A stretch of DNA of 64,000 nucleotides from the NCBI GenBank assembly GCA_024280395.1, contig JAJRQG010000096.1, forward strand, positions 1-64,000, in the 5' to 3' direction. The position numbers and the translations under genes are program-made. The notes below the pieces were generated by a model. The model did not search any database. It saw nothing but the letters and a program-made list of their open reading frames with translations, and was not told where the DNA came from. Below, piece after piece: positions 1 through 64,000 of this stretch (position 1 is the first letter of the stretch; every line of letters begins with the position of its first letter). The stretch is from Gammaproteobacteria bacterium. Lineage in GTDB: Bacteria > Pseudomonadota > Gammaproteobacteria > Xanthomonadales > Marinicellaceae.

Positions 1-127
1 ACCTAAATGAATTTTGTTATCGGTTTAACCGAAGATATTGGGAACCACAAATTCCTAATAGGCTATTGACGCTATGTATAGCTAATAGCCGTGTCGGAGT
101 TGTGGAACAGGAATTTAGTGCATAGCC

Positions 128-712
128 ATGAAATCATTTAAAAAACAATTCAATTATTCGCCGACACAAGTGCGAGCAAAGTTGTTAAGTTTAACTCAAT
201 ACCAACTACCCAAACTTGATGAGGATAAAAATATGAAAGCTAAAATAGTGACACTGGATGAGATAAAAGTTATCGCTGCACGAGGTGTGGGAACTTATGA
301 AGAAATTGCTCCAGAAGCATGGGGGCGACTCATGAAGTTTGCTTATGGCAATGGATTAATGAAAGGCGATGTGCGCCGTTTTGGCGTTTCGTACGATGAT
401 CCTAATATTACCGAGCCGGATAAAATTCGTTATGATGCTTGCCTAGATTTGTATGTTGATATCTCTCAGGGAGATAATTTAAAGAACATGACAATTGGAG
501 GGGGTAAATATGCCCAGTTTATGCATATGGGTAGTTATGATGATTTAGACCAAACGTATCATTATATTTTTAATCAATGGCTGCCCAAAAGTGGCCATGA
601 GTTGCGTGATGATCCATGTTTTGATTTGTACTTGAATAAAGACCCCAGACGCACCAAACCAGAAAATTTAAAAACGATTGTGCATGTACCAATTAATACA
701 TGTTATAAATAA
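128..712 (+). CDS. GyrI-like/AraC effector-binding domain protein; N-terminus looks like the tail of an AraC HTH (FKKQFNYSPTQVR), probably an N-truncated AraC regulator
   Basis: ORF translation; N-terminal AraC-HTH-like segment; in-frame TAG at 116-118 just upstream. Confidence 0.6.
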   Translation: MKSFKKQFNYSPTQVRAKLLSLTQYQLPKLDEDKNMKAKIVTLDEIKVIAARGVGTYEEIAPEAWGRLMKFAYGNGLMKGDVRRFGVSYDDPNITEPDKIRYDACLDLYVDISQGDNLKNMTIGGGKYAQFMHMGSYDDLDQTYHYIFNQWLPKSGHELRDDPCFDLYLNKDPRRTKPENLKTIVHVPINTCYK

Positions 713-734
713 AGGATAACTAACAATCGAAAAA

Positions 735-841
735 TTGTAATACCAGTCACACTTTTGAAAATTAGTTGGATCGATCTTCTGTGTTAACAGTGAAGAATTT
801 GTAAAGCGAGTTGTACTTTGGTAAATTTTAAGGTATTACAA
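735..841. repeat. Palindromic element with TTGTAATACC / GGTATTACAA ends
   Basis: 10-bp inverted ends at 735-744 and 832-841 read directly; no ORF inside. Confidence 0.45.
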
Positions 842-846
842 AATGG

Positions 847-3138
847 ATGAAGTCAATTTTAAATAAAAGTTTTAATTTTTCAAAGTGGTTAGTTATTATT
901 GCATGTGGGCTTTTCTCGTTACAAACTCAGGCAACACACATATTTGGAAGTAGTTTTGAAGAGAGTGATGCTCAGGTTTCTTTCGGGCAGGCTGGCATGC
1001 ACGCGGTTGAGGTTCCATATCAAGAACCAACCGAGCTAACTACAATTTATTATCCAAGTGATGCCAGTGCGGCAAACAAGGTTCCAGTTGTGTTTTTTGT
1101 TCCTGGATTTGGTGGAACAAATCCAAGCCAATACAATTCTATTTTGCATTTTGTCGCCAGTCATGGATATGCGGCTGTTTTCGTTGAAGACAATAATAAA
1201 TTTGATTTTTCATCAGCAGATATGATTGAAGATATCATTGCCATGGTTGCTGATAGAGTTACAATATTGGACACAACAAGGATTGGTGTGATTGGTCATT
1301 CTAGTGGTGGTGGATATGTCTTTAATATTTTGGATAAACTGAGTGATGACCACGGATTTGGCACTAATGGGCGTTTTATTTTCACCATAGACCCATGGTT
1401 TGCTTTTGATATGATGCAGGCAGATATGTTGAGTCTGCCTAGCAATACAAATGTTATTGTTCAGCAATATGGTTTAGGTGGAAACAATATAGAAAATGGC
1501 ACCGATGCACGCATTGCCTTAACCGAATACTATTTATTGGAATCAATTGCTGATAATAAAAAAGATTATCAAGTTCATACTAATGCAAATCATAATTATC
1601 CCTATGATGTTGGAGCTGGTATAGATTACACAAACAAGCAAATAATTTTAGCTCCACTGGATGCTTTGCTGGAATACACCTTTGTCAACCCAAACAATTT
1701 AGTTGCGCATGATGCTGCACTAGAGCTAGGCAATGATGATCCTTATGCCGATGGCAATGGTATTCAAATGGTTCTGCCAAGAGACGATGGACAAATTTTA
1801 TATCCTTGTAATGGTTATGACTTTACTGATCAAGATATAGATTTTTGTGATATAAAGGGCTATCCCAATTCAGCAAAATTTACCAGAATTCTAACCAATG
1901 TTAATACTATCCAACCTACATTAGGTGGCTTGCCAAGCACTGATGCAGCGTTTGGAACTAGAATTACACGTTTAACCGAACGTGTATTACAACAGGATAT
2001 TTACAATGGTGTTTGGAATGGAGGATCACGAGGTAATCACCATCCTTATCCCAAAATTCAGGCGTGGAATGCTGACATGACCATGATAAGGATGAATTAT
2101 CGAATCTATGATGCAGATACCTTGTTAGAAATTCCATTAACCACGCCCAGTGGTAATTATCCATTAACAACCAACACATGGGACACCGGTGATTTGTATT
2201 ACATCAATGGTGCACTAAATGAACGAAAGTGGTCAACAGTTGACCCTAATGTATTTTATGGTATATATTTATCAGGCACTAATGGTCAGTTTTGGCAGGG
2301 TACTATTAATAGAGACAATGCTTTGATTACTTATCCTGCAACAGCGATACATACGTTTGTCGGTGAATATGAAAAATTTTCATTGGGTAAATTTGAAGGC
2401 AATATTTCTTATGATGATAATTTGGTGGTTTTTGCAGCCAGAAAAATAGGACAAGTTTATTTAACCGCAATTGTCTATGATAAAGCAACTGACACAATAC
2501 TTGCTCAAAAAGATTTTGATGGCAATAATGGCAATGCTTTTATCGAATGGACTGATCCAGATCAAAATGCAGTGCCACCAATTGTTCAAATCTTTGATTG
2601 GATGAGTGTCTCGCCTCTTGGTAATCATATTTTGATCAGTACTGACGGCAATATCGAGCAATATGATATGAACCTTGGTTTCGTCAGGCAACTAGCGATT
2701 GAAGCCAATCACGGAGATATGGGCATTGCACAAAATGGCGAAGAAGTTTTTGTGCAATTTAAATTTCAGGCTCCACAAGGCATTTACGCCTATAAACTCA
2801 GTGATGGCTCGCGTATCCAACTTCTTCCTTCAAAATACAATGGCGGACATGTCTCCTGTCGAAACTACCAGCGCCCAGGTTGGTGCTATGTGAGTGTAAC
2901 CAAAGAAGGTTATCGCGAAGTTTTTGCTCTGCGTATCAACTTTGCAGATCAGGCCAAACATGTTGTCAATCGTTTTGTCCAAACACACACACGCTCTTAC
3001 AATGCAGCAGGTAACTCCATGAACTCGCTAGGAAACGTAAGCCCAGATGGTAAACGTGTACTGTTCTTCACCGATTGGGAGCAAAACCCTCTTGATTATT
3101 ATGACAGAGATACCTATCAAGCACAAAAAATTGATTGA
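847..3138 (+). CDS. Secreted two-part protein: alpha/beta-hydrolase domain (lipase box GHSSGGG) followed by a beta-propeller-like region
   Basis: Signal peptide-like N-terminus, GHSSGGG motif, WD/TolB-like C-terminal half. Confidence 0.6.
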   Translation: MKSILNKSFNFSKWLVIIACGLFSLQTQATHIFGSSFEESDAQVSFGQAGMHAVEVPYQEPTELTTIYYPSDASAANKVPVVFFVPGFGGTNPSQYNSILHFVASHGYAAVFVEDNNKFDFSSADMIEDIIAMVADRVTILDTTRIGVIGHSSGGGYVFNILDKLSDDHGFGTNGRFIFTIDPWFAFDMMQADMLSLPSNTNVIVQQYGLGGNNIENGTDARIALTEYYLLESIADNKKDYQVHTNANHNYPYDVGAGIDYTNKQIILAPLDALLEYTFVNPNNLVAHDAALELGNDDPYADGNGIQMVLPRDDGQILYPCNGYDFTDQDIDFCDIKGYPNSAKFTRILTNVNTIQPTLGGLPSTDAAFGTRITRLTERVLQQDIYNGVWNGGSRGNHHPYPKIQAWNADMTMIRMNYRIYDADTLLEIPLTTPSGNYPLTTNTWDTGDLYYINGALNERKWSTVDPNVFYGIYLSGTNGQFWQGTINRDNALITYPATAIHTFVGEYEKFSLGKFEGNISYDDNLVVFAARKIGQVYLTAIVYDKATDTILAQKDFDGNNGNAFIEWTDPDQNAVPPIVQIFDWMSVSPLGNHILISTDGNIEQYDMNLGFVRQLAIEANHGDMGIAQNGEEVFVQFKFQAPQGIYAYKLSDGSRIQLLPSKYNGGHVSCRNYQRPGWCYVSVTKEGYREVFALRINFADQAKHVVNRFVQTHTRSYNAAGNSMNSLGNVSPDGKRVLFFTDWEQNPLDYYDRDTYQAQKID

Positions 3139-3175
3139 AATTTCATGTATAATGAATCCAAAAGAGAGAATTTAA

Positions 3176-3802
3176 ATGCCAATACATGAAATAAAACACC
3201 CTTTGATACAACACAAAATTGGTTTGTTGCGAGAACGCGATATAAGCATTAAATCCTTTCGTGAAATCACATCTGAAATAGGCATGTTGTTGACTTATGA
3301 AGCCACAAAACAATTGTCACTTGAAGCCATCACAATAGATACATGGGCAGGACAAACCCAGGTTCAACAAATCGCAGGCAAAAAATTATCTATAGTGCCG
3401 ATATTGCGCGCAGGACTTGGAATGCTAGATGGTGTTTTGCAAGTTATTCCCAATGCCCGTGTGTCGGTAGTGGGTTATGAACGCGATGAAGAAACACTCG
3501 AAGCCCGCGCCTATTATGAAAAAATGGTTCCCGAAATTGAACAACGCCAAATATTGGTGGTTGATCCGATGTTGGCAACAGGTGGAACTTTTATTGCTAC
3601 CTTAGATGCTTTGGTAGCAAAGGGGTGTGAAAACATCATTGGTTTATTTTTAGTAGCAGCACCCGAAGGATTAGAAGCCGTATTTGCCAAACATCCCGAT
3701 GTAGAAATCTATGTGGCTGCTGTTGATAGCCATTTGAATGAAAATGGTTATATCTTGCCGGGTTTAGGTGATGCGGGTGATAAGATTTTTGGGACACGTT
3801 GA
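3176..3802 (+). CDS. upp: Uracil phosphoribosyltransferase
   Basis: PRPP-binding segment [10 protein letters not shown] and typical UPRT start and end ([13 protein letters not shown]). Confidence 0.95.
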
Positions 3803-3836
3803 GCAAGTTTATTGTCTAGATATTAAAGGAATAACT

Positions 3837-3893
3837 GTAGGTTTGGTTTTACCAAACAAATTCTACATCAATGTTTGGTAGAACCAAACCTAC
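3837..3893. repeat. Inverted repeat/hairpin GTAGGTTTGGTTTTACCAAAC ... GTTTGGTAGAACCAAACCTAC
   Basis: 21-nt arms with one mismatch; contains the stop codon of the minus-strand HAD gene. Confidence 0.75.
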
Positions 3894-4584
3894 AAACCAA
3901 AGGAATAAGCTCAGAAATTTTATCTAAGGTTTGGTATTGAATATCTTCTAATTCACTGTCATGTATGACTTCGTGTTGCCAAGTAGTATGAAACGGAACA
4001 TGAATGGCATTGGCACCAATCTCAACCAAGGGTAAAATATCTGATTTTAAAGAATTGCCAATCATTAAAAACTCTTCAGGTTTGATATCCAAATGACTCA
4101 GTAATTTGCAATAATCAGTGGCCTTTTTATCGCTCATGACTTCAATGTGATGGAAATACTTAAACAAGCCTGATTTCTCGAGTTTTCTTTCTTGATCCAA
4201 TAAATCGCCCTTAGTCGCCATAATCAGACGGTGGGTTTTGGATAGGGTTTTTAAAACCTCCTCAACTCCATCCAATAGTTCCACAGGTTTATTTAACATG
4301 TTTTTGCCAATTTCAATAATGGCATTCATGGTCTCTTGATTGACCTTATTATTTGAAATTTTCAAGGCCGCTTCCACCATAGACAACACAAAGCCCTTGA
4401 TGCCATAACCGTAAATCGGTAGATTCTCAATTTCAATTTTGAACAACTCTTGATCAATCTGATTGATGGTCTCGTACCGTTGCAACAACTGACCAAACTC
4501 CAATTCCGCCTCACGAAAATAAGTCTCATTCACCCAAAGCGTATCGTCTGCATCGAACCCGATGACTTTTATATTTTTGTACAT
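3868..4584 (-). CDS. HAD-family hydrolase
   Basis: GFDADDTLW motif I; likely start at the internal Met (MYKNIKVIGFD). Confidence 0.85.
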   Translation of the reverse strand: MYKNIKVIGFDADDTLWVNETYFREAELEFGQLLQRYETINQIDQELFKIEIENLPIYGYGIKGFVLSMVEAALKISNNKVNQETMNAIIEIGKNMLNKPVELLDGVEEVLKTLSKTHRLIMATKGDLLDQERKLEKSGLFKYFHHIEVMSDKKATDYCKLLSHLDIKPEEFLMIGNSLKSDILPLVEIGANAIHVPFHTTWQHEVIHDSELEDIQYQTLDKISELIPLVCRFGSTKH

Positions 4585-4602
4585 GTTTATATTCTGTTGT
4601 AG

Positions 4603-4618
4603 GGTGGGCTTGCCCACC
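4603..4618. repeat. Small REP-like hairpin GGTGGGC-TT-GCCCACC
   Basis: Perfect 7-bp palindromic arms, intergenic. Confidence 0.5.
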
Positions 4619-4671
4619 GATTTTTAAAGCGTAACGCAAAGGGTGCTAAGAAGGCGCAAAGGTCGCTAAGT

Positions 4672-6015
4672 TTAATAAATATTCAAACATCTGAACTCTG
4701 GGAACATTTTAGCAATACCTGAATAACACCACTTATCTTTTTCTTTAAAAGGTATTGTTTGGTCGTATGAACTTAAATAATTATTATTTATTTTTAAATT
4801 GTCAATTGATTCAGAGTGAATTATTAATCTCATCAATTGGAGTTTCATATCTATATCAAAAACTCTTGCTTGGTAAACTAAGTAATCTCCATTTGAATAA
4901 CTCATTAACATATGACCAGTATAATTTCTTATTTGATCCTGCTGAACATTATTATTAAATAACAAATACTCTTGATAAAATAATTTAGGTGGGAGTTTTG
5001 TAATTCTTAAGAGATGTTTTACAATGCCATTATATTGCGTATTAACAGTTAAATTTGGTTTCGAAGAAAAGAAATATAATAAACGAATTATTCCTTGGGT
5101 AAATGGTGTTCTATTTTTTTTAGGTTTTACTAATCTGTTTATATCAGATGTCCAATCAAATAGCATTTTCATCCATTTAGAATGCTCTTCATACATTGCT
5201 TTATACAAGCTCATTTCAGAAGATGATAATGGTTTGAACTTAGACTGATTAGTCTCTGTATTTAAATTTGAAATACCTTTTTGATATAAATAATTGAAAA
5301 GCTCAATATTTTCATCAATAAGAGATAACACTATCATCTTTGCAATAAGTGTATCAGCCTGTTTTAAAAGATTCTTGAGTTGATTTAATTCATTCAACAA
5401 TGGATTGGTTATGTTGTCCAGTTTTTGTAATAGAGAAATATGATATATCTTTTGGGCAATTGAAATTGTGCTGAAACTAGGAATTGCAGACTCCATTCTT
5501 GTATCTGCAATTTGTGAAAAATGATGAAAACTTAAAAATGTTATATACCTAGATTTGTAAAAACCGTATCCACTTAGTAACAAGTCAACATTTTTCTTAT
5601 TTTTCAATATTTTTTCTATGCACTCCTTTTCATGTTTTTTGCACAACAGATCATTTTCAGGAGTTTGGTATAGAGGGTAGTCATTTAAAAATCCTAATTC
5701 TAAAGGGTGCTGCTCATATTCGTATAGTTTATCTTCTTCTAGCAGTTTTTCTAAAATCTCCTTTCCTGTCTCATATGGGTTATCTGTCTTTACATTCATG
5801 CCCCACAAGTAAACATAAGCATTATCTTCCCAAATAATTTCAGGTTGGTGGTTAATATACTCTTCGACTTCTGGATCTAATTTATCATCGGTATATATTA
5901 AAGCAATAGAGCGTATGATTTGAGCCAAGTCGAAGTTGTTATTGGTTTCATTAACTCTATCATTTGCATCAGAAATTGAACTATTCGAAAGCAATAGAAG
6001 CAGAAACAATTGCAT
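4672..6015 (-). CDS. Secreted/periplasmic hypothetical protein
   Basis: Long ORF; signal-peptide-like start at MQLFLLLLLSNSS (6015); flanked by TAACGCAAAG repeats. Confidence 0.55.
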   Translation of the reverse strand: MQLFLLLLLSNSSISDANDRVNETNNNFDLAQIIRSIALIYTDDKLDPEVEEYINHQPEIIWEDNAYVYLWGMNVKTDNPYETGKEILEKLLEEDKLYEYEQHPLELGFLNDYPLYQTPENDLLCKKHEKECIEKILKNKKNVDLLLSGYGFYKSRYITFLSFHHFSQIADTRMESAIPSFSTISIAQKIYHISLLQKLDNITNPLLNELNQLKNLLKQADTLIAKMIVLSLIDENIELFNYLYQKGISNLNTETNQSKFKPLSSSEMSLYKAMYEEHSKWMKMLFDWTSDINRLVKPKKNRTPFTQGIIRLLYFFSSKPNLTVNTQYNGIVKHLLRITKLPPKLFYQEYLLFNNNVQQDQIRNYTGHMLMSYSNGDYLVYQARVFDIDMKLQLMRLIIHSESIDNLKINNNYLSSYDQTIPFKEKDKWCYSGIAKMFPEFRCLNIY

Positions 6016-6056
6016 CAACCCTATATTTTCAAAGTTTCTTTGCGTTACTAAAAATC

Positions 6057-6716
6057 TTACCACGGCAATTCGGTGCCATCGGTGTGCCAAAAGCCACCAG
6101 TATTGTTCATATTGAGTTCTTCGATTCTTTGGATTAAACCTTTGGCAGATTCATTGGCATTGATCAATCCACTGCCGCCAGTCATATCGGTGCGCACATA
6201 GCCTGGATGAAGTAGTGCAACGGCGATGCCTTTGGGTTTTAAATCATGTGCCAAACTGCTGCCAACCATGTTTACTGCTGATTTACTCATGCGATAGCCA
6301 TATTGGCCGCCTGATCCATCTTCGATAGAACCCATGCGGCTGGTGATGATGGCGACTTTTGAACCTTGGGATAAATTGGGCAGCAGATTAGCGGTGACTC
6401 GCAAGGGTCCCAGTGTGTTGATTTCGTATTGCATGCGCATGGCATCAAAATCCAAGCTGTCTAGACTCATGCTTTGTAAGAAACCTGCATTGTTAATCAA
6501 TAAGTCAATTTGTTGGCCTTCTAGTTTTTCTGCCAGTTCAAGAATAGAATCAGAATTTGTAACATCAACACCAGTTTCAATTTGGCAGTTCAGTGCTTCA
6601 AGCTCTGGACTGCTTTGGCGACAAGTCGCGATGATTGTATGGCCTTTTTGTTGCAGTTGTTTTGCCAGTTCTAGGCCGATTCCACGGTTGGCACCTGTGA
6701 TTAATGCAGTTTTCAT
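6057..6716 (-). CDS. Short-chain dehydrogenase/reductase
   Basis: TGANRGIG cofactor motif, NNAG, YxxxK (YRMSK). Confidence 0.9.
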   Translation of the reverse strand: MKTALITGANRGIGLELAKQLQQKGHTIIATCRQSSPELEALNCQIETGVDVTNSDSILELAEKLEGQQIDLLINNAGFLQSMSLDSLDFDAMRMQYEINTLGPLRVTANLLPNLSQGSKVAIITSRMGSIEDGSGGQYGYRMSKSAVNMVGSSLAHDLKPKGIAVALLHPGYVRTDMTGGSGLINANESAKGLIQRIEELNMNNTGGFWHTDGTELPW

Positions 6717-6780
6717 GTGCTTTGTTTCTTGTATGGGGTTCAATAGGATATAATTTCATGTCCATAAAATCAATAAAACA

Positions 6781-7344
6781 ATGAAATATATAATTGTCAC
6801 CGCTTTAGAAGATGAAGCTAAAGGCTTAGAAAAGTATGCACCAGTTGTTCACACAGGTATTGGCAAAGTCAATGCCTGCATAAAGTTGTACGAAGCAATA
6901 TTGAAATACCAACCAGGCTTGGTGTTAAATTATGGCACTGCTGGAGGGATTTCTACCATGAGTGGATTGCATAAAATAGCCCATTTTGTACAAATTGACA
7001 TGGATGTTAGGGCTTTGGATTTTCCTCGCGGCGTTACACCATTAACAGGTGAAGAATTGCCGATTAAACAAGGCATTGTTTTGGGAACTGGAGATAGTTT
7101 TATTACCGATACTCAAAAACAACTAGAAGGTTTAGGGATTGAAATTGATATGGTGGATATGGAAGGTTATGCATTGAAAAAAGTCTGTGAGCATCACGGT
7201 GTTGATTTTGAAGCCTTTAAATTTATTAGTGATAATGCCAATGAGAGCGCGGGTGATGATTGGAAAACAGCGGTTAGCTCGGGAACCTATTTGTTTGAGG
7301 CGTTGTTGCTGAATAACTTTGGAAAATCAAGTTTGAAAATATGA
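6781..7344 (+). CDS. Nucleosidase/phosphorylase superfamily protein (MTA/SAH nucleosidase-like)
   Basis: NYGTAGG, VDMEGYAL, FKFISDNAN motifs. Confidence 0.75.
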   Translation: MKYIIVTALEDEAKGLEKYAPVVHTGIGKVNACIKLYEAILKYQPGLVLNYGTAGGISTMSGLHKIAHFVQIDMDVRALDFPRGVTPLTGEELPIKQGIVLGTGDSFITDTQKQLEGLGIEIDMVDMEGYALKKVCEHHGVDFEAFKFISDNANESAGDDWKTAVSSGTYLFEALLLNNFGKSSLKI

Positions 7345-7466
7345 ACTAGAAAATTGATATTGTATACATTCGCTGGTAATTTTGTGTCTGAATGGGTATT
7401 ATATTAATACATGCTTTTATATTGTTCAAATAGCGATAACGAAATTCAAATGGTGAGGGACAGTTG

Positions 7467-9326
7467 ATGTTTTTCTTACTTAAAGTTCCTTTGTTTTTAT
7501 TATTCATGATGGCTTTTTCTAGTCATGTTAATGCCAGTTATTCCAAAATTTATGATAAAGAGCTCAATACTCTTTCAGTAACCGATCCTAAGTTAGCAAT
7601 AAAAACCACAAAGGAGTTGTTGGTTCAAGCAAGATTGCAAGGGGATTATAAAAGGCAGTTGGTTTTGCATTTCTATTTGGCGGAATCTTATTTCACTTTA
7701 TCTAAAATTCCAAAAGTCGGTACAGTTGTTTCAGATGCACTTATAATAGCGAGAAAGCACAATGATATTCGATTCATCAGTGAATTTTTAGGTTTAGAAT
7801 CCTATGTCTTGGGTTATAAAGGTGAGTTGAGACAAGCCAGCAAGAAGGCCAATTTGGCATTGCAGTTTGCCAAAGAAACAGACGACTATCGGCTTATCGC
7901 TTCGATGATGTCAGTTAGGGCTCAAGCACATTTGTCCAGTGAGAATTATTCTTTGGCGCTTAAAGATATTCAGTCAGCACTCACTATATTTAAAGAATAC
8001 CAAGATAGAGAAAATTTAACCTCCAACTATAATTTATTGGCATTGATTTACGATTCAATAGGGGAGTACGATAAAGCAATCAAGTATTATGATGTTTCTT
8101 TGTCCTTTGATGATTCGGGATCTTTGTATAATCAAGCAACAATTTATTATAACAAAGGGACTACTTTCGTTTATCAAGGGAACAGAAAACTGGCAATAGA
8201 GAACTTGAATTCAGCTATGGAATTATCATTGAAAATAAATGATGAGGTAATATTGGCGTATGTCAGAAACAGTTTAGCGGATTTATATATTCAAGAGAAG
8301 CAATATACAAAAGGCCAAGATTTGGCCTTGTTGGCCCTTGATTGGTTTTCGGCGAATGAAGATTTATTGATGCACATTAACACCAATATATTGTTGGCAG
8401 AGGTCAGTATTAAGGATTTAAATTTTACTCAAGCTAAAGTTTTCATTGATGATATTGACATTCAGTTACAATCAATGACAACACCTAAAATTCAAATGGC
8501 AGTCTTGTGGATAAAAATAAAATATTTTGCAAAACAAGAACTTTGGAAAGAGGCTTATGAGTTGAGCCAAGAGAGTTTAATTGCAAGGGATGAACTCTAT
8601 GAAAAGGACCGCAAAGGTTCTATGGATGAAATGAAATTAAAATACGATGTACAATTTGATCAGGAGAAAATGGCTTCATTACAGAAGCAAAATAAATTAC
8701 AAAAAGAGGTGATAAGCCAAGAGCAACATAAACAACAATATTTTTTAGGTTTGATGGCTTTGGCGATATTGATGATAATGGGAGTTTATTATGCATATCG
8801 AAATCAACGCAGTATTAAGAGTAAATTATATTTGCTAACCATAACAGATGATTTAACTCAAATTGCTAATCGCCGTTATATATTGGAACAGTTAAGTCAA
8901 CTTCATGAAGATACGCTAGTAAAAAATCAGTTGTATACAATCGTTATGTTAGATTTAGATAATTTCAAGTCTATAAATGATAAGTACGGTCATTTTAAAG
9001 GCAATGAAGTATTAATTCAATTTGCAAATGTTGCCAATTACACCTTGTCTGAAGGTTGTGAAGTAGGGAGGCTAGGTGGTGAAGAATGGCTACTGTTGTT
9101 GCCAAGTTATGACCGAGAGAAAACAGAATCAGTCTTGCGTAAGCTAAGAAAAAATTACAATAATCCTCAGTTGGTTTCACTTCCTAGCGAAAGTCAGTTA
9201 CATTTCAGTTGTGGAGTGAAAACCTGTGAAGGAAAATGCATAGATGTTGAACACACACTTAAAGAAGTGGATGTCGCCATGTATAAAGCCAAAGAAAAAG
9301 GAAGAAACCAAGATGTTTATTGTTAA
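7467..9326 (+). CDS. TPR-containing diguanylate cyclase (GGEEW variant)
   Basis: TPR-like repeats, TM segment, GGDEF domain with RLGGEEW. Confidence 0.85.
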   Translation: MFFLLKVPLFLLFMMAFSSHVNASYSKIYDKELNTLSVTDPKLAIKTTKELLVQARLQGDYKRQLVLHFYLAESYFTLSKIPKVGTVVSDALIIARKHNDIRFISEFLGLESYVLGYKGELRQASKKANLALQFAKETDDYRLIASMMSVRAQAHLSSENYSLALKDIQSALTIFKEYQDRENLTSNYNLLALIYDSIGEYDKAIKYYDVSLSFDDSGSLYNQATIYYNKGTTFVYQGNRKLAIENLNSAMELSLKINDEVILAYVRNSLADLYIQEKQYTKGQDLALLALDWFSANEDLLMHINTNILLAEVSIKDLNFTQAKVFIDDIDIQLQSMTTPKIQMAVLWIKIKYFAKQELWKEAYELSQESLIARDELYEKDRKGSMDEMKLKYDVQFDQEKMASLQKQNKLQKEVISQEQHKQQYFLGLMALAILMIMGVYYAYRNQRSIKSKLYLLTITDDLTQIANRRYILEQLSQLHEDTLVKNQLYTIVMLDLDNFKSINDKYGHFKGNEVLIQFANVANYTLSEGCEVGRLGGEEWLLLLPSYDREKTESVLRKLRKNYNNPQLVSLPSESQLHFSCGVKTCEGKCIDVEHTLKEVDVAMYKAKEKGRNQDVYC

Positions 9327-9389
9327 GGAGTCTCCGATAAATAGGAAACCTTAGGCTTTTAGTTATTCTCTTCATCAGGTTTTGAAAAA

Positions 9390-11069
9390 TTATTCTGATT
9401 GATAAATGTTAACCATACCTTTTGAGTTTTTCTTGGCTTGAATTAACAAGTTGTCAGCAACTTCAACAAGCGCTTCGGGTAGATGCTCATGAAGGTTACT
9501 GTGAATAATAGTTGCTCCTATTGTTGTGTTTACTTGGATGACTTTGTTGTTATGCATGAGCGATATTTTATTTAATTTGTCATGAAATTGATGGATGAAT
9601 TCTTCAACATCTGAGGTGTTTTTTCTGGTGATAGCGAGACAAAATTCATCACCACCATAACGCGCCAACAAATCATTGTGTTCTAATTCTTTATTCATGG
9701 TTTTGGTCATTAATATCAAAACTTTATCACCCAGAATATGACCATATTTATCATTGATTTGTTTGAAGTCATCTAAATCAACCATTAATATGCCAATGGC
9801 TTGATTGGTCTTGTTGGTATAGATCAATAAATTCATTAATTTGTTGGCAAAATTTTCAAATCTTAAAACTCCAGTCAGGCCATCAAATGTCGCTTTGTGG
9901 TAGTAAGACATGTTTTTGTGTCCCACAATAAAAGTTAATGCCAATGTAATGATAATTAATACCCACGGGCCTAAAGGGCTATAACTGGCAGCTTCGTTGG
10001 CAACAAAATAATCTTGTATGATTTCGCTTATTCCAAAAGCAATATACATAGTTACCACGATAGACATTACTTTTGAATATTCAAATTTCTTTTTGATTAC
10101 ATGTATTAATAATAGAACAACATATATTAAAGAGGGGATGGTTAGCAACTCTACAATTGAAACAAGAAAATACAACTGTTTTAATTCTGGTAAAAATACG
10201 CTTATTGGAATACAAAATAAGGCGATAGTTATACAGATTTGGAGGACTATTGGTATTTGTTGCTTGAAAAATGAAAAAATGAATAAAACAAATAACGAAA
10301 AAATCGCAAAGAACAGTATGACATTAAGTCTAAATAGGGCATTCAATGGAATGTCTATTATAAGAGCTAAGTTGTTGGAGGAAAGAATGTATGCAGACCA
10401 CGCCAATAAAAACATACTGTAATACAGATTTTCTTTGCTGCTTATGTTAAAAATAAAATTTATCAGGTGAATAATGCTGAAAACAACCAATATAACGATG
10501 AATGCAAAGGAGATGTAGTTGGAGTTATGATTGTCAGATACCATAGATTGGTAAAATCCAATGTATGGGGAATTAACCATGATACCACCTGGTCTTGCCC
10601 CATTATAAACCCAGACTGATAAATAGTTTGTTTGGTTAAATTTCAAGAGTTCTAATGGGATCGAATACAATCGAGAATAGAAAACAGCTTTTTCATAATT
10701 GGGAGGAAATTCTCCAGTTTCACCAATTTTAACTCCGTTAATAAGAACTTTGTCAGCATCTCTAATGCGGTCAAAGTATATGCCTAGGGCTTTTTTTGAA
10801 AAGGAGTTGTCAATGGTAAACTCTTTATAAAGTATGCCGTATCCATCATAGTTCGGAACAACACTTTCCCATCCGCCAGGCAAAGAAATGGGCAGGCATG
10901 TTAACTCTGAAATATCTACTTTGGGAGTGTATGATTGTGTTGGACAAAATTTCCAACCCTGATCTAGTTTTAGGATTTCACGGTCGTTTTTTGCATGAAT
11001 AGAATCCACATGAAACAACATAATTGTTGCTGCAATTAAAAACTTGAACATAGTACTGTTCATTGCCAT
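9390..11069 (-). CDS. 7TM sensor-type diguanylate cyclase (GGDEF)
   Basis: Extracytoplasmic jelly-roll-like N-terminus, multiple TM helices, ARYGGDEF. Confidence 0.85.
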   Translation of the reverse strand: MAMNSTMFKFLIAATIMLFHVDSIHAKNDREILKLDQGWKFCPTQSYTPKVDISELTCLPISLPGGWESVVPNYDGYGILYKEFTIDNSFSKKALGIYFDRIRDADKVLINGVKIGETGEFPPNYEKAVFYSRLYSIPLELLKFNQTNYLSVWVYNGARPGGIMVNSPYIGFYQSMVSDNHNSNYISFAFIVILVVFSIIHLINFIFNISSKENLYYSMFLLAWSAYILSSNNLALIIDIPLNALFRLNVILFFAIFSLFVLFIFSFFKQQIPIVLQICITIALFCIPISVFLPELKQLYFLVSIVELLTIPSLIYVVLLLIHVIKKKFEYSKVMSIVVTMYIAFGISEIIQDYFVANEAASYSPLGPWVLIIITLALTFIVGHKNMSYYHKATFDGLTGVLRFENFANKLMNLLIYTNKTNQAIGILMVDLDDFKQINDKYGHILGDKVLILMTKTMNKELEHNDLLARYGGDEFCLAITRKNTSDVEEFIHQFHDKLNKISLMHNNKVIQVNTTIGATIIHSNLHEHLPEALVEVADNLLIQAKKNSKGMVNIYQSE

Positions 11070-11255
11070 TTTAAATATCCTTTTTTTTCAAGAATCATAC
11101 TGATTTCACTATAGTTTATTTGATTTGCCGATTGTTGATTGGAAACCAAAAAACTTGTAAAAATAGATAAAATGTGTCAATTTATGAACTGTTTCTCAAA
11201 ATACCAGTTAGTTTTAAAAAAGAGTAACAGTTTTTTCCGGTGTAATATTTCCCAT

Positions 11256-11288
11256 AAAAAAAGCCAAACATGGTGTTTGGCTTTTTTA
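11256..11288. terminator. Rho-independent terminator (aaaaaaGCCAAACAtggTGTTTGGCtttttt)
   Basis: Perfect stem with poly-A/T flanks downstream of pnp. Confidence 0.85.
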
Positions 11289-11308
11289 AAATATTGAAAA
11301 AGTTGATT

Positions 11309-13429
11309 TTAATCTTCTTTATTCTCAGTTTCATCGTTAAGCAAAGCTTTGATAGACAACCTTACACGGTTTTGTTTGTCAATTTCTAATACTTTAACTT
11401 TAACCATTTCACCTTCAGTAAGAACATCTGTTACATTCGCAACCCGTTCATTAGAAATTTGTGAAATATGTACCATACCGTCTTTGCCTGGTAACAAGTT
11501 AACAAATGCACCGAAGTCCATTATCTTAACAATTTTGCCTTCATAAACTGCACCTACTTCAACATCAGCTGTGATTTCTTCAATGCGCTTAACTGCATTG
11601 CGAGCATCATCACCATTAACTGCAGCAATAGTAACAACGCCATCGTCATTGATTTCGATTACGGTATTGGTTTCTTCGGTCAAGGCTCTAATTGTTGAAC
11701 CACCTTTACCAATCACATCACGGATTTTGTCAGGATGTACAGTAATGGTGATTAGCTTAGGAGCATAATCTGACATTTCTTCGCGCGTTGCGCTCAATAC
11801 TTTATTCATTTCTCCTAAGATATAATCACGTCCACCTTTGGCTTGAGACAAAGCTTTTTGCATAATCTCTTCAGTGATGCCTTCAATTTTGATATCCATT
11901 TGCAATGCAGTAATGCCATCAGCAGTACCGGCTACTTTAAAGTCCATATCACCCAAGTGATCTTCATCACCTAAGATATCAGACAAGATTGCAAAATCGT
12001 CGCCTTCTTTGATAAGACCCATAGCGATACCAGCAACAGGTGCTTTTAATGGAACACCTGCATCCATCATTGATAATGACGAACCACAAACGGAAGCCAT
12101 AGAGCTAGAACCATTGGATTCGGTAATTTCTGATACCACACGAATCACATAAGGGAAATCATCTTCGCTTGGCATAACAGCCATCAAGCCACGTTTGGCT
12201 AATTTACCATGACCAATTTCGCGGCGTTTAGGGCCACTCATAAATCCAGTTTCGCCTACACAGTATGGAGGGAAATTGTAATGTAACATAAACTTGTCTT
12301 TGTCTTCACCGTCCAGTGAATCAATTAACTGTGCATCACGTCCGGTTCCTAAAGTAGTGGTTACAATCGCTTGAGTTTCGCCACGGGTAAACAATGCAGA
12401 ACCATGGGTTCTTGGTAACAAGCCTGTGCGAACAGCAATATCACGTACATCAGCAGGACCACGACCATCAATTCGGGGTTGTCCTGAAATAACTTTCTTG
12501 CGAACATGTGCTTTTTCAATTAATGCAATGATGTCTTTAACTTCATCTTTTGTTGGAGAATCATCGCTATCAGTTACTAGAGATTCAACAGCACTTGTAC
12601 GCATGGCGTTTAACGCATCATATCTTGCTGCTTTGTCATGTGTGTTGTAAGCGGCAACTAAAGGATTAGCAATGGCTTCTTTAACTTGGTTGACCAAGCC
12701 TTGATCCATAACTGGTGCTTGCCATTTCCATTGTTCAACATTATGGTCTGTAACCATTTCGTTGATGGCGTTGATAACCACTTGTTGTTCTTTGTGGCCA
12801 AAGCTTACTGCGCCAAGCATGACTTCTTCTGATAAAAGATCCGCTTCTGATTCAACCATAAGTACAGCAGACTCAGTTCCGGCTACAACTAATTCTAGTT
12901 GAGACTCTTTTAATTCTTCGTTGGTTGGGTTTAAGATATACTCACCCTCTTTATACCCCACTTTAGCCGCAGCAATAGGGCCGTGGAAAGGTGCGCCTGA
13001 TAAGCTCATGGCAGCTGAAGCACCAATTAACGCAGGAATATCTGCATCAATATCTTCTGAATATGAAATTACTGTTGCTACAACTTGTATTTCATTTTTA
13101 AAACCTTTAGGAAATAAAGGTCTGATTGGTCTATCGATTAAACGACAGATTAATATTTCTTTTTCCGTAGGACGTCCTTCACGTTTGAAGAATCCACCAG
13201 GAATTTTACCAGCAGCATACGCCTTTTCTTGGTAATTAACCGTTAAAGGAAAAAAGCTTTGATTAGGCTTTGCTTCCTTTTTGGCAACGACTGCAACCAT
13301 CACAACCGTATCTCCCATTGTTACCATAACTGTTGCGCTTGCTTGACGTGCAATTTCACCAGTCTCCAATTTTACAGTATGATTACCATACTGAAACTCT
13401 TTTATATATTTAGCCACTGCTATTTTCAC
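11309..13429 (-). CDS. pnp: Polyribonucleotide nucleotidyltransferase
   Basis: Full-length PNPase with KH ([11 protein letters not shown]) and S1 domains; adjacent rpsO. Confidence 0.98.
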
Positions 13430-13456
13430 CTATTTTAAATGTTTTCATTTCCAATA

Positions 13457-13486
13457 TAAAAAAAGGTACATCGTGTACCTTTTTTA
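13457..13486 (-). terminator. Hairpin terminator/attenuator between rpsO and pnp
   Basis: AAAAGGTACA-tcg-TGTACCTTTTTT. Confidence 0.75.
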
Positions 13487-13500
13487 AATTTTTTAAGAAT

Positions 13501-13767
13501 TTATCTGCGTAATCCTAAAGACTTAATTAGTTTTTGATAACCTTCGCTATCTTTGCCTTTTAAATACTTTTGCAACTTACGACGTTGATTAACCAACTTT
13601 AAAAGTCCTCTACGAGAGTGAAGGTCTTTATTGTGTGATTTGAAGTGCTCAGTAAGGTATGTGATGCGTGCAGTTATTAAAGCGATTTGAACTTGAGATG
13701 AACCCGTGTCATTCTCGCTGATTTTATAATTATTGATAATTTCTTGTGTTTGTTCTACAGTCAACAT
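13501..13767 (-). CDS. rpsO: 30S ribosomal protein S15
   Basis: 88 aa, typical uS15 sequence. Confidence 0.98.
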
Positions 13768-13962
13768 GACTTTTCTCCGTATAGTTTATATTGTCCAATC
13801 AAGCGTTGAACGTTCGCATTGATTAGATTAACTTGCAGACTAGTCCACAAGCGCGCGTATTTTAAGTGATATGAGATAACATTACCAATGAAAACCAACT
13901 ATTTAGTTGAAAACCTTTAGATAATTCGATATTGTTCACAACCGTATTCGAATAAACAAACA

Positions 13963-14361
13963 ATGACAACGAAAAATCAACTCATTAAGCAAGCACAAGC
14001 TGCCATGAAACGGGCTTATGCTCCTTATTCCAATTTCTGTGTTGGCGCAGCTATTCTTGATAACAATGACAAAATCCATGCAGGCTGCAATGTAGAAAAT
14101 GCCGCTTACCCACTGGGTGTTTGCGCTGAGGGTTCTGCCATTTCGAACATGGTTTTATCGGGAGGGAGTAGGATAAAAGAAATTATGTTGGTTAGCACAG
14201 GTGAAAATTTGGTAACTCCTTGTGGTGGTTGTAGACAGAAACTCAAAGAATTCAGCGATGCAAAAACAAAAATTCAAATTTTCCATAACAATCAAGTCAC
14301 TGAATTTAGCATAGAAGATTTGTTGCCTCATTCTTTTTCAAAAGAAAATCTATCAAAATGA
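13963..14361 (+). CDS. cdd: Cytidine deaminase
   Basis: Zn-binding motifs HAGCNVENAAYPLGVCAE and TPCGGCRQ. Confidence 0.95.
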   Translation: MTTKNQLIKQAQAAMKRAYAPYSNFCVGAAILDNNDKIHAGCNVENAAYPLGVCAEGSAISNMVLSGGSRIKEIMLVSTGENLVTPCGGCRQKLKEFSDAKTKIQIFHNNQVTEFSIEDLLPHSFSKENLSK

Positions 14362-15065
14362 AAAAGTTGCCTTTGATACCCAGTTTGATTACCTTGTTTT
14401 TTGTATTGTTGATGAGCTACTTGGGCTTTTGGCAGTTGGGTCGTGCCGAAGAGAAAGAGCAGATGTTGGTATTGCTAGCAGATGATAATATTACTCAGAT
14501 TAAGGACAGAAGCCAATTACAAGATTTACCACAGTATGCCAATATTGAGATAACAGGTCATTATTTGCAACAGCCTCAATTGTTGTTAGACAATCAAGTG
14601 GACAATCAAGTCATTGGTTACCATGTCTTTACGCCCTTTAAATTGGACTCATTAAATACCACGATAATGGTTAATCGAGGATGGATTGCCAAACAAGGTT
14701 TTGAACCAGAAATGCTAAAGGTAAATGGTCTAACCACAACCATAGTGGGCAAATCAAACTTTCCTCCACAAGTTGGTATTCAACTCGGAGAGATAGAGCT
14801 CGATCAGCAAAAACCTTATCAGGTAATGACCTATTTTGATAAACCCAAGGTTTCACAGTTTTTACATGGGCTTATTTGCAAACAGTTAGATTGTCTTGTC
14901 AGTAGCAATATTCTTTGGTTACAAGCCGATCAAGCCCAGGGTTTTAATCGGGATTGGAACCCTGTTATTATGCTTCCTTCCAAGCACATTGCTTATGCGG
15001 TTCAATGGTTTGCAATGACTATTGTTTTAATAGGGTTGTTTTTCTATTGGGTAAGAAAGTCTTGA
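14358..15065 (+). CDS. SURF1 family protein (cytochrome oxidase assembly)
   Basis: GFWQLGRAEEKE; two TM ends; NRGW. Confidence 0.9.
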   Translation: MKKLPLIPSLITLFFVLLMSYLGFWQLGRAEEKEQMLVLLADDNITQIKDRSQLQDLPQYANIEITGHYLQQPQLLLDNQVDNQVIGYHVFTPFKLDSLNTTIMVNRGWIAKQGFEPEMLKVNGLTTTIVGKSNFPPQVGIQLGEIELDQQKPYQVMTYFDKPKVSQFLHGLICKQLDCLVSSNILWLQADQAQGFNRDWNPVIMLPSKHIAYAVQWFAMTIVLIGLFFYWVRKS

Positions 15066-15295
15066 TTGGTTTTAACGGACAGCAAAAACAGGAATTTATA
15101 GATGCCTTGAATCAAATCATGCCATATGGAAAATACAAAGGAAACCGAATGTACGAACTGCCTGGACATTATTTGGCGTGGTTTAATCGGCAAGGATTTC
15201 CAGACAATAAATTGGGCAGGCAAATGGCTTTGGTTTTTGAATTGGATCACAATGCTTTGAAATATTTGTTCAGTCGATACTTTGAACGAGATTAG
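15062..15295 (+). CDS. DUF3820 family protein (TTG start likely)
   Basis: MPYGKYKGNRMYELPGHYLAWFNRQGFP motif; ORF track over-extends upstream into SURF1. Confidence 0.75.
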   Translation: MIGFNGQQKQEFIDALNQIMPYGKYKGNRMYELPGHYLAWFNRQGFPDNKLGRQMALVFELDHNALKYLFSRYFERD

Positions 15296-15671
15296 AGTTT
15301 TGAAAAACGGTATTAAACAAAAATTGATGGTTGTATTGGGCTGGCTGTTTGTGGTCTTGGGTGCTATTGGGGCGGTATTGCCCATCATGCCGACCACCAT
15401 ATTTTTAATCATTGCACTGGGTATTTTTTCCAAATCATCGCCAAGGTTTCATCAAATGTTACTGAATAATAAGTGGTTTGGTCGCGAATTAAGGCAGTGG
15501 GAAGAAACCAAATCTATTTCACGACAATCAAAAATCAAAGCCACGGTCATGATTGTCCTGACCTTTGGAGTTTCATTGCTTATTTTATCAGGCAGAATGG
15601 GCTTGCAGTGGATGTTAATTGCCCTAGCGGCTGTTTTGTTATTAATTATTTGGCGAATTAAAGAGAGTTAG
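15282..15671 (+). CDS. DUF454 (YbaN-like) inner membrane protein
   Basis: GAIGAVLPIMPTTIFLIIAL and GRELRQWEE segments. Confidence 0.85.
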   Translation: MNEIRVLKNGIKQKLMVVLGWLFVVLGAIGAVLPIMPTTIFLIIALGIFSKSSPRFHQMLLNNKWFGRELRQWEETKSISRQSKIKATVMIVLTFGVSLLILSGRMGLQWMLIALAAVLLLIIWRIKES

Positions 15672-15977
15672 CCCGAATATTTCATAGGAGAATGGAGTTT
15701 AAAGGAAAAATAGCGAAATAGGTTGCGCAAATATCACTATGTACCTAGTTATTCATAGGCTTTAGTGATATTTATTCGTATCATCCCTGATACTCACCTT
15801 CATGTATGAAGGCTTGCGTGAAAATTCTTTCCAGAAGAATTTTTGTACAAGATATGAAGCTAGTTTTTCTTTAAAACCATTTGTTACAAAGCGTAACCGT
15901 ACTAATGTTGAGATAAAATATTGATATTTAAATAAATGCCCCTTATTATTGGCTTATCCTATAAAATATTCGGGCTA
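15669..15977. mobile_element. MITE-like element, 309 bp, ~25-nt terminal inverted repeats TAGCCCGAATATTTcATAGGAgAAt
   Basis: Both TIRs read directly; no ORF inside; right end 2 nt before the next start codon. Confidence 0.65.
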
Positions 15978-15979
15978 CT

Positions 15980-16843
15980 ATGAAAAAATGTGTGATCCTT
16001 AGCATGGATACCTTAGATGAATTTGTCACTTATGATAAATTATTAGACCAACCGATGGCAGAATGTGGCTGGCAAACCCACCATGTTTCTTGGCGCAAGA
16101 AAAATGTAGATTGGTCTCAATTTGAAGCAGTAATCATTCGTTCTACTTGGGATTACCAAGAGGATGCAGAATCTTTTATGCAAGTATTGGCAGAGATTGA
16201 AAATTCTGGGGCGGTTTTATTGAACTCACATGCTATTGCTGAATGGAATATCAATAAGAATTACTTGCGCGAAGTAGAACAAAAAGGAGCAAAAGTCATT
16301 CCTACCATTTGGTTGGAAACGTTTGATTATTCATTAATTGAAAATTATTTCAATCATTTCAATACCCAACAAATCGTGATTAAACCCACTATCAGTGCCA
16401 ATTCAGACAATACTTTTTGGTTAAAAAGGGAAGACTATCATCAACACAAAAAATTGCTTGAAGCTTCATTGCGCAACCGTCAACTAATGGTTCAACCTTT
16501 TATCCCTGCCATTGTTGAGCAGGGTGAATATTCTTTATTTTATTTTGCAGGAGATTTCAGCCACTGTATTTTAAAGACCCCAAAATCGGGTGATTTTCGA
16601 GTACAAGAAGAACACGGCGGCTTGCTCAGTAGTATTGACCCAAATGAAGAATTATTAACAGCTGCTCAAAAGGCATTAAAAACAATCCCTGAAAAAGTTT
16701 TGTACGCTCGAATTGACTTGGTGCAATTTCAAGGTCAATACCAACTGATGGAAATTGAACTGATTGAACCCTCCTTGTATTTTAATTTGGATAAAATTGC
16801 CGCAACCCGATTTTCTAAAGCCTTTGCTAAATGGATGAATTAA
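15980..16843 (+). CDS. ATP-grasp family protein (glutathione synthetase/RimK-like)
   Basis: STWDYQED, VIKPTISANS, RIDLVQ...LMEIELIEPSLYF. Confidence 0.85.
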   Translation: MKKCVILSMDTLDEFVTYDKLLDQPMAECGWQTHHVSWRKKNVDWSQFEAVIIRSTWDYQEDAESFMQVLAEIENSGAVLLNSHAIAEWNINKNYLREVEQKGAKVIPTIWLETFDYSLIENYFNHFNTQQIVIKPTISANSDNTFWLKREDYHQHKKLLEASLRNRQLMVQPFIPAIVEQGEYSLFYFAGDFSHCILKTPKSGDFRVQEEHGGLLSSIDPNEELLTAAQKALKTIPEKVLYARIDLVQFQGQYQLMEIELIEPSLYFNLDKIAATRFSKAFAKWMN

Positions 16844-16904
16844 CAAAATATTAATATAGAAAGTGTTATGATGGTATCAGATTCTTTACTCAGCTAGAGA
16901 ATCT

Positions 16905-17100
16905 AAAATATTATAGGTGCTGAATTAGTTTTTAGTGAAAAGGGAATCTGGTTAAAATCCAGAGCTACCCCCGTAACGGTTATTGGGCGTACATTTGAGA
17001 TTCACCACTGGTTTTATTTATTCAGCGTAGCAATTATGTAAGAATAAGTAATTTCTGGGAAGGTTCAGATGCAGCCCCATAAGTCCGGAGACCTGCCTAT
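16905..17100 (+). promoter_or_regulatory. Cobalamin (adenosyl-cobalamin class) riboswitch
   Basis: Characteristic order: aggtgc, aaaaGGGAAtctGGTtaaaatCCagagctaCCCCCGtaacggt, ccactg, gGGAAGG...GATGcagcccc, B12 box aagtccggagacctgcc at 17081-17097. Confidence 0.95.
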
Positions 17101-17153
17101 CATTGAATAACAATAAAACTTTTTGCGGCGGGCAAAATGACAAGGAGATAACA

Positions 17154-20066
17154 ATGAAAAAATTAATTCTAACTTTAAGCACAATTTTGTTTGCTGTTTA
17201 TTCGCATGCAGTGAATCTAAGCACCACAGGCACGGGTCAAGTTCTGATTTTTCCTTATTACACGGTTAATAATGATATTAATACCTTGATTAATTTGGTT
17301 AATACAACCGATCAATCAAAAGCATTAAGGGTTAGGTTTCGAGAAGCGGCCAATAGCCGAGAAGTGTTTGCTTTTAATTTGTATCTAGGCCCGCATGATG
17401 TTTGGACAGGGGCATTGGTGGAAGATTATATCAACAATGAAGTGATAACAAAAATCATCAGTATAGATAATTCTTGTACGATCCCTGATTTAAAACTTGC
17501 TGGTCAATTGTTTTATAACAGCAACTTTACGGGTGACATGAGTGATGCCTATGGCAATTCCACCAATCGAATGTATGAAGGATTTGTAGAAGTCATTGAA
17601 ATGGGAGTTGTTACTGGTGACAGTGCGGCTGCTACAATCATGAGCAATGGTGTTGCCAATTGTTCTGTTATAGGTGATGCTTGGGACAGTAATTCTGGCA
17701 ATCCTTATTGGACAGTAAATCCCAATACTGATATGTCAGTACCCACGGGAGGTATTTTAGGCAACTTGATATTGATTGATGTAAATACAGGTATAGCAAT
17801 AACCGAAGAAGCCACTGCTTTGAATACTTTTAGCGATGAGGTTCTACATTTTGCTGTTGAAAATGATTCTCCTACTCTTGCTGATGGGATGACTCAGTCT
17901 CAAATAAACTATAACAATACCGTTTATGAATTTGATTGGGAATTTGGTTTTCAAGCGGTGAGTTCTATTTTAATGAAAAATTCTATAGCCAATGAATATG
18001 TGTTAGATGATTCAATAGGTTCTAACACAGACTGGATGATCTCTTTACCAACACGACAGTTTCATACGGATATTGAACTCACAGGTGGTAATTTTCCACT
18101 GCCCCCATTTACTTTTATTAACTCTTCAGGTATTGCTTGTGAGCCATTTGCGGTTACGGGATTGTATGATAGAGAAGAACAAGCGCCATCTGTGCCGCCA
18201 ACAACTGTAATAGGCCTCCCGCCTCCTGGCATAGAACCATTTATACCTGCATTCTGTCATGCGACAAATTACTTAACCATGTTTCGAAATGATGATACTA
18301 TTAGTATTCCTCAGGGAATATTCGGAAGTCATTATGTTGTTGGGAGTTTAGCAAATACAAACACCTCTACATACGGTCTTCGTCTGCCTTTTCAAGAGGG
18401 TTGGGTTCAGTTTTCTTTTACTGGGAATCCTAATAGTGGAGTCGCTCAATCTATGACAATAGATGATACCAGTATTATGGGTTTACCAATAATTGGTTTT
18501 TCCGTACAAAGGTATGTCAATGGTAATTTTGAAAATGGCGTTCTGGCCAATTATGCAGGGATTTTTAATCATAAATCAACTCGTTTAATACAGAGTGATA
18601 CAACGCCCACTGATGTCAGTTCAACGGCGAGCATATCGGCTGATGGCACTGGTCAGGTGTTATTGTTTCCTTATTACACGGTCAGAAATGGCTTGAACAC
18701 CTTAATTTCTCTAGTCAATACCACCGATGAAGTCAAAGCCCTTAAAATTAGATTCAACGAAGGCAAAAATGGCCGTGAAACCTTGGATTTTAATATATAT
18801 CTAAGTCCTTATGATGTCTGGACGGCAGCATTAATAAGTACAGTTTCAACTTATCCAGAGGAAGGGCAGCCCACTGTAAAAATAATTACCACCGATACTT
18901 CTTGTACGGTTCCTGCAATCAATGGACAAGATTTTTTTCCCTTTGCTTTTACAGGTGCATTTGATGATGGTCAAGGCACAAGTATGGAGCGAACTCAAGA
19001 AGGTTTTTTTGAAATCATTGAAATGGGCACTGTCATTGGTAGTGATGCTCTTGCTGCCACTCATGTTGGAGGAAGTCCTGCCAGTTGTGCCACAATCAAT
19101 GGCAATTGGACGCCTGTTATTGGTCAGTGGATTATTGACCCTGCGGAAAATATATTGCCCCCAGATGGCAGTGGTGGATTGTATGGTTCAGTTAGTTTGA
19201 TCGATGTAGCTGGTGGGGTAGATATGACCTATGATGCCACTGCTATTGTGGGTTATAGTACTGAATTACAACACACGGACCCAGGAAGCTTAATGCCCAA
19301 TTTATCAACGGGCAGCAACCAAACGAGTTTAATTGAAACAGAACAGGGGTTTCTTGAAGTGAGTTGGGATTCTCCACTAGATGCGGTTTCATCATTGTTT
19401 ATGTACGATGAGATTATTAACGATTATGTTATCAATGATACAATTAATGCCAGTACAGATTGGGTGAATACTTATCCGACTAAGGCCTTTTATACCGACC
19501 CATTTAACAACAATATTGTTCCTTTACAACCTTTTACTTCTGTATTAACTGACGATATTGGTGCCTGTGAAGAGCTGTATTTCTCGTCTTACAACAGAGA
19601 GCAACAAGCCAATGCAAAATTTGGACCAATACCCAGTCCTACTCCGCCAGGCAATTATCGGTTTAAGCATTGCTACTCTGTAAATGCCTCTTATGTAGAT
19701 GATGCACAAGAGTTGTTGGTTGATACCAATGTTACAACATCCATTTTTGGGTCAAATTTAATCCCCGTAGATTGGATAGTGTTCAATGGCTTGAGTCCTA
19801 TCTATCATTTAAACTCGCAAGAGGGATGGATGCAGTCTAAGCTCAGTGACTTTGATCCCCCCGATATTTTTGATAGCCCCAGTTATATTGTCGGCACAGG
19901 GACCAATGGAGAAACCATAGAGATGTTTGGCAAACCGGTATTGGGTTTTGTTGCTCAAAAATATGTTAACGGGACCCTGGAGGGTGGAGTTTTGGCCAAT
20001 TATGCTGTTATCAATATGAATAAAGGTAAAAGGAAAATTGTTGTTAGTTCTGCAAAGAACAATTAA
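17154..20066 (+). CDS. Large secreted protein with two tandem homologous ~450-aa halves; unknown function; riboswitch-controlled
   Basis: Signal peptide MKKLILTLSTILFAVYSHA; STTGTGQVLIFPYYTVNNDINTLINLVNTTD vs SADGTGQVLLFPYYTVRNGLNTLISLVNTTD; both halves end GF..Q.YVNG..E.GVLANYA; SD aaggag at 17142. Confidence 0.85.
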   Translation: MKKLILTLSTILFAVYSHAVNLSTTGTGQVLIFPYYTVNNDINTLINLVNTTDQSKALRVRFREAANSREVFAFNLYLGPHDVWTGALVEDYINNEVITKIISIDNSCTIPDLKLAGQLFYNSNFTGDMSDAYGNSTNRMYEGFVEVIEMGVVTGDSAAATIMSNGVANCSVIGDAWDSNSGNPYWTVNPNTDMSVPTGGILGNLILIDVNTGIAITEEATALNTFSDEVLHFAVENDSPTLADGMTQSQINYNNTVYEFDWEFGFQAVSSILMKNSIANEYVLDDSIGSNTDWMISLPTRQFHTDIELTGGNFPLPPFTFINSSGIACEPFAVTGLYDREEQAPSVPPTTVIGLPPPGIEPFIPAFCHATNYLTMFRNDDTISIPQGIFGSHYVVGSLANTNTSTYGLRLPFQEGWVQFSFTGNPNSGVAQSMTIDDTSIMGLPIIGFSVQRYVNGNFENGVLANYAGIFNHKSTRLIQSDTTPTDVSSTASISADGTGQVLLFPYYTVRNGLNTLISLVNTTDEVKALKIRFNEGKNGRETLDFNIYLSPYDVWTAALISTVSTYPEEGQPTVKIITTDTSCTVPAINGQDFFPFAFTGAFDDGQGTSMERTQEGFFEIIEMGTVIGSDALAATHVGGSPASCATINGNWTPVIGQWIIDPAENILPPDGSGGLYGSVSLIDVAGGVDMTYDATAIVGYSTELQHTDPGSLMPNLSTGSNQTSLIETEQGFLEVSWDSPLDAVSSLFMYDEIINDYVINDTINASTDWVNTYPTKAFYTDPFNNNIVPLQPFTSVLTDDIGACEELYFSSYNREQQANAKFGPIPSPTPPGNYRFKHCYSVNASYVDDAQELLVDTNVTTSIFGSNLIPVDWIVFNGLSPIYHLNSQEGWMQSKLSDFDPPDIFDSPSYIVGTGTNGETIEMFGKPVLGFVAQKYVNGTLEGGVLANYAVINMNKGKRKIVVSSAKNN

Positions 20067-20103
20067 CCTTTAAGAAATTGGTGAAGTCACTTATAATCAT
20101 CTG

Positions 20104-20631
20104 ATGATTCGATTTATCACACTGGTTTTTATATTTTATTCAGCCTCTTCAATTTCGCAAAAATTTGATGACCGTTGGTATTGGAACATCAATGCGGGCA
20201 TTGTTGTGCCTGATGATTCTTTGCAGTTCAATGATGCGACTTATTATGATTTGCGTGCGGGAAAAAGTATCAACGAAAAATGGTCGTATGAGATTCAATT
20301 GTTTACCGATGAATACGATTTTGATATTGACTATGGGTTGAAACACCGTGGAATTGCGATTAATTTCTTAGACATCAATCAAGAGCCTTTGTGGAAACCC
20401 TATTTTTTAATGGGAGCTGGAATGATTTATCATGAAAGTCCAACAGAGTCAGGCACAAATATGTTTTTAAACATTGGTGTAGGGGGCAGTTGGTATTTCT
20501 TTGGTGATAATATTCGTCTAAGGGCCGAAGCAGTTTCAAGACTGGATTTGAACAATACCAATTTGCCCGGACAGGATGGCTTTGGTGACGGAATTTTTAC
20601 ATTGGGACTGACGATTCCTATTGGCCATTGA
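20104..20631 (+). CDS. Outer-membrane beta-barrel protein (OmpW/OmpX/OmpA-barrel-like)
   Basis: Signal peptide, alternating hydrophobic strands, C-terminal GIFTLGLTIPIGH. Confidence 0.65.
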   Translation: MIRFITLVFIFYSASSISQKFDDRWYWNINAGIVVPDDSLQFNDATYYDLRAGKSINEKWSYEIQLFTDEYDFDIDYGLKHRGIAINFLDINQEPLWKPYFLMGAGMIYHESPTESGTNMFLNIGVGGSWYFFGDNIRLRAEAVSRLDLNNTNLPGQDGFGDGIFTLGLTIPIGH

Positions 20632-20745
20632 TTTATTGGCCTTTTTCTGTGAGAGGGTTGGCAGTTTGATTAAATATTTAGATAAACTCTATCAATAATG
20701 AGTGGATAACTGTACATTTTACTTACATATTAAAACAAAAATAAA

Positions 20746-21573
20746 ATGCACAGTACACTATTGAATAAATTAGAACAATGGCAATCTCGTCAAGTATCTG
20801 AAAATTCGGACATCAATCTAAAATGGTTGTCTCAACATGTGGTTGATTGTAAGAGAATCAATTTAAATATCAATCCATGGGTGTTTTCGAATATTCCAAA
20901 AACAGCGGGCAAAGCTTTAGATAACTATTTGACCCAATCTTTTGCTTTGGCAGATATATTGCATATTAATTCGGATGAGCTCAATCAGTTGCCTCAATCA
21001 ATTTATATGAAAAATGTATACCCTAAGGCAATAACCGGGCAGTTCTCCACCAGTGACTTGTTGTATCAATTGTTGCCGGATCAAGAGATAGTGCATTTAT
21101 CGATGATGCGCGACCCTGTTTATCGGGTGATTTTTATTTACAATGACATTGCCACTACTGCTTATCATGCCATGGACAAGAGCGTAGAAACCATGGATTT
21201 TGATACGTTTATTCGGCAAGACAATAGCGAAATCAACAACGGGCAGGCCAAACGCTTTGCAGGATTGCTTTCGGAAGTTGACACAAAAATAAGTGACAGA
21301 GAGTTGTACGAAAAAGCCAAATATGTGGTGGACAATTGCTTTTCATTGGTGGGAATTTCTGAACAGTTCAAGCAATTTTATGAATTATTGGGCAGGTGTT
21401 GCGGCATTCGTTTTCACAATTTACCACCCATTGTTAGATCTAAATTAAAAGTCCAATTGTCCGATGTTGGCGATCAGCAATTGGCCTTGATCAAAGAAAA
21501 AAATAGGGTGGATATCCAGCTTCACCATTATGTTAAATCAAAGTTTGAAGATTATCTGTCAGAGTTTTTATAA
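20746..21573 (+). CDS. Sulfotransferase-family protein
   Basis: PAPS-site-like FSNIPKTAGKALDNYL and MMRDPVYRVIF. Confidence 0.7.
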   Translation: MHSTLLNKLEQWQSRQVSENSDINLKWLSQHVVDCKRINLNINPWVFSNIPKTAGKALDNYLTQSFALADILHINSDELNQLPQSIYMKNVYPKAITGQFSTSDLLYQLLPDQEIVHLSMMRDPVYRVIFIYNDIATTAYHAMDKSVETMDFDTFIRQDNSEINNGQAKRFAGLLSEVDTKISDRELYEKAKYVVDNCFSLVGISEQFKQFYELLGRCCGIRFHNLPPIVRSKLKVQLSDVGDQQLALIKEKNRVDIQLHHYVKSKFEDYLSEFL

Positions 21574-21580
21574 GGCCATA

Positions 21581-21607
21581 AAAAAGGGCATAAAATATGC
21601 CCTTTTG
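21581..21607. terminator. Bidirectional hairpin terminator (aaaaaGGGCATaaaATATGCCCttttg)
   Basis: Palindrome with A/T tails between convergent genes. Confidence 0.8.
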
Positions 21608-21630
21608 AGTATCAACTAAATCCCGATAAT

Positions 21631-22128
21631 TTATTCAGGAATTTTCAATACTTGACCTGGGTAAATATGATCAGCATCTTTTAACATCGGTGTATTTGCT
21701 TCAAATATTTTATTATACAGGCTAGATTTGCCATACATTTCTTTTGAGATTTTACCCAATGTATCACCACTTTTAACGGTGTAAGTTCTAAAACTTGCTT
21801 CAGTATTGCTGGCTTCTTCTGCGGCTTTAACTTCTTCTTTTTCTTGTTCAACAGCATCAGCTGGAGGTGTCCCAAGAATAACATTGTCTTGAACTGATAC
21901 AACACCTTTTATATTGCCTGCAACCAATACTGCTTTTTCTTTTTGTTCTTGATTGGGTAAATAGCCTGATAAAGTGACAGCTCCAGCATTAAATCCCACT
22001 TTTAAATTATCCATTAGAATACCCGCTTCTTTGATATGAAGTCGAACTGGTTTAACTACTTCTGGTTCTGGATCATTATCCTTAAATAAATTCGCACCTG
22101 CATCTGCAATAAAATCAAAAAATCCCAT
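21631..22128 (-). CDS. BON + LysM domain protein (Kbp/YgaU-like)
   Basis: GFFDFIADAGANLF start, BON domain, C-terminal LysM. Confidence 0.93.
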   Translation of the reverse strand: MGFFDFIADAGANLFKDNDPEPEVVKPVRLHIKEAGILMDNLKVGFNAGAVTLSGYLPNQEQKEKAVLVAGNIKGVVSVQDNVILGTPPADAVEQEKEEVKAAEEASNTEASFRTYTVKSGDTLGKISKEMYGKSSLYNKIFEANTPMLKDADHIYPGQVLKIPE

Positions 22129-22289
22129 GTCTTTCTCCTGTTGTATAAAAAATAATATTCTATCAATATCTTCCTATTAGGTCAACTCATCATACTTGAC
22201 GTATCAATTGTTAACACTTTGGGAGATTGTTTAAATAAAGGGTGCAATCAATGGTAAACTGGTTTCTAATAAATTGAAATATAAAACTT

Positions 22290-24155
22290 ATGTCAGAACA
22301 TTCTCAGTTTGGTTTGCTCAAAGAAAAACGTTTCTTGCCTTTTTTCTTAACCCAGTTTTTTGGTGCGTTTAATGACAATGTATTTAAGAATGCCTTGGTG
22401 ATAATGATTGCCTTTAAGGCGGGCACCAACAGTGACATGTTGGTCAATTTGGCAGCTGCTTTGTTTATTTTGCCATTTTTTTTGTTTTCAGCCATTGCTG
22501 GGCAAATTGCCGATAAATACGAGAAAGCATCGCTGATTAGAAAGGTTAAGATGACTGAAATTGTGATTATGTCGATTGCCTCTTTGGGGTTTTATATTAA
22601 TAGCATTCCGTTGCTATTAACTGTTTTATTTTTAATGGGCTCCCAATCCTCCTTATTTGGCCCAGTAAAATATGGTTATTTGCCACAACATTTACACAAA
22701 GATGAGCTGGTTGGAGGCAATGGTTTGATTGAATCCAGTACCTTTTTATCCATATTGCTTGGTACAATTCTTGGCGGGATTCTAATTGCATTAGATACAA
22801 TATTGCCTATTGCAATTACAGTAATTTGTATAGCTTTGGCAGGTTATGCCAGTGCTCGGTCTATTCCCAATACACCTTCATCGTCGCCTGAGATAAAATT
22901 AAATTTTAATATAGCCAAAGCCACATACAATAATGTGAGGTTTCTTCCATCAAATCGTGTAGTATTTCTATCGGTATTGGCCATTTCTTGGTTTTGGTTT
23001 TATGGTTCAATTTTTTTAATGCAGATACCCAATTTCACCATAAAAATTTTATCAGGCAATAAAGCCGTAGCCACTTGGTTGTTGTCTATGTTTTCTATCG
23101 GCATCGGCATCGGCTCATTGTTATGTGAAAAACTTTCAGGCAAACGGGTAGAGATTGGTTTGGTTCCATTGGGTGCGATTGGCTTGGCTATTTTTGGTTG
23201 GGATATTGCTGTCGCATCTGAAAGTTGGCCACAGTTCCCTGGATTGTTGACTTTCCAAGAGTTTTGGGCTATTACTGGCAGTTTTAGGATTCTTTTGGAC
23301 TTGGTATTGATTGGAGCATTTGGTGGACTATACATAGTTCCGTTGTATGCCTTGTTACAAGAACGCTCTGATAGGAAATTTCTATCTCGTGTGATAGCAG
23401 GTAACAATATTATTAATGCCTTGTTCATGGTATGTGCTGCACTACTGGCTATGTTTATTTTGGGTTATATGGGATGGACTATTCCAGAGTTATTTAAAGT
23501 TACAGTTGTACTAAATATCTTGGTTTGTTTGTATATATTCACCGTGGTACCTGAATTCTTAATGCGTTTAATCGTTTGGTTTTTAATTTCGACAATTTAT
23601 CGCGTTAGGCCAAAAGGCATGGAAAATATTCCACATGAAGGCGCTGCATTATTGGCTTGTAATCATGTGAGTTTTGTTGACCCATTGATTCTTGGCGGTT
23701 ATATCCGTCGTCCTGTTCGATTTATTATGTATTATAAAATATTCAATGTTCCCATACTTAAATGGGTGTTCAAAGCAGCAAAAGCAATTCCTGTTGCAGG
23801 CTATAAAGAAGATCCAGAAATGTTTGAACAAGCTTTTGCTACAGTAAAACAAGCCCTGGCTGATGGCGATTTGGTGTGCATCTTCCCCGAAGGAGGTTTA
23901 ACTCCAGATGGTACTTTACAAGAGTTTAAATCAGGATTGGAAAGAATAATCAAAGAAACACCTGTGCCAGTCATTCCAATGTCATTGAATAATCTTTGGG
24001 GAAGTATGTTTTCTCGCAAAGACAAAATGCTTAAAAGAAGACCTAGGAAATTTCTAGCTAAAATAAACCTTAATGTAGGTAAGCCGATAAGGCCAGAAGA
24101 AGCCAACAGCAAGGTGTTGTTTGATAAGGTATCTGAACTAAAAAAAGAAATATAG
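22290..24155 (+). CDS. MFS transporter fused to 1-acyl-glycerol-3-phosphate acyltransferase (LplT-PlsC type, lacks the Aas AMP-ligase domain)
   Basis: MFS N-terminus (QFFGAFNDNVFKNAL), acyltransferase NHVSFVDPLIL and FPEGGLTPDG. Confidence 0.9.
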   Translation: MSEHSQFGLLKEKRFLPFFLTQFFGAFNDNVFKNALVIMIAFKAGTNSDMLVNLAAALFILPFFLFSAIAGQIADKYEKASLIRKVKMTEIVIMSIASLGFYINSIPLLLTVLFLMGSQSSLFGPVKYGYLPQHLHKDELVGGNGLIESSTFLSILLGTILGGILIALDTILPIAITVICIALAGYASARSIPNTPSSSPEIKLNFNIAKATYNNVRFLPSNRVVFLSVLAISWFWFYGSIFLMQIPNFTIKILSGNKAVATWLLSMFSIGIGIGSLLCEKLSGKRVEIGLVPLGAIGLAIFGWDIAVASESWPQFPGLLTFQEFWAITGSFRILLDLVLIGAFGGLYIVPLYALLQERSDRKFLSRVIAGNNIINALFMVCAALLAMFILGYMGWTIPELFKVTVVLNILVCLYIFTVVPEFLMRLIVWFLISTIYRVRPKGMENIPHEGAALLACNHVSFVDPLILGGYIRRPVRFIMYYKIFNVPILKWVFKAAKAIPVAGYKEDPEMFEQAFATVKQALADGDLVCIFPEGGLTPDGTLQEFKSGLERIIKETPVPVIPMSLNNLWGSMFSRKDKMLKRRPRKFLAKINLNVGKPIRPEEANSKVLFDKVSELKKEI

Positions 24156-24159
24156 AGTA

Positions 24160-25032
24160 TCAATAGACCTTATAGAGCCTTTTGATATATGGCAATGCCA
24201 ACAATATATCATGTTGCACAGCATAAGAGAATCGACTATTGTAAAGTGTTTGAAAATCATCCACGCAAAAGTTAGCCTCTGATTTGCAGTATCTATACAT
24301 TATGCTGCCATCATATCCGCAATTCACGCCCAACTCGCAAGCCATGTAGTTTTGGGTATGGCGAGTGATTTCTCCGACATAGTTTATGTTGGTAGTCGAT
24401 AGGATGTCTTGCAGGTTTGGAGTGACTGTATCCATTTGGTATCGCCATGTTTTATATATGGTATAGGAATTGATCAGCTCTGGAAATTCTCGACCTACAG
24501 TTTCATAGACAAATAGGGTTTCATCAACAGTGTATGGTATTTTGTTGTTTTCCAAGAGTTTGCCAAATAGTGAAATACCTTTCATTTTCGAACGCTTTTT
24601 ATTGTCCTGATGGGAAAATTCAAATCGGTATTCGGGGTGTTTTGTGTTCAATTCTTCACAATTTTGAGAAGCCCTCTTGAAATATTGTTTTTGTATGTCA
24701 GTTTTATAGCGTGCAACATAAGGTGAAGTTAGAAAATTTTTGGCAAAGAAGTATCTAGCGCACACCTCATACATGGCTTCTGTTAACTTCGTTTCAATCA
24801 TTGGCTCTAGATTTAATTGATTGTTTTGTTTTGTGGCGGATATACTGTTTTTGGGTTTGGAGACTTTAGGATTGTTATCAATAGTAGTTTGGTGTTGGCC
24901 AATAATAGTAACTTGTTCAATTTTTTCTGAGGTAGCTTGTTCTTGTTTTGGTATTTTATCTGAATAGAAATAAAAGACCAAAATGATCAGTAACACCAAA
25001 ATTGACAGTAAATAAGGTTTAATTCTTTGCAT
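24160..25032 (-). CDS. Membrane-anchored hypothetical protein, Cys-containing C-terminus (paralogue of next)
   Basis: N-terminal TM anchor; ACELGVNCGYDGS...CKSEANFC. Confidence 0.6.
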   Translation of the reverse strand: MQRIKPYLLSILVLLIILVFYFYSDKIPKQEQATSEKIEQVTIIGQHQTTIDNNPKVSKPKNSISATKQNNQLNLEPMIETKLTEAMYEVCARYFFAKNFLTSPYVARYKTDIQKQYFKRASQNCEELNTKHPEYRFEFSHQDNKKRSKMKGISLFGKLLENNKIPYTVDETLFVYETVGREFPELINSYTIYKTWRYQMDTVTPNLQDILSTTNINYVGEITRHTQNYMACELGVNCGYDGSIMYRYCKSEANFCVDDFQTLYNSRFSYAVQHDILLALPYIKRLYKVY

Positions 25033-26203
25033 AATTTACAAACAAATAGCTTAGTATTTGATCTACATCGGTTAGTTGATTGGGGCTAAAATAGAAATTC
25101 AGGTAATAATCTTGTATGGTTTGCCCACATGCTGATTCATTGGCTAAATAAGGATGAGAGAAGCACATCAAAACCATTTCTTTCGATTCGTTACCACAAG
25201 GATAGTCCATGGAGCAGGCAAATAGCAAGGCAACTTTTGGAGCCAAAGATTGATAGTAGTGTTTATCATAAAACCCCATTTCGATATTTTTATTAGACAA
25301 CAGCAATGGGGCTAAGGTCATGAAGGCTTCAGATGAAATATTCTGTTTTAAAAAGTCATCGACTTTTTGGTTGTTGGATTCATAAGTCTGGTACAGGTTT
25401 ATTAAATAGCCTTCATCTATGACTATAGAACCATCAAGAATCCCCTTGAGTTCTGCTAGTTGTCTTTCATACATGGCAATTTCATTGGATGTTCTGATGC
25501 TAAAATCAATTTCATCATTGATATTGATATAACTCAACATACCACTGGCTTGTTTGATTTGTCTTTGTATTGCCCTGGTTAGATTTTTCATATCAACATC
25601 ATAACCATCATTTAAAGAATTGTATTTGAAGTTGATAAAACGGGTTTCTTCTTTCATGGGCCAAGATTTAGCGAAATCTTTTTCGCGCTTGGTAATGGGT
25701 TTGGTTTCATAAAACCGTTTGCGGTAACGCTCGTGAATGGCTGTATACAACTCGCTGTCATTCTCCATGAAGTCTCTACAACTCTCTGCCCATAAATCAA
25801 AATACTGTTTTTGGACTAAGTTCAGATTTTTCCATTGGTCAGGTTTTTTCCTACGGTTTAGGATATTTAAAAAAATCTCATAGGCATCATTGTCATTGTT
25901 ATAGTTCTCTATAACATATCTACAACGTTTTACCTTTCGGAATTCTCTAAACGCCGTAATTAAATCGATACGCGGTGTATGGTCTTTCGATTTGTCATAA
26001 CCTTCGAGCCAATCTTTCTTTTTTCGTAAAGTGTCAGGTTTGATTTTTTTGGCTATGCTTTCTTTGCTGATAGGTTTTGGACTTGACTTAATTGGATCAG
26101 AGCTAACCACAATGGCATCTGTTTTTGGAGGTTGATTGCCTGAGTAAAGATATATCAATGCAAGCAATAGCAATATTGTTGTGGCGAATCTCCATTTTTG
26201 CAT
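25019..26203 (-). CDS. Membrane-anchored hypothetical protein, Cys-containing C-terminus
   Basis: N-terminal TM anchor; ACSMDYPCGNES...CFSHPYLANESAC; overlaps the previous gene by 14 nt. Confidence 0.6.
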   Translation of the reverse strand: MQKWRFATTILLLLALIYLYSGNQPPKTDAIVVSSDPIKSSPKPISKESIAKKIKPDTLRKKKDWLEGYDKSKDHTPRIDLITAFREFRKVKRCRYVIENYNNDNDAYEIFLNILNRRKKPDQWKNLNLVQKQYFDLWAESCRDFMENDSELYTAIHERYRKRFYETKPITKREKDFAKSWPMKEETRFINFKYNSLNDGYDVDMKNLTRAIQRQIKQASGMLSYININDEIDFSIRTSNEIAMYERQLAELKGILDGSIVIDEGYLINLYQTYESNNQKVDDFLKQNISSEAFMTLAPLLLSNKNIEMGFYDKHYYQSLAPKVALLFACSMDYPCGNESKEMVLMCFSHPYLANESACGQTIQDYYLNFYFSPNQLTDVDQILSYLFVNYAKN

Positions 26204-26308
26204 GTAATATTTTAACGGGATTAAAGATTTTATCTTATCATACGATTAATAAGATTCGTAAACAAAATTGAGGGCCTTTACATTATTGTTGATTATGAGA
26301 GTAAGCAA

Positions 26309-27115
26309 TCATTGAGGGCAAACAAACATCAGTTTTTCGAGTTTTTTTGGTTGAAATAATTGCCATTTGTTTTCTGCTTGAGCCAATCTATCAGCAATCA
26401 CCCACATAACAAAAGGGTGGTGTCCTAAACCACAGTGACTGCTAGATACTTCTATATTTTGCGTGGTTTTATCTTGTATTTCCAGACAGCACTGCCATGC
26501 GGTAATGCCATCTGATTTAGAATAAATAGAAGTGGTTGGTACCGGTGGTGCAAACTTCATGTTTTTTCTCAAATCTTTATTCATTTCACTGAGTTTATAA
26601 CCACTGGTTTTCTGAAACAATTTGCTGGCATGGTTGGCTTTAAGGCTTCCATTAAACGGACTGCCCAAAGTGATGACTTGTCTCACCATTTTGGGTCTGA
26701 GCTTTGCCAATTCACGCGCATAAATTCCACCTAAACTCCAGCCAATTAGACTGACCTTTTGCCCATGTTTTTTATAAAGATCTTCAAGTCTTGCAATCAC
26801 ATCTTCACCGCAACCTGTTTCTGGGTGGGATTGTTTGCCCATGTTTCTTCCCAGTTTCCAGCCATAGGGTTTATATCCACGAGATTTTAAAAAGGTACGC
26901 AATAGTTTGGTTGAGAAATCATTGGCCAAGAAACCAGGCATAACCAATACAGGATGGCCATCTCCTTTTGGAGTGGTTTGCAACAAAGGATAACTCATGG
27001 CAAAAGAGCCGGCTTCAAAAAATGTCCGTGCTTCTAGAGCTATCTTTAATAGAGAGGGTCTTTTTATTTTCTTTTGAACAGGATGATTTTCGATTAACTG
27101 TTTAGTTTGGCTCAT
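26309..27115 (-). CDS. Alpha/beta hydrolase (lipase/esterase)
   Basis: HPVLVMPGFLAND, GWSLGGIYAREL. Confidence 0.85.
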   Translation of the reverse strand: MSQTKQLIENHPVQKKIKRPSLLKIALEARTFFEAGSFAMSYPLLQTTPKGDGHPVLVMPGFLANDFSTKLLRTFLKSRGYKPYGWKLGRNMGKQSHPETGCGEDVIARLEDLYKKHGQKVSLIGWSLGGIYARELAKLRPKMVRQVITLGSPFNGSLKANHASKLFQKTSGYKLSEMNKDLRKNMKFAPPVPTTSIYSKSDGITAWQCCLEIQDKTTQNIEVSSSHCGLGHHPFVMWVIADRLAQAENKWQLFQPKKLEKLMFVCPQ

Positions 27116-27121
27116 GTATAG

Positions 27122-28546
27122 TTATTTCTCGGCGTTCTTAATTTGTGCTTCAAGGGTATTGGCTGACTCCCTAATGTATTTGGTAAACAAATCGACATCG
27201 GGCATTATATTGGCAGCTGTTGTTGGGCTAAACGATAATACACCATTATAACTTAAAACAGGAATAATTAAGCCCATTCCATCAAAAATGGGCGCCATGC
27301 CCATATTCGCTAACATGAGTTTGCCATTCATATACAGTGGAATTTGTGGGCCTGGAACATTGGTAATCACCAAATTAAATACTGGGCGGTGTAATTTGCT
27401 GACATTCATGCGGGTATAAAGCCTTGATGCACCTGCTCCTAAAGCAAAAGGAATGAATTCCGCGTAATCGGTCATCTGCTTGGCACCAATCGCATCTTGA
27501 TAAGATTTTCCACGTTTTGTGTTTTCGTGTAGCTGACGCAGTTGGTCAATCGGATCATCCATATTTGTTGGTAATTGTACCAACATGGCTGATACTTGAT
27601 TGCCCATATCTCCTTTTTCAGTTTTTGAACGGGTATTGACTGGAATCATCGCCACCAAAGGCTTATCAGGCAACTCGTTTTTTTCTAACAAATACCGCCT
27701 TAACGCACCTGTACAAATGGCCAAAACCACATCGTTCAAAGTACAACCATCGACCGCAGCTCTTAGCTTTTTCACTCTGTCCAATGACAACAATGCAGAA
27801 TTCCACATGCGACGTGATGAAACCGGTTGGTTTAAAATACAATGCGGCGCATTAAAAACAGTTCGCGGTACTTCGCTGGTTTGGACACGTGATATTTTAC
27901 CTGTTGCTAGGGCGGCTTTGGCGGTATTTAATAATAAACTGGGTAATTTAAAGGGGCTCTTAACCAAATTAACATAGCTTTTGGTCAGTAATGAAAGATT
28001 ACTGGGAAGTTCTTCAATCTCACGTTCCGGTGCAGGTGAAATTTTGCGAGGTTTTGGTGAGGCGTCAAATAACAAGCCTAATATTTCAGCTCCAGATGCA
28101 CCATCAATGGCTGCATGGTGAATCTTGCTAATAATCGCAACTGAACCTCTGGGTACTTGGGGGACATTGTTTAATTCTTCGACAAAGATAAACTCCCACA
28201 AAGGGCGATTCCTATCCAGTGGTTGTGAAAATATTTTTGATGTTAATTTCCGTAATGATTTCCAATCACCTGGTTTGGGCAGTGCTGCATGATGCAAATG
28301 TAAGTTGATGTCAAAGTCTGGATCATCCACCCAATAAGGATTGCCCAACCCAATTGGTACATTGATTAGTTTTTGTAACAAACGTGGTGCCAGATGTAAT
28401 CTTTCCGCCAGAAAATCCTTAAATTCCTGAAAAGTTAAACTGCCTTCATAAACATTCAAGCCGCCCACATGCATCGGTGTATTGGGTGTTTCTAGATACA
28501 GAAAGGATGAGTCGAGTCCGCTGAGTTGTTGCATGGCACTATTCAA
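27122..28546 (-). CDS. Wax ester synthase/diacylglycerol acyltransferase (WS/DGAT)
   Basis: HHAAIDGASG catalytic motif; LSGLDSSFLYLETPNTPMHVG start. Confidence 0.95.
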   Translation of the reverse strand: MNSAMQQLSGLDSSFLYLETPNTPMHVGGLNVYEGSLTFQEFKDFLAERLHLAPRLLQKLINVPIGLGNPYWVDDPDFDINLHLHHAALPKPGDWKSLRKLTSKIFSQPLDRNRPLWEFIFVEELNNVPQVPRGSVAIISKIHHAAIDGASGAEILGLLFDASPKPRKISPAPEREIEELPSNLSLLTKSYVNLVKSPFKLPSLLLNTAKAALATGKISRVQTSEVPRTVFNAPHCILNQPVSSRRMWNSALLSLDRVKKLRAAVDGCTLNDVVLAICTGALRRYLLEKNELPDKPLVAMIPVNTRSKTEKGDMGNQVSAMLVQLPTNMDDPIDQLRQLHENTKRGKSYQDAIGAKQMTDYAEFIPFALGAGASRLYTRMNVSKLHRPVFNLVITNVPGPQIPLYMNGKLMLANMGMAPIFDGMGLIIPVLSYNGVLSFSPTTAANIMPDVDLFTKYIRESANTLEAQIKNAEK

Positions 28547-28636
28547 TTTTTAAGTAAAAATAGTTTACTACAAATAGAAAACTATTGAAACTAATGATTT
28601 TTAACATAGAATAGAATAAAAACCATAAATAATACT

Positions 28637-30337
28637 ATGATAATAGGAATAGACCTAGGAACAACCAACAGCGTATGTGCTATTTGGAAAGACGGCAAAG
28701 CACAACTTATCCCCAATCGTTTTGATGAATACATGACGCCTTCTGTGGTGAGTTTTGAAAAGGGGGGTAAAATCCACATTGGGCAAGCAGCAAAAACACG
28801 TGCAGTACTGTATCCAAAAGAATCAGTTAAAGCGTTTAAGCGTTACATGGGGACAGATAAGACTTACAAAATCCATGGTACTTTGTACACGCCTGTAGAA
28901 CTTTCATCATTGATCATAAAGCGCTTGATAGATGATGCTGAAGGTCATTTGGCAGAGAAAATTACCGAAGCGATTATTTCAGTGCCTGCTTATTTTAACA
29001 ATATTCAGAGAAGTGCGACCAAACAAGCAGCAGAATTAGCAGGGTTGAGAGTTGATAAGCTCATCAATGAACCCACTGCCGCTGCGATTGCCTATGGTTT
29101 ACAAGACAAACCAGAATATACGGATTTTATGATTGTCGATTTAGGTGGCGGCACATTTGATGTGTCTATTATGGAATATTTTGACGGTGTGCTTGAAGTC
29201 AAAGCATCAGGTGGTGATAACTTCTTGGGCGGTGAAGATTTTACCCAGGTATTGATAGAATTGTATTTAACTAAGGCACGTATTAGAAGCACGCAACTAG
29301 ATGCTAAGGCCAAACAAAAGCTCTATTACAGTATCGAACAACACAAACGACAACTTTCTTCCAATCGGCCTTTAAAAATAGAACCTTTTTTGGGTGTTAA
29401 AGCCGAGACAGTAGATATTACTTTTGATGAATACAAAAAATCATGTGAAAAATTACTGCAAAAAATCTCTAAGCCGATTGAAAGGTGTTTGCGTGATTCT
29501 GGTTTAGAACCGGCAGAAATTGATGAAATTATCTTGGTTGGTGGGTCTAGCCGCATGGGGTTCATTAAATCCATGGTGACCCGCATGTTTAAGAAGATCC
29601 CACGCACCGATATTGATCCAGATTTAACCATAGCTGTGGGCGCAGCAATCCAGGCGGGCCTTAAAGCCAAGGACAAAGACCTAGGTGATATCGTACTCAC
29701 CGATGTGAGTCCTTTTACATTGGGTACTGGTATCGTCAATGACAATGACGTCTATAACTCACAAGGGCTATTGTTTTCACCCATAATCGAACGCAACACC
29801 ACTGTTCCTGCCAGTCGCGTACAAAGTTATGTTACGGTTCGCAACAACCAAAAACAACTAGAAATGGATATCTACCAAGGTGAAAGCCGATTGGTAAAGA
29901 ATAACATTAAATTGGGTTCAATAACCGTCAATGTACCCAAAGCCAAAGCCGGTGAAGAAATGGTCGAACTGCGATTCAGTTATGACATTAATGGCTTGTT
30001 GGAGGTGGATGCCCATGTACCAAGTACGGGCGAAAGAAAGTTGGTGACCATTAATAATGCACCAGGTGAATTAACCGAAAAAGAAATTCAAGCATCAAAA
30101 ATAAAACTGGCGAAATTAAAAATTCACCCCAAAGACGATGAAAAAATAGCCGAACTGATCATGCGTGCCGAAAGCATCTATGAAAACTCACTAGAACAAG
30201 ACCGAGCTGACATCACACACAATTTAAGCCTATTTGAAGCAGTGCTAGAACGCCAAGACCCGAAAGAAATCGAAAGCATGGCCAAAGAATTTCGAGATTT
30301 TTTAGCTGAATATGAAACCAATGGTTGGTTTGAATGA
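28637..30337 (+). CDS. hscC: Hsp70-family chaperone, HscC type
   Basis: IGIDLGTTNS, DLGGGTFD, short C-terminus typical of HscC. Confidence 0.9.
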   Translation: MIIGIDLGTTNSVCAIWKDGKAQLIPNRFDEYMTPSVVSFEKGGKIHIGQAAKTRAVLYPKESVKAFKRYMGTDKTYKIHGTLYTPVELSSLIIKRLIDDAEGHLAEKITEAIISVPAYFNNIQRSATKQAAELAGLRVDKLINEPTAAAIAYGLQDKPEYTDFMIVDLGGGTFDVSIMEYFDGVLEVKASGGDNFLGGEDFTQVLIELYLTKARIRSTQLDAKAKQKLYYSIEQHKRQLSSNRPLKIEPFLGVKAETVDITFDEYKKSCEKLLQKISKPIERCLRDSGLEPAEIDEIILVGGSSRMGFIKSMVTRMFKKIPRTDIDPDLTIAVGAAIQAGLKAKDKDLGDIVLTDVSPFTLGTGIVNDNDVYNSQGLLFSPIIERNTTVPASRVQSYVTVRNNQKQLEMDIYQGESRLVKNNIKLGSITVNVPKAKAGEEMVELRFSYDINGLLEVDAHVPSTGERKLVTINNAPGELTEKEIQASKIKLAKLKIHPKDDEKIAELIMRAESIYENSLEQDRADITHNLSLFEAVLERQDPKEIESMAKEFRDFLAEYETNGWFE

Positions 30338-31446
30338 CCGAACGCCATTATCCGTGGGATGTATTAGAAATTGATGAAACCGATGATAAAAAAAGCATCA
30401 AAAAAGCCTATGCAGTATTAATTAAGCAATACAAGCCCGATGAACATCCTGACAAGTTTCAGGAAGTTCAGGAGGCTTATAAGTATGCATTATTATCAAT
30501 TTATCAATTAAGCAAAGAAGTAACGGTTTTCGAAAACTCTGAAAGCATAACTATTATAGATATCAAAGATGAATATAATGTCCATGAAGAAGAAATCTTA
30601 AAAAAATTGTTAAAAAATTTGAAAGAGAAAACATTTTCAAAAAAGAAAGATAAAGATAATTTAAAAAACTGGACCTTTCTAGAAATTTATTACGGGATTG
30701 AAAATTTAAAATTCAAAGATAAAATTGCAAAAATAGTTTTTCAGAATGTTGCAGGAAATAATCTATTCTTAATGAAAGGATACGATAGACTTCTAATCAA
30801 TCCTAAAGTATTAATTTATATGAATAGAATTTTTGATTGGACAACAAAATGGCAAGAATATGGGCGTTTATTTCCTCAAGAGTATTTCATAGTTACCCTT
30901 GATTATATTGAAAACAATAGAAGTTTAGACTATTTTATCTTAGTTGAAGATTTTCTTGAAGGAATAAATTCAAGCATTGATAAAGGGTCACAAAAAATTA
31001 TTAATGTCATAGAAGTGCCCACTAAACGTTTCTGGTCTTTTGTAATAGATCTTTTGCTCCCTTTATTTATACTCCGTTATATTGATTATGTCGATGCGGT
31101 TAACAATCATTCAGGTGTTTCTTACATATTAATTTTCATAGGATTAAGGGTTGTTTTTGAAATTTTGACAAATAGTCACTCAAGCATAGGGAAAATAATA
31201 TTGAGGCTTAAAATTGTTGATAAGGATTTAAGTAGGATTTCAAAAAAACAAATTTTTACCAGACACATAGTATTATTAGTGTTGTTAACACCTTTCATCT
31301 TTATTTTTAAGGTTTCTTCTATTTATGAAAACACCTTAATTATGGCTTGTGGAATAGTATTTGTTGCAAATATAATTCTAATGTTCACCCATAAAAAGTT
31401 ATTACACGACTTGCTATCGAAAACCCACATTGTTAATACCAAATGA
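30334..31446 (+). CDS. J-domain protein with C-terminal RDD membrane domain
   Basis: PWDVLEIDETDDKKSIKKAYAVLIKQYKPDEHPDKFQEVQEAY; RDD-like TM region; overlaps hscC by 4 nt. Confidence 0.75.
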   Translation: MTERHYPWDVLEIDETDDKKSIKKAYAVLIKQYKPDEHPDKFQEVQEAYKYALLSIYQLSKEVTVFENSESITIIDIKDEYNVHEEEILKKLLKNLKEKTFSKKKDKDNLKNWTFLEIYYGIENLKFKDKIAKIVFQNVAGNNLFLMKGYDRLLINPKVLIYMNRIFDWTTKWQEYGRLFPQEYFIVTLDYIENNRSLDYFILVEDFLEGINSSIDKGSQKIINVIEVPTKRFWSFVIDLLLPLFILRYIDYVDAVNNHSGVSYILIFIGLRVVFEILTNSHSSIGKIILRLKIVDKDLSRISKKQIFTRHIVLLVLLTPFIFIFKVSSIYENTLIMACGIVFVANIILMFTHKKLLHDLLSKTHIVNTK

Positions 31447-32588
31447 ATCCCTGGAAAACTCTAAACATAGATCCAACCGATGACAAACAAGCCATCAAAA
31501 AGGCCTATGCGGTATTGATTAAACAATTCAAACCCGATGAGAGTCCTGAAAGATTTAAAGAAATTCAAGCGGCTTATCAAATGGCGTTGTCAATGCGATT
31601 ATTGAAAAATCGAAAGTTTGATCATGTCAATAAATTTGAGAAATTTGAGAAAGAACAGTTCAACAATGAAGACCAGCTAAACAAGGATGACAATGAGATT
31701 GAAACAGACCCTTTTAAACTTTCTACAGCTGCTGTTGACGAAGAACACTTGAAATTTGAGCAGCAACAACAAAGTATAATTGATGGCCTCTTCAAAAAAC
31801 TGCATCAATTGGCTTTTTCGCCGTTAGCGGTTAAAAACAAATTGGGAAATTGGGGTTTTATTGAGGATTTTTATCAAATTGATGACATTGTTTTAAAATC
31901 AGAGGTGGCAATCAATGTCTTTTCTAAAATAGCCGAATACAATTTGTTTCAGTTAAGATCTAACGGTACTTTATTGATTGGTAAAGAGGTGGTTTGTTAC
32001 TTCAATCAAGTGTTCGATTGGAGCTCTCAATGGAAGTCTTATCAATCGGCTTTTGATGACGGTTACTATCTTGTTAATTTTCAGTTCTTAGACGTTCAGG
32101 AGGATAAAAAAGTAAAACAAAAATCACTGTTGTTTTTGCGATTCAAATCATTGTTTGCAGACCTGTTATTGGTGTTTATAGTTGGTTTTGTCATTCGTGG
32201 TATTCAAGCTGCATTTGGAATAGCTTTATTTGACAAAAATATTTTTGCTGAGGTCTATTTTACGTCATTAATACTGTTCAGGTTGGTATTTGAAATTAAG
32301 TCTGTAAACAAAAGATCTCCAGGAAAAACATCAAATAATTTAATTATCGTTGATGAATTTGGAAATTTTTGTTCAACAAAACAAACTTTAATTCGACATT
32401 TTGTGTTGCTTCTGCAATTGGTATTGGTTTTTGTTCTGCCTTTGTATTTTAGTAGTAGCTCCAATGATATATTTATTATTGGTTTTTATGCTTTTATCTT
32501 TGTTAACATACTATTGTATGCATTTACACGAAAGATGCTGCATGATTATTTCTCAAATACTTCAATTGTAAAACAATTTGTTACTTGA
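31443..32588 (+). CDS. Second J-domain/RDD protein (paralogue of preceding)
   Basis: PWKTLNIDPTDDKQAIKKAYAVLIKQFKPDESPERFKEIQAAY; overlaps upstream gene. Confidence 0.75.
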   Translation: MNPWKTLNIDPTDDKQAIKKAYAVLIKQFKPDESPERFKEIQAAYQMALSMRLLKNRKFDHVNKFEKFEKEQFNNEDQLNKDDNEIETDPFKLSTAAVDEEHLKFEQQQQSIIDGLFKKLHQLAFSPLAVKNKLGNWGFIEDFYQIDDIVLKSEVAINVFSKIAEYNLFQLRSNGTLLIGKEVVCYFNQVFDWSSQWKSYQSAFDDGYYLVNFQFLDVQEDKKVKQKSLLFLRFKSLFADLLLVFIVGFVIRGIQAAFGIALFDKNIFAEVYFTSLILFRLVFEIKSVNKRSPGKTSNNLIIVDEFGNFCSTKQTLIRHFVLLLQLVLVFVLPLYFSSSSNDIFIIGFYAFIFVNILLYAFTRKMLHDYFSNTSIVKQFVT

Positions 32589-32779
32589 ACAAAGGCAAAC
32601 TATTTTCATCTTTAACTGAAAGGAGCAGTTTATTTGTTGGTATAAATCATGCTTAATAGAGGTTATTATAGGTTTATCGAAGATTTCTGTGCAATAAATT
32701 CTAATTATCCTTTATCCATTATCAATTATCCTGTAACACGCGTATAATACGCCGTCTTTTTATAGCTACGCCAAATCTT

Positions 32780-34705
32780 ATGTCCGAATCAGCAAATACC
32801 CCAACAATCTCCATTACATTCGAAGATCTTAATCTTGCTCCTGAAGTTTTACAGGCTGTTAAAGATGCGGGTTACGAACAACCATCTCCTATTCAGGAAC
32901 AAAGTATTCCTGCTATTTTATCAAGACGCGATGTTTTGGGACAAGCACAAACTGGTACGGGTAAGACTGCTGCTTTTGCATTGCCTACCTTGTCTAATTT
33001 GGATATGAAGGCCAAACATGTACAGGTGTTGGTTTTGACACCAACCCGTGAATTGGCGATTCAGGTGGCTGAAGCTTTTCATACCTATGCCAAACATTTA
33101 AAAGGTTTCCATGTTTTGCCGATTTATGGTGGTCAGAGTTTCGAACCACAATTAAAAGCGTTAAGACGTGGTGTACATGTAGTTGTAGGAACCCCAGGGC
33201 GCGTGATGGATCATATGCGCAGGAAAACGTTGAAGATTGATCAATTAAGTACTTTGATATTGGATGAAGCCGATGAAATGTTGCGAATGGGTTTTATTGA
33301 CGATGTGGATTGGATTTTAGAACACACACCTAAAGACCGTCAAATTGCTTTGTATTCTGCAACAATGCCTGCACAGGTTAAGAAAGTTGCGGTTAGGCAT
33401 TTGAATAATCCTTTTGATATTAAGATTAAAAACAAGACGGCAACAGCTAAAAATATTAATCAACGTTATTGGATGGTTAGTGGTTTGCATAAATTGGATG
33501 CATTAACCCGTTTGTTAGAAACCGAAGAATTTGATGCTGTTTTAATCTTTGTACGCACCAAAGTGGCTACAGAAGAATTGGCTGATAAACTTAAAGCAAG
33601 AGGATTTGCTGCTGAGGCGCTAAATGGCGATATCCAACAAAATCAACGAGAGCGCTTGGTTAACAATTTGAAAGCTGGAAAAATTGACATCTTAATTGGT
33701 ACCGATGTTGTGGGCCGTGGTTTGGATGTAGAGCGCATCAGTCATGTAATCAATTACCACATTCCTTATGATCCTGAGTCTTATGTGCACAGAATTGGTC
33801 GTACAGGTAGAGCAGGACGTTCTGGTGAGGCAATAATGTTTGTTGCTCGCCGAGAACAACGCATGTTACGCATGATTGAAAAAGTGACCAAACAACCGAT
33901 TCAACAAATGAAAATGCCCAGTGTTGCCGATATCAATGTGCAACGTATGCAGAAGTTTAAAGACCAGATCAGCGATACTATTGCCAGTGCAGACTTGGGT
34001 ATTTATCAACAATTGGTGCGCGAATTTCAAACTGAAACAGACAATGACCCCATGCAAATTGCAGCAGCGCTTGCATTATTGGCTCAAGGTGAAAAAGGCA
34101 TCTTGTTAAAAGAAGAAAAACATGCCGCTTATGACCACGATACTCAAGGCAATAAACGCAACCCAAGAAACTCAGGTGATTTTAATGACAATCGAAGTCC
34201 ACGTGGTGAAGCAGAAGAAAGAACACTTGATACCGAAGCCCAAGCCTTAAATAAACATCCTGATGTTGAGATGCAACGTTACTATGTCACAGTTGGATAT
34301 AACAACGGTGTTAAACCAGGCAATATTGTAGGCATGATTATTAATGAAGCTGATCTGGATAAGGACTATGTCGGTCATATCGAAATATTTGATGATGTGA
34401 CTACTGTTGATTTACCAGCGGATATGCCGCCAGAATTGATGAAACAATTAAGTTCTGCATTTGTTTGTGGAAAACCCAGCGAATTACAACCCGTAAAAGA
34501 AGGCCAAAAAGCCATGATTTCTCCTCCTTCAGGTGGTCAAAGACGTGGTGGAGAAGGCCGCAGAGAAGGTGGTCGCCGCAGAGGTTCAAAAAATTATGGT
34601 CGTGATAAGTCAGGTGGAGATCGTTCTGGTGGTAGAAAATTTGGTGGAAAAGGAAGGTCCTCAGGTGCTGGTGATCGTTCTAAAAGACGTAAGCCTAGGA
34701 ATTAA
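32780..34705 (+). CDS. deaD: DEAD-box ATP-dependent RNA helicase, DeaD/CsdA type
   Basis: DEAD, SAT, HRIGRTGRAGR motifs; DbpA-like RNA-binding domain and G/R-rich tail. Confidence 0.93.
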   Translation: MSESANTPTISITFEDLNLAPEVLQAVKDAGYEQPSPIQEQSIPAILSRRDVLGQAQTGTGKTAAFALPTLSNLDMKAKHVQVLVLTPTRELAIQVAEAFHTYAKHLKGFHVLPIYGGQSFEPQLKALRRGVHVVVGTPGRVMDHMRRKTLKIDQLSTLILDEADEMLRMGFIDDVDWILEHTPKDRQIALYSATMPAQVKKVAVRHLNNPFDIKIKNKTATAKNINQRYWMVSGLHKLDALTRLLETEEFDAVLIFVRTKVATEELADKLKARGFAAEALNGDIQQNQRERLVNNLKAGKIDILIGTDVVGRGLDVERISHVINYHIPYDPESYVHRIGRTGRAGRSGEAIMFVARREQRMLRMIEKVTKQPIQQMKMPSVADINVQRMQKFKDQISDTIASADLGIYQQLVREFQTETDNDPMQIAAALALLAQGEKGILLKEEKHAAYDHDTQGNKRNPRNSGDFNDNRSPRGEAEERTLDTEAQALNKHPDVEMQRYYVTVGYNNGVKPGNIVGMIINEADLDKDYVGHIEIFDDVTTVDLPADMPPELMKQLSSAFVCGKPSELQPVKEGQKAMISPPSGGQRRGGEGRREGGRRRGSKNYGRDKSGGDRSGGRKFGGKGRSSGAGDRSKRRKPRN

Positions 34706-34891
34706 TAAATAATTGTGCAGTAGTGCGACCCTTGTGGTCGCCCATGTCGGTTTTAATATTTAGTCAACACCATAATCGGGTACCCACAAGGGATACGCCA
34801 GAATGGCGCTTACTAAGGTCTAACATATTGAAATTAATGAAATAATCTGACCTCTATCAAAACATATCTTTTCAACCAAAAAGAACTCAAA

Positions 34892-34961
34892 CGGGTAGTT
34901 GGATTCAGTCAACAAGTAAAACCGTAGGTTTTAAAAAGTGTTGACTAAAGCCAACTACCCG
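34892..34961. repeat. Inverted repeat CGGGTAGTTGGATTCAGTCAACA ... TGTTGACTAAAGCCAACTACCCG
   Basis: 23-nt arms with 3 mismatches at 34892-34914 and 34939-34961. Confidence 0.75.
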
Positions 34962-35062
34962 AAGGTCTCTTGGTTACATTATAAAATTATATTCTATTAC
35001 AATAACTTAAGAGATTAAACTCTTTTAAGTAAGTGCAATTCGGGGCACGCCCTACCTATTTA

Positions 35063-35479
35063 TTAAGTCTTTTTCTCAGGATTGATCTTGGTGTTAATTT
35101 CATCTAAGGCGAAATTAAGTTTATCTAACAGCTTTTGCTTTTTGTCTTCATTGATGTATTTTGATTCAAATGCAGTCTGGGTTTTTTTGACCAAGTCATC
35201 TAAAGATTGTGCTTTTATATCTGGAGGATCTAAACTATCCTTTTCAGCTTCATCAAACAGTCCTATCCATTTTTCAGAAGCTTTTCCATAACTCAATAAT
35301 CGATACAAATATCGGCCGGGCTGATTACTATGCATAATCAATCCACTAATGGTAGCAAACACAATTAGTGGCATCAACATTAAATCTCTTGCGCCATCTA
35401 CGATTAATTTTAATTGAATAACCAAAGTATCGCGTATCACTTCAGAGCGAGCATGTTGTTTGATTTTTTCTTTACCCAT
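35063..35479 (-). CDS. Conserved small membrane-associated hypothetical protein
   Basis: ORF with TM-like segment LMLMPLIVFATISGLIM. Confidence 0.65.
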   Translation of the reverse strand: MGKEKIKQHARSEVIRDTLVIQLKLIVDGARDLMLMPLIVFATISGLIMHSNQPGRYLYRLLSYGKASEKWIGLFDEAEKDSLDPPDIKAQSLDDLVKKTQTAFESKYINEDKKQKLLDKLNFALDEINTKINPEKKT

Positions 35480-35753
35480 GTTTAGTGTTTAGAGCTGATT
35501 ATAAGATGCGACTATTTTACTCCCCAAGCTGATATAATTAAATAGGCTGTAAGTCATTTACTTTAGAAATGTGTATGTATATAATTTATCCAGATTATTA
35601 ATATGGACAGTAAATATGACCAACATCGACACAAATAAAAAACTTCCTATACAACAAATCTTTATTCAAACAGTTACGCTAGTAAAGAGTAAGCTTCTAA
35701 TGTTCTTGAAATTTAGCGTTCCTTTTATTGTTAAAATCTACTTTAGACTAATT

Positions 35754-38717
35754 TTACTCAAAACCACTACTAAAGATCAATTCATCAGCGGTAGCAAATG
35801 TAGCGACAACGTTTCTATTTTGAGTCATACTTACAACACAGCTGCCCGCTCCTGCACAATCTCCAGACCAACCAACAAAGTTAAAACCAACCATGGGTGT
35901 TGCGGTTAATGTAACGGACGTATTGTTTGTATAATCTTGGGTGCAATCATTTTCACAATTAATGCCTATAGGACTACTAGAAATATTCCCACTTCCGATA
36001 ACCACCGTGGTTAATGTATATTCAACAGCACTAAATGTTGCGATAACATTTCTATCTTGTGTCATATTAACAATACAATTGCCTATTCCTGAACAATCTC
36101 CAGTCCAGCCTGTGAAGTTAAATCCGGCCAAAGATATTGCACTTAATGTCACTGATGTATTATTGGCATACACTTGGCTGCAATCACCTCCACAATTAAT
36201 GCCCGCTGGATTACTGGTGATGCTACCACTGCCTACAACCGCTGTGTTCAGGGTATATTCATTGGCGGTAAAATTTGCACTGACGGTCCTATTTTGCGTC
36301 ATATTAACTACACAACTGCTGCTACCTGAACATGCACCCGACCAACCGACAAAATTGAAGCCAATCATTGGCGTTGCTGTTAAAGTAACTGAAGTACTGT
36401 CAGTATAATCTTCAGAACAATCGATGCCACAGTTTATGCCTATTGGATTACTGGTGATTGTTCCATTTCCCGAAACCGAAGTTGATAAGGTATAAGTTGG
36501 TACAAGTGTAAACAAGGCTCTGGCAAACTTCCCAGCATCCATGTTGACTACACAAGAACCTGAACCACTACAGCTTCCTGTCCATTCAACAAATATATAA
36601 CCTGAATCAGGTGTAGCAGTCAATGTTACCGAAGTATTGGGTGTATAACTTTGTAAGCAATCGTTTGGACAATCAATACCTGCAGGGTTACTGGTGACCA
36701 TGCCGTTGCCTGTTACTGTCACAGATAGTAGGTAAAAGTTTGGTGTAAAGATTGCGGTTGTAATTTGTGCTTGATCCATTGTGACAACACAAGTTTGACC
36801 ACTACCAGCACAAGCTCCTGTCCAACCGTCAAATGAATTGGTAATTAATGGTGTGGCTGTTAAGGTGACCATGGTATCAATTAAATAGCCCTCCGAACAG
36901 TCAATGCCACAATCAATCCCTAGGGGATTACTTGCTATAGAACCATTTCCCGTTACTCCAACAGTTAGGGTATGTTTCGGATAAACCTCATCAGCACCCA
37001 GGTCAAACAAATTACCACCCCCAACAGAAGGATAATCGACACCATATGATTCGAAATCAATGTCTTTATAATCACTAGGGCCTATAAAATCATCGCAATA
37101 ATCAACGGCTGGAGATAACAAAGGATTAAGGTGATAATCACCATTAGCTCGATCAACAAATTCAGCATCATCAACGGTTGTAGAAAGTTGTGTATTAGGA
37201 ATACTGTCGATTTCATGCAACATCATGCAGTTGATAAAAACATTACTTGATTGATTGCTCGCAAACACAGGCGTATTAATATCTGCATCAACAATTGAAG
37301 CAAATAAGTCTGAATCTCCTACAGATGTTGATGAAATATTAAAAACAGCAATAAGAGTGTTATTGTCTGCAATGGTTGAGTGTGAAACATCAATTTTTGC
37401 ACCTGAAGCAATGGAAAATGCATAAATATCGTTAAAGCCGTTGGCGCCATTATCACCATTGTGATGGATGATACTGCTTTTTATGGTTGAAACACTCGGA
37501 GAGTTAATTGCGGCAATAACAGTTCCTATATCTGCCTGGTTTCCTTCAATAACAGAATGAGAAATATCGACTGTACCCAATTGACTAAATAACATACCCC
37601 CCCTACCGTTTGCAACTCCAGCTTTATTGTTAATAAAATGGTTACAATGGTCTTGACTCCAGCACTCACTTGATAAACGCTCGGTTAAAAATGAGGCTCC
37701 ATTACCAACATAAATGGCACCACCATCTCTATCTGCCGTATTGCCATTAACTAATCCAGCATACATGTGCATGGCCGTAAAAGATCCAGAGATATAGGCT
37801 CCACCGCCGTCGTTGTCAGAATGATTTGAGGTTAAACTGGCTGGGCTTGTATTATTACCAAGGCAAGGTTGTTCCGCACAATTTTGGTGACCATAAAGGC
37901 TTATTTGAGAGGCCTTGTTTGCATAGATGCCACCGCCATTGCCTACTGCATTATTTCCCAAGATACCCTGAAGGTTTAAACCGCCGCCGCTACCATCTGT
38001 TCCTGAATAACTGTTCAAATCACACCCTTCGGTCATATACAGTCCACCGCCTTGACCAACCGTTGCATTATTTAATGAAACACCACTTGCGCCTCGCATC
38101 ACTATACCTGATTCAGTACCACTACAAAGTATGCCTCCTCCTAAAAATGCTGAATTAGAGAATATCAATGTGTCAACTATTTTAACCCGAGTAAACCCTG
38201 AGCCCTCTATAACAGCCAGCCCGCCACCGGCTGTACCCGTATTACCAGAAATATTACTGTTGGTAATTATTATATCCGACCAAGAATTAAAAGCAGAAAC
38301 ACCTCCGCCAGTATAATCACTTGCTAGGTTAACTGTGCCGCCTGTTATGGTTAATGAATCTAACACAATACTGTGTTGTGCAGAGTCGCCAGTGATTCTT
38401 ATCACAGGTGATTCAGCATTGGCCACACCTGTTATGGTTGTTTGACCAGTGCGGCTTGCAGGGTTTTCATCCACTGCTGATGCACAATCCACATAACCAC
38501 CACGAATAATGATACTTTGGTTGCCAATGATAATATTCTCATTGTATGTGCCATTAGTGGCCACTCGAATTTCATCAATACTGGCATCAAATTTCGCAAT
38601 GTTTATGGCTGTTTGAAGGCTGCTCGCATTACAGCTGTCTGTTCCGACCGTTATAGAAGCAGAAATGGATAAAGTACTTATTGTCAGAAGCAATAATGTG
38701 ATTAAAAGGTTTTTCAT
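35754..38717 (-). CDS. Secreted beta-helix protein with five tandem ~79-aa InlB-B-like (SNPxGIxC) repeats and C-terminal ELIFSSGFE
   Basis: Signal peptide, parallel beta-helix/Pmp-like region, repeats read from translation. Confidence 0.8.
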   Translation of the reverse strand: MKNLLITLLLLTISTLSISASITVGTDSCNASSLQTAINIAKFDASIDEIRVATNGTYNENIIIGNQSIIIRGGYVDCASAVDENPASRTGQTTITGVANAESPVIRITGDSAQHSIVLDSLTITGGTVNLASDYTGGGVSAFNSWSDIIITNSNISGNTGTAGGGLAVIEGSGFTRVKIVDTLIFSNSAFLGGGILCSGTESGIVMRGASGVSLNNATVGQGGGLYMTEGCDLNSYSGTDGSGGGLNLQGILGNNAVGNGGGIYANKASQISLYGHQNCAEQPCLGNNTSPASLTSNHSDNDGGGAYISGSFTAMHMYAGLVNGNTADRDGGAIYVGNGASFLTERLSSECWSQDHCNHFINNKAGVANGRGGMLFSQLGTVDISHSVIEGNQADIGTVIAAINSPSVSTIKSSIIHHNGDNGANGFNDIYAFSIASGAKIDVSHSTIADNNTLIAVFNISSTSVGDSDLFASIVDADINTPVFASNQSSNVFINCMMLHEIDSIPNTQLSTTVDDAEFVDRANGDYHLNPLLSPAVDYCDDFIGPSDYKDIDFESYGVDYPSVGGGNLFDLGADEVYPKHTLTVGVTGNGSIASNPLGIDCGIDCSEGYLIDTMVTLTATPLITNSFDGWTGACAGSGQTCVVTMDQAQITTAIFTPNFYLLSVTVTGNGMVTSNPAGIDCPNDCLQSYTPNTSVTLTATPDSGYIFVEWTGSCSGSGSCVVNMDAGKFARALFTLVPTYTLSTSVSGNGTITSNPIGINCGIDCSEDYTDSTSVTLTATPMIGFNFVGWSGACSGSSSCVVNMTQNRTVSANFTANEYTLNTAVVGSGSITSNPAGINCGGDCSQVYANNTSVTLSAISLAGFNFTGWTGDCSGIGNCIVNMTQDRNVIATFSAVEYTLTTVVIGSGNISSSPIGINCENDCTQDYTNNTSVTLTATPMVGFNFVGWSGDCAGAGSCVVSMTQNRNVVATFATADELIFSSGFE
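35784..36976 (-). repeat. Five tandem ~237-bp coding repeats
   Basis: Consensus YTLTxxVxGxGxITSNPxGINCxxDCSxxYxxxTSVTLTATPxxGFNFxGWSGxCxGxxSCVVNMTQxRxVxAxF. Confidence 0.85.
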
Positions 38718-38803
38718 GGTTTCACCGAGTGTAAATAATTGTTTAATTACCTACCTAATGGATGAAGTCACAATTTACTGACAATTATTTTTGATTAAAT
38801 CAT

Positions 38804-39601
38804 TTATTCTTCAAATGAATCTTTAAAGATGAGGCCACTGGGGTCGCATCCTTGGGACAATACGCAATTTTCAAAATTAAACAGTTTGTCATCTTGTAGA
38901 CCGAAAGAAATTCGAACCGCATCAACATAGCCTATGAATGTATTGCCCCACCCAGAGCCGACACCGACATTAATACCAAGAATATAAGTATTTGCCGATA
39001 ATGAAATACTCGGGCTTGGGTTGGTATTTATCCATTCATTGAGTGTGGCATTATATACAGGGATTGTGCCCGTACCTTCTATAAAAATCCAAAAATTATC
39101 ATTGATGATGTCATCTAATTGCCAGCTATCAGTGGTTGCTGGATTAATCCCGTTGTAGATGCCTTCCCAAATGAGAAAGCCCGTTTTGTCATCTGAGTTA
39201 TCTAATGGAGTGCCACCATCATCATAAAAAACTAATCGAACAGCAGGAGAAAAATGAACAGCTGTTGAACTGATAGAATCGCGATACCAAGCAAAACTCA
39301 AGTCTTCAACATTTCCTAATATTCTGTTAGAGAAATCAATTGTAGATGGAGATTTTTGCCAAATAAATTGATAATCAGCTTTGTCTTGCCCAGCTGTTTG
39401 GGTATCTGTTGCAAACATTAATGAGCCATTGCCAAACAGTGGTTGATTGGCATTAATTTCAACCATCGCATCGGCTCTTACATTGACGGATTCCCAACCA
39501 TGTGGAGTGATTGGAGTCACTTCTACTTCTTCAAAGGCAGAGACAATACACGGTAGAATTAGTAGTAATAAAAATTTGATCTTGTATTGATGGGTACTCA
39601 T
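38804..39601 (-). CDS. Secreted hypothetical protein with C-terminal LIFKDSFEE
   Basis: Signal peptide; ORF; C-terminal motif. Confidence 0.6.
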   Translation of the reverse strand: MSTHQYKIKFLLLLILPCIVSAFEEVEVTPITPHGWESVNVRADAMVEINANQPLFGNGSLMFATDTQTAGQDKADYQFIWQKSPSTIDFSNRILGNVEDLSFAWYRDSISSTAVHFSPAVRLVFYDDGGTPLDNSDDKTGFLIWEGIYNGINPATTDSWQLDDIINDNFWIFIEGTGTIPVYNATLNEWINTNPSPSISLSANTYILGINVGVGSGWGNTFIGYVDAVRISFGLQDDKLFNFENCVLSQGCDPSGLIFKDSFEE

Positions 39602-41592
39602 TTTATTTCTCCAATTTGATTCTTTATTTTTGATACAATAGTGAGTAATCGTTTGTCTAAGTTTTTTTGCTTTTTACTGTATTTAGAAAACCTGAGTTTT
39701 AAATACAACTGTGTGAACTCAACAATTGAGGTTTGAGCTTGTGGATATCGTTCACAAGCAGACTCTGCGAAGGATGTCACTCCTAGGTCTACAGGTTTTA
39801 CTAACCCTTTTTTTATAAATACTGTTAAGAATTGTTGATAAATTTTATCGTAATGATTGAGGATTCTTTTGGGTCTGGTTAAATATAAGAATAACAAAAC
39901 AATCAAAGTAGTACTAATCATGATTATTCCCAATACAATGGCTATTGACTTGCCATTTTGAGAATCAAAGCCAAAGACATTAAATAAGGCTTGTTGTTTA
40001 ACTGCGTTATAATCTCTTACCCATTTATTCCATTTGTGGCGCATTCCATCGTATCGTTCTCCAAGTTTCCTAGACCAACCGTTGTCATGCCAGCTGCGAG
40101 AATTTTGATTCATTAATGCTTGTGAGCCTTTTTCAACCCTTTCTGGAGATACTGCGGCTGTAGGGTCTACACGTAACCAACCTTTGTTTTTTATCCAAAC
40201 CTCTGACCAAGCGTGGGCATCAGATTGTTTAACCAATAAATAATCCTTGTTGAAAATTCCCCCTTGATAACCGGTAACAACTCGAGTGGGCAAGCCTGCT
40301 GCGCGCATCATCACGGTAAATGCTGAAGCGTAATGTTCACAAAAACCACTTTTGGTTTCAAACAAAAATTGATCAACGGTATCACCAAACAATAAAGGTG
40401 GTGAATAACTGTAATAAAATTCATCTCTTGCAAACAAAAGTAGGGCTTTTTGAATTAATTGTTCAGGTGATAAATTCAATGATTTCCATTGTTTTATCAT
40501 GTTTAACGTTTTATCATTAAAGCCTTTGGGCAGTTGTGTCAACCTATCCAATGCATCAAATGAAAGTCGTTCATAAGGGTTGTAAATTTTGAAAAAAGAA
40601 GTGGCTTTGTAATGACCTAATTGATTGATTTTTATCTTGCTCATCAGTTGCGAATCTGACAGTATAAGCGCCTCGGTTGGAGCATCGGCAACATAATCAA
40701 GAGCAAACATAAAATGTTGTCCAGTGGGCTCGAGTTCCACTTCGTAGCTTACCCGCTCGCCAGATTCTCTGAAGGATTTTGAACGATGGATTGAGCGAGT
40801 TTTTTTGTTTCTACTCCATGTTTTACCATCAAAATCCCACAGAACAGGGCCTCGCCAGTAAAGTTGTGAATTCTTAGGAATTTCATCATCAAAAATTACT
40901 CTAAATGCTGTTGAGTCATCATTGAAAAGCTGTGAGATACTGCCTGGTGACATTTCTTCACTCATACCAGTTTTGCCTTGGCCGAAGAAATCTGGAGACC
41001 CCCAGATAGGGGAACCCAGTCTTGGGAAAAACAAAAAAAATAAGGCAGCCAATGGTAATCCAGTCATTAACAAGCCTAGAGTTTGTTTGATTTCATGTTT
41101 GTCCAGATAGTTTTCATCATTGTCGTGTTGCAATACATACAAGGTATGGGTAATAACGATCACTGATATAAACAAGTAAAAAACCAATAACATGTCTTGG
41201 CTGTAAAAAAAACGGGTCAAGATGACAAAATAACACAAAGTAACTACCATCCAAGCATCTCTTTTGCGCCAGGTTTCCAGTAGTTTTAAAACCGTCATGG
41301 TTGATAGAATCGTAACGCTTATCTCTCTGTTTAGCTTAAATCCCTGAAAATAAATAATCGCCAGTGATAGCATGATGGTAATAAAGGCAATCATCAATTT
41401 TGGCATGGGCCTTAGTTTTTTAGTGGCAGTCAACCATCTACTGCTAACAACAATAATGGCAAGAAAACCAAACCAAATTGGCAATCTCGGCAAGTGCGGA
41501 GAGATCGAAATAATCACAGACAGTAAAATCCAAAAAACCTGCTTGGAGCTTAATAAATGGTAATCAATTGAAATTGACATTTTCTTAATCAC
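39598..41592 (-). CDS. DUF3488/transglutaminase-like membrane protein (TgpA type)
   Basis: Multi-TM N-terminus; GFCEHYASAFTVMMRAAGLPTRVVTGYQGG. Confidence 0.93.
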   Translation of the reverse strand: MIKKMSISIDYHLLSSKQVFWILLSVIISISPHLPRLPIWFGFLAIIVVSSRWLTATKKLRPMPKLMIAFITIMLSLAIIYFQGFKLNREISVTILSTMTVLKLLETWRKRDAWMVVTLCYFVILTRFFYSQDMLLVFYLFISVIVITHTLYVLQHDNDENYLDKHEIKQTLGLLMTGLPLAALFFLFFPRLGSPIWGSPDFFGQGKTGMSEEMSPGSISQLFNDDSTAFRVIFDDEIPKNSQLYWRGPVLWDFDGKTWSRNKKTRSIHRSKSFRESGERVSYEVELEPTGQHFMFALDYVADAPTEALILSDSQLMSKIKINQLGHYKATSFFKIYNPYERLSFDALDRLTQLPKGFNDKTLNMIKQWKSLNLSPEQLIQKALLLFARDEFYYSYSPPLLFGDTVDQFLFETKSGFCEHYASAFTVMMRAAGLPTRVVTGYQGGIFNKDYLLVKQSDAHAWSEVWIKNKGWLRVDPTAAVSPERVEKGSQALMNQNSRSWHDNGWSRKLGERYDGMRHKWNKWVRDYNAVKQQALFNVFGFDSQNGKSIAIVLGIIMISTTLIVLLFLYLTRPKRILNHYDKIYQQFLTVFIKKGLVKPVDLGVTSFAESACERYPQAQTSIVEFTQLYLKLRFSKYSKKQKNLDKRLLTIVSKIKNQIGEIK

Positions 41593-42596
41593 TGTAAATT
41601 GTCCGTTGAATATTTTTGACTTTTACCAAATAATGCCAATGCTTTGAGACAGTCAAGATGATGTTGATTGGAATAGCCGAATCCTGAATTAAATTGTGGT
41701 AACTTTAGACAGTAATCAAACTGAAGTTGTTTGGCCAATAAAACCCATGCGGTTAAACGGGACAGTTTCATTTCAGTATCTTTTAGTACAATTTGAGAAA
41801 AATCCAATAACAGTTTTTCTCCTTGGTTTTGTTGGAATTCTCGGCTGATTAACTCACCCGTTTGTGCGGTTCTTTTCCACGCAATAAGCCGCATTGAATC
41901 TCCAGATTGAAAAGGTTTTAGGCCGTGAAATTCTTCACCGTGGATAATGACATTGGTTTTCCCTTCACTTTGTGCATGAAATGGCAGAGCAGGAGGGGAG
42001 TTTTCTGGGTGAGGATAAACCAAACACTTGGAGTCTACATTGGTCCAAATCCATGCAAAAAATAAACCAAATGGATAAGATGTATGGATTTTTATTTTGC
42101 CACAAGTAATCCAACCTCTGGATGTTGTCATTAAGCGACACTCAAGGGTTTGAATTTTTTCAGCAGGCAATTTGATCAATTGTTGCTCAGATTGTTTGTT
42201 TTTTATACAAATATCGTATTTGCTTTCAATAGATTTTAAGTGAATACAGAAAACGGCTTGTTCCCCTGTAAATACAGGTTTTGTGCTAACACTTTGAATG
42301 ATGAGATTTCGTAGGTTGAAGAAAACACGGTACATGGCGACCTGAGCCAACCCCACCAATAAGAAAGTCATCATTAAACCCATATTGTTGTTAAAGTTCA
42401 AGCTGGCAACTAACATTAAAAAAGTGATAAATCCGAAGAATAAACCTGGTTTGGTTGGTAATATAAAAACTCTTCTCCAGTTTATTGTTAATGGGAGTTT
42501 TTCAACTTTTCTGTGCAACATTAAATTCGGCGCAAACTTAGTGAGCATTTTTTCTATAAAAGTTTTATCCTCGTTATTAAGGGATTCTTGTTTCAT
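41589..42596 (-). CDS. DUF58 domain protein
   Basis: GEEFHGLKPFQSGDSMRLIAWKRTAQTGELISREF. Confidence 0.9.
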   Translation of the reverse strand: MKQESLNNEDKTFIEKMLTKFAPNLMLHRKVEKLPLTINWRRVFILPTKPGLFFGFITFLMLVASLNFNNNMGLMMTFLLVGLAQVAMYRVFFNLRNLIIQSVSTKPVFTGEQAVFCIHLKSIESKYDICIKNKQSEQQLIKLPAEKIQTLECRLMTTSRGWITCGKIKIHTSYPFGLFFAWIWTNVDSKCLVYPHPENSPPALPFHAQSEGKTNVIIHGEEFHGLKPFQSGDSMRLIAWKRTAQTGELISREFQQNQGEKLLLDFSQIVLKDTEMKLSRLTAWVLLAKQLQFDYCLKLPQFNSGFGYSNQHHLDCLKALALFGKSQKYSTDNLQ

Positions 42597-43503
42597 TTAA
42601 TAAGGTGCCCAGTAACTGTTTAACACGATGTTGTGAAGAAGTACTTCTCAAACGATGTGAAGAAATAGGCAAAAAGGCTTTTTGTACATCTTCTGGGATG
42701 ACAAAATCCCTTCCTTCTATATACGCTATTGCTTGGGAAAGTCGGAACATCGCTAGCCCCGCTCTTGGAGAGAGGCCGTCCACAAATAAGTTGTTGTTGC
42801 GGGTTTTTTCAATCAACAATTGTAAATAATCTTTGACTTCATCATTGGCGTGAAAGTTTTCAATTTCTAATTGAATAGCGATTAGCTGCTTGGTTTGAAT
42901 AACTGTTGCTAATGGTTTGTTGTAATCCTTAGCAAAAGCATTGGAGTAGAGTTTCCTTTCGGCATTTTTTGAAGGATAACCTAAGGAAATACTAACTGTA
43001 AATCTATCTAATTGTGAATCGGGTAAAGGGAAGGTTCCCGCATCATCACTTGGATTCTGAGTTGCAATAACAAAAAATGGCTGTGTCAATGAGTAAGTTT
43101 TACCATCAATGCTGACTTGTTTTTCTGCCATGGCTTCTAACAATGCACTTTGTGTCCTTGGTGTGCCACGATTTAATTCATCAGCCAATACCAACTGGGT
43201 AAATATTGGGCCTTTAAAGAATTTAAAATCTGAGGTATTGGGTTGAAAAATGGATACGCCTAAGACGTCACTGGGAAGCATGTCGCTGGTGAATTGAATG
43301 CGTTTAAATTCAAGTCCCAAGACATTGGCCATGGCATTTGCGAGTGTGGTTTTACCTAGCCCTGGTTTGTCTTCAATCAATAAATGGCCATTAGCAAGAA
43401 TACATGCAAAAGCCAATTTGATTTGTTCTTCCTTGTCGAATAATTTCTGACTTACGGCATTTATTGCGTCGTGAATAAAGTTATTGTTCAATGCTATCAC
43501 CAA
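42577..43503 (-). CDS. MoxR-family AAA+ ATPase
   Basis: EDKPGLGKTTLA Walker A, ADELNRGTPRTQSALLEAM. Confidence 0.95.
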   Translation of the reverse strand: MVIALNNNFIHDAINAVSQKLFDKEEQIKLAFACILANGHLLIEDKPGLGKTTLANAMANVLGLEFKRIQFTSDMLPSDVLGVSIFQPNTSDFKFFKGPIFTQLVLADELNRGTPRTQSALLEAMAEKQVSIDGKTYSLTQPFFVIATQNPSDDAGTFPLPDSQLDRFTVSISLGYPSKNAERKLYSNAFAKDYNKPLATVIQTKQLIAIQLEIENFHANDEVKDYLQLLIEKTRNNNLFVDGLSPRAGLAMFRLSQAIAYIEGRDFVIPEDVQKAFLPISSHRLRSTSSQHRVKQLLGTLLNETRIP

Positions 43504-43645
43504 TAGAAAATTTATTTGTAAATAATTATAGCAACAGTTTAATAGTATTGCATCAATTCTGCCTGTTCTAATTATTGATTAAGGTGGTAAATCTAATAAA
43601 GTTCAAGTAAAATGAGTTGAAAAGAATCTTAAGAATTTATTTTAT

Positions 43646-44449
43646 ATGTCTGAAATTGCTAATATTTTGATAGTTGATGCGTCAAAGCTCGCCAGAGCGT
43701 TAACTAAAAAAACTGTCGCAAAAATTAAGCAAGACAGTCAGATATTTCTCGCAGGTTCTGTAGCTGAAGCACTGGATGTTTTAAATGAAAACGCCATTGA
43801 CCTATTGATAACAGCTCTAGTTTTACCTGATGGTGATGGCATAGAAATTTGTAAGCACGTGCGAAGTAATCAACACTATATTCCTGTTTTAGTAATTTCT
43901 GGGGATGTTGATAGACGTGTTCAGGAGCGTTTAATGGATGCCGATGTGACTGATTATTTAGATAAATCTCAAGGGCAATCGGGATTGGGGTTTTTCATAA
44001 AAGGAATGTTGTCTCCAGATGAACAAGTCAGCGGCCATGTTCTTTATATCGAAGATTCTAGAGTTGTTGCCCATGCCACCAAAAAAGTCCTTACCAATCA
44101 TGGATTGACCTCAGATCATGTTTTGACTATTACCGATGCCATAGAATTGCTAGGCAAAGACAAAGAGGCCGTTGACAAATACGATGTGATATTGACTGAC
44201 TATTATTTGAAAGACAATGAAACAGCACAATGGTTGATTGAATATGTTAGAGAGATTCAGCAAATCAATAAAATAGAATTGCCTTTGGTTGTGATGACTG
44301 GAGATGAAAACGAAAAAAATCAGAAACAAATTCTCAAATCAGGTGCGAATGATTTGGTATTGAAGCCAGTTGATACCGACATATTAATGAAAAAAGTTCA
44401 ATTCCAAATTCGCTTCAAACAATTTCAAAGCCTCGCTCATAAATCCTAA
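43646..44449 (+). CDS. Response regulator with two tandem receiver domains, no output domain
   Basis: Two REC folds; second has TDYYL and LKPV; first lacks the acceptor Asp. Confidence 0.85.
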   Translation: MSEIANILIVDASKLARALTKKTVAKIKQDSQIFLAGSVAEALDVLNENAIDLLITALVLPDGDGIEICKHVRSNQHYIPVLVISGDVDRRVQERLMDADVTDYLDKSQGQSGLGFFIKGMLSPDEQVSGHVLYIEDSRVVAHATKKVLTNHGLTSDHVLTITDAIELLGKDKEAVDKYDVILTDYYLKDNETAQWLIEYVREIQQINKIELPLVVMTGDENEKNQKQILKSGANDLVLKPVDTDILMKKVQFQIRFKQFQSLAHKS

Positions 44450-44458
44450 CAAAAACCC

Positions 44459-45157
44459 ATGCCAAAAACTCAGCTAGATCAAAGTTGGTTCAACGTCTTG
44501 TCAGATGAATTTGATCAGCCTTATATGCGGGATTTAAAGGCGTTTTTGCTAAAACAAAAACAACAGGGGAAAGTGATTTATCCACCTGGAGACAATATAT
44601 TCAATGCTTTGAATTCTACTCCTTTTGACAAGGTTAAGGTGGTTATACTAGGGCAAGATCCTTATCATGGCCCTAATCAGGCACATGGTTTGTGTTTTTC
44701 AGTGAATAAGGGTGTTGCTGTACCTCCGTCTTTAAAAAACATTTACAAGGAGCTGCATCAAGACGTGAATTTTACTATTCCTAATCATGGGAGCTTACAG
44801 GCTTGGGCCAATCAAGGTGTGCTTTTGTTGAACAGTGTCTTGACGGTAAATCAAGGCCAAGCGGCGAGCCACCAAGGAAAAGGTTGGGAGATTTTCACCG
44901 ATAAAATAATTTTTGAATTAAATCAAATGCACTCACACGTTGTTTACATGCTTTGGGGTGCCTATGCTCAAAACAAAGGAGCTAGGATTGATGAGAGCAA
45001 AAATTTAGTTTTAAAATCCGCACACCCAAGTCCTTTATCAGCTTATCGAGGTTTTATCGGTTGTAAGCATTTTTCACAGTGTAATAACTATTTAAAGGCC
45101 AACTACAAACCTTCGATTGATTGGCAGATAGACAGTCACTCAATCGATAATAATTAA
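44459..45157 (+). CDS. ung: Uracil-DNA glycosylase
   Basis: [25 protein letters not shown]. Confidence 0.97.
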
Positions 45158-47505
45158 AACGGTAATTTCAACGAATCATCAACGGCTAGGATTTGTTCCC
45201 TAAATTCTTCCTTTATTACATCCAAGTCTTCTTGTGTATCAGCATCAAATCTTAATACCAAACATGGTGTGGTATTAGAACAACGGATTAATCCCCAGCC
45301 ATTGGCAAAATCTGCACGTATACCATCAATTGTAGTTAAGTGCGCATCGGGAAACTTGGCCACTTTTTGGAATTTCTCCATAAAGGCATAATTCTCACCT
45401 TCTTTGGTGTGGCATTTTAACTCCGGTGTGCTAATGCTATTGGGCAATTCTTCAAATACTTCTATCGCTGGACGATTTTCAGTGTCCAAAATCTCAAGCA
45501 ATCTAGCAGCAGCATAAATACCATCATCAAATCCAAACCAACGCTCATTGAAGAAAAAATGACCACTCATTTCTCCAGCTAAAGCTGCTTTGGTTTCTTT
45601 TATCTTCGCTTTAATAAAGGAATGACCTGTTTTCCAAATAATAGGCAAACCTCCATGTTTGACAATTTCTTTGGGTAAATGTCCGGTACACTTCACATCA
45701 AAGATAATACTGGCACCAGGTTGTCTGGTTAAGACATCTTTAGCGAATAACATCAATAGCCTATCTGGATAAATGATTTGACCATCTTTAGTAACAACAC
45801 CTAATCTGTCAGCATCTCCATCAAAGGCAATACCAATATCGGCGTCAGTTTCTTTAACAGCAGCCATCAAATCTTGTAGGTTCTCAGGTACGCTTGGATC
45901 AGGATGATGATTGGGGAAACTGCCATCTATTTCGCAATGCAGTCGAATCACTTCACAACCAATTTCTTCAAGAACCATAGGGCCGATATCTCCACCAATG
46001 CCATTGCCACAATCAACCACTACTTTTAATTCATCCTCGAGTTGAATATCTGATGAAATATAATCGACGTAATCATCAACAATATCCATGGTTTGTTCAG
46101 TTCCTGATCCGGAATCGAGCTCTTCATGAATAATTGCTTTATATAAATTTTTAATTAATTTCCCTGCTAAAGTCTCTCCATTCAGCATGATTTTCAGGCC
46201 GTTGTAGTTAGGAGGGTTGTGACTTCCTGTAAGCATTACACCTGAACCCGTACCTAAGTGGTGGGTAGCAAAATATAAAACGCCAGTTGGCACTGCGCCA
46301 ATGTTAATGACATTACAACCACTGTTGTTTAATCCTTCAACCAGAGCTTTTAATAATTTTTCTCCTGATAAGCGACCATCTCTGGCTACCACAATTTCAT
46401 TTTTCCCTCGTTTTATGTTTTCTGTACCAATGGCTTGTCCTATTAACCGAACCGCGTCGACGGTTAGTGATTCGTCAACGATACCGCGGATATCATATGC
46501 CCTAAAAATACTTTCATCTATACTATTTTCATCTGCCATATTGTTTTCAAGAATGTTTTTATCGCCTGTTTGTTGCTGTTCCAGTGATGGGTCACTGGTC
46601 TGGGATTTCGCTCCTGCTTCAATATGAACATATGTGTTTTTGCTATCTTTTTCTTTTTGGAGTTTAACTTCTTTTGATTTCTTCAAGACAGATAGCATCA
46701 CGGCTATAAACAATAGCATTGAAGAAAACATGCCTACAAGGGCAGACAATGTGGTCATTCCTCTTAACAAATAAAAAGGCGGTTGGTAAGAGTACTCGAC
46801 ACTGAAATAGCTATCTGGAATATTTACTTTATATTGCACAGCATTGTTACCAATGAGATAATTGCCCCAAGATTTCAGTTGAACCAAGCTAAATTTCCCC
46901 GCGTTCTGAGTAAGAATTATCCCTCCATCTTGAATGTTAGATATATCTAAGCTCTTTAACACTTCATTGGTTGGTAAACTGATGATTAAAAATCTGTTCT
47001 TTTCATTGTCTAAAATATGAGTGTAGTTGATGTATTGATCTTTATGTCCGAATAAATGAATCTCAGGAACAGGGTTCTTGTTTAAATTTTGGGCACTTTT
47101 CAACATAAATAGAGTTGCAAAATTAATACCAGGAAATTCAGAGGGTTTAATTTCTTCTAGTGGACTTTCAGAAACCAGAACTCTTATCGCATTGGGAAGT
47201 TTTTGTTTGATCGAATTAATTAATTGGCTTGAATCATTTGGGTTGTAATCTAAAAGACTGGAGTTAATTGTTTCTTCAATTTTTTCATTCAAATCTGAAA
47301 AGTTTTTGTTGACTTGATCTCGAATTATTGTTGTTTGTTCTTCTAAATTAGCTTTTACTCGATGTTCTTTAAACTCGTTAAATAAAGTAACGGTGAAAAG
47401 TATCATTAGAATAAAAGAAACAATCAAAGAAATTGTCCAAAGCACGATGATGCTTAGGTTGCTGGCCATGTATCCTTTTTGTAGGTTTTTATTGTATTTT
47501 GACAT
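45154..47505 (-). CDS. algC: Phosphomannomutase/phosphoglucomutase with N-terminal membrane-anchored extension
   Basis: [29 protein letters not shown]; two TM segments in N-terminal ~300 aa. Confidence 0.88.
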
Positions 47506-47551
47506 GTTAAATATCTCAGATATTTAGAGAGCTCTATGGTTCTCTTTATAA

Positions 47552-48007
47552 TTATTTAGTCCCAGAATGGCCAAAACCACCTTCCCCTCGACTTGTAATA
47601 TTAAACTCTTTTACAACTTCCAATTCAACTTGAATAACAGGAACGATGACAAGTTGTGCAATTCTGTCACCTATTTCAACTTTATAGTCTATTGCCGAAC
47701 GGTTCCAACAAGAAACAAACAACTGACCTTGATAGTCAGAATCTATTAGGCCCACTAGATTGCCTAAAACAAGTCCATGTTTGTGACCCAATCCTGATCT
47801 GGGTAATATCATCGCAGCCAAGTTTTTGTCTTTAATGTGCATTGATAGTCCAGTTGGGATTAATTCAGTTTGATTGGCTTTGACAACAAGAGGCTTTGAC
47901 AAACAAGCACGTAAATCCATGCCTGCAGAACCTTGAGTTGCATAATGAGGAAGGCCGTAGTTCCCAACGAAATCCTCATCCAAAATTTTAAGTTCAATTT
48001 TCTTCAT
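47552..48007 (-). CDS. dut: dUTP diphosphatase
   Basis: [32 protein letters not shown]. Confidence 0.97.
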
Positions 48008-48133
48008 GTAATAATTCTATCTTATTGAACCATGATAAGCCACTTCTAAGGGTAAAATTCTTACAACAAGATAGGAAATTGTCCATTAGAATTAGGGATT
48101 GATTTTCTTACAATTGGGCTTTTGAGAAACAAC

Positions 48134-48808
48134 ATGACAATTAAAAACTGGCCAAAAACAGAGAGGCCCAGAGAACGACTATTGCAACATGGAGCAAAAA
48201 TGCTTAGCAATTCAGAGCTTTTGGCCATTTTTTTACGTACAGGTATCCAGGGCAAATCAGCTATTGACTTGGCCAGAGAGCTATTAATGAGTTTTGGAGG
48301 ACTGGATAAAATTCTTGAGTCTGATTTCGAATCTTTCACCCGCATAAAAGGCTTAGGAAGTGCCAAGTTTTGCCAGTTACAAGCCACTTTGGAATTGGTG
48401 CGCAGGCATTATGATTGCAAGGTTTCTGAGTCGAGTAGCTTTACCAATCAAGATTTGGCCAGAAACTATTTATTAAATCACTTTTCATTTTCTGAGAATG
48501 AAGTGTTTGCTTGTTTATTGCTAGATAACAATCACAAGTTAATTAAATTCGAAAAATTATTCACTGGTACAATCAACCACTCTCAGGTATACCCAAGAGT
48601 GGTTGCTCAAACTTGTCTTAAAAATAATGCAGCTGCAATTATTTTTGCTCACAACCACCCTTCTGGTTGTTTGAATGTTAGTGAGTCAGATAAATTAATC
48701 ACTAGAAAGCTCATTCAAGTGTTAGAAATGATAGATGTAAGAGTTTTGGATCACTTTATTGTGGGTAAAAACGAAGTGTTTTCTATGGCTCAAAATGGAT
48801 TTATGTAA
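48134..48808 (+). CDS. radC: RadC-family JAB-domain protein
   Basis: ERPRERLLQHGA, AHNHPSG, VLDHFIVG. Confidence 0.95.
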   Translation: MTIKNWPKTERPRERLLQHGAKMLSNSELLAIFLRTGIQGKSAIDLARELLMSFGGLDKILESDFESFTRIKGLGSAKFCQLQATLELVRRHYDCKVSESSSFTNQDLARNYLLNHFSFSENEVFACLLLDNNHKLIKFEKLFTGTINHSQVYPRVVAQTCLKNNAAAIIFAHNHPSGCLNVSESDKLITRKLIQVLEMIDVRVLDHFIVGKNEVFSMAQNGFM

Positions 48809-48906
48809 AATTCAGACTTATATTTATTTTTATGCTGTATTTTAACCTTAGAGTATATTACACTAATTTATTAGGGAAATTTTAGAGATAAAGTAAAAAA
48901 TATTTC

Positions 48907-49440
48907 ATGAGTAACGAAGACAAAGCAGCAATATTGGTTGGAAAAGGCAAATTTAAAAGAGCCATTAAACTAATGTCAAAGGCTATAAATGCGGATCCAG
49001 AAAATCATCAGCTTTATCGTCTGCGTTTTGAATATGGCCAATATATTCCTTTTGACGACTTATATCACCAAGCGGCAGAGGATTTTTTTCGTGTATTGTT
49101 AAACAAAGACACTTCTGGCAATATCATTCATGATCATTATTCAGTATATCTAAGCACAACGCAGGGTAGAATAGGTTTAACTGATGATTTGTTGTTAGAG
49201 TTAGCGGCCATATTCGCTGGTTATAGTTTTGAAAACGATTCGGTATATATAATCAATCGCGTAATAAGAAAGTCAATAAAATCGGAAAAATTAATCGATG
49301 CCATTATTTCATTGGTGAATTACTATATAGATAAAGGACAAAAACAAAAAGCTACGCAATATGTGCAATACATGATTGATTTTTTCCCTAAAAATCCCAT
49401 GACAAAGTACATAGTTAGAGTATACAAACAAGCAGAATAG
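48907..49440 (+). CDS. TPR-like hypothetical protein
   Basis: Helical repeats; ORF. Confidence 0.6.
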   Translation: MSNEDKAAILVGKGKFKRAIKLMSKAINADPENHQLYRLRFEYGQYIPFDDLYHQAAEDFFRVLLNKDTSGNIIHDHYSVYLSTTQGRIGLTDDLLLELAAIFAGYSFENDSVYIINRVIRKSIKSEKLIDAIISLVNYYIDKGQKQKATQYVQYMIDFFPKNPMTKYIVRVYKQAE

Positions 49441-49571
49441 TTAATACTCTATCACGATAAAATATATTTTTATGGCACAATGTCTTGATATACCTAGCTG
49501 ATACATAAGCACCACATTCCAACAACTTGTATTCTAATATGCGCTTTTTTATTGGAATTAATTTATTACAA

Positions 49572-51479
49572 TTAGGTTTTTTTCAATATGGGAACCACTT
49601 GACCAGCAGATTGGTTGGGTTTGATTTTTAAAAAACGCTTAACTTGGTTCAATATTCCTTTGCTATCAATTCCTGCTTCGGCTAATAAATCCTCTCTACT
49701 TCCATGCTCTTGGTAGCAGTCAGGTAACCCTAAATTTAACACCTTTATATTTGATTGAATATGGTTCAAATATTCGTTAACACCACTGCCAGCTCCGCCT
49801 TTAACAACATTATCCTCAATTGTAACTATGAGTTGATGGTTATATTGTATTTTCTTAATTATGTCTTCATCTAGAGGTTTAACAAATCGCATATTGATCA
49901 CTGTAGCATCCAGTGTTTCAGCTGCAATTTTTGCATCCTCAAGTGGAGAGCCAAAGGCCAAAATAGCAATTTTAGAACCTTTTCTGACGATTTCTGCTTT
50001 GCCAATTTGGATTGTTTTCATTTGTGGTTGTATCGCAACTCCAGCTCCAGTACCTCGTGGATATCTAACTGCGGCAGGCGTTCCTAACGTATACCCTGTA
50101 TACAACATTTGACGACATTCATTTTCATTTGAAGGCGCCATCACTGTCATATTGGGAACACAACGTAAAAAGCTTAGATCCATATTGCCCGCATGAGTAG
50201 CGCCATCAGGTCCAACCACACCCCCGCGATCAATGGCAAATAGTACGCCTAGATTTTGAATCGCGACATCATGAATTAACTGATCATAAGCGCGTTGTAA
50301 AAAACTAGAATAAATCGCCACAACCGGTTTAACACCCTCGCAAGCCATACCAGCTGCTAAAGTGACAGCATGTTGTTCTGCAATTCCTACATCATAGTAT
50401 CTTTTGGGGAATAATTTGGAAAATTCCACCAGTCCAGAACCTTCGCGCATGGCAGGTGTGATACCGACCAATTTATTGTCATCGCGAGCCATATCGCATA
50501 ACCACTGGCCAAATACTTGGGTATATGTAGGTAAGCTGGGCTTCTTGCTAGAAACTACTCCAACTTTGGGATCAAACGGAGATACAGCATGGTATTTAAT
50601 CGGGTCTGCTTCGGCAGGTTTATAGCCCTTGCCTTTTTTGGTAATAATGTGTAGAAACTTAGGACCTTTGGTTTCCTTAATGGTTTGTAAAGTGCGCACC
50701 AACTGATTGATATCATGGCCATCGATAGGGCCAAAATAAAGAAAGCCCAATTCTTCAAACAAGGTCGAAGGAATCAACATTCCCTTGGTATGCTCTTCCC
50801 ATCGCGACATAAATTTCCACAACCAAGAATCACGTTTCATGATGCGTTTAGATTTTTCACGCATCTTATTGTAAAAGCGACCACTCACAATTTTAATTAG
50901 CATTCTTGCAAATGCACCGACATTCGGAGAGATAGACATTTCATTTTCATTCAGCACAACCAACATATCGGGCTCAATTTCGCCACCATGGTTCAATGCT
51001 TCAAATGCCATACCTGCTGTCATTGCACCGTCACCAATCACCGCAATGGATTTACGCTCGACACCCAGTTGTTTAGATGCCAGCGCCATTCCAAGAGCTG
51101 CACCAATAGAAGTAGAAGAATGCCCTACGCCAAAAGTATCATACTCTGACTCACAGCGTTTGGGAAAAGGAGTTAAACCCTCTTTTTTCTTAATAGTTTC
51201 AATTTGATTTTTACGGCCTGTTAATATTTTATGTGGGTATGCTTGATGACCCACATCCCACACAATCCGATCGTGTGGTGTGTTGTACACATAATGCAGA
51301 GCAACAGTTAACTCAACCGTACCTAAGCCAGAACCAAAATGCCCTCCTGAATTTGATACAGATTGAATTAAAAATTCACGCAATTCATTGGCTACTTGTG
51401 GTAATTGCGACTCATTCAAACGGCGCAAGTCTTTGGGTAGTTGAATGGATTTTAATAAATTGGGCTGTTTTTCCGTCAT
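49572..51479 (-). CDS. dxs: 1-deoxy-D-xylulose-5-phosphate synthase
   Basis: [28 protein letters not shown]. Confidence 0.97.
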
Positions 51480-51685
51480 GACAAACTATAGTAGTTAAGG
51501 TCGATATTATCTCTTAAATGAAGTTTTAGGTCAAAGAATCAATGAAATTATTCAAACCTGTTGTTTAAGATTTGAATTCTAGTTTCACTGGGAATCATTA
51601 CATTTACCTAATTGCAGGCTGTTTATGAAAGAAACTAAATTAAAATATCTCTGTTATTTTCATAAGGCTTTGTTAGAATATTCAT

Positions 51686-52225
51686 ATGCACATTAACAAC
51701 TTCACACAATTACTAAATTCCAACCAAAAAAATCTTTCTCCTGAACAAGAGTCAGACATGAACGATATTTATCAGAAATTGAAGAGTATTGCTAAATCTC
51801 AAAAATTTAAAATAAAAACCAACGGACTCAATACTACAGCTTTGGTTAATGAAGCTTGGTTAAAGACAAAAGGAAATAATAAATTATTTAATGATCGCAA
51901 CCATTTCTTTGCGTATTGTTCAATTGCTATGCGGCATATATTAATTAATCAATCTCGAAAAAATAAATTAATCACTTATATCGAAGACAATCAAGATATT
52001 CTTCAACAAGATATTTATCAACAATCTGATTATTTATTAGATTTAGAACGTCAATTAAAAAAATTAAAGCTATTTTCACCACGACTTGAGCAAATTTTCA
52101 CCTATCGATTTTATGGTGAGATGGAATTCAATGACATAGCTGAGCTCTTCCAAATTAGTGAGCGGACCATTATAAGGGACTGGAAAAAAGCCAGAACAAT
52201 GCTTAGCATAGCCATGAAAAGATAA
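51686..52225 (+). CDS. ECF-subfamily RNA polymerase sigma factor
   Basis: LNTTALVNEAWLK; region 4 HTH FNDIAELFQISERTIIRDWKKAR. Confidence 0.85.
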   Translation: MHINNFTQLLNSNQKNLSPEQESDMNDIYQKLKSIAKSQKFKIKTNGLNTTALVNEAWLKTKGNNKLFNDRNHFFAYCSIAMRHILINQSRKNKLITYIEDNQDILQQDIYQQSDYLLDLERQLKKLKLFSPRLEQIFTYRFYGEMEFNDIAELFQISERTIIRDWKKARTMLSIAMKR

Positions 52226-52612
52226 CTATATTTATAAAATTAATTAAGAAGATAGTCTCAGTGTTAAAGATTTTTAAAGAAAACATGGCCATAATACAAC
52301 TTAAATAGCCGAATCAGTTTCATAATATATTCGAAACTTTAATTTCCTTGATTTTTGTATTAGCGATTAGATTAAAATAATCAGTGTGATAAGGCAGTAT
52401 AATATTTTCAAAGTATCAAGACTTAGGTATGTAATTGCTTGATGGAGGAATGAGGCTAGTTAATTACATGATAAGGTCGGCATCGAGACATGTTTTTTGA
52501 AAAAATTTCAAAACCAGCTATTTCATCAATTTGTAACAGTTTACCAAGACTATTGGCAAGAAAAATCGGATAATCACAAGTTGAGTGTGTATATGACAGT
52601 GGGTGTTGTTTA

Positions 52613-54796
52613 ATGGAAATCAAAGTAAATTTTCTTGAAAATCTCAGGCTTGAAGCCAAGTTTGACGATTTTACGGTGGTGACGGATCAGCCAATTAGAT
52701 ATAAGGGAGATGGCTCTGCGCCGGGTCCATTTGATTATTTTTTGGCGTCTTCGGCTTTGTGTGCGGCGTATTTTGTACGGGTGTATTGCCTGTCTCGCAA
52801 GATACCAACAGAAAATATTCGCTTATCACAAAACAATATTGTTGACCCAGAAAACCGCTATAACCAAATTTTTCAAATCCAAGTGGAATTACCTGAGAGC
52901 ATTTCTGATAAAGATAGGCAAGGCATTTTGAGATCCATTGATCGTTGCACAGTTAAAAAAGTAGTACAAACGGGTCCAAAATTTAAAATCGAATCCGTTG
53001 ACAATTTAGATGAAGATGCACAAGCCTTACTTATGGGTCAATCAAATGGTAATTCTAATACTTTTATTTTGGGCAAAGATTTACCTTTGGAAAAGACCAT
53101 CGTCAATATGACGGAAATTCTGGCTAATTTGGGCGTGAAAATTGAGATTGCTTCGTGGCGAAATATCGTTCCCAATGTTTGGTCTTTGCATATTCGTGAT
53201 GCGGCATCGCCGATGTGTTTTACCAATGGAAAGGGCAGCAGCAAAGAGAGTGCTTTGTGTTCGGCCTTAGGTGAATTTATCGAGCGTCTTAATTGCAATT
53301 TCTTCTACAATGACCAATATTTTGGACAAGAGATTGCCAACAGTGAGTTTGTTCATTATCCCAATGAGAAGTGGTTTAAATTAGAAGCAGACGATGCCTT
53401 GCCTGCTGTACTATTGGATGACTATTGTTTGAAAATATACAATCCAGATGGCGAATTACGCGGTTCTCATTTAATTGATACCAATTCCGGAAACAAAGAG
53501 CGTGGCATTTGCTCGATTCCTTATGTACGCCAATCTGATGGAAAAACGGTTTATTTTCCTTCAAATTTGATTGAAAATTTATTTCTTAGCAATGGCATGA
53601 GTGCGGGCAATAATTTAGCTGAGGCACAAGTTCAGTGTTTATCAGAAATTTTTGAACGGGCAGTTAAAAAACAGATCATTGAAGAAGAAATTGCTTTACC
53701 TGATGTGCCGCAACACGTTTTAGAGAAGTATCCAACAATATTGGCAGGCATAGACGCTCTAGAAAAGCAAGGTTTTCCTGTGGTGATAAAAGATGCATCA
53801 TTGAGTGGTCAGTTTCCTGTGATGTGTGTCACTCTGATGAACCCAAAAACTGGTGGAGTCTTTGCTTCATTTGGTGCGCACCCCAGTTTTAAAGTGGCGT
53901 TAGAACGCAGTTTAACCGAGTTATTGCAAGGCCGCAGTTTTGAAGGGTTGAATGATGTGCCAAAGCCAACATTCAATAGCATGGCTGTAACTGAACCTGA
54001 AAATTTCGTTGAGCATTTTATTGATTCAACAGGTATAATTTCCTGGCGTTTCTTTAGCGCAAAGCATGATTATGAATTCTGTGATTGGGATTTCTCTGGC
54101 AGCAATCAACAAGAAAGTGATGGCTTATTTGCTATTCTAAAAAAAATGGGAAAAGAGGTTTACATAGCAGAATTCAATGAATTGGGTGCATCGGCTTGCC
54201 GAATATTGGTGCCTGATTATTCAGAAGTATATTTGGTAGAAGATTTAATCTGGAATAATACCAATATGGCTTTGGATTATCGTGAAGATATTTTGAATGT
54301 TCACAGTTTGAGTAATGTTGCTTTGTTAAATTTGTTAGAACGCTTAGAAGACAGTCAACTTGATAACTACATGGACATTGCGACATTAATTGGCATTGTA
54401 TTTGATGAAAATACGGTTTGGGGACAATTGACTATTCTTGAGTTGAAAACATTAATCTGCCTTGCCCTACAAAGCCATGAAGAAGCCATGGATTTGGTTG
54501 AAGAGTTTTTGCAGTACAATGACAACACGGTTGAACGTGGGTTATTTTATCAAGCAGTGCATGCAGTACTCGTGATCACCTTGGATGAAGATCTACAACT
54601 TGATGATTATATCGCCAATTTTAATCGCATGTTTGGTAAAGATACCATAAACAATGTGGTGGGTTCTGTGGCTGGTGAAATAAGATTCTTTGGCTTATTT
54701 AGAACCAGCATGAATCTTGAAGGTTTAGATAAACATTTGAGATTGATAGAAAGTTATAAAAAACTGCACCATGTCCGAAAAAGTACCCTTTCATAA
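52613..54796 (+). CDS. OsmC domain fused to YcaO domain
   Basis: OsmC-like N-terminus (GDGSAPGPFDYFLASSALCAAYFVR), YcaO core (GKGSSKESALCSALGEFIERL). Confidence 0.9.
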   Translation: MEIKVNFLENLRLEAKFDDFTVVTDQPIRYKGDGSAPGPFDYFLASSALCAAYFVRVYCLSRKIPTENIRLSQNNIVDPENRYNQIFQIQVELPESISDKDRQGILRSIDRCTVKKVVQTGPKFKIESVDNLDEDAQALLMGQSNGNSNTFILGKDLPLEKTIVNMTEILANLGVKIEIASWRNIVPNVWSLHIRDAASPMCFTNGKGSSKESALCSALGEFIERLNCNFFYNDQYFGQEIANSEFVHYPNEKWFKLEADDALPAVLLDDYCLKIYNPDGELRGSHLIDTNSGNKERGICSIPYVRQSDGKTVYFPSNLIENLFLSNGMSAGNNLAEAQVQCLSEIFERAVKKQIIEEEIALPDVPQHVLEKYPTILAGIDALEKQGFPVVIKDASLSGQFPVMCVTLMNPKTGGVFASFGAHPSFKVALERSLTELLQGRSFEGLNDVPKPTFNSMAVTEPENFVEHFIDSTGIISWRFFSAKHDYEFCDWDFSGSNQQESDGLFAILKKMGKEVYIAEFNELGASACRILVPDYSEVYLVEDLIWNNTNMALDYREDILNVHSLSNVALLNLLERLEDSQLDNYMDIATLIGIVFDENTVWGQLTILELKTLICLALQSHEEAMDLVEEFLQYNDNTVERGLFYQAVHAVLVITLDEDLQLDDYIANFNRMFGKDTINNVVGSVAGEIRFFGLFRTSMNLEGLDKHLRLIESYKKLHHVRKSTLS

Positions 54797-54853
54797 GAAG
54801 TTATGAGTGACAATAGAATAAATCAAGGTTAATTAAACCTGAGTGAGGATTAG

Positions 54854-55234
54854 TTGAAAGAATGTACCCAATGTGGAAAATGTTGTATCAATTATAGTGA
54901 TGGTGGTTTGACTGCTTCACAAGATGATTTGGATTTTTGGGAAGCCCATCGTCCGCATATTTATCAATATGTCAACAAGGATGAGTTGTGGTTTGATCCA
55001 AAAACAAGTAAGCGATTAAAGCTTTGTCCTTTTTTGAAAAAAACTGAACATAACTTATATGCTTGTGATATCTACCATGATCGACCTGAAGATTGTCGAT
55101 TTTACCCTGTGACTATTGAACAAATGATTAAAGATGAATGTGAAATGTTAGAGCCACGAGACTTAAAAAATAGCAAACAAGCTCAAATTAAACTAGACAT
55201 ATTGATGGAAGACAGCAGGCCGCCTTGTGTATAA
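54854..55234 (+). CDS. YkgJ-family Cys-cluster protein (TTG start)
   Basis: CTQCGKCC...CPFL...CDIYHDRPEDCRFYP. Confidence 0.88.
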   Translation: MKECTQCGKCCINYSDGGLTASQDDLDFWEAHRPHIYQYVNKDELWFDPKTSKRLKLCPFLKKTEHNLYACDIYHDRPEDCRFYPVTIEQMIKDECEMLEPRDLKNSKQAQIKLDILMEDSRPPCV

Positions 55235-55246
55235 GATGGATTGTCT

Positions 55247-56434
55247 ATGAAAAACCTTTCAAAACAACAATCCCGAAAATTAATTGTTCTGTGCAATGAT
55301 TTCCATCACAGTAAAAAGCCCAAATCTATTGATGCGACCATTGAGAGTTTTAATACCTTAGGCTATGTGCAAATTGACACCATTTCGGTGGTCAATCGAG
55401 CGCATTTACATGTGTTGTGGTCACGAAATCACCATTTCAACCAATCACATTTAGAAACGTTGTTTGAAAATAAAAATATTTTTGAATATTGGTCACATGC
55501 CGCAGCGATGTTGCCGATGAAAGACCATAAATATTCTTTGTTTCGAAAGCAGCAAATCGCCAATGGAGACAGGCATTGGCACAAACGTACTGCTGAAATG
55601 ATTGAGATGATGGCACATGTCAAAGCCACAATCAGCAGCCAAGGGCCGAAAAAATCCAGCGATTTTAAATACAAACGAGAGTCTAAAAGTCAATGGTGGG
55701 ATTGGAAACCAGCAAAATTGGCCTTGGAACAATTGTTTATGGAAGGCGATTTGATGGTGCTAAAACGTCAAGGCTTTCAAAAAGTGTACGACTTAACCGA
55801 AAATATTATATCCAAAGAGGTAAATGATTCAGCACCAACGACTGAAGAGTTTTGTAGGCATTTAATCAAACGTTACTTATTTGCCCAAGGGATAGGTACA
55901 GCAGAAAATATTGCCTATTTGCGCAAAGGTCTTAAGCCGATTGTACAAAATAATTTGTTAGAAATGTTTGGTGAGGGACTACTGGAAAAAGTTTGTGTCA
56001 ACAATCAAGAATACTTTGCTTTACCTGAACGATTAGCCTTGTTGGATAATCGGCTTCAAACAAAGTTACATATTCTTTCGCCATTTGACAATATGGTCAT
56101 TCAGAGGAAAAGGCTGAAGGAGTTGTTTGATTATGATTATCAAATCGAATGTTACGTGCCTGCGGCTAAAAGACGGTTTGGTTACTTTTGTTTGCCACTA
56201 TTATATGGTGATAAGCTTGTCGGCAGAATTGACTGTAAAGCCCATCGCAAAGAACGGGTGTTAAAAGTCAACGCGTTATTTCAAGAAAATGACATTAAAA
56301 ACAAAGATAAATACCAAGCCAATTTGCAACAAGCCTTGATTGAATTTGCTGCTTTTAATCAATGTGATGAAGTGGTTTTCAAATCAAAATCAAAAGCCAT
56401 TAATCACGAAGGGCACGGAGTGCATGAAGGTTAA
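55247..56434 (+). CDS. Winged-helix protein, YcaQ/AlkZ-like DNA glycosylase family
   Basis: GYVQIDTISVVNRAHLHVLWSR, WSHAAAMLPM, LSPFDNMVIQRKR; C-terminal tail is repeat-derived. Confidence 0.88.
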   Translation: MKNLSKQQSRKLIVLCNDFHHSKKPKSIDATIESFNTLGYVQIDTISVVNRAHLHVLWSRNHHFNQSHLETLFENKNIFEYWSHAAAMLPMKDHKYSLFRKQQIANGDRHWHKRTAEMIEMMAHVKATISSQGPKKSSDFKYKRESKSQWWDWKPAKLALEQLFMEGDLMVLKRQGFQKVYDLTENIISKEVNDSAPTTEEFCRHLIKRYLFAQGIGTAENIAYLRKGLKPIVQNNLLEMFGEGLLEKVCVNNQEYFALPERLALLDNRLQTKLHILSPFDNMVIQRKRLKELFDYDYQIECYVPAAKRRFGYFCLPLLYGDKLVGRIDCKAHRKERVLKVNALFQENDIKNKDKYQANLQQALIEFAAFNQCDEVVFKSKSKAINHEGHGVHEG

Positions 56435-56780
56435 AGATCAAAAGCTATTATCGCACAGCGGCACGGCGAACACAGCGAAAGATCAAAAGCATAATGTAAA
56501 GCTCGCAAAAATACTCATATTGGGACCGGTGCTTTAGCTCCGCTATTTATTGAAAATAAATACCTGAAAAACGACAAGTAAAAGATCAAGATCAAAGGAT
56601 ATTATCGCACGGTGGCGCAGCGAACACAGCGAAAGATCAAAAGCATAATGCAAAGGGCGCAAAAAACTCATATCGGGACAGGTGCTTTAGCTCCGCTATT
56701 TATTGAAAAATAGATACCTGAAAAACTACAAAGAAAAGATCAAAAACGAAACTCGCACAACGACATGGTGAAAATCAAAA
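56390..56780 (+). repeat. Repeat cluster: HEG-type repeat plus two ~153-bp tandem units
   Basis: Unit ...cgaacacagcgaaagatcaaaagcataatg...tcatat(t/c)gggac(c/a)ggtgctttagctccgctatttattgaaaa...acctgaaaaac at 56467-56572 and 56621-56727. Confidence 0.85.
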
Positions 56781-56815
56781 GAACAATCTAGAAAACACCA
56801 ATTTTAGATCAAGCA

Positions 56816-58072
56816 CTATTTAGGCTCATCCTTAAGTTCGTCAAACTTTGCTTTCATTGTGGGATTGCCATGAGTCAACTTCTTAATGGTTAAATCATCG
56901 GCTTTTTTGTTGGCCAGTCTTAAATTGTTTTCAGAAGAAAGAAGAGCATCTTTGGTTTTTTGTAGGTGAGAAATGGTTTTATCAATTTCATCAATAGCGG
57001 TTTTAAATTTTCGGCTGGCTAGATCATAATTATAAGCAAATCCTTCTTTAAATGTGTTTATTTTTTCTTCAAAATGGGTGATGTCCACATTTTGATTGCG
57101 CATCAAACTTAACTCCGCTTTGTACTCCATTGAATTCATCGCTGCATTTCTCAACAAGGAAATAATCGGTATAAAAAACTGTGGGCGCACCACGTACATT
57201 TTTGGGTATTTGTGAGAAACATCAACAATGCCTTGGTTGTAAAACTCGTTGTCATTTTCCAAAAGAGAAACCAAAACAGCGTATTCGCAGTTCTTTTGGG
57301 TGCGGTCTTTGTCTAGCTGTTTAAAAAAATCTTCGTTTTTCTTCTTGGTCGCTGTTTCATCGCCTTCGTTCTTCATTTCAAACATAATAGAAATGATTTC
57401 ATTGTCTGCAACATCGGATTCCTTAAAAATATAATCGCCCTTAGTGCCTGATCTGACATCGTTGTCCTTCTCAAAGTAAGCTTTTGGAAAAGCAGTGGAG
57501 CGTAATTTATTGAATTCAATTTCACAATGCTGTTCTAGCGTTTCACCCACCATCTTGGTTGAAAGCTTTTGCTTCATGTCTTTGTAAAAGGCTATTGCTT
57601 CGTCTTTAGTCTTGAGCTCTGACGTGAATTTTTCATTCAGTGAATTTACTAACAGTTGTTTTTCAGTTTCTTTGTTCTTTAACTCGTTTTCTAGACTATC
57701 TTTTTGCTTTTCAATTAATTTTACCGCTTCAGAAACTTCAAGCTTTGTATTCAAGTCAGCATTCTGAATTTGAGATTTCATTTCTGCAATTTTGGTTTCT
57801 TTTTTTGCTAACTGTTCTGCAAGGTGCAGTTCATTCTTCGCCTGTAAATCACTTATTTCTTTGTCCTTATCCGACAACTCTAGTTGAATTGAGTTTTTAA
57901 GGTTTGCTTCAGCGAGTTTTACTGCATTGAGCTTTTCTTGTTCGGCCAGATTTAACCGTGCCTGTAACTCTTCCTCAAATTGATGATCCCTAACTTGCTT
58001 GACAATATCCGCAAATCCAGCAGCATCGAGTTCGAATGTCTTTTGGCAATGTGGGCAGATTATTTCATTCAT
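56816..58072 (-). CDS. DUF2130 protein: zinc-finger-like N-terminus, coiled coil, possible PD-(D/E)XK-like C-terminal domain
   Basis: [10 protein letters not shown] start; long coiled coil; GTKGDYIF...[10 protein letters not shown]. Confidence 0.85.
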
Positions 58073-58159
58073 GTGTTTTTCTCTTTATTAATGCAATATT
58101 CTTAGTATCAGGACGCTCGCCTAATTATTTCTTTTATATAAACTGACTAAAAGAAAATT

Positions 58160-60178
58160 TTATATATAGGTTGGGTTGAACAATAAACCTTTATTTTGTT
58201 TTACTTCAGCCTCAATTTCCTTGATAGTTAACTCAGATAGTTCTTCAAGTCTTTTACCAACTACAAGATAAGGCTTTTTCATATCGACTTTCATTAATCC
58301 AGATTTTATCTCTTCTATTCTATCAATTAATTCCTTAATTTTTGAATTTGACTCTGAAAGTTTTTTTTGAATTTCTATTCTATCAATTGCTTGTGTCATG
58401 TCAGATAAATTTAAATATTCACTTAATTCAATTAACTCTTTTTTTAATTTTATATTTGAAAATTTATTATTTGAAATGTAATTATTTATTTGTTTGAGCT
58501 TGACTTCAATTTTCTTAAAGTATGACCTTTGTACTTTTAAAGGTTCTAATTTTCTTAAGTTATCATAGAAATATATATTCCTAGATTCTAAAATATTAAA
58601 AAAGAAATGTTCTCGAATAATAGATTTATTTAATGAAGAAATCCAATTTTTATAAACAGCTTCGTAAACTAAAAGCCACTCTTTATTATTTAGATTTTCA
58701 GTTGTAATTAGCTCTATTACTGAAGAAAAATCAAAGGATTTGATTTTGTTATTTTGTTGATATAAATCAAGTCCAACTATAATGCTAGTTATACTTTTGC
58801 TGTGAAAAATCATTTCATAAATTTTCTTAGTTGGCTGAATTTTGAATTCATTTAGTATCCAAAGCGACCAAGTCAATTCAAAATCATGTTGGTTTTCATG
58901 ATTACGCTTTATGATCTCATAACAAAATTCTTTTAATCGTTTCTTTGAAACTAATTTTTCATATGTAATTAATAGTTTAGCTATCATGTGTAAACAACTT
59001 GTCTCTATTAAACCAAGCCTAAATAACAAGGATTCAAAATAATTCCAGTTCTCTTCTTCAATTCTCACGAAATTAAACTTATTTAATGCTAGTTTTAAAA
59101 CACTATCTTTTGGGTTCTCTTGTGCATACTTAAATGATATTGAGAAGTAATTCCATATATCATCTTTTTGGTCATGTTTAGATGGTCTAAAATAGAATGA
59201 TTTTATAGCTAGAGCCCAAGGTTTTTCTAATTCGCATTGCGTTCTAGAAATTTCAGTTTTTTCGTTATTTATTTTTAATTCAAAATTATTTAAGGTTTTC
59301 TTCAATTCTGATAGGCCGATTTGGGCATCTAGCTCTGAATTAAAATATAGAGCGTAGTCGTCATAATACCTATAGCCTAGAAAATCTATTTTTTTTGATT
59401 TCAATTTTTTTTCAAGGTCATTATCTAAATGACAAGCAATTATTTCAGCAATAATAAATGAAGTATCTGGGCCAATAGGTATTCCCATTGTTTGCTGATT
59501 TTGACACCACATTAATCTATTATCAATATCGTCTCCATAGATGCTACTAACTTTAAGCGCATCACCTCTATTTAAAGCACGATTTTTTTTGTATTTTTCC
59601 TTTCCTCCAAAGGTTACCCAAGGAACACAATGCGTGTAAATTGAAGGATAAAACTTTGCTATGTCAGTTTTTAATTGAACTGCATATTTAAAAGAGTTAA
59701 TAATTCCGGATTCTTTAAAGAAACGGAAATCATTATGTTTTACCGAACGTTTACCTTGTTCCAATTCAGTTTCTAATTGAGGTTTTGTTGTTGATAAGTT
59801 TGAATCATTAAATAGCTTGATGATTTCTGGGTAATTATCAATAATTGACTTTGATAATTTTCCTTGATGAATAGGATTTGGTATCTTTATTCCTTTTCTA
59901 GCAAGTCCATTTTTTGGTATATTGTATTGACTACAATCAGAAAAATTTAATCTGTTTTTGAAGACTTGTTTTATACGAACTCTTTCTTCAGCTTTTTCTG
60001 TATTAGATAGAGCTGTCATTGTATCCACAGTAGCTAGTAAAGTTTGTAAAAAATTATTTTCTGTTGAATTAGCTACATCTGATATATTTATATAATCATT
60101 TCCAAATAAGTCTGTGAAGAATGATGGTGGAAGCTCTTTAGGGAAATACCCTTTATTCAACAAATGTTCAATATTCAT
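58160..60178 (-). CDS. Reverse transcriptase (RNA-directed DNA polymerase), resembling UG/DRT-type defence RTs, with ~330-aa C-terminal extension
   Basis: LKTDIAKFYPSIYTH, GIPIGPDTSFIIAEI, FLGYRYYDDYALYF, LKINNEKTEI. Confidence 0.9.
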   Translation of the reverse strand: MNIEHLLNKGYFPKELPPSFFTDLFGNDYINISDVANSTENNFLQTLLATVDTMTALSNTEKAEERVRIKQVFKNRLNFSDCSQYNIPKNGLARKGIKIPNPIHQGKLSKSIIDNYPEIIKLFNDSNLSTTKPQLETELEQGKRSVKHNDFRFFKESGIINSFKYAVQLKTDIAKFYPSIYTHCVPWVTFGGKEKYKKNRALNRGDALKVSSIYGDDIDNRLMWCQNQQTMGIPIGPDTSFIIAEIIACHLDNDLEKKLKSKKIDFLGYRYYDDYALYFNSELDAQIGLSELKKTLNNFELKINNEKTEISRTQCELEKPWALAIKSFYFRPSKHDQKDDIWNYFSISFKYAQENPKDSVLKLALNKFNFVRIEEENWNYFESLLFRLGLIETSCLHMIAKLLITYEKLVSKKRLKEFCYEIIKRNHENQHDFELTWSLWILNEFKIQPTKKIYEMIFHSKSITSIIVGLDLYQQNNKIKSFDFSSVIELITTENLNNKEWLLVYEAVYKNWISSLNKSIIREHFFFNILESRNIYFYDNLRKLEPLKVQRSYFKKIEVKLKQINNYISNNKFSNIKLKKELIELSEYLNLSDMTQAIDRIEIQKKLSESNSKIKELIDRIEEIKSGLMKVDMKKPYLVVGKRLEELSELTIKEIEAEVKQNKGLLFNPTYI

Positions 60179-60417
60179 TATTTTTTAATACCGATAAAAT
60201 CGTAATATATAATTACATATATTACATTATACAAAGAACATATATGTCCTAATCAGTCCCTAACAAAGTCATTAAAATTATTGAAAATTAAAGTGGTTGG
60301 GATTAGTATTTTATTGTAGCACAGATTTTAAAACTTTTTCTACCGTGAAGCTTAACAGTGATGTTTCATAATAAAAACTCACTCTCTTGTGTAAGCTCTT
60401 ATAATTACTTAGTTTCC

Positions 60418-60602
60418 TTAAAAACCTGAATATTTTGAGATACTTGCAATATCAAAAATTAATTTTTCAAATGATTCTTTATTCCAAAACTTTGGATACA
60501 TATAACCATGCGCGACACTATTCCGATTATCACCTTCATCAGTTGGTTTGGAGAGAGAAAAATAACTTTTCATCTCTTCTAAAATTGTTACAGATTTAAG
60601 GG
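60418..60602 (-). pseudogene. Truncated C-terminal fragment of a protein with a HEPN-like RNSVAH motif
   Basis: Manual translation of minus strand from ATG at 60573: MKSYFSLSKPTDEGDNRNSVAHGYMYPKFWNKESFEKLIFDIASISKYSGF*; open upstream only to ~60602. Confidence 0.55.
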
Positions 60603-60835
60603 GTCAGTGCCCTTTTTGGCTCAAATGCTTTGTCAAGTTTATCCAATAACTCTAGGCCTCTTTTTTTATCGCCTTTTAAGGCAAGTGTTTTAAACCTAAT
60701 TTCACTGTCAAATTCTGCTAATGCTTGGGTTGAAAGTTCTTCCATGAGTTTGTTAACACTAATTTTTTTGTGTTTTGCCAGTGATTTTAATCTGTTGTGT
60801 TTGTCATCGGGTATTCTTATTGTAAGTGTTGACAT
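60596..60835 (-). CDS. Ribbon-helix-helix antitoxin-like protein
   Basis: MSTLTIRIPDDKHNRLKSLAKHKKISVNKLMEEL. Confidence 0.8.
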   Translation of the reverse strand: MSTLTIRIPDDKHNRLKSLAKHKKISVNKLMEELSTQALAEFDSEIRFKTLALKGDKKRGLELLDKLDKAFEPKRALTP

Positions 60836-60836
60836 T

Positions 60837-61262
60837 TTATTTACCTCTTAATATTATTTCTGGTGTGACTATTTGTAATTCAGGAAAACTAATTTCTGAA
60901 TTATTAAAGTCTCTAGTGTTGTTGGTTATTATCATTGTAGCGTTGCCTGCAATCGCTAATTCAATCACAAAATTGTCACTTTCATCAATTAAATTTGGTC
61001 GCCAAAGGTAATGTATTGAGACCCATCGAGAGATGCTATAAAAGGCATTAAGTAAGTCCTGAATTTCATCTTTTGTCAAGGGGCATAAGTCAATAATGTT
61101 TTGCCTCATGCTCACGTCTTGATATTCTGAGTACAACGCATTGCTAATAACAGGCTGTAAATGACCTTTTAGACATCTTCTTATCACTTCTCGACTTGGA
61201 CCTTTTTTACCTATTAAAGCACTGATTATAACGCTTGTATCTATTACAACAATATTGTTCAT
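60837..61262 (-). CDS. PIN-domain toxin-like protein
   Basis: VVIDTSVIISALIG, DESDNFVIELA, ITNNTRDF; 1 nt from the antitoxin ORF. Confidence 0.88.
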   Translation of the reverse strand: MNNIVVIDTSVIISALIGKKGPSREVIRRCLKGHLQPVISNALYSEYQDVSMRQNIIDLCPLTKDEIQDLLNAFYSISRWVSIHYLWRPNLIDESDNFVIELAIAGNATMIITNNTRDFNNSEISFPELQIVTPEIILRGK

Positions 61263-61440
61263 AAATAAATGATAGCATATATGATGCCAAAATATCAAAC
61301 GTTTTTTAATCAGAAGGATTAATCAGCACAATCAGCGGGTTCAGAGTCGCTGATTTTCTGACACAATTAGAAATCAATAGGGAGCAACAAAACTATGGCA
61401 TTTAATAGTTAAATTCTTTGTAATTTTTCACATGTGGTTT

Positions 61441-61690
61441 TTCAGATATTTATTTTCAATAAATAGCGGAGTTAATGCACCGGTCCCGATACGGGGTATT
61501 TGTAAGCTTTGCATTATGCTTTTGATCTTTCACTTGTAGTTTGTCAGATATTTATTTTCAATAAATAGCGGAGCTAAAGCACCGGTTCCGATATGAATTT
61601 TTTGTGAGTTTTGAGTTGCGCTTTTGATCTTTACCTTCGTGTTCTTCATGTCCTTCATGGTAAATAGCTTTTGATCTTTGCGTTATGCTT
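61441..61690 (-). repeat. Inverted copies of the 56.4-kb repeat cluster: two units then HEG-type repeat
   Basis: tcagatatttattttcaataaatagcggag(t/c)taa(t/a)gcaccggt(c/t)ccgatac at ~61442-61495 and ~61544-61595; ccttcgtgttcttcatgtccttcatggtaaatagcttttgatc at ~61630-61680. Confidence 0.85.
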
Positions 61691-61751
61691 TTGTTTTGTT
61701 TAAACTGATGTTCTTTAGCTTTACGTTGCGTTCTGGCATACCGAGAAAAAT

Positions 61752-62480
61752 ATTTCTTCTGACTCATTAATCCGTATCAATAAATACATCTGTGAAAGTG
61801 GACTCTGTTCTAGAAAGGCGGCAGATATCTATGTTGAACAGGGTGTTGTATATATTGGTGGTATACAGGCCAAACTGGGCGATAAAGTATCCACCGGTGT
61901 TACGGTCACTGTTAATGGTTTGATTGTTGAACCATTGGCCACTGATGAGGTAGTTTTTATCGTGTTAAATAAACCCGTTGGAATTGTCTGTACGGCAGAA
62001 AAAACTGAAAAGCGAAACATTATTGATTTTGTTGGGCACAGTTCCAGAATTTTTCATGTAGGCAGACTTGACAAAGACTCTCAAGGGTTGATATTTCTCA
62101 CCAACAAATGCGATCTGGTCGATAAAATTCTGCATGCTGGGAACCAACATGAAAAGGAATACCTGGTGACCGTGGACAAAGAAATAACTGATGACTTTAT
62201 TGTTGGTATAAGCGGCGGGGTTCCGATGTTTGGTGTAGTCACGAAAAAATGTAAGGTGGTTAAAGAATCTCAATTTGTTTTCAGAATCACCTTGGTTCAA
62301 GGACTCAATCGACAGATTCGTCGCATGTGTAAACCCTATAATTATTCTGTGGAAAAGCTTGAACGCGTCCGAATCATGCATATAAACCTGAACGAACTGG
62401 GTCTAGCTACTGGTCAATGGCGTGAGTTAGCCAAAGAAGAACTATCGGAGTTGGTTCTTGTATTGGAAAAGGCGTCGTAA
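61752..62480 (+). CDS. rluF: 23S rRNA pseudouridine synthase RluF-like; S4 domain in frame upstream of the tracked ORF, no ATG/GTG/TTG start (possible ATT start or 5' disruption)
   Basis: Manual translation: [61 protein letters not shown]...; [10 protein letters not shown]. Confidence 0.75.
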
Positions 62481-62504
62481 AAGTGAAATAGTAGAGTCAA
62501 TTGT

Positions 62505-62773
62505 TTAAGGAAGCTCTGAAAAATAGAAAAATCTCAGGCTTGTAGCAATTTTCAATATCAAAGAAGATTATTGCTGGGTTAGTTATTCTATCTCAAAATA
62601 ATCTGATGTAGAAATTGGAAATTGCTAAAAGCCCCGTAGGGTAAGGCTTAAAGCATGCACCAGCTTTGAAAAAATTGAAAAGAATATGAATAACTATTCA
62701 TTTTAAATTTTTTCTCACAGCTACACGCTTTAAGACTTACTGAGAAATTCTCTATTTTTCAGAGCTTCCTTAA
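62505..62773. mobile_element. MITE-like element, 269 bp, perfect 23-bp TIRs TTAAGGAAGCTCTGAAAAATAGA
   Basis: Perfect inverted termini at 62505-62527 and 62751-62773; no ORF inside. Confidence 0.8.
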
Positions 62774-62941
62774 CGAAATCGAACGGGTAGTTGGTTATGT
62801 TGTAAATTCATATTCTATTATAATAAATCTTCTTTACTAAGTACCACTTGGGCGGGATCCATCTTGCAATTTAACCGGAAACTAGTGCGCGTTCTTGAGA
62901 ATAACAAAGGACTTCAATCCTTTAAAATAATCTATGGATTG

Positions 62942-63370
62942 TCAGTTCATAGTCGTTGATTGTTTAAATTTTTTGACTAATTTAATACTGACAAATAACC
63001 AAGATGCAAGAATAAGTATTTCGGCTACAATGACAAACATATTATTTATGGCGCCGCTAGAACCACTACTTGTAAATAGTGCAATTAAAGGCAAAGGTAT
63101 CCAACTGGCATTATTTGCATCAGAAGACAACAGTAAAACTTCTATGGGCAAACCCAATAATGCGGGTATTGGAAATATGATACCTATCCAGCCTGCAACT
63201 GCCATAAACATGCCCGGATAGGAGAGTAAGAAAAATGTTATATTTCTGGTTTTGTTTTGCCATTTGAAATAGCGGAAAATCCAATAGACTACGAAAAAAA
63301 TAATAGCCGTCTCAATTACAATAATAGCAATGCCAGCTATTGCCATGTAAATGATGGAAAATGGATTCAT
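62942..63370 (-). CDS. Small multi-pass membrane protein
   Basis: ORF with ~4 hydrophobic segments; 4-nt overlap with the downstream rluB end. Confidence 0.6.
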   Translation of the reverse strand: MNPFSIIYMAIAGIAIIVIETAIIFFVVYWIFRYFKWQNKTRNITFFLLSYPGMFMAVAGWIGIIFPIPALLGLPIEVLLLSSDANNASWIPLPLIALFTSSGSSGAINNMFVIVAEILILASWLFVSIKLVKKFKQSTTMN

Positions 63371-64000
63371 CTCAAATGTCTGGCAACTAACTCTAAGTTT
63401 TGTGGTGTGTATTTTACATCTTGCATAAGAATACTGTGTTCGCCTTTGGTAAATTCTTGGTATTGGCCTTTGCGCAGTTTTTTGGGTAAGAATACACCAC
63501 CAAAACGTACCCGTTTTAAGCGGTTAACTTTTAGGTCTTGGGATTCCCACAGTCTTCTGACTTCGCGGTTTCTTCCTTCCAGTAAGGTGACATGGAACCA
63601 TTGATTGGTTTCGCCAGCCCCTGCTTGTTGAATGTCATTGAATCTGGCTTTGCCATCTTCCAGTTCGACACCTTTTCGCAGGTTGTCTAGCTTGATTTGA
63701 TCGACTTCACCAAATACACGACAAGCATATTCACGGTCAATTTGAGTGCTGGGGTGCATCATGTGATTGGCAAACTCGCCATCGGTGGTGAAAAGCAGCA
63801 ACCCTGTAGTATTGATATCTAGTCGGCCAATGTTAATCCACCTTTGCCCTTTAAGTTCTGGCAAGTTGTCAAATACAGTTGCTCTGCCTTTTTCATCATT
63901 GCGGGTACAAATTTCTCCCAAGGGCTTGTTGTACATGATGATTTTGAAATCTTGGTCTTTACTTTCTATTACCCATTTGCGGTTTTTCCAGTTGACGATG
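63367..64000 (-). CDS. rluB: 23S rRNA pseudouridine synthase RluB-like, 5' end beyond the window
   Basis: NIGRLDINTTGLLLFTTDG, EGRNREVRRLWES; frame open to 64000. Confidence 0.88.
   Translation of the reverse strand, partial: IVNWKNRKWVIESKDQDFKIIMYNKPLGEICTRNDEKGRATVFDNLPELKGQRWINIGRLDINTTGLLLFTTDGEFANHMMHPSTQIDREYACRVFGEVDQIKLDNLRKGVELEDGKARFNDIQQAGAGETNQWFHVTLLEGRNREVRRLWESQDLKVNRLKRVRFGGVFLPKKLRKGQYQEFTKGEHSILMQDVKYTPQNLELVARHLR

Follow-up and report, generated by a model that had tools for sequence, protein, structure and literature searches.

The window, a stretch of 64,000 nucleotides from a marine bacterium of a genus near Marinicella, carries a cobalamin riboswitch followed by a gene for a large secreted protein. 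Both lie on the forward strand, as do the genes on either side. On the left is the gene for a RimK/GshB-like ATP-grasp protein (positions 15980-16843; Pfam PF02955/PF08443), which is the syntenic neighbour in related genomes. The riboswitch aptamer (RF00174) occupies positions 16898-17114, and the secreted protein, 970 aa long and made of two related domains, is encoded at 17154-20066. An ORF for a 175-aa outer-membrane barrel (20104-20631) begins 37 nt past the stop codon of the two-domain gene. Farther right, a 275-aa protein (20746-21573) gave a weak sulfotransferase-like match (PF13469, E 0.047, below the cut-off); it is absent from the same place in two relatives, G006 and G010.

The riboswitch was the sole RNA element that an Rfam scan returned from the whole window. 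Its cmscan score of 100.8 bits (E 4.9e-24) stands far above the gathering score of 31.5, and the alignment covers all 189 positions of the model (1-189). The L5 loop, CCCCCG, lies at 16968-16973 and the B12 box, AGTCCGGAGACCTGCC, at 17082-17097, both inside the aptamer. Thus, the covariance scan proposed in the initial annotation upheld its reading of a complete cobalamin riboswitch ahead of the ATG of a secreted protein. Cobalamin riboswitches mostly mark genes for B12 transport, B12 synthesis or B12-independent isozymes. As that annotation had also remarked, no btu, cbi or metE gene adjoins the present one; a riboswitch-controlled btuB does occur in the same genome, on another contig.

Downstream from the aptamer, a P13/L13 hairpin, TTTTGC(GGCGG)GCAAAA (17121-17137, forward strand), presents the kissing partner of L5 and is followed on the same strand by the Shine-Dalgarno sequence AAGGAG (17142-17147) and by the ATG at 17154. 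The same hairpin was found in the riboswitches of the genus that were examined, with a P13 loop reading GGNGG (TGTGG in one) and a purine-rich ribosome-binding site and ATG closely after it; all three riboswitches of the window genome share this arrangement. Among 12 distinct sequences, 100% of the P13 and L5-L13 cells were paired, a percentage biased upward because the hairpins came from a search for stems of this kind. This bias weighs less on the substitution in the kissing loop and on the variant stem sequences. Four pairs are changed on both sides, three in P13 and a compensatory one in the kissing loop, a number reached by none of 500 shuffles. The kissing-loop change belongs to a riboswitch preceding a gene for an FG-GAP protein (see below), where L5 reads CCCCAG and the C-to-A substitution is matched by G-to-U in L13 (UGUGG).

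This architecture resembles the translational RF00174 switch of the Escherichia coli btuB type in having a complete aptamer, a B12 box, an L5-L13 interaction and P13 placed before the Shine-Dalgarno sequence, and differs from it in the target, which here is an uncharacterised secreted protein and not btuB, cbi, metE or nrd. Stabilisation of P13 by the L5-L13 kissing loop is the experimentally established OFF mechanism of translational cobalamin switches (PMC10653944). An activating corrinoid switch is also on record (PMC10653944), so that the OFF direction is a prediction in the present case. By analogy, high intracellular cobalamin would be bound by the aptamer, L5 (CCCCCG) would kiss L13 (CGGCGG), and P13, stabilised beside the Shine-Dalgarno sequence, would repress translation of the two-domain protein. 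Counting against this scheme, the Shine-Dalgarno sequence is unpaired in the minimum-free-energy fold, where a block of the ribosome by P13 is not visible.

The window genome (G000) has a split MetH and gave no match for MetE or for CbiL, the single gene by which B12 biosynthesis was assessed; the organism is therefore probably a B12 scavenger that needs an external supply. Its two other cobalamin riboswitches precede a gene for a btuB-like TonB-dependent receptor, on another contig, and one for an FG-GAP/VCBS secreted protein of 1118 aa (L010 1308-4664, reverse strand). The latter riboswitch (L010 4746-4930, reverse strand), which carries the compensatory kissing-loop change, lies about 80 nt 5' of its gene and identifies a second non-canonical target; the same pairing of riboswitch and FG-GAP protein recurs in the related genome G007 (L078). 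Within the genus, every genome from which a riboswitch was recovered has one before btuB. The targets that could be identified elsewhere in the order were btuB, from BLAST, together with metE and nrdA, recognised by eye from the first residues, which points to the two-domain and FG-GAP targets as an addition made in this genus.

The product of the two-domain gene starts with a signal-peptide-like sequence and consists of an N domain (residues 20-485, approximately) and a C domain (approximately 486-970). The two halves are 40% identical, in agreement with the earlier description of a duplicated secreted protein. Searches with the protein and its family against Pfam, NCBIfam, PHROGs and PDB sequences produced no meaningful match. 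AlphaFold2, supplied with 64 homologues, modelled the C half confidently as a beta-rich structure (pLDDT 90, pTM 0.92), for which Foldseek found no match at E 0.001 among PDB structures and viral models. Some weak Foldseek matches suggested a galectin-like fold; they span one sheet only and were not taken as evidence. The same sequence searches, together with the fold search of the C half, recognised no corrinoid-binding family or fold and no adhesin domain or fold, and literature searches yielded no report of the family or of the regulon. An unrelated characterised family, the finding that would have told against the initial reading, thus did not emerge from the Pfam, NCBIfam and PHROGs models or from solved folds.

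Homologues are widespread, occurring in at least 81 of the 101 genomes of the order among the matches listed. A type II secretin gene adjoins the domain gene at 22 of the 55 loci examined, in operons that also encode GspJ, K, L, M, C/N and D along with a lipoprotein-like and a PpiC-like protein. The domain of the window protein is 54% identical to the paralogue beside gspD; the window gene itself lies outside any GspD-containing operon. One such type II secretion operon (L011 4100-15382) includes the conserved single-domain gene beside gspD, a gene for a PpiC-like protein and an ABC-2 permease gene; operons of this type are conserved across Lysobacterales and some Betaproteobacteria, and their single-domain protein is a candidate for a dedicated substrate of the system. 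The other single-domain paralogue has the RNA of RNase P (class A; L012 6298-6683) just 3' of it, encoded on the opposite strand.

No cobalamin riboswitch was detected with Rfam at any of 51 single-domain loci scanned, and a motif scan with a sensitivity of about 79% agreed. The idea that homologues are generally under riboswitch control was therefore rejected, none having been found outside the two-domain clade among those scanned. The initial annotation had asked whether homologues are consistently preceded by B12 riboswitches: the answer was negative at all loci scanned outside the two-domain clade and positive for the two-domain orthologues of G007, G010 and G008.

A maximum-likelihood tree groups all of the N halves in one clade and all of the C halves in a second, each with 100/100 support, the C clade being nested among the single-domain copies of the genus and the N half sitting on a long branch. 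Since each half is monophyletic, the two-domain form arose once, within the genus. Orthologous loci were identified from their flanks, with the ATP-grasp gene to the left and the barrel gene to the right; most relatives are represented by fragmented MAGs, and several two-domain genes (in G005 and part of those in G007 and G008) begin at contig ends, where a missing riboswitch is uninformative. Of the species keeping the gene, two have an intact riboswitch (the window species and G007), three a degraded one and two none. The G007 riboswitch scores 110.8 bits and is the closest to that of the window (77% identity); after it come, in this order, a short ORF and a gene of the two-domain family, and tandem copies lie on other contigs. 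At this locus (G007 L077 2851-3627) the short ORF has a Shine-Dalgarno sequence of its own and the two-domain gene follows about 270 nt later. In G010 the riboswitch is shortened and has CCCGATACC in place of TCCGGAGACC as its B12 box, a replacement that probably impairs it. Because short riboswitches also precede btuB in G002 and G008, we considered whether the G010 element might be a normal short form; the altered B12 box led us to reject this. The riboswitch of G008 is truncated, with an altered B12 box and a score of 30.3 bits, just below the gathering score, and in G006 only a remnant persists. G002 has two full gene copies and a fragment in tandem, and G001 a single copy, all without a riboswitch. 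A pseudogene remnant lacking the riboswitch is found in G009, and in G004 the two-domain gene is missing, the barrel gene directly following the ATP-grasp gene.

This graded series of orthologous loci, together with the intact copy of G007, suggests that the ancestor of the two-domain genes already had the riboswitch, which was probably lost repeatedly thereafter. It also shows the link to B12 to be labile, given the tally of intact, degraded and absent riboswitches. One could accordingly ask whether the window riboswitch is itself a decaying relic of little regulatory consequence, as its degradation or absence at several orthologous loci might imply. We regard this as unlikely: aptamer, kissing loop, P13 and Shine-Dalgarno sequence are all intact in the window genome, a state that, like the score of the G007 copy, is hard to explain without selection.

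The initial annotation had placed a small barrel protein 37 nt after the stop codon of the two-domain gene, and the 175-aa protein proved to have the eight-stranded fold of the OmpA type. Its model (pLDDT 79) matched OmpA, Ail, OprF and NspA best among PDB structures, with a Foldseek E of 8.6e-07 to OmpA and TM scores of 0.70/0.78 to NspA. The further proposal, that the two proteins make up one B12-responsive surface system, fared otherwise. The short intergenic distance speaks for it, as does the presence of the barrel gene after the two-domain gene in G000, G002, G006, G007, G008 and G010. The barrel is, however, found family-wide (identity about 53-78%), whether or not the two-domain gene accompanies it; apart from its position in G004, it stands beside unrelated genes in G001 and G005, and it is far better conserved than the two-domain protein (about 77% versus 47%). 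Moreover, a TATAAT sequence precedes the barrel ATG by 6-7 nt in all 10 sequences of the genus compared (two of them identical), with no Shine-Dalgarno sequence between. In the window this is the -10 element of a putative promoter, TTAAGA-16-TATAAT (20070-20097, forward strand). Promoter and terminator scans performed at chance level overall; the conserved spacing of the motif and the missing Shine-Dalgarno sequence suggest that the barrel gene has its own promoter and a leaderless mRNA. A dedicated two-gene system was thus rejected as very improbable, and the barrel is an independent, separately expressed neighbour rather than a partner. It shares the OmpA/OprF/NspA fold as a stand-alone protein and is, on this evidence, not under riboswitch control.

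Taken together, these data make it fairly likely that a functional cobalamin riboswitch controls a single gene as a translational OFF switch, and that this gene encodes a secreted surface protein made under B12 scarcity. Aptamer, expression platform, covariation, regulon partners and family history were read directly from the DNA, and the response to the ligand is, like the OFF direction, predicted from them. B12 scarcity would allow synthesis of the two-domain protein, and its signal peptide would direct it across the inner membrane. From there it would probably leave the cell through the type II system, the one with the ancestral single-domain paralogue in its operon; this secretion route is likewise a prediction. 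The gene would belong to a small B12 regulon, together with btuB and the FG-GAP surface protein, in a B12-dependent organism. The most likely job of the protein would be binding at the surface or outside the cell when B12 is scarce, either to capture cobamides or to attach the cell to a B12 source or partner; its ligand is a guess. Some features of the relatives count against this explanation: the protein is kept where the riboswitch is truncated, reduced to a remnant or absent (G010, G008, G006, G002 and G001), a short ORF separates switch and gene in G007, and the gene has decayed to a pseudogene in G009 and is missing from G004.

Two sharper versions of this explanation, whose probabilities overlap with its own, differ in what the protein would bind. 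In one, it is a fast-evolving adhesion or other surface protein from a family linked to type II secretion; it came under B12 control for ecological reasons, such as attachment to algae or to B12-producing partners, and binds no corrinoid. Rapid divergence argues for this (47% identity between species, versus 72-83% for the products of flanking genes), as do the tandem copies in G002 and G007, the pseudogene of G009, the empty site of G004 and the frequent location of the family in type II secretion operons. Precedent comes from ppe2 of Mycobacterium tuberculosis (PMC11260477), the nearest case in which a gene of uncertain function is preceded by a B12 riboswitch. There too control is of the translational OFF kind (which we infer here), and the ppe2 leader contains a uORF, much as a short ORF lies between switch and gene in G007. 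The ppe2 operon differs in also holding cobQ/cobU, its riboswitch is a class IIb variant, and the protein family is unrelated. Against the adhesion reading stands the failure of our searches to recognise an adhesin domain or fold, and we rate it a serious possibility, somewhat short of even odds. It ranks slightly ahead of corrinoid capture because the riboswitch has been lost where the protein is kept and because the wider family lacks a B12 link.

In the other version, the two-domain protein is an extracellular corrinoid binder feeding BtuB, a functional analogue of BtuG and BtuH with a new fold. In Bacteroides, several once-unknown surface proteins under corrinoid riboswitches bind B12, among them BtuH, a binder without known structural homologue (PMC6143338, PMC8941943, PMC12751083). 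The likeness extends to the setting, a B12-scavenging, MetH-only bacterium (PMC6143338, PMC8941943), and the window gene would be co-regulated with btuB by the same type of riboswitch in a B12-dependent genome. BtuG and BtuH differ in being encoded within B12 transport loci, BtuG as a seven-bladed propeller and BtuH as Ig-like PKD domains joined to a binding domain. The two-domain gene lies outside the btuB operon, btuB being on another contig, and its product resembles neither protein: with regard to BtuG, Pfam gave no match and the best PDB fold matches of the C-half model included no propeller; with regard to BtuH, there was no Pfam match at E values up to 1 and no significant PDB fold match of that model. 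Of the two surface proteins preceded by riboswitches, the one with FG-GAP repeats is the more propeller-like candidate. Also weighing against corrinoid capture are the 51 scanned family loci with no B12 link, the frequent association of the family with type II secretion operons and the retention of the protein in species without the riboswitch. We therefore hold this reading to be tenable but rather improbable. More doubtful still is its broadest form, in which the two-domain protein, a duplicated type II secretion-linked surface protein recruited to the B12 regulon alongside btuB and the FG-GAP protein, would be the founding member of a class of extracellular corrinoid binders with a new fold in Gammaproteobacteria.

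When a well-formed riboswitch precedes the gene of an uncharacterised secreted protein, it provides a direct lead to that protein's physiology. In this marine gammaproteobacterial genus it points to an extended response to B12 scarcity, comprising btuB and two uncharacterised surface proteins, and it names a family matching no solved fold as a candidate for corrinoid binding. The related genomes, for their part, show the link between a riboswitch and its target being lost stepwise inside one genus.
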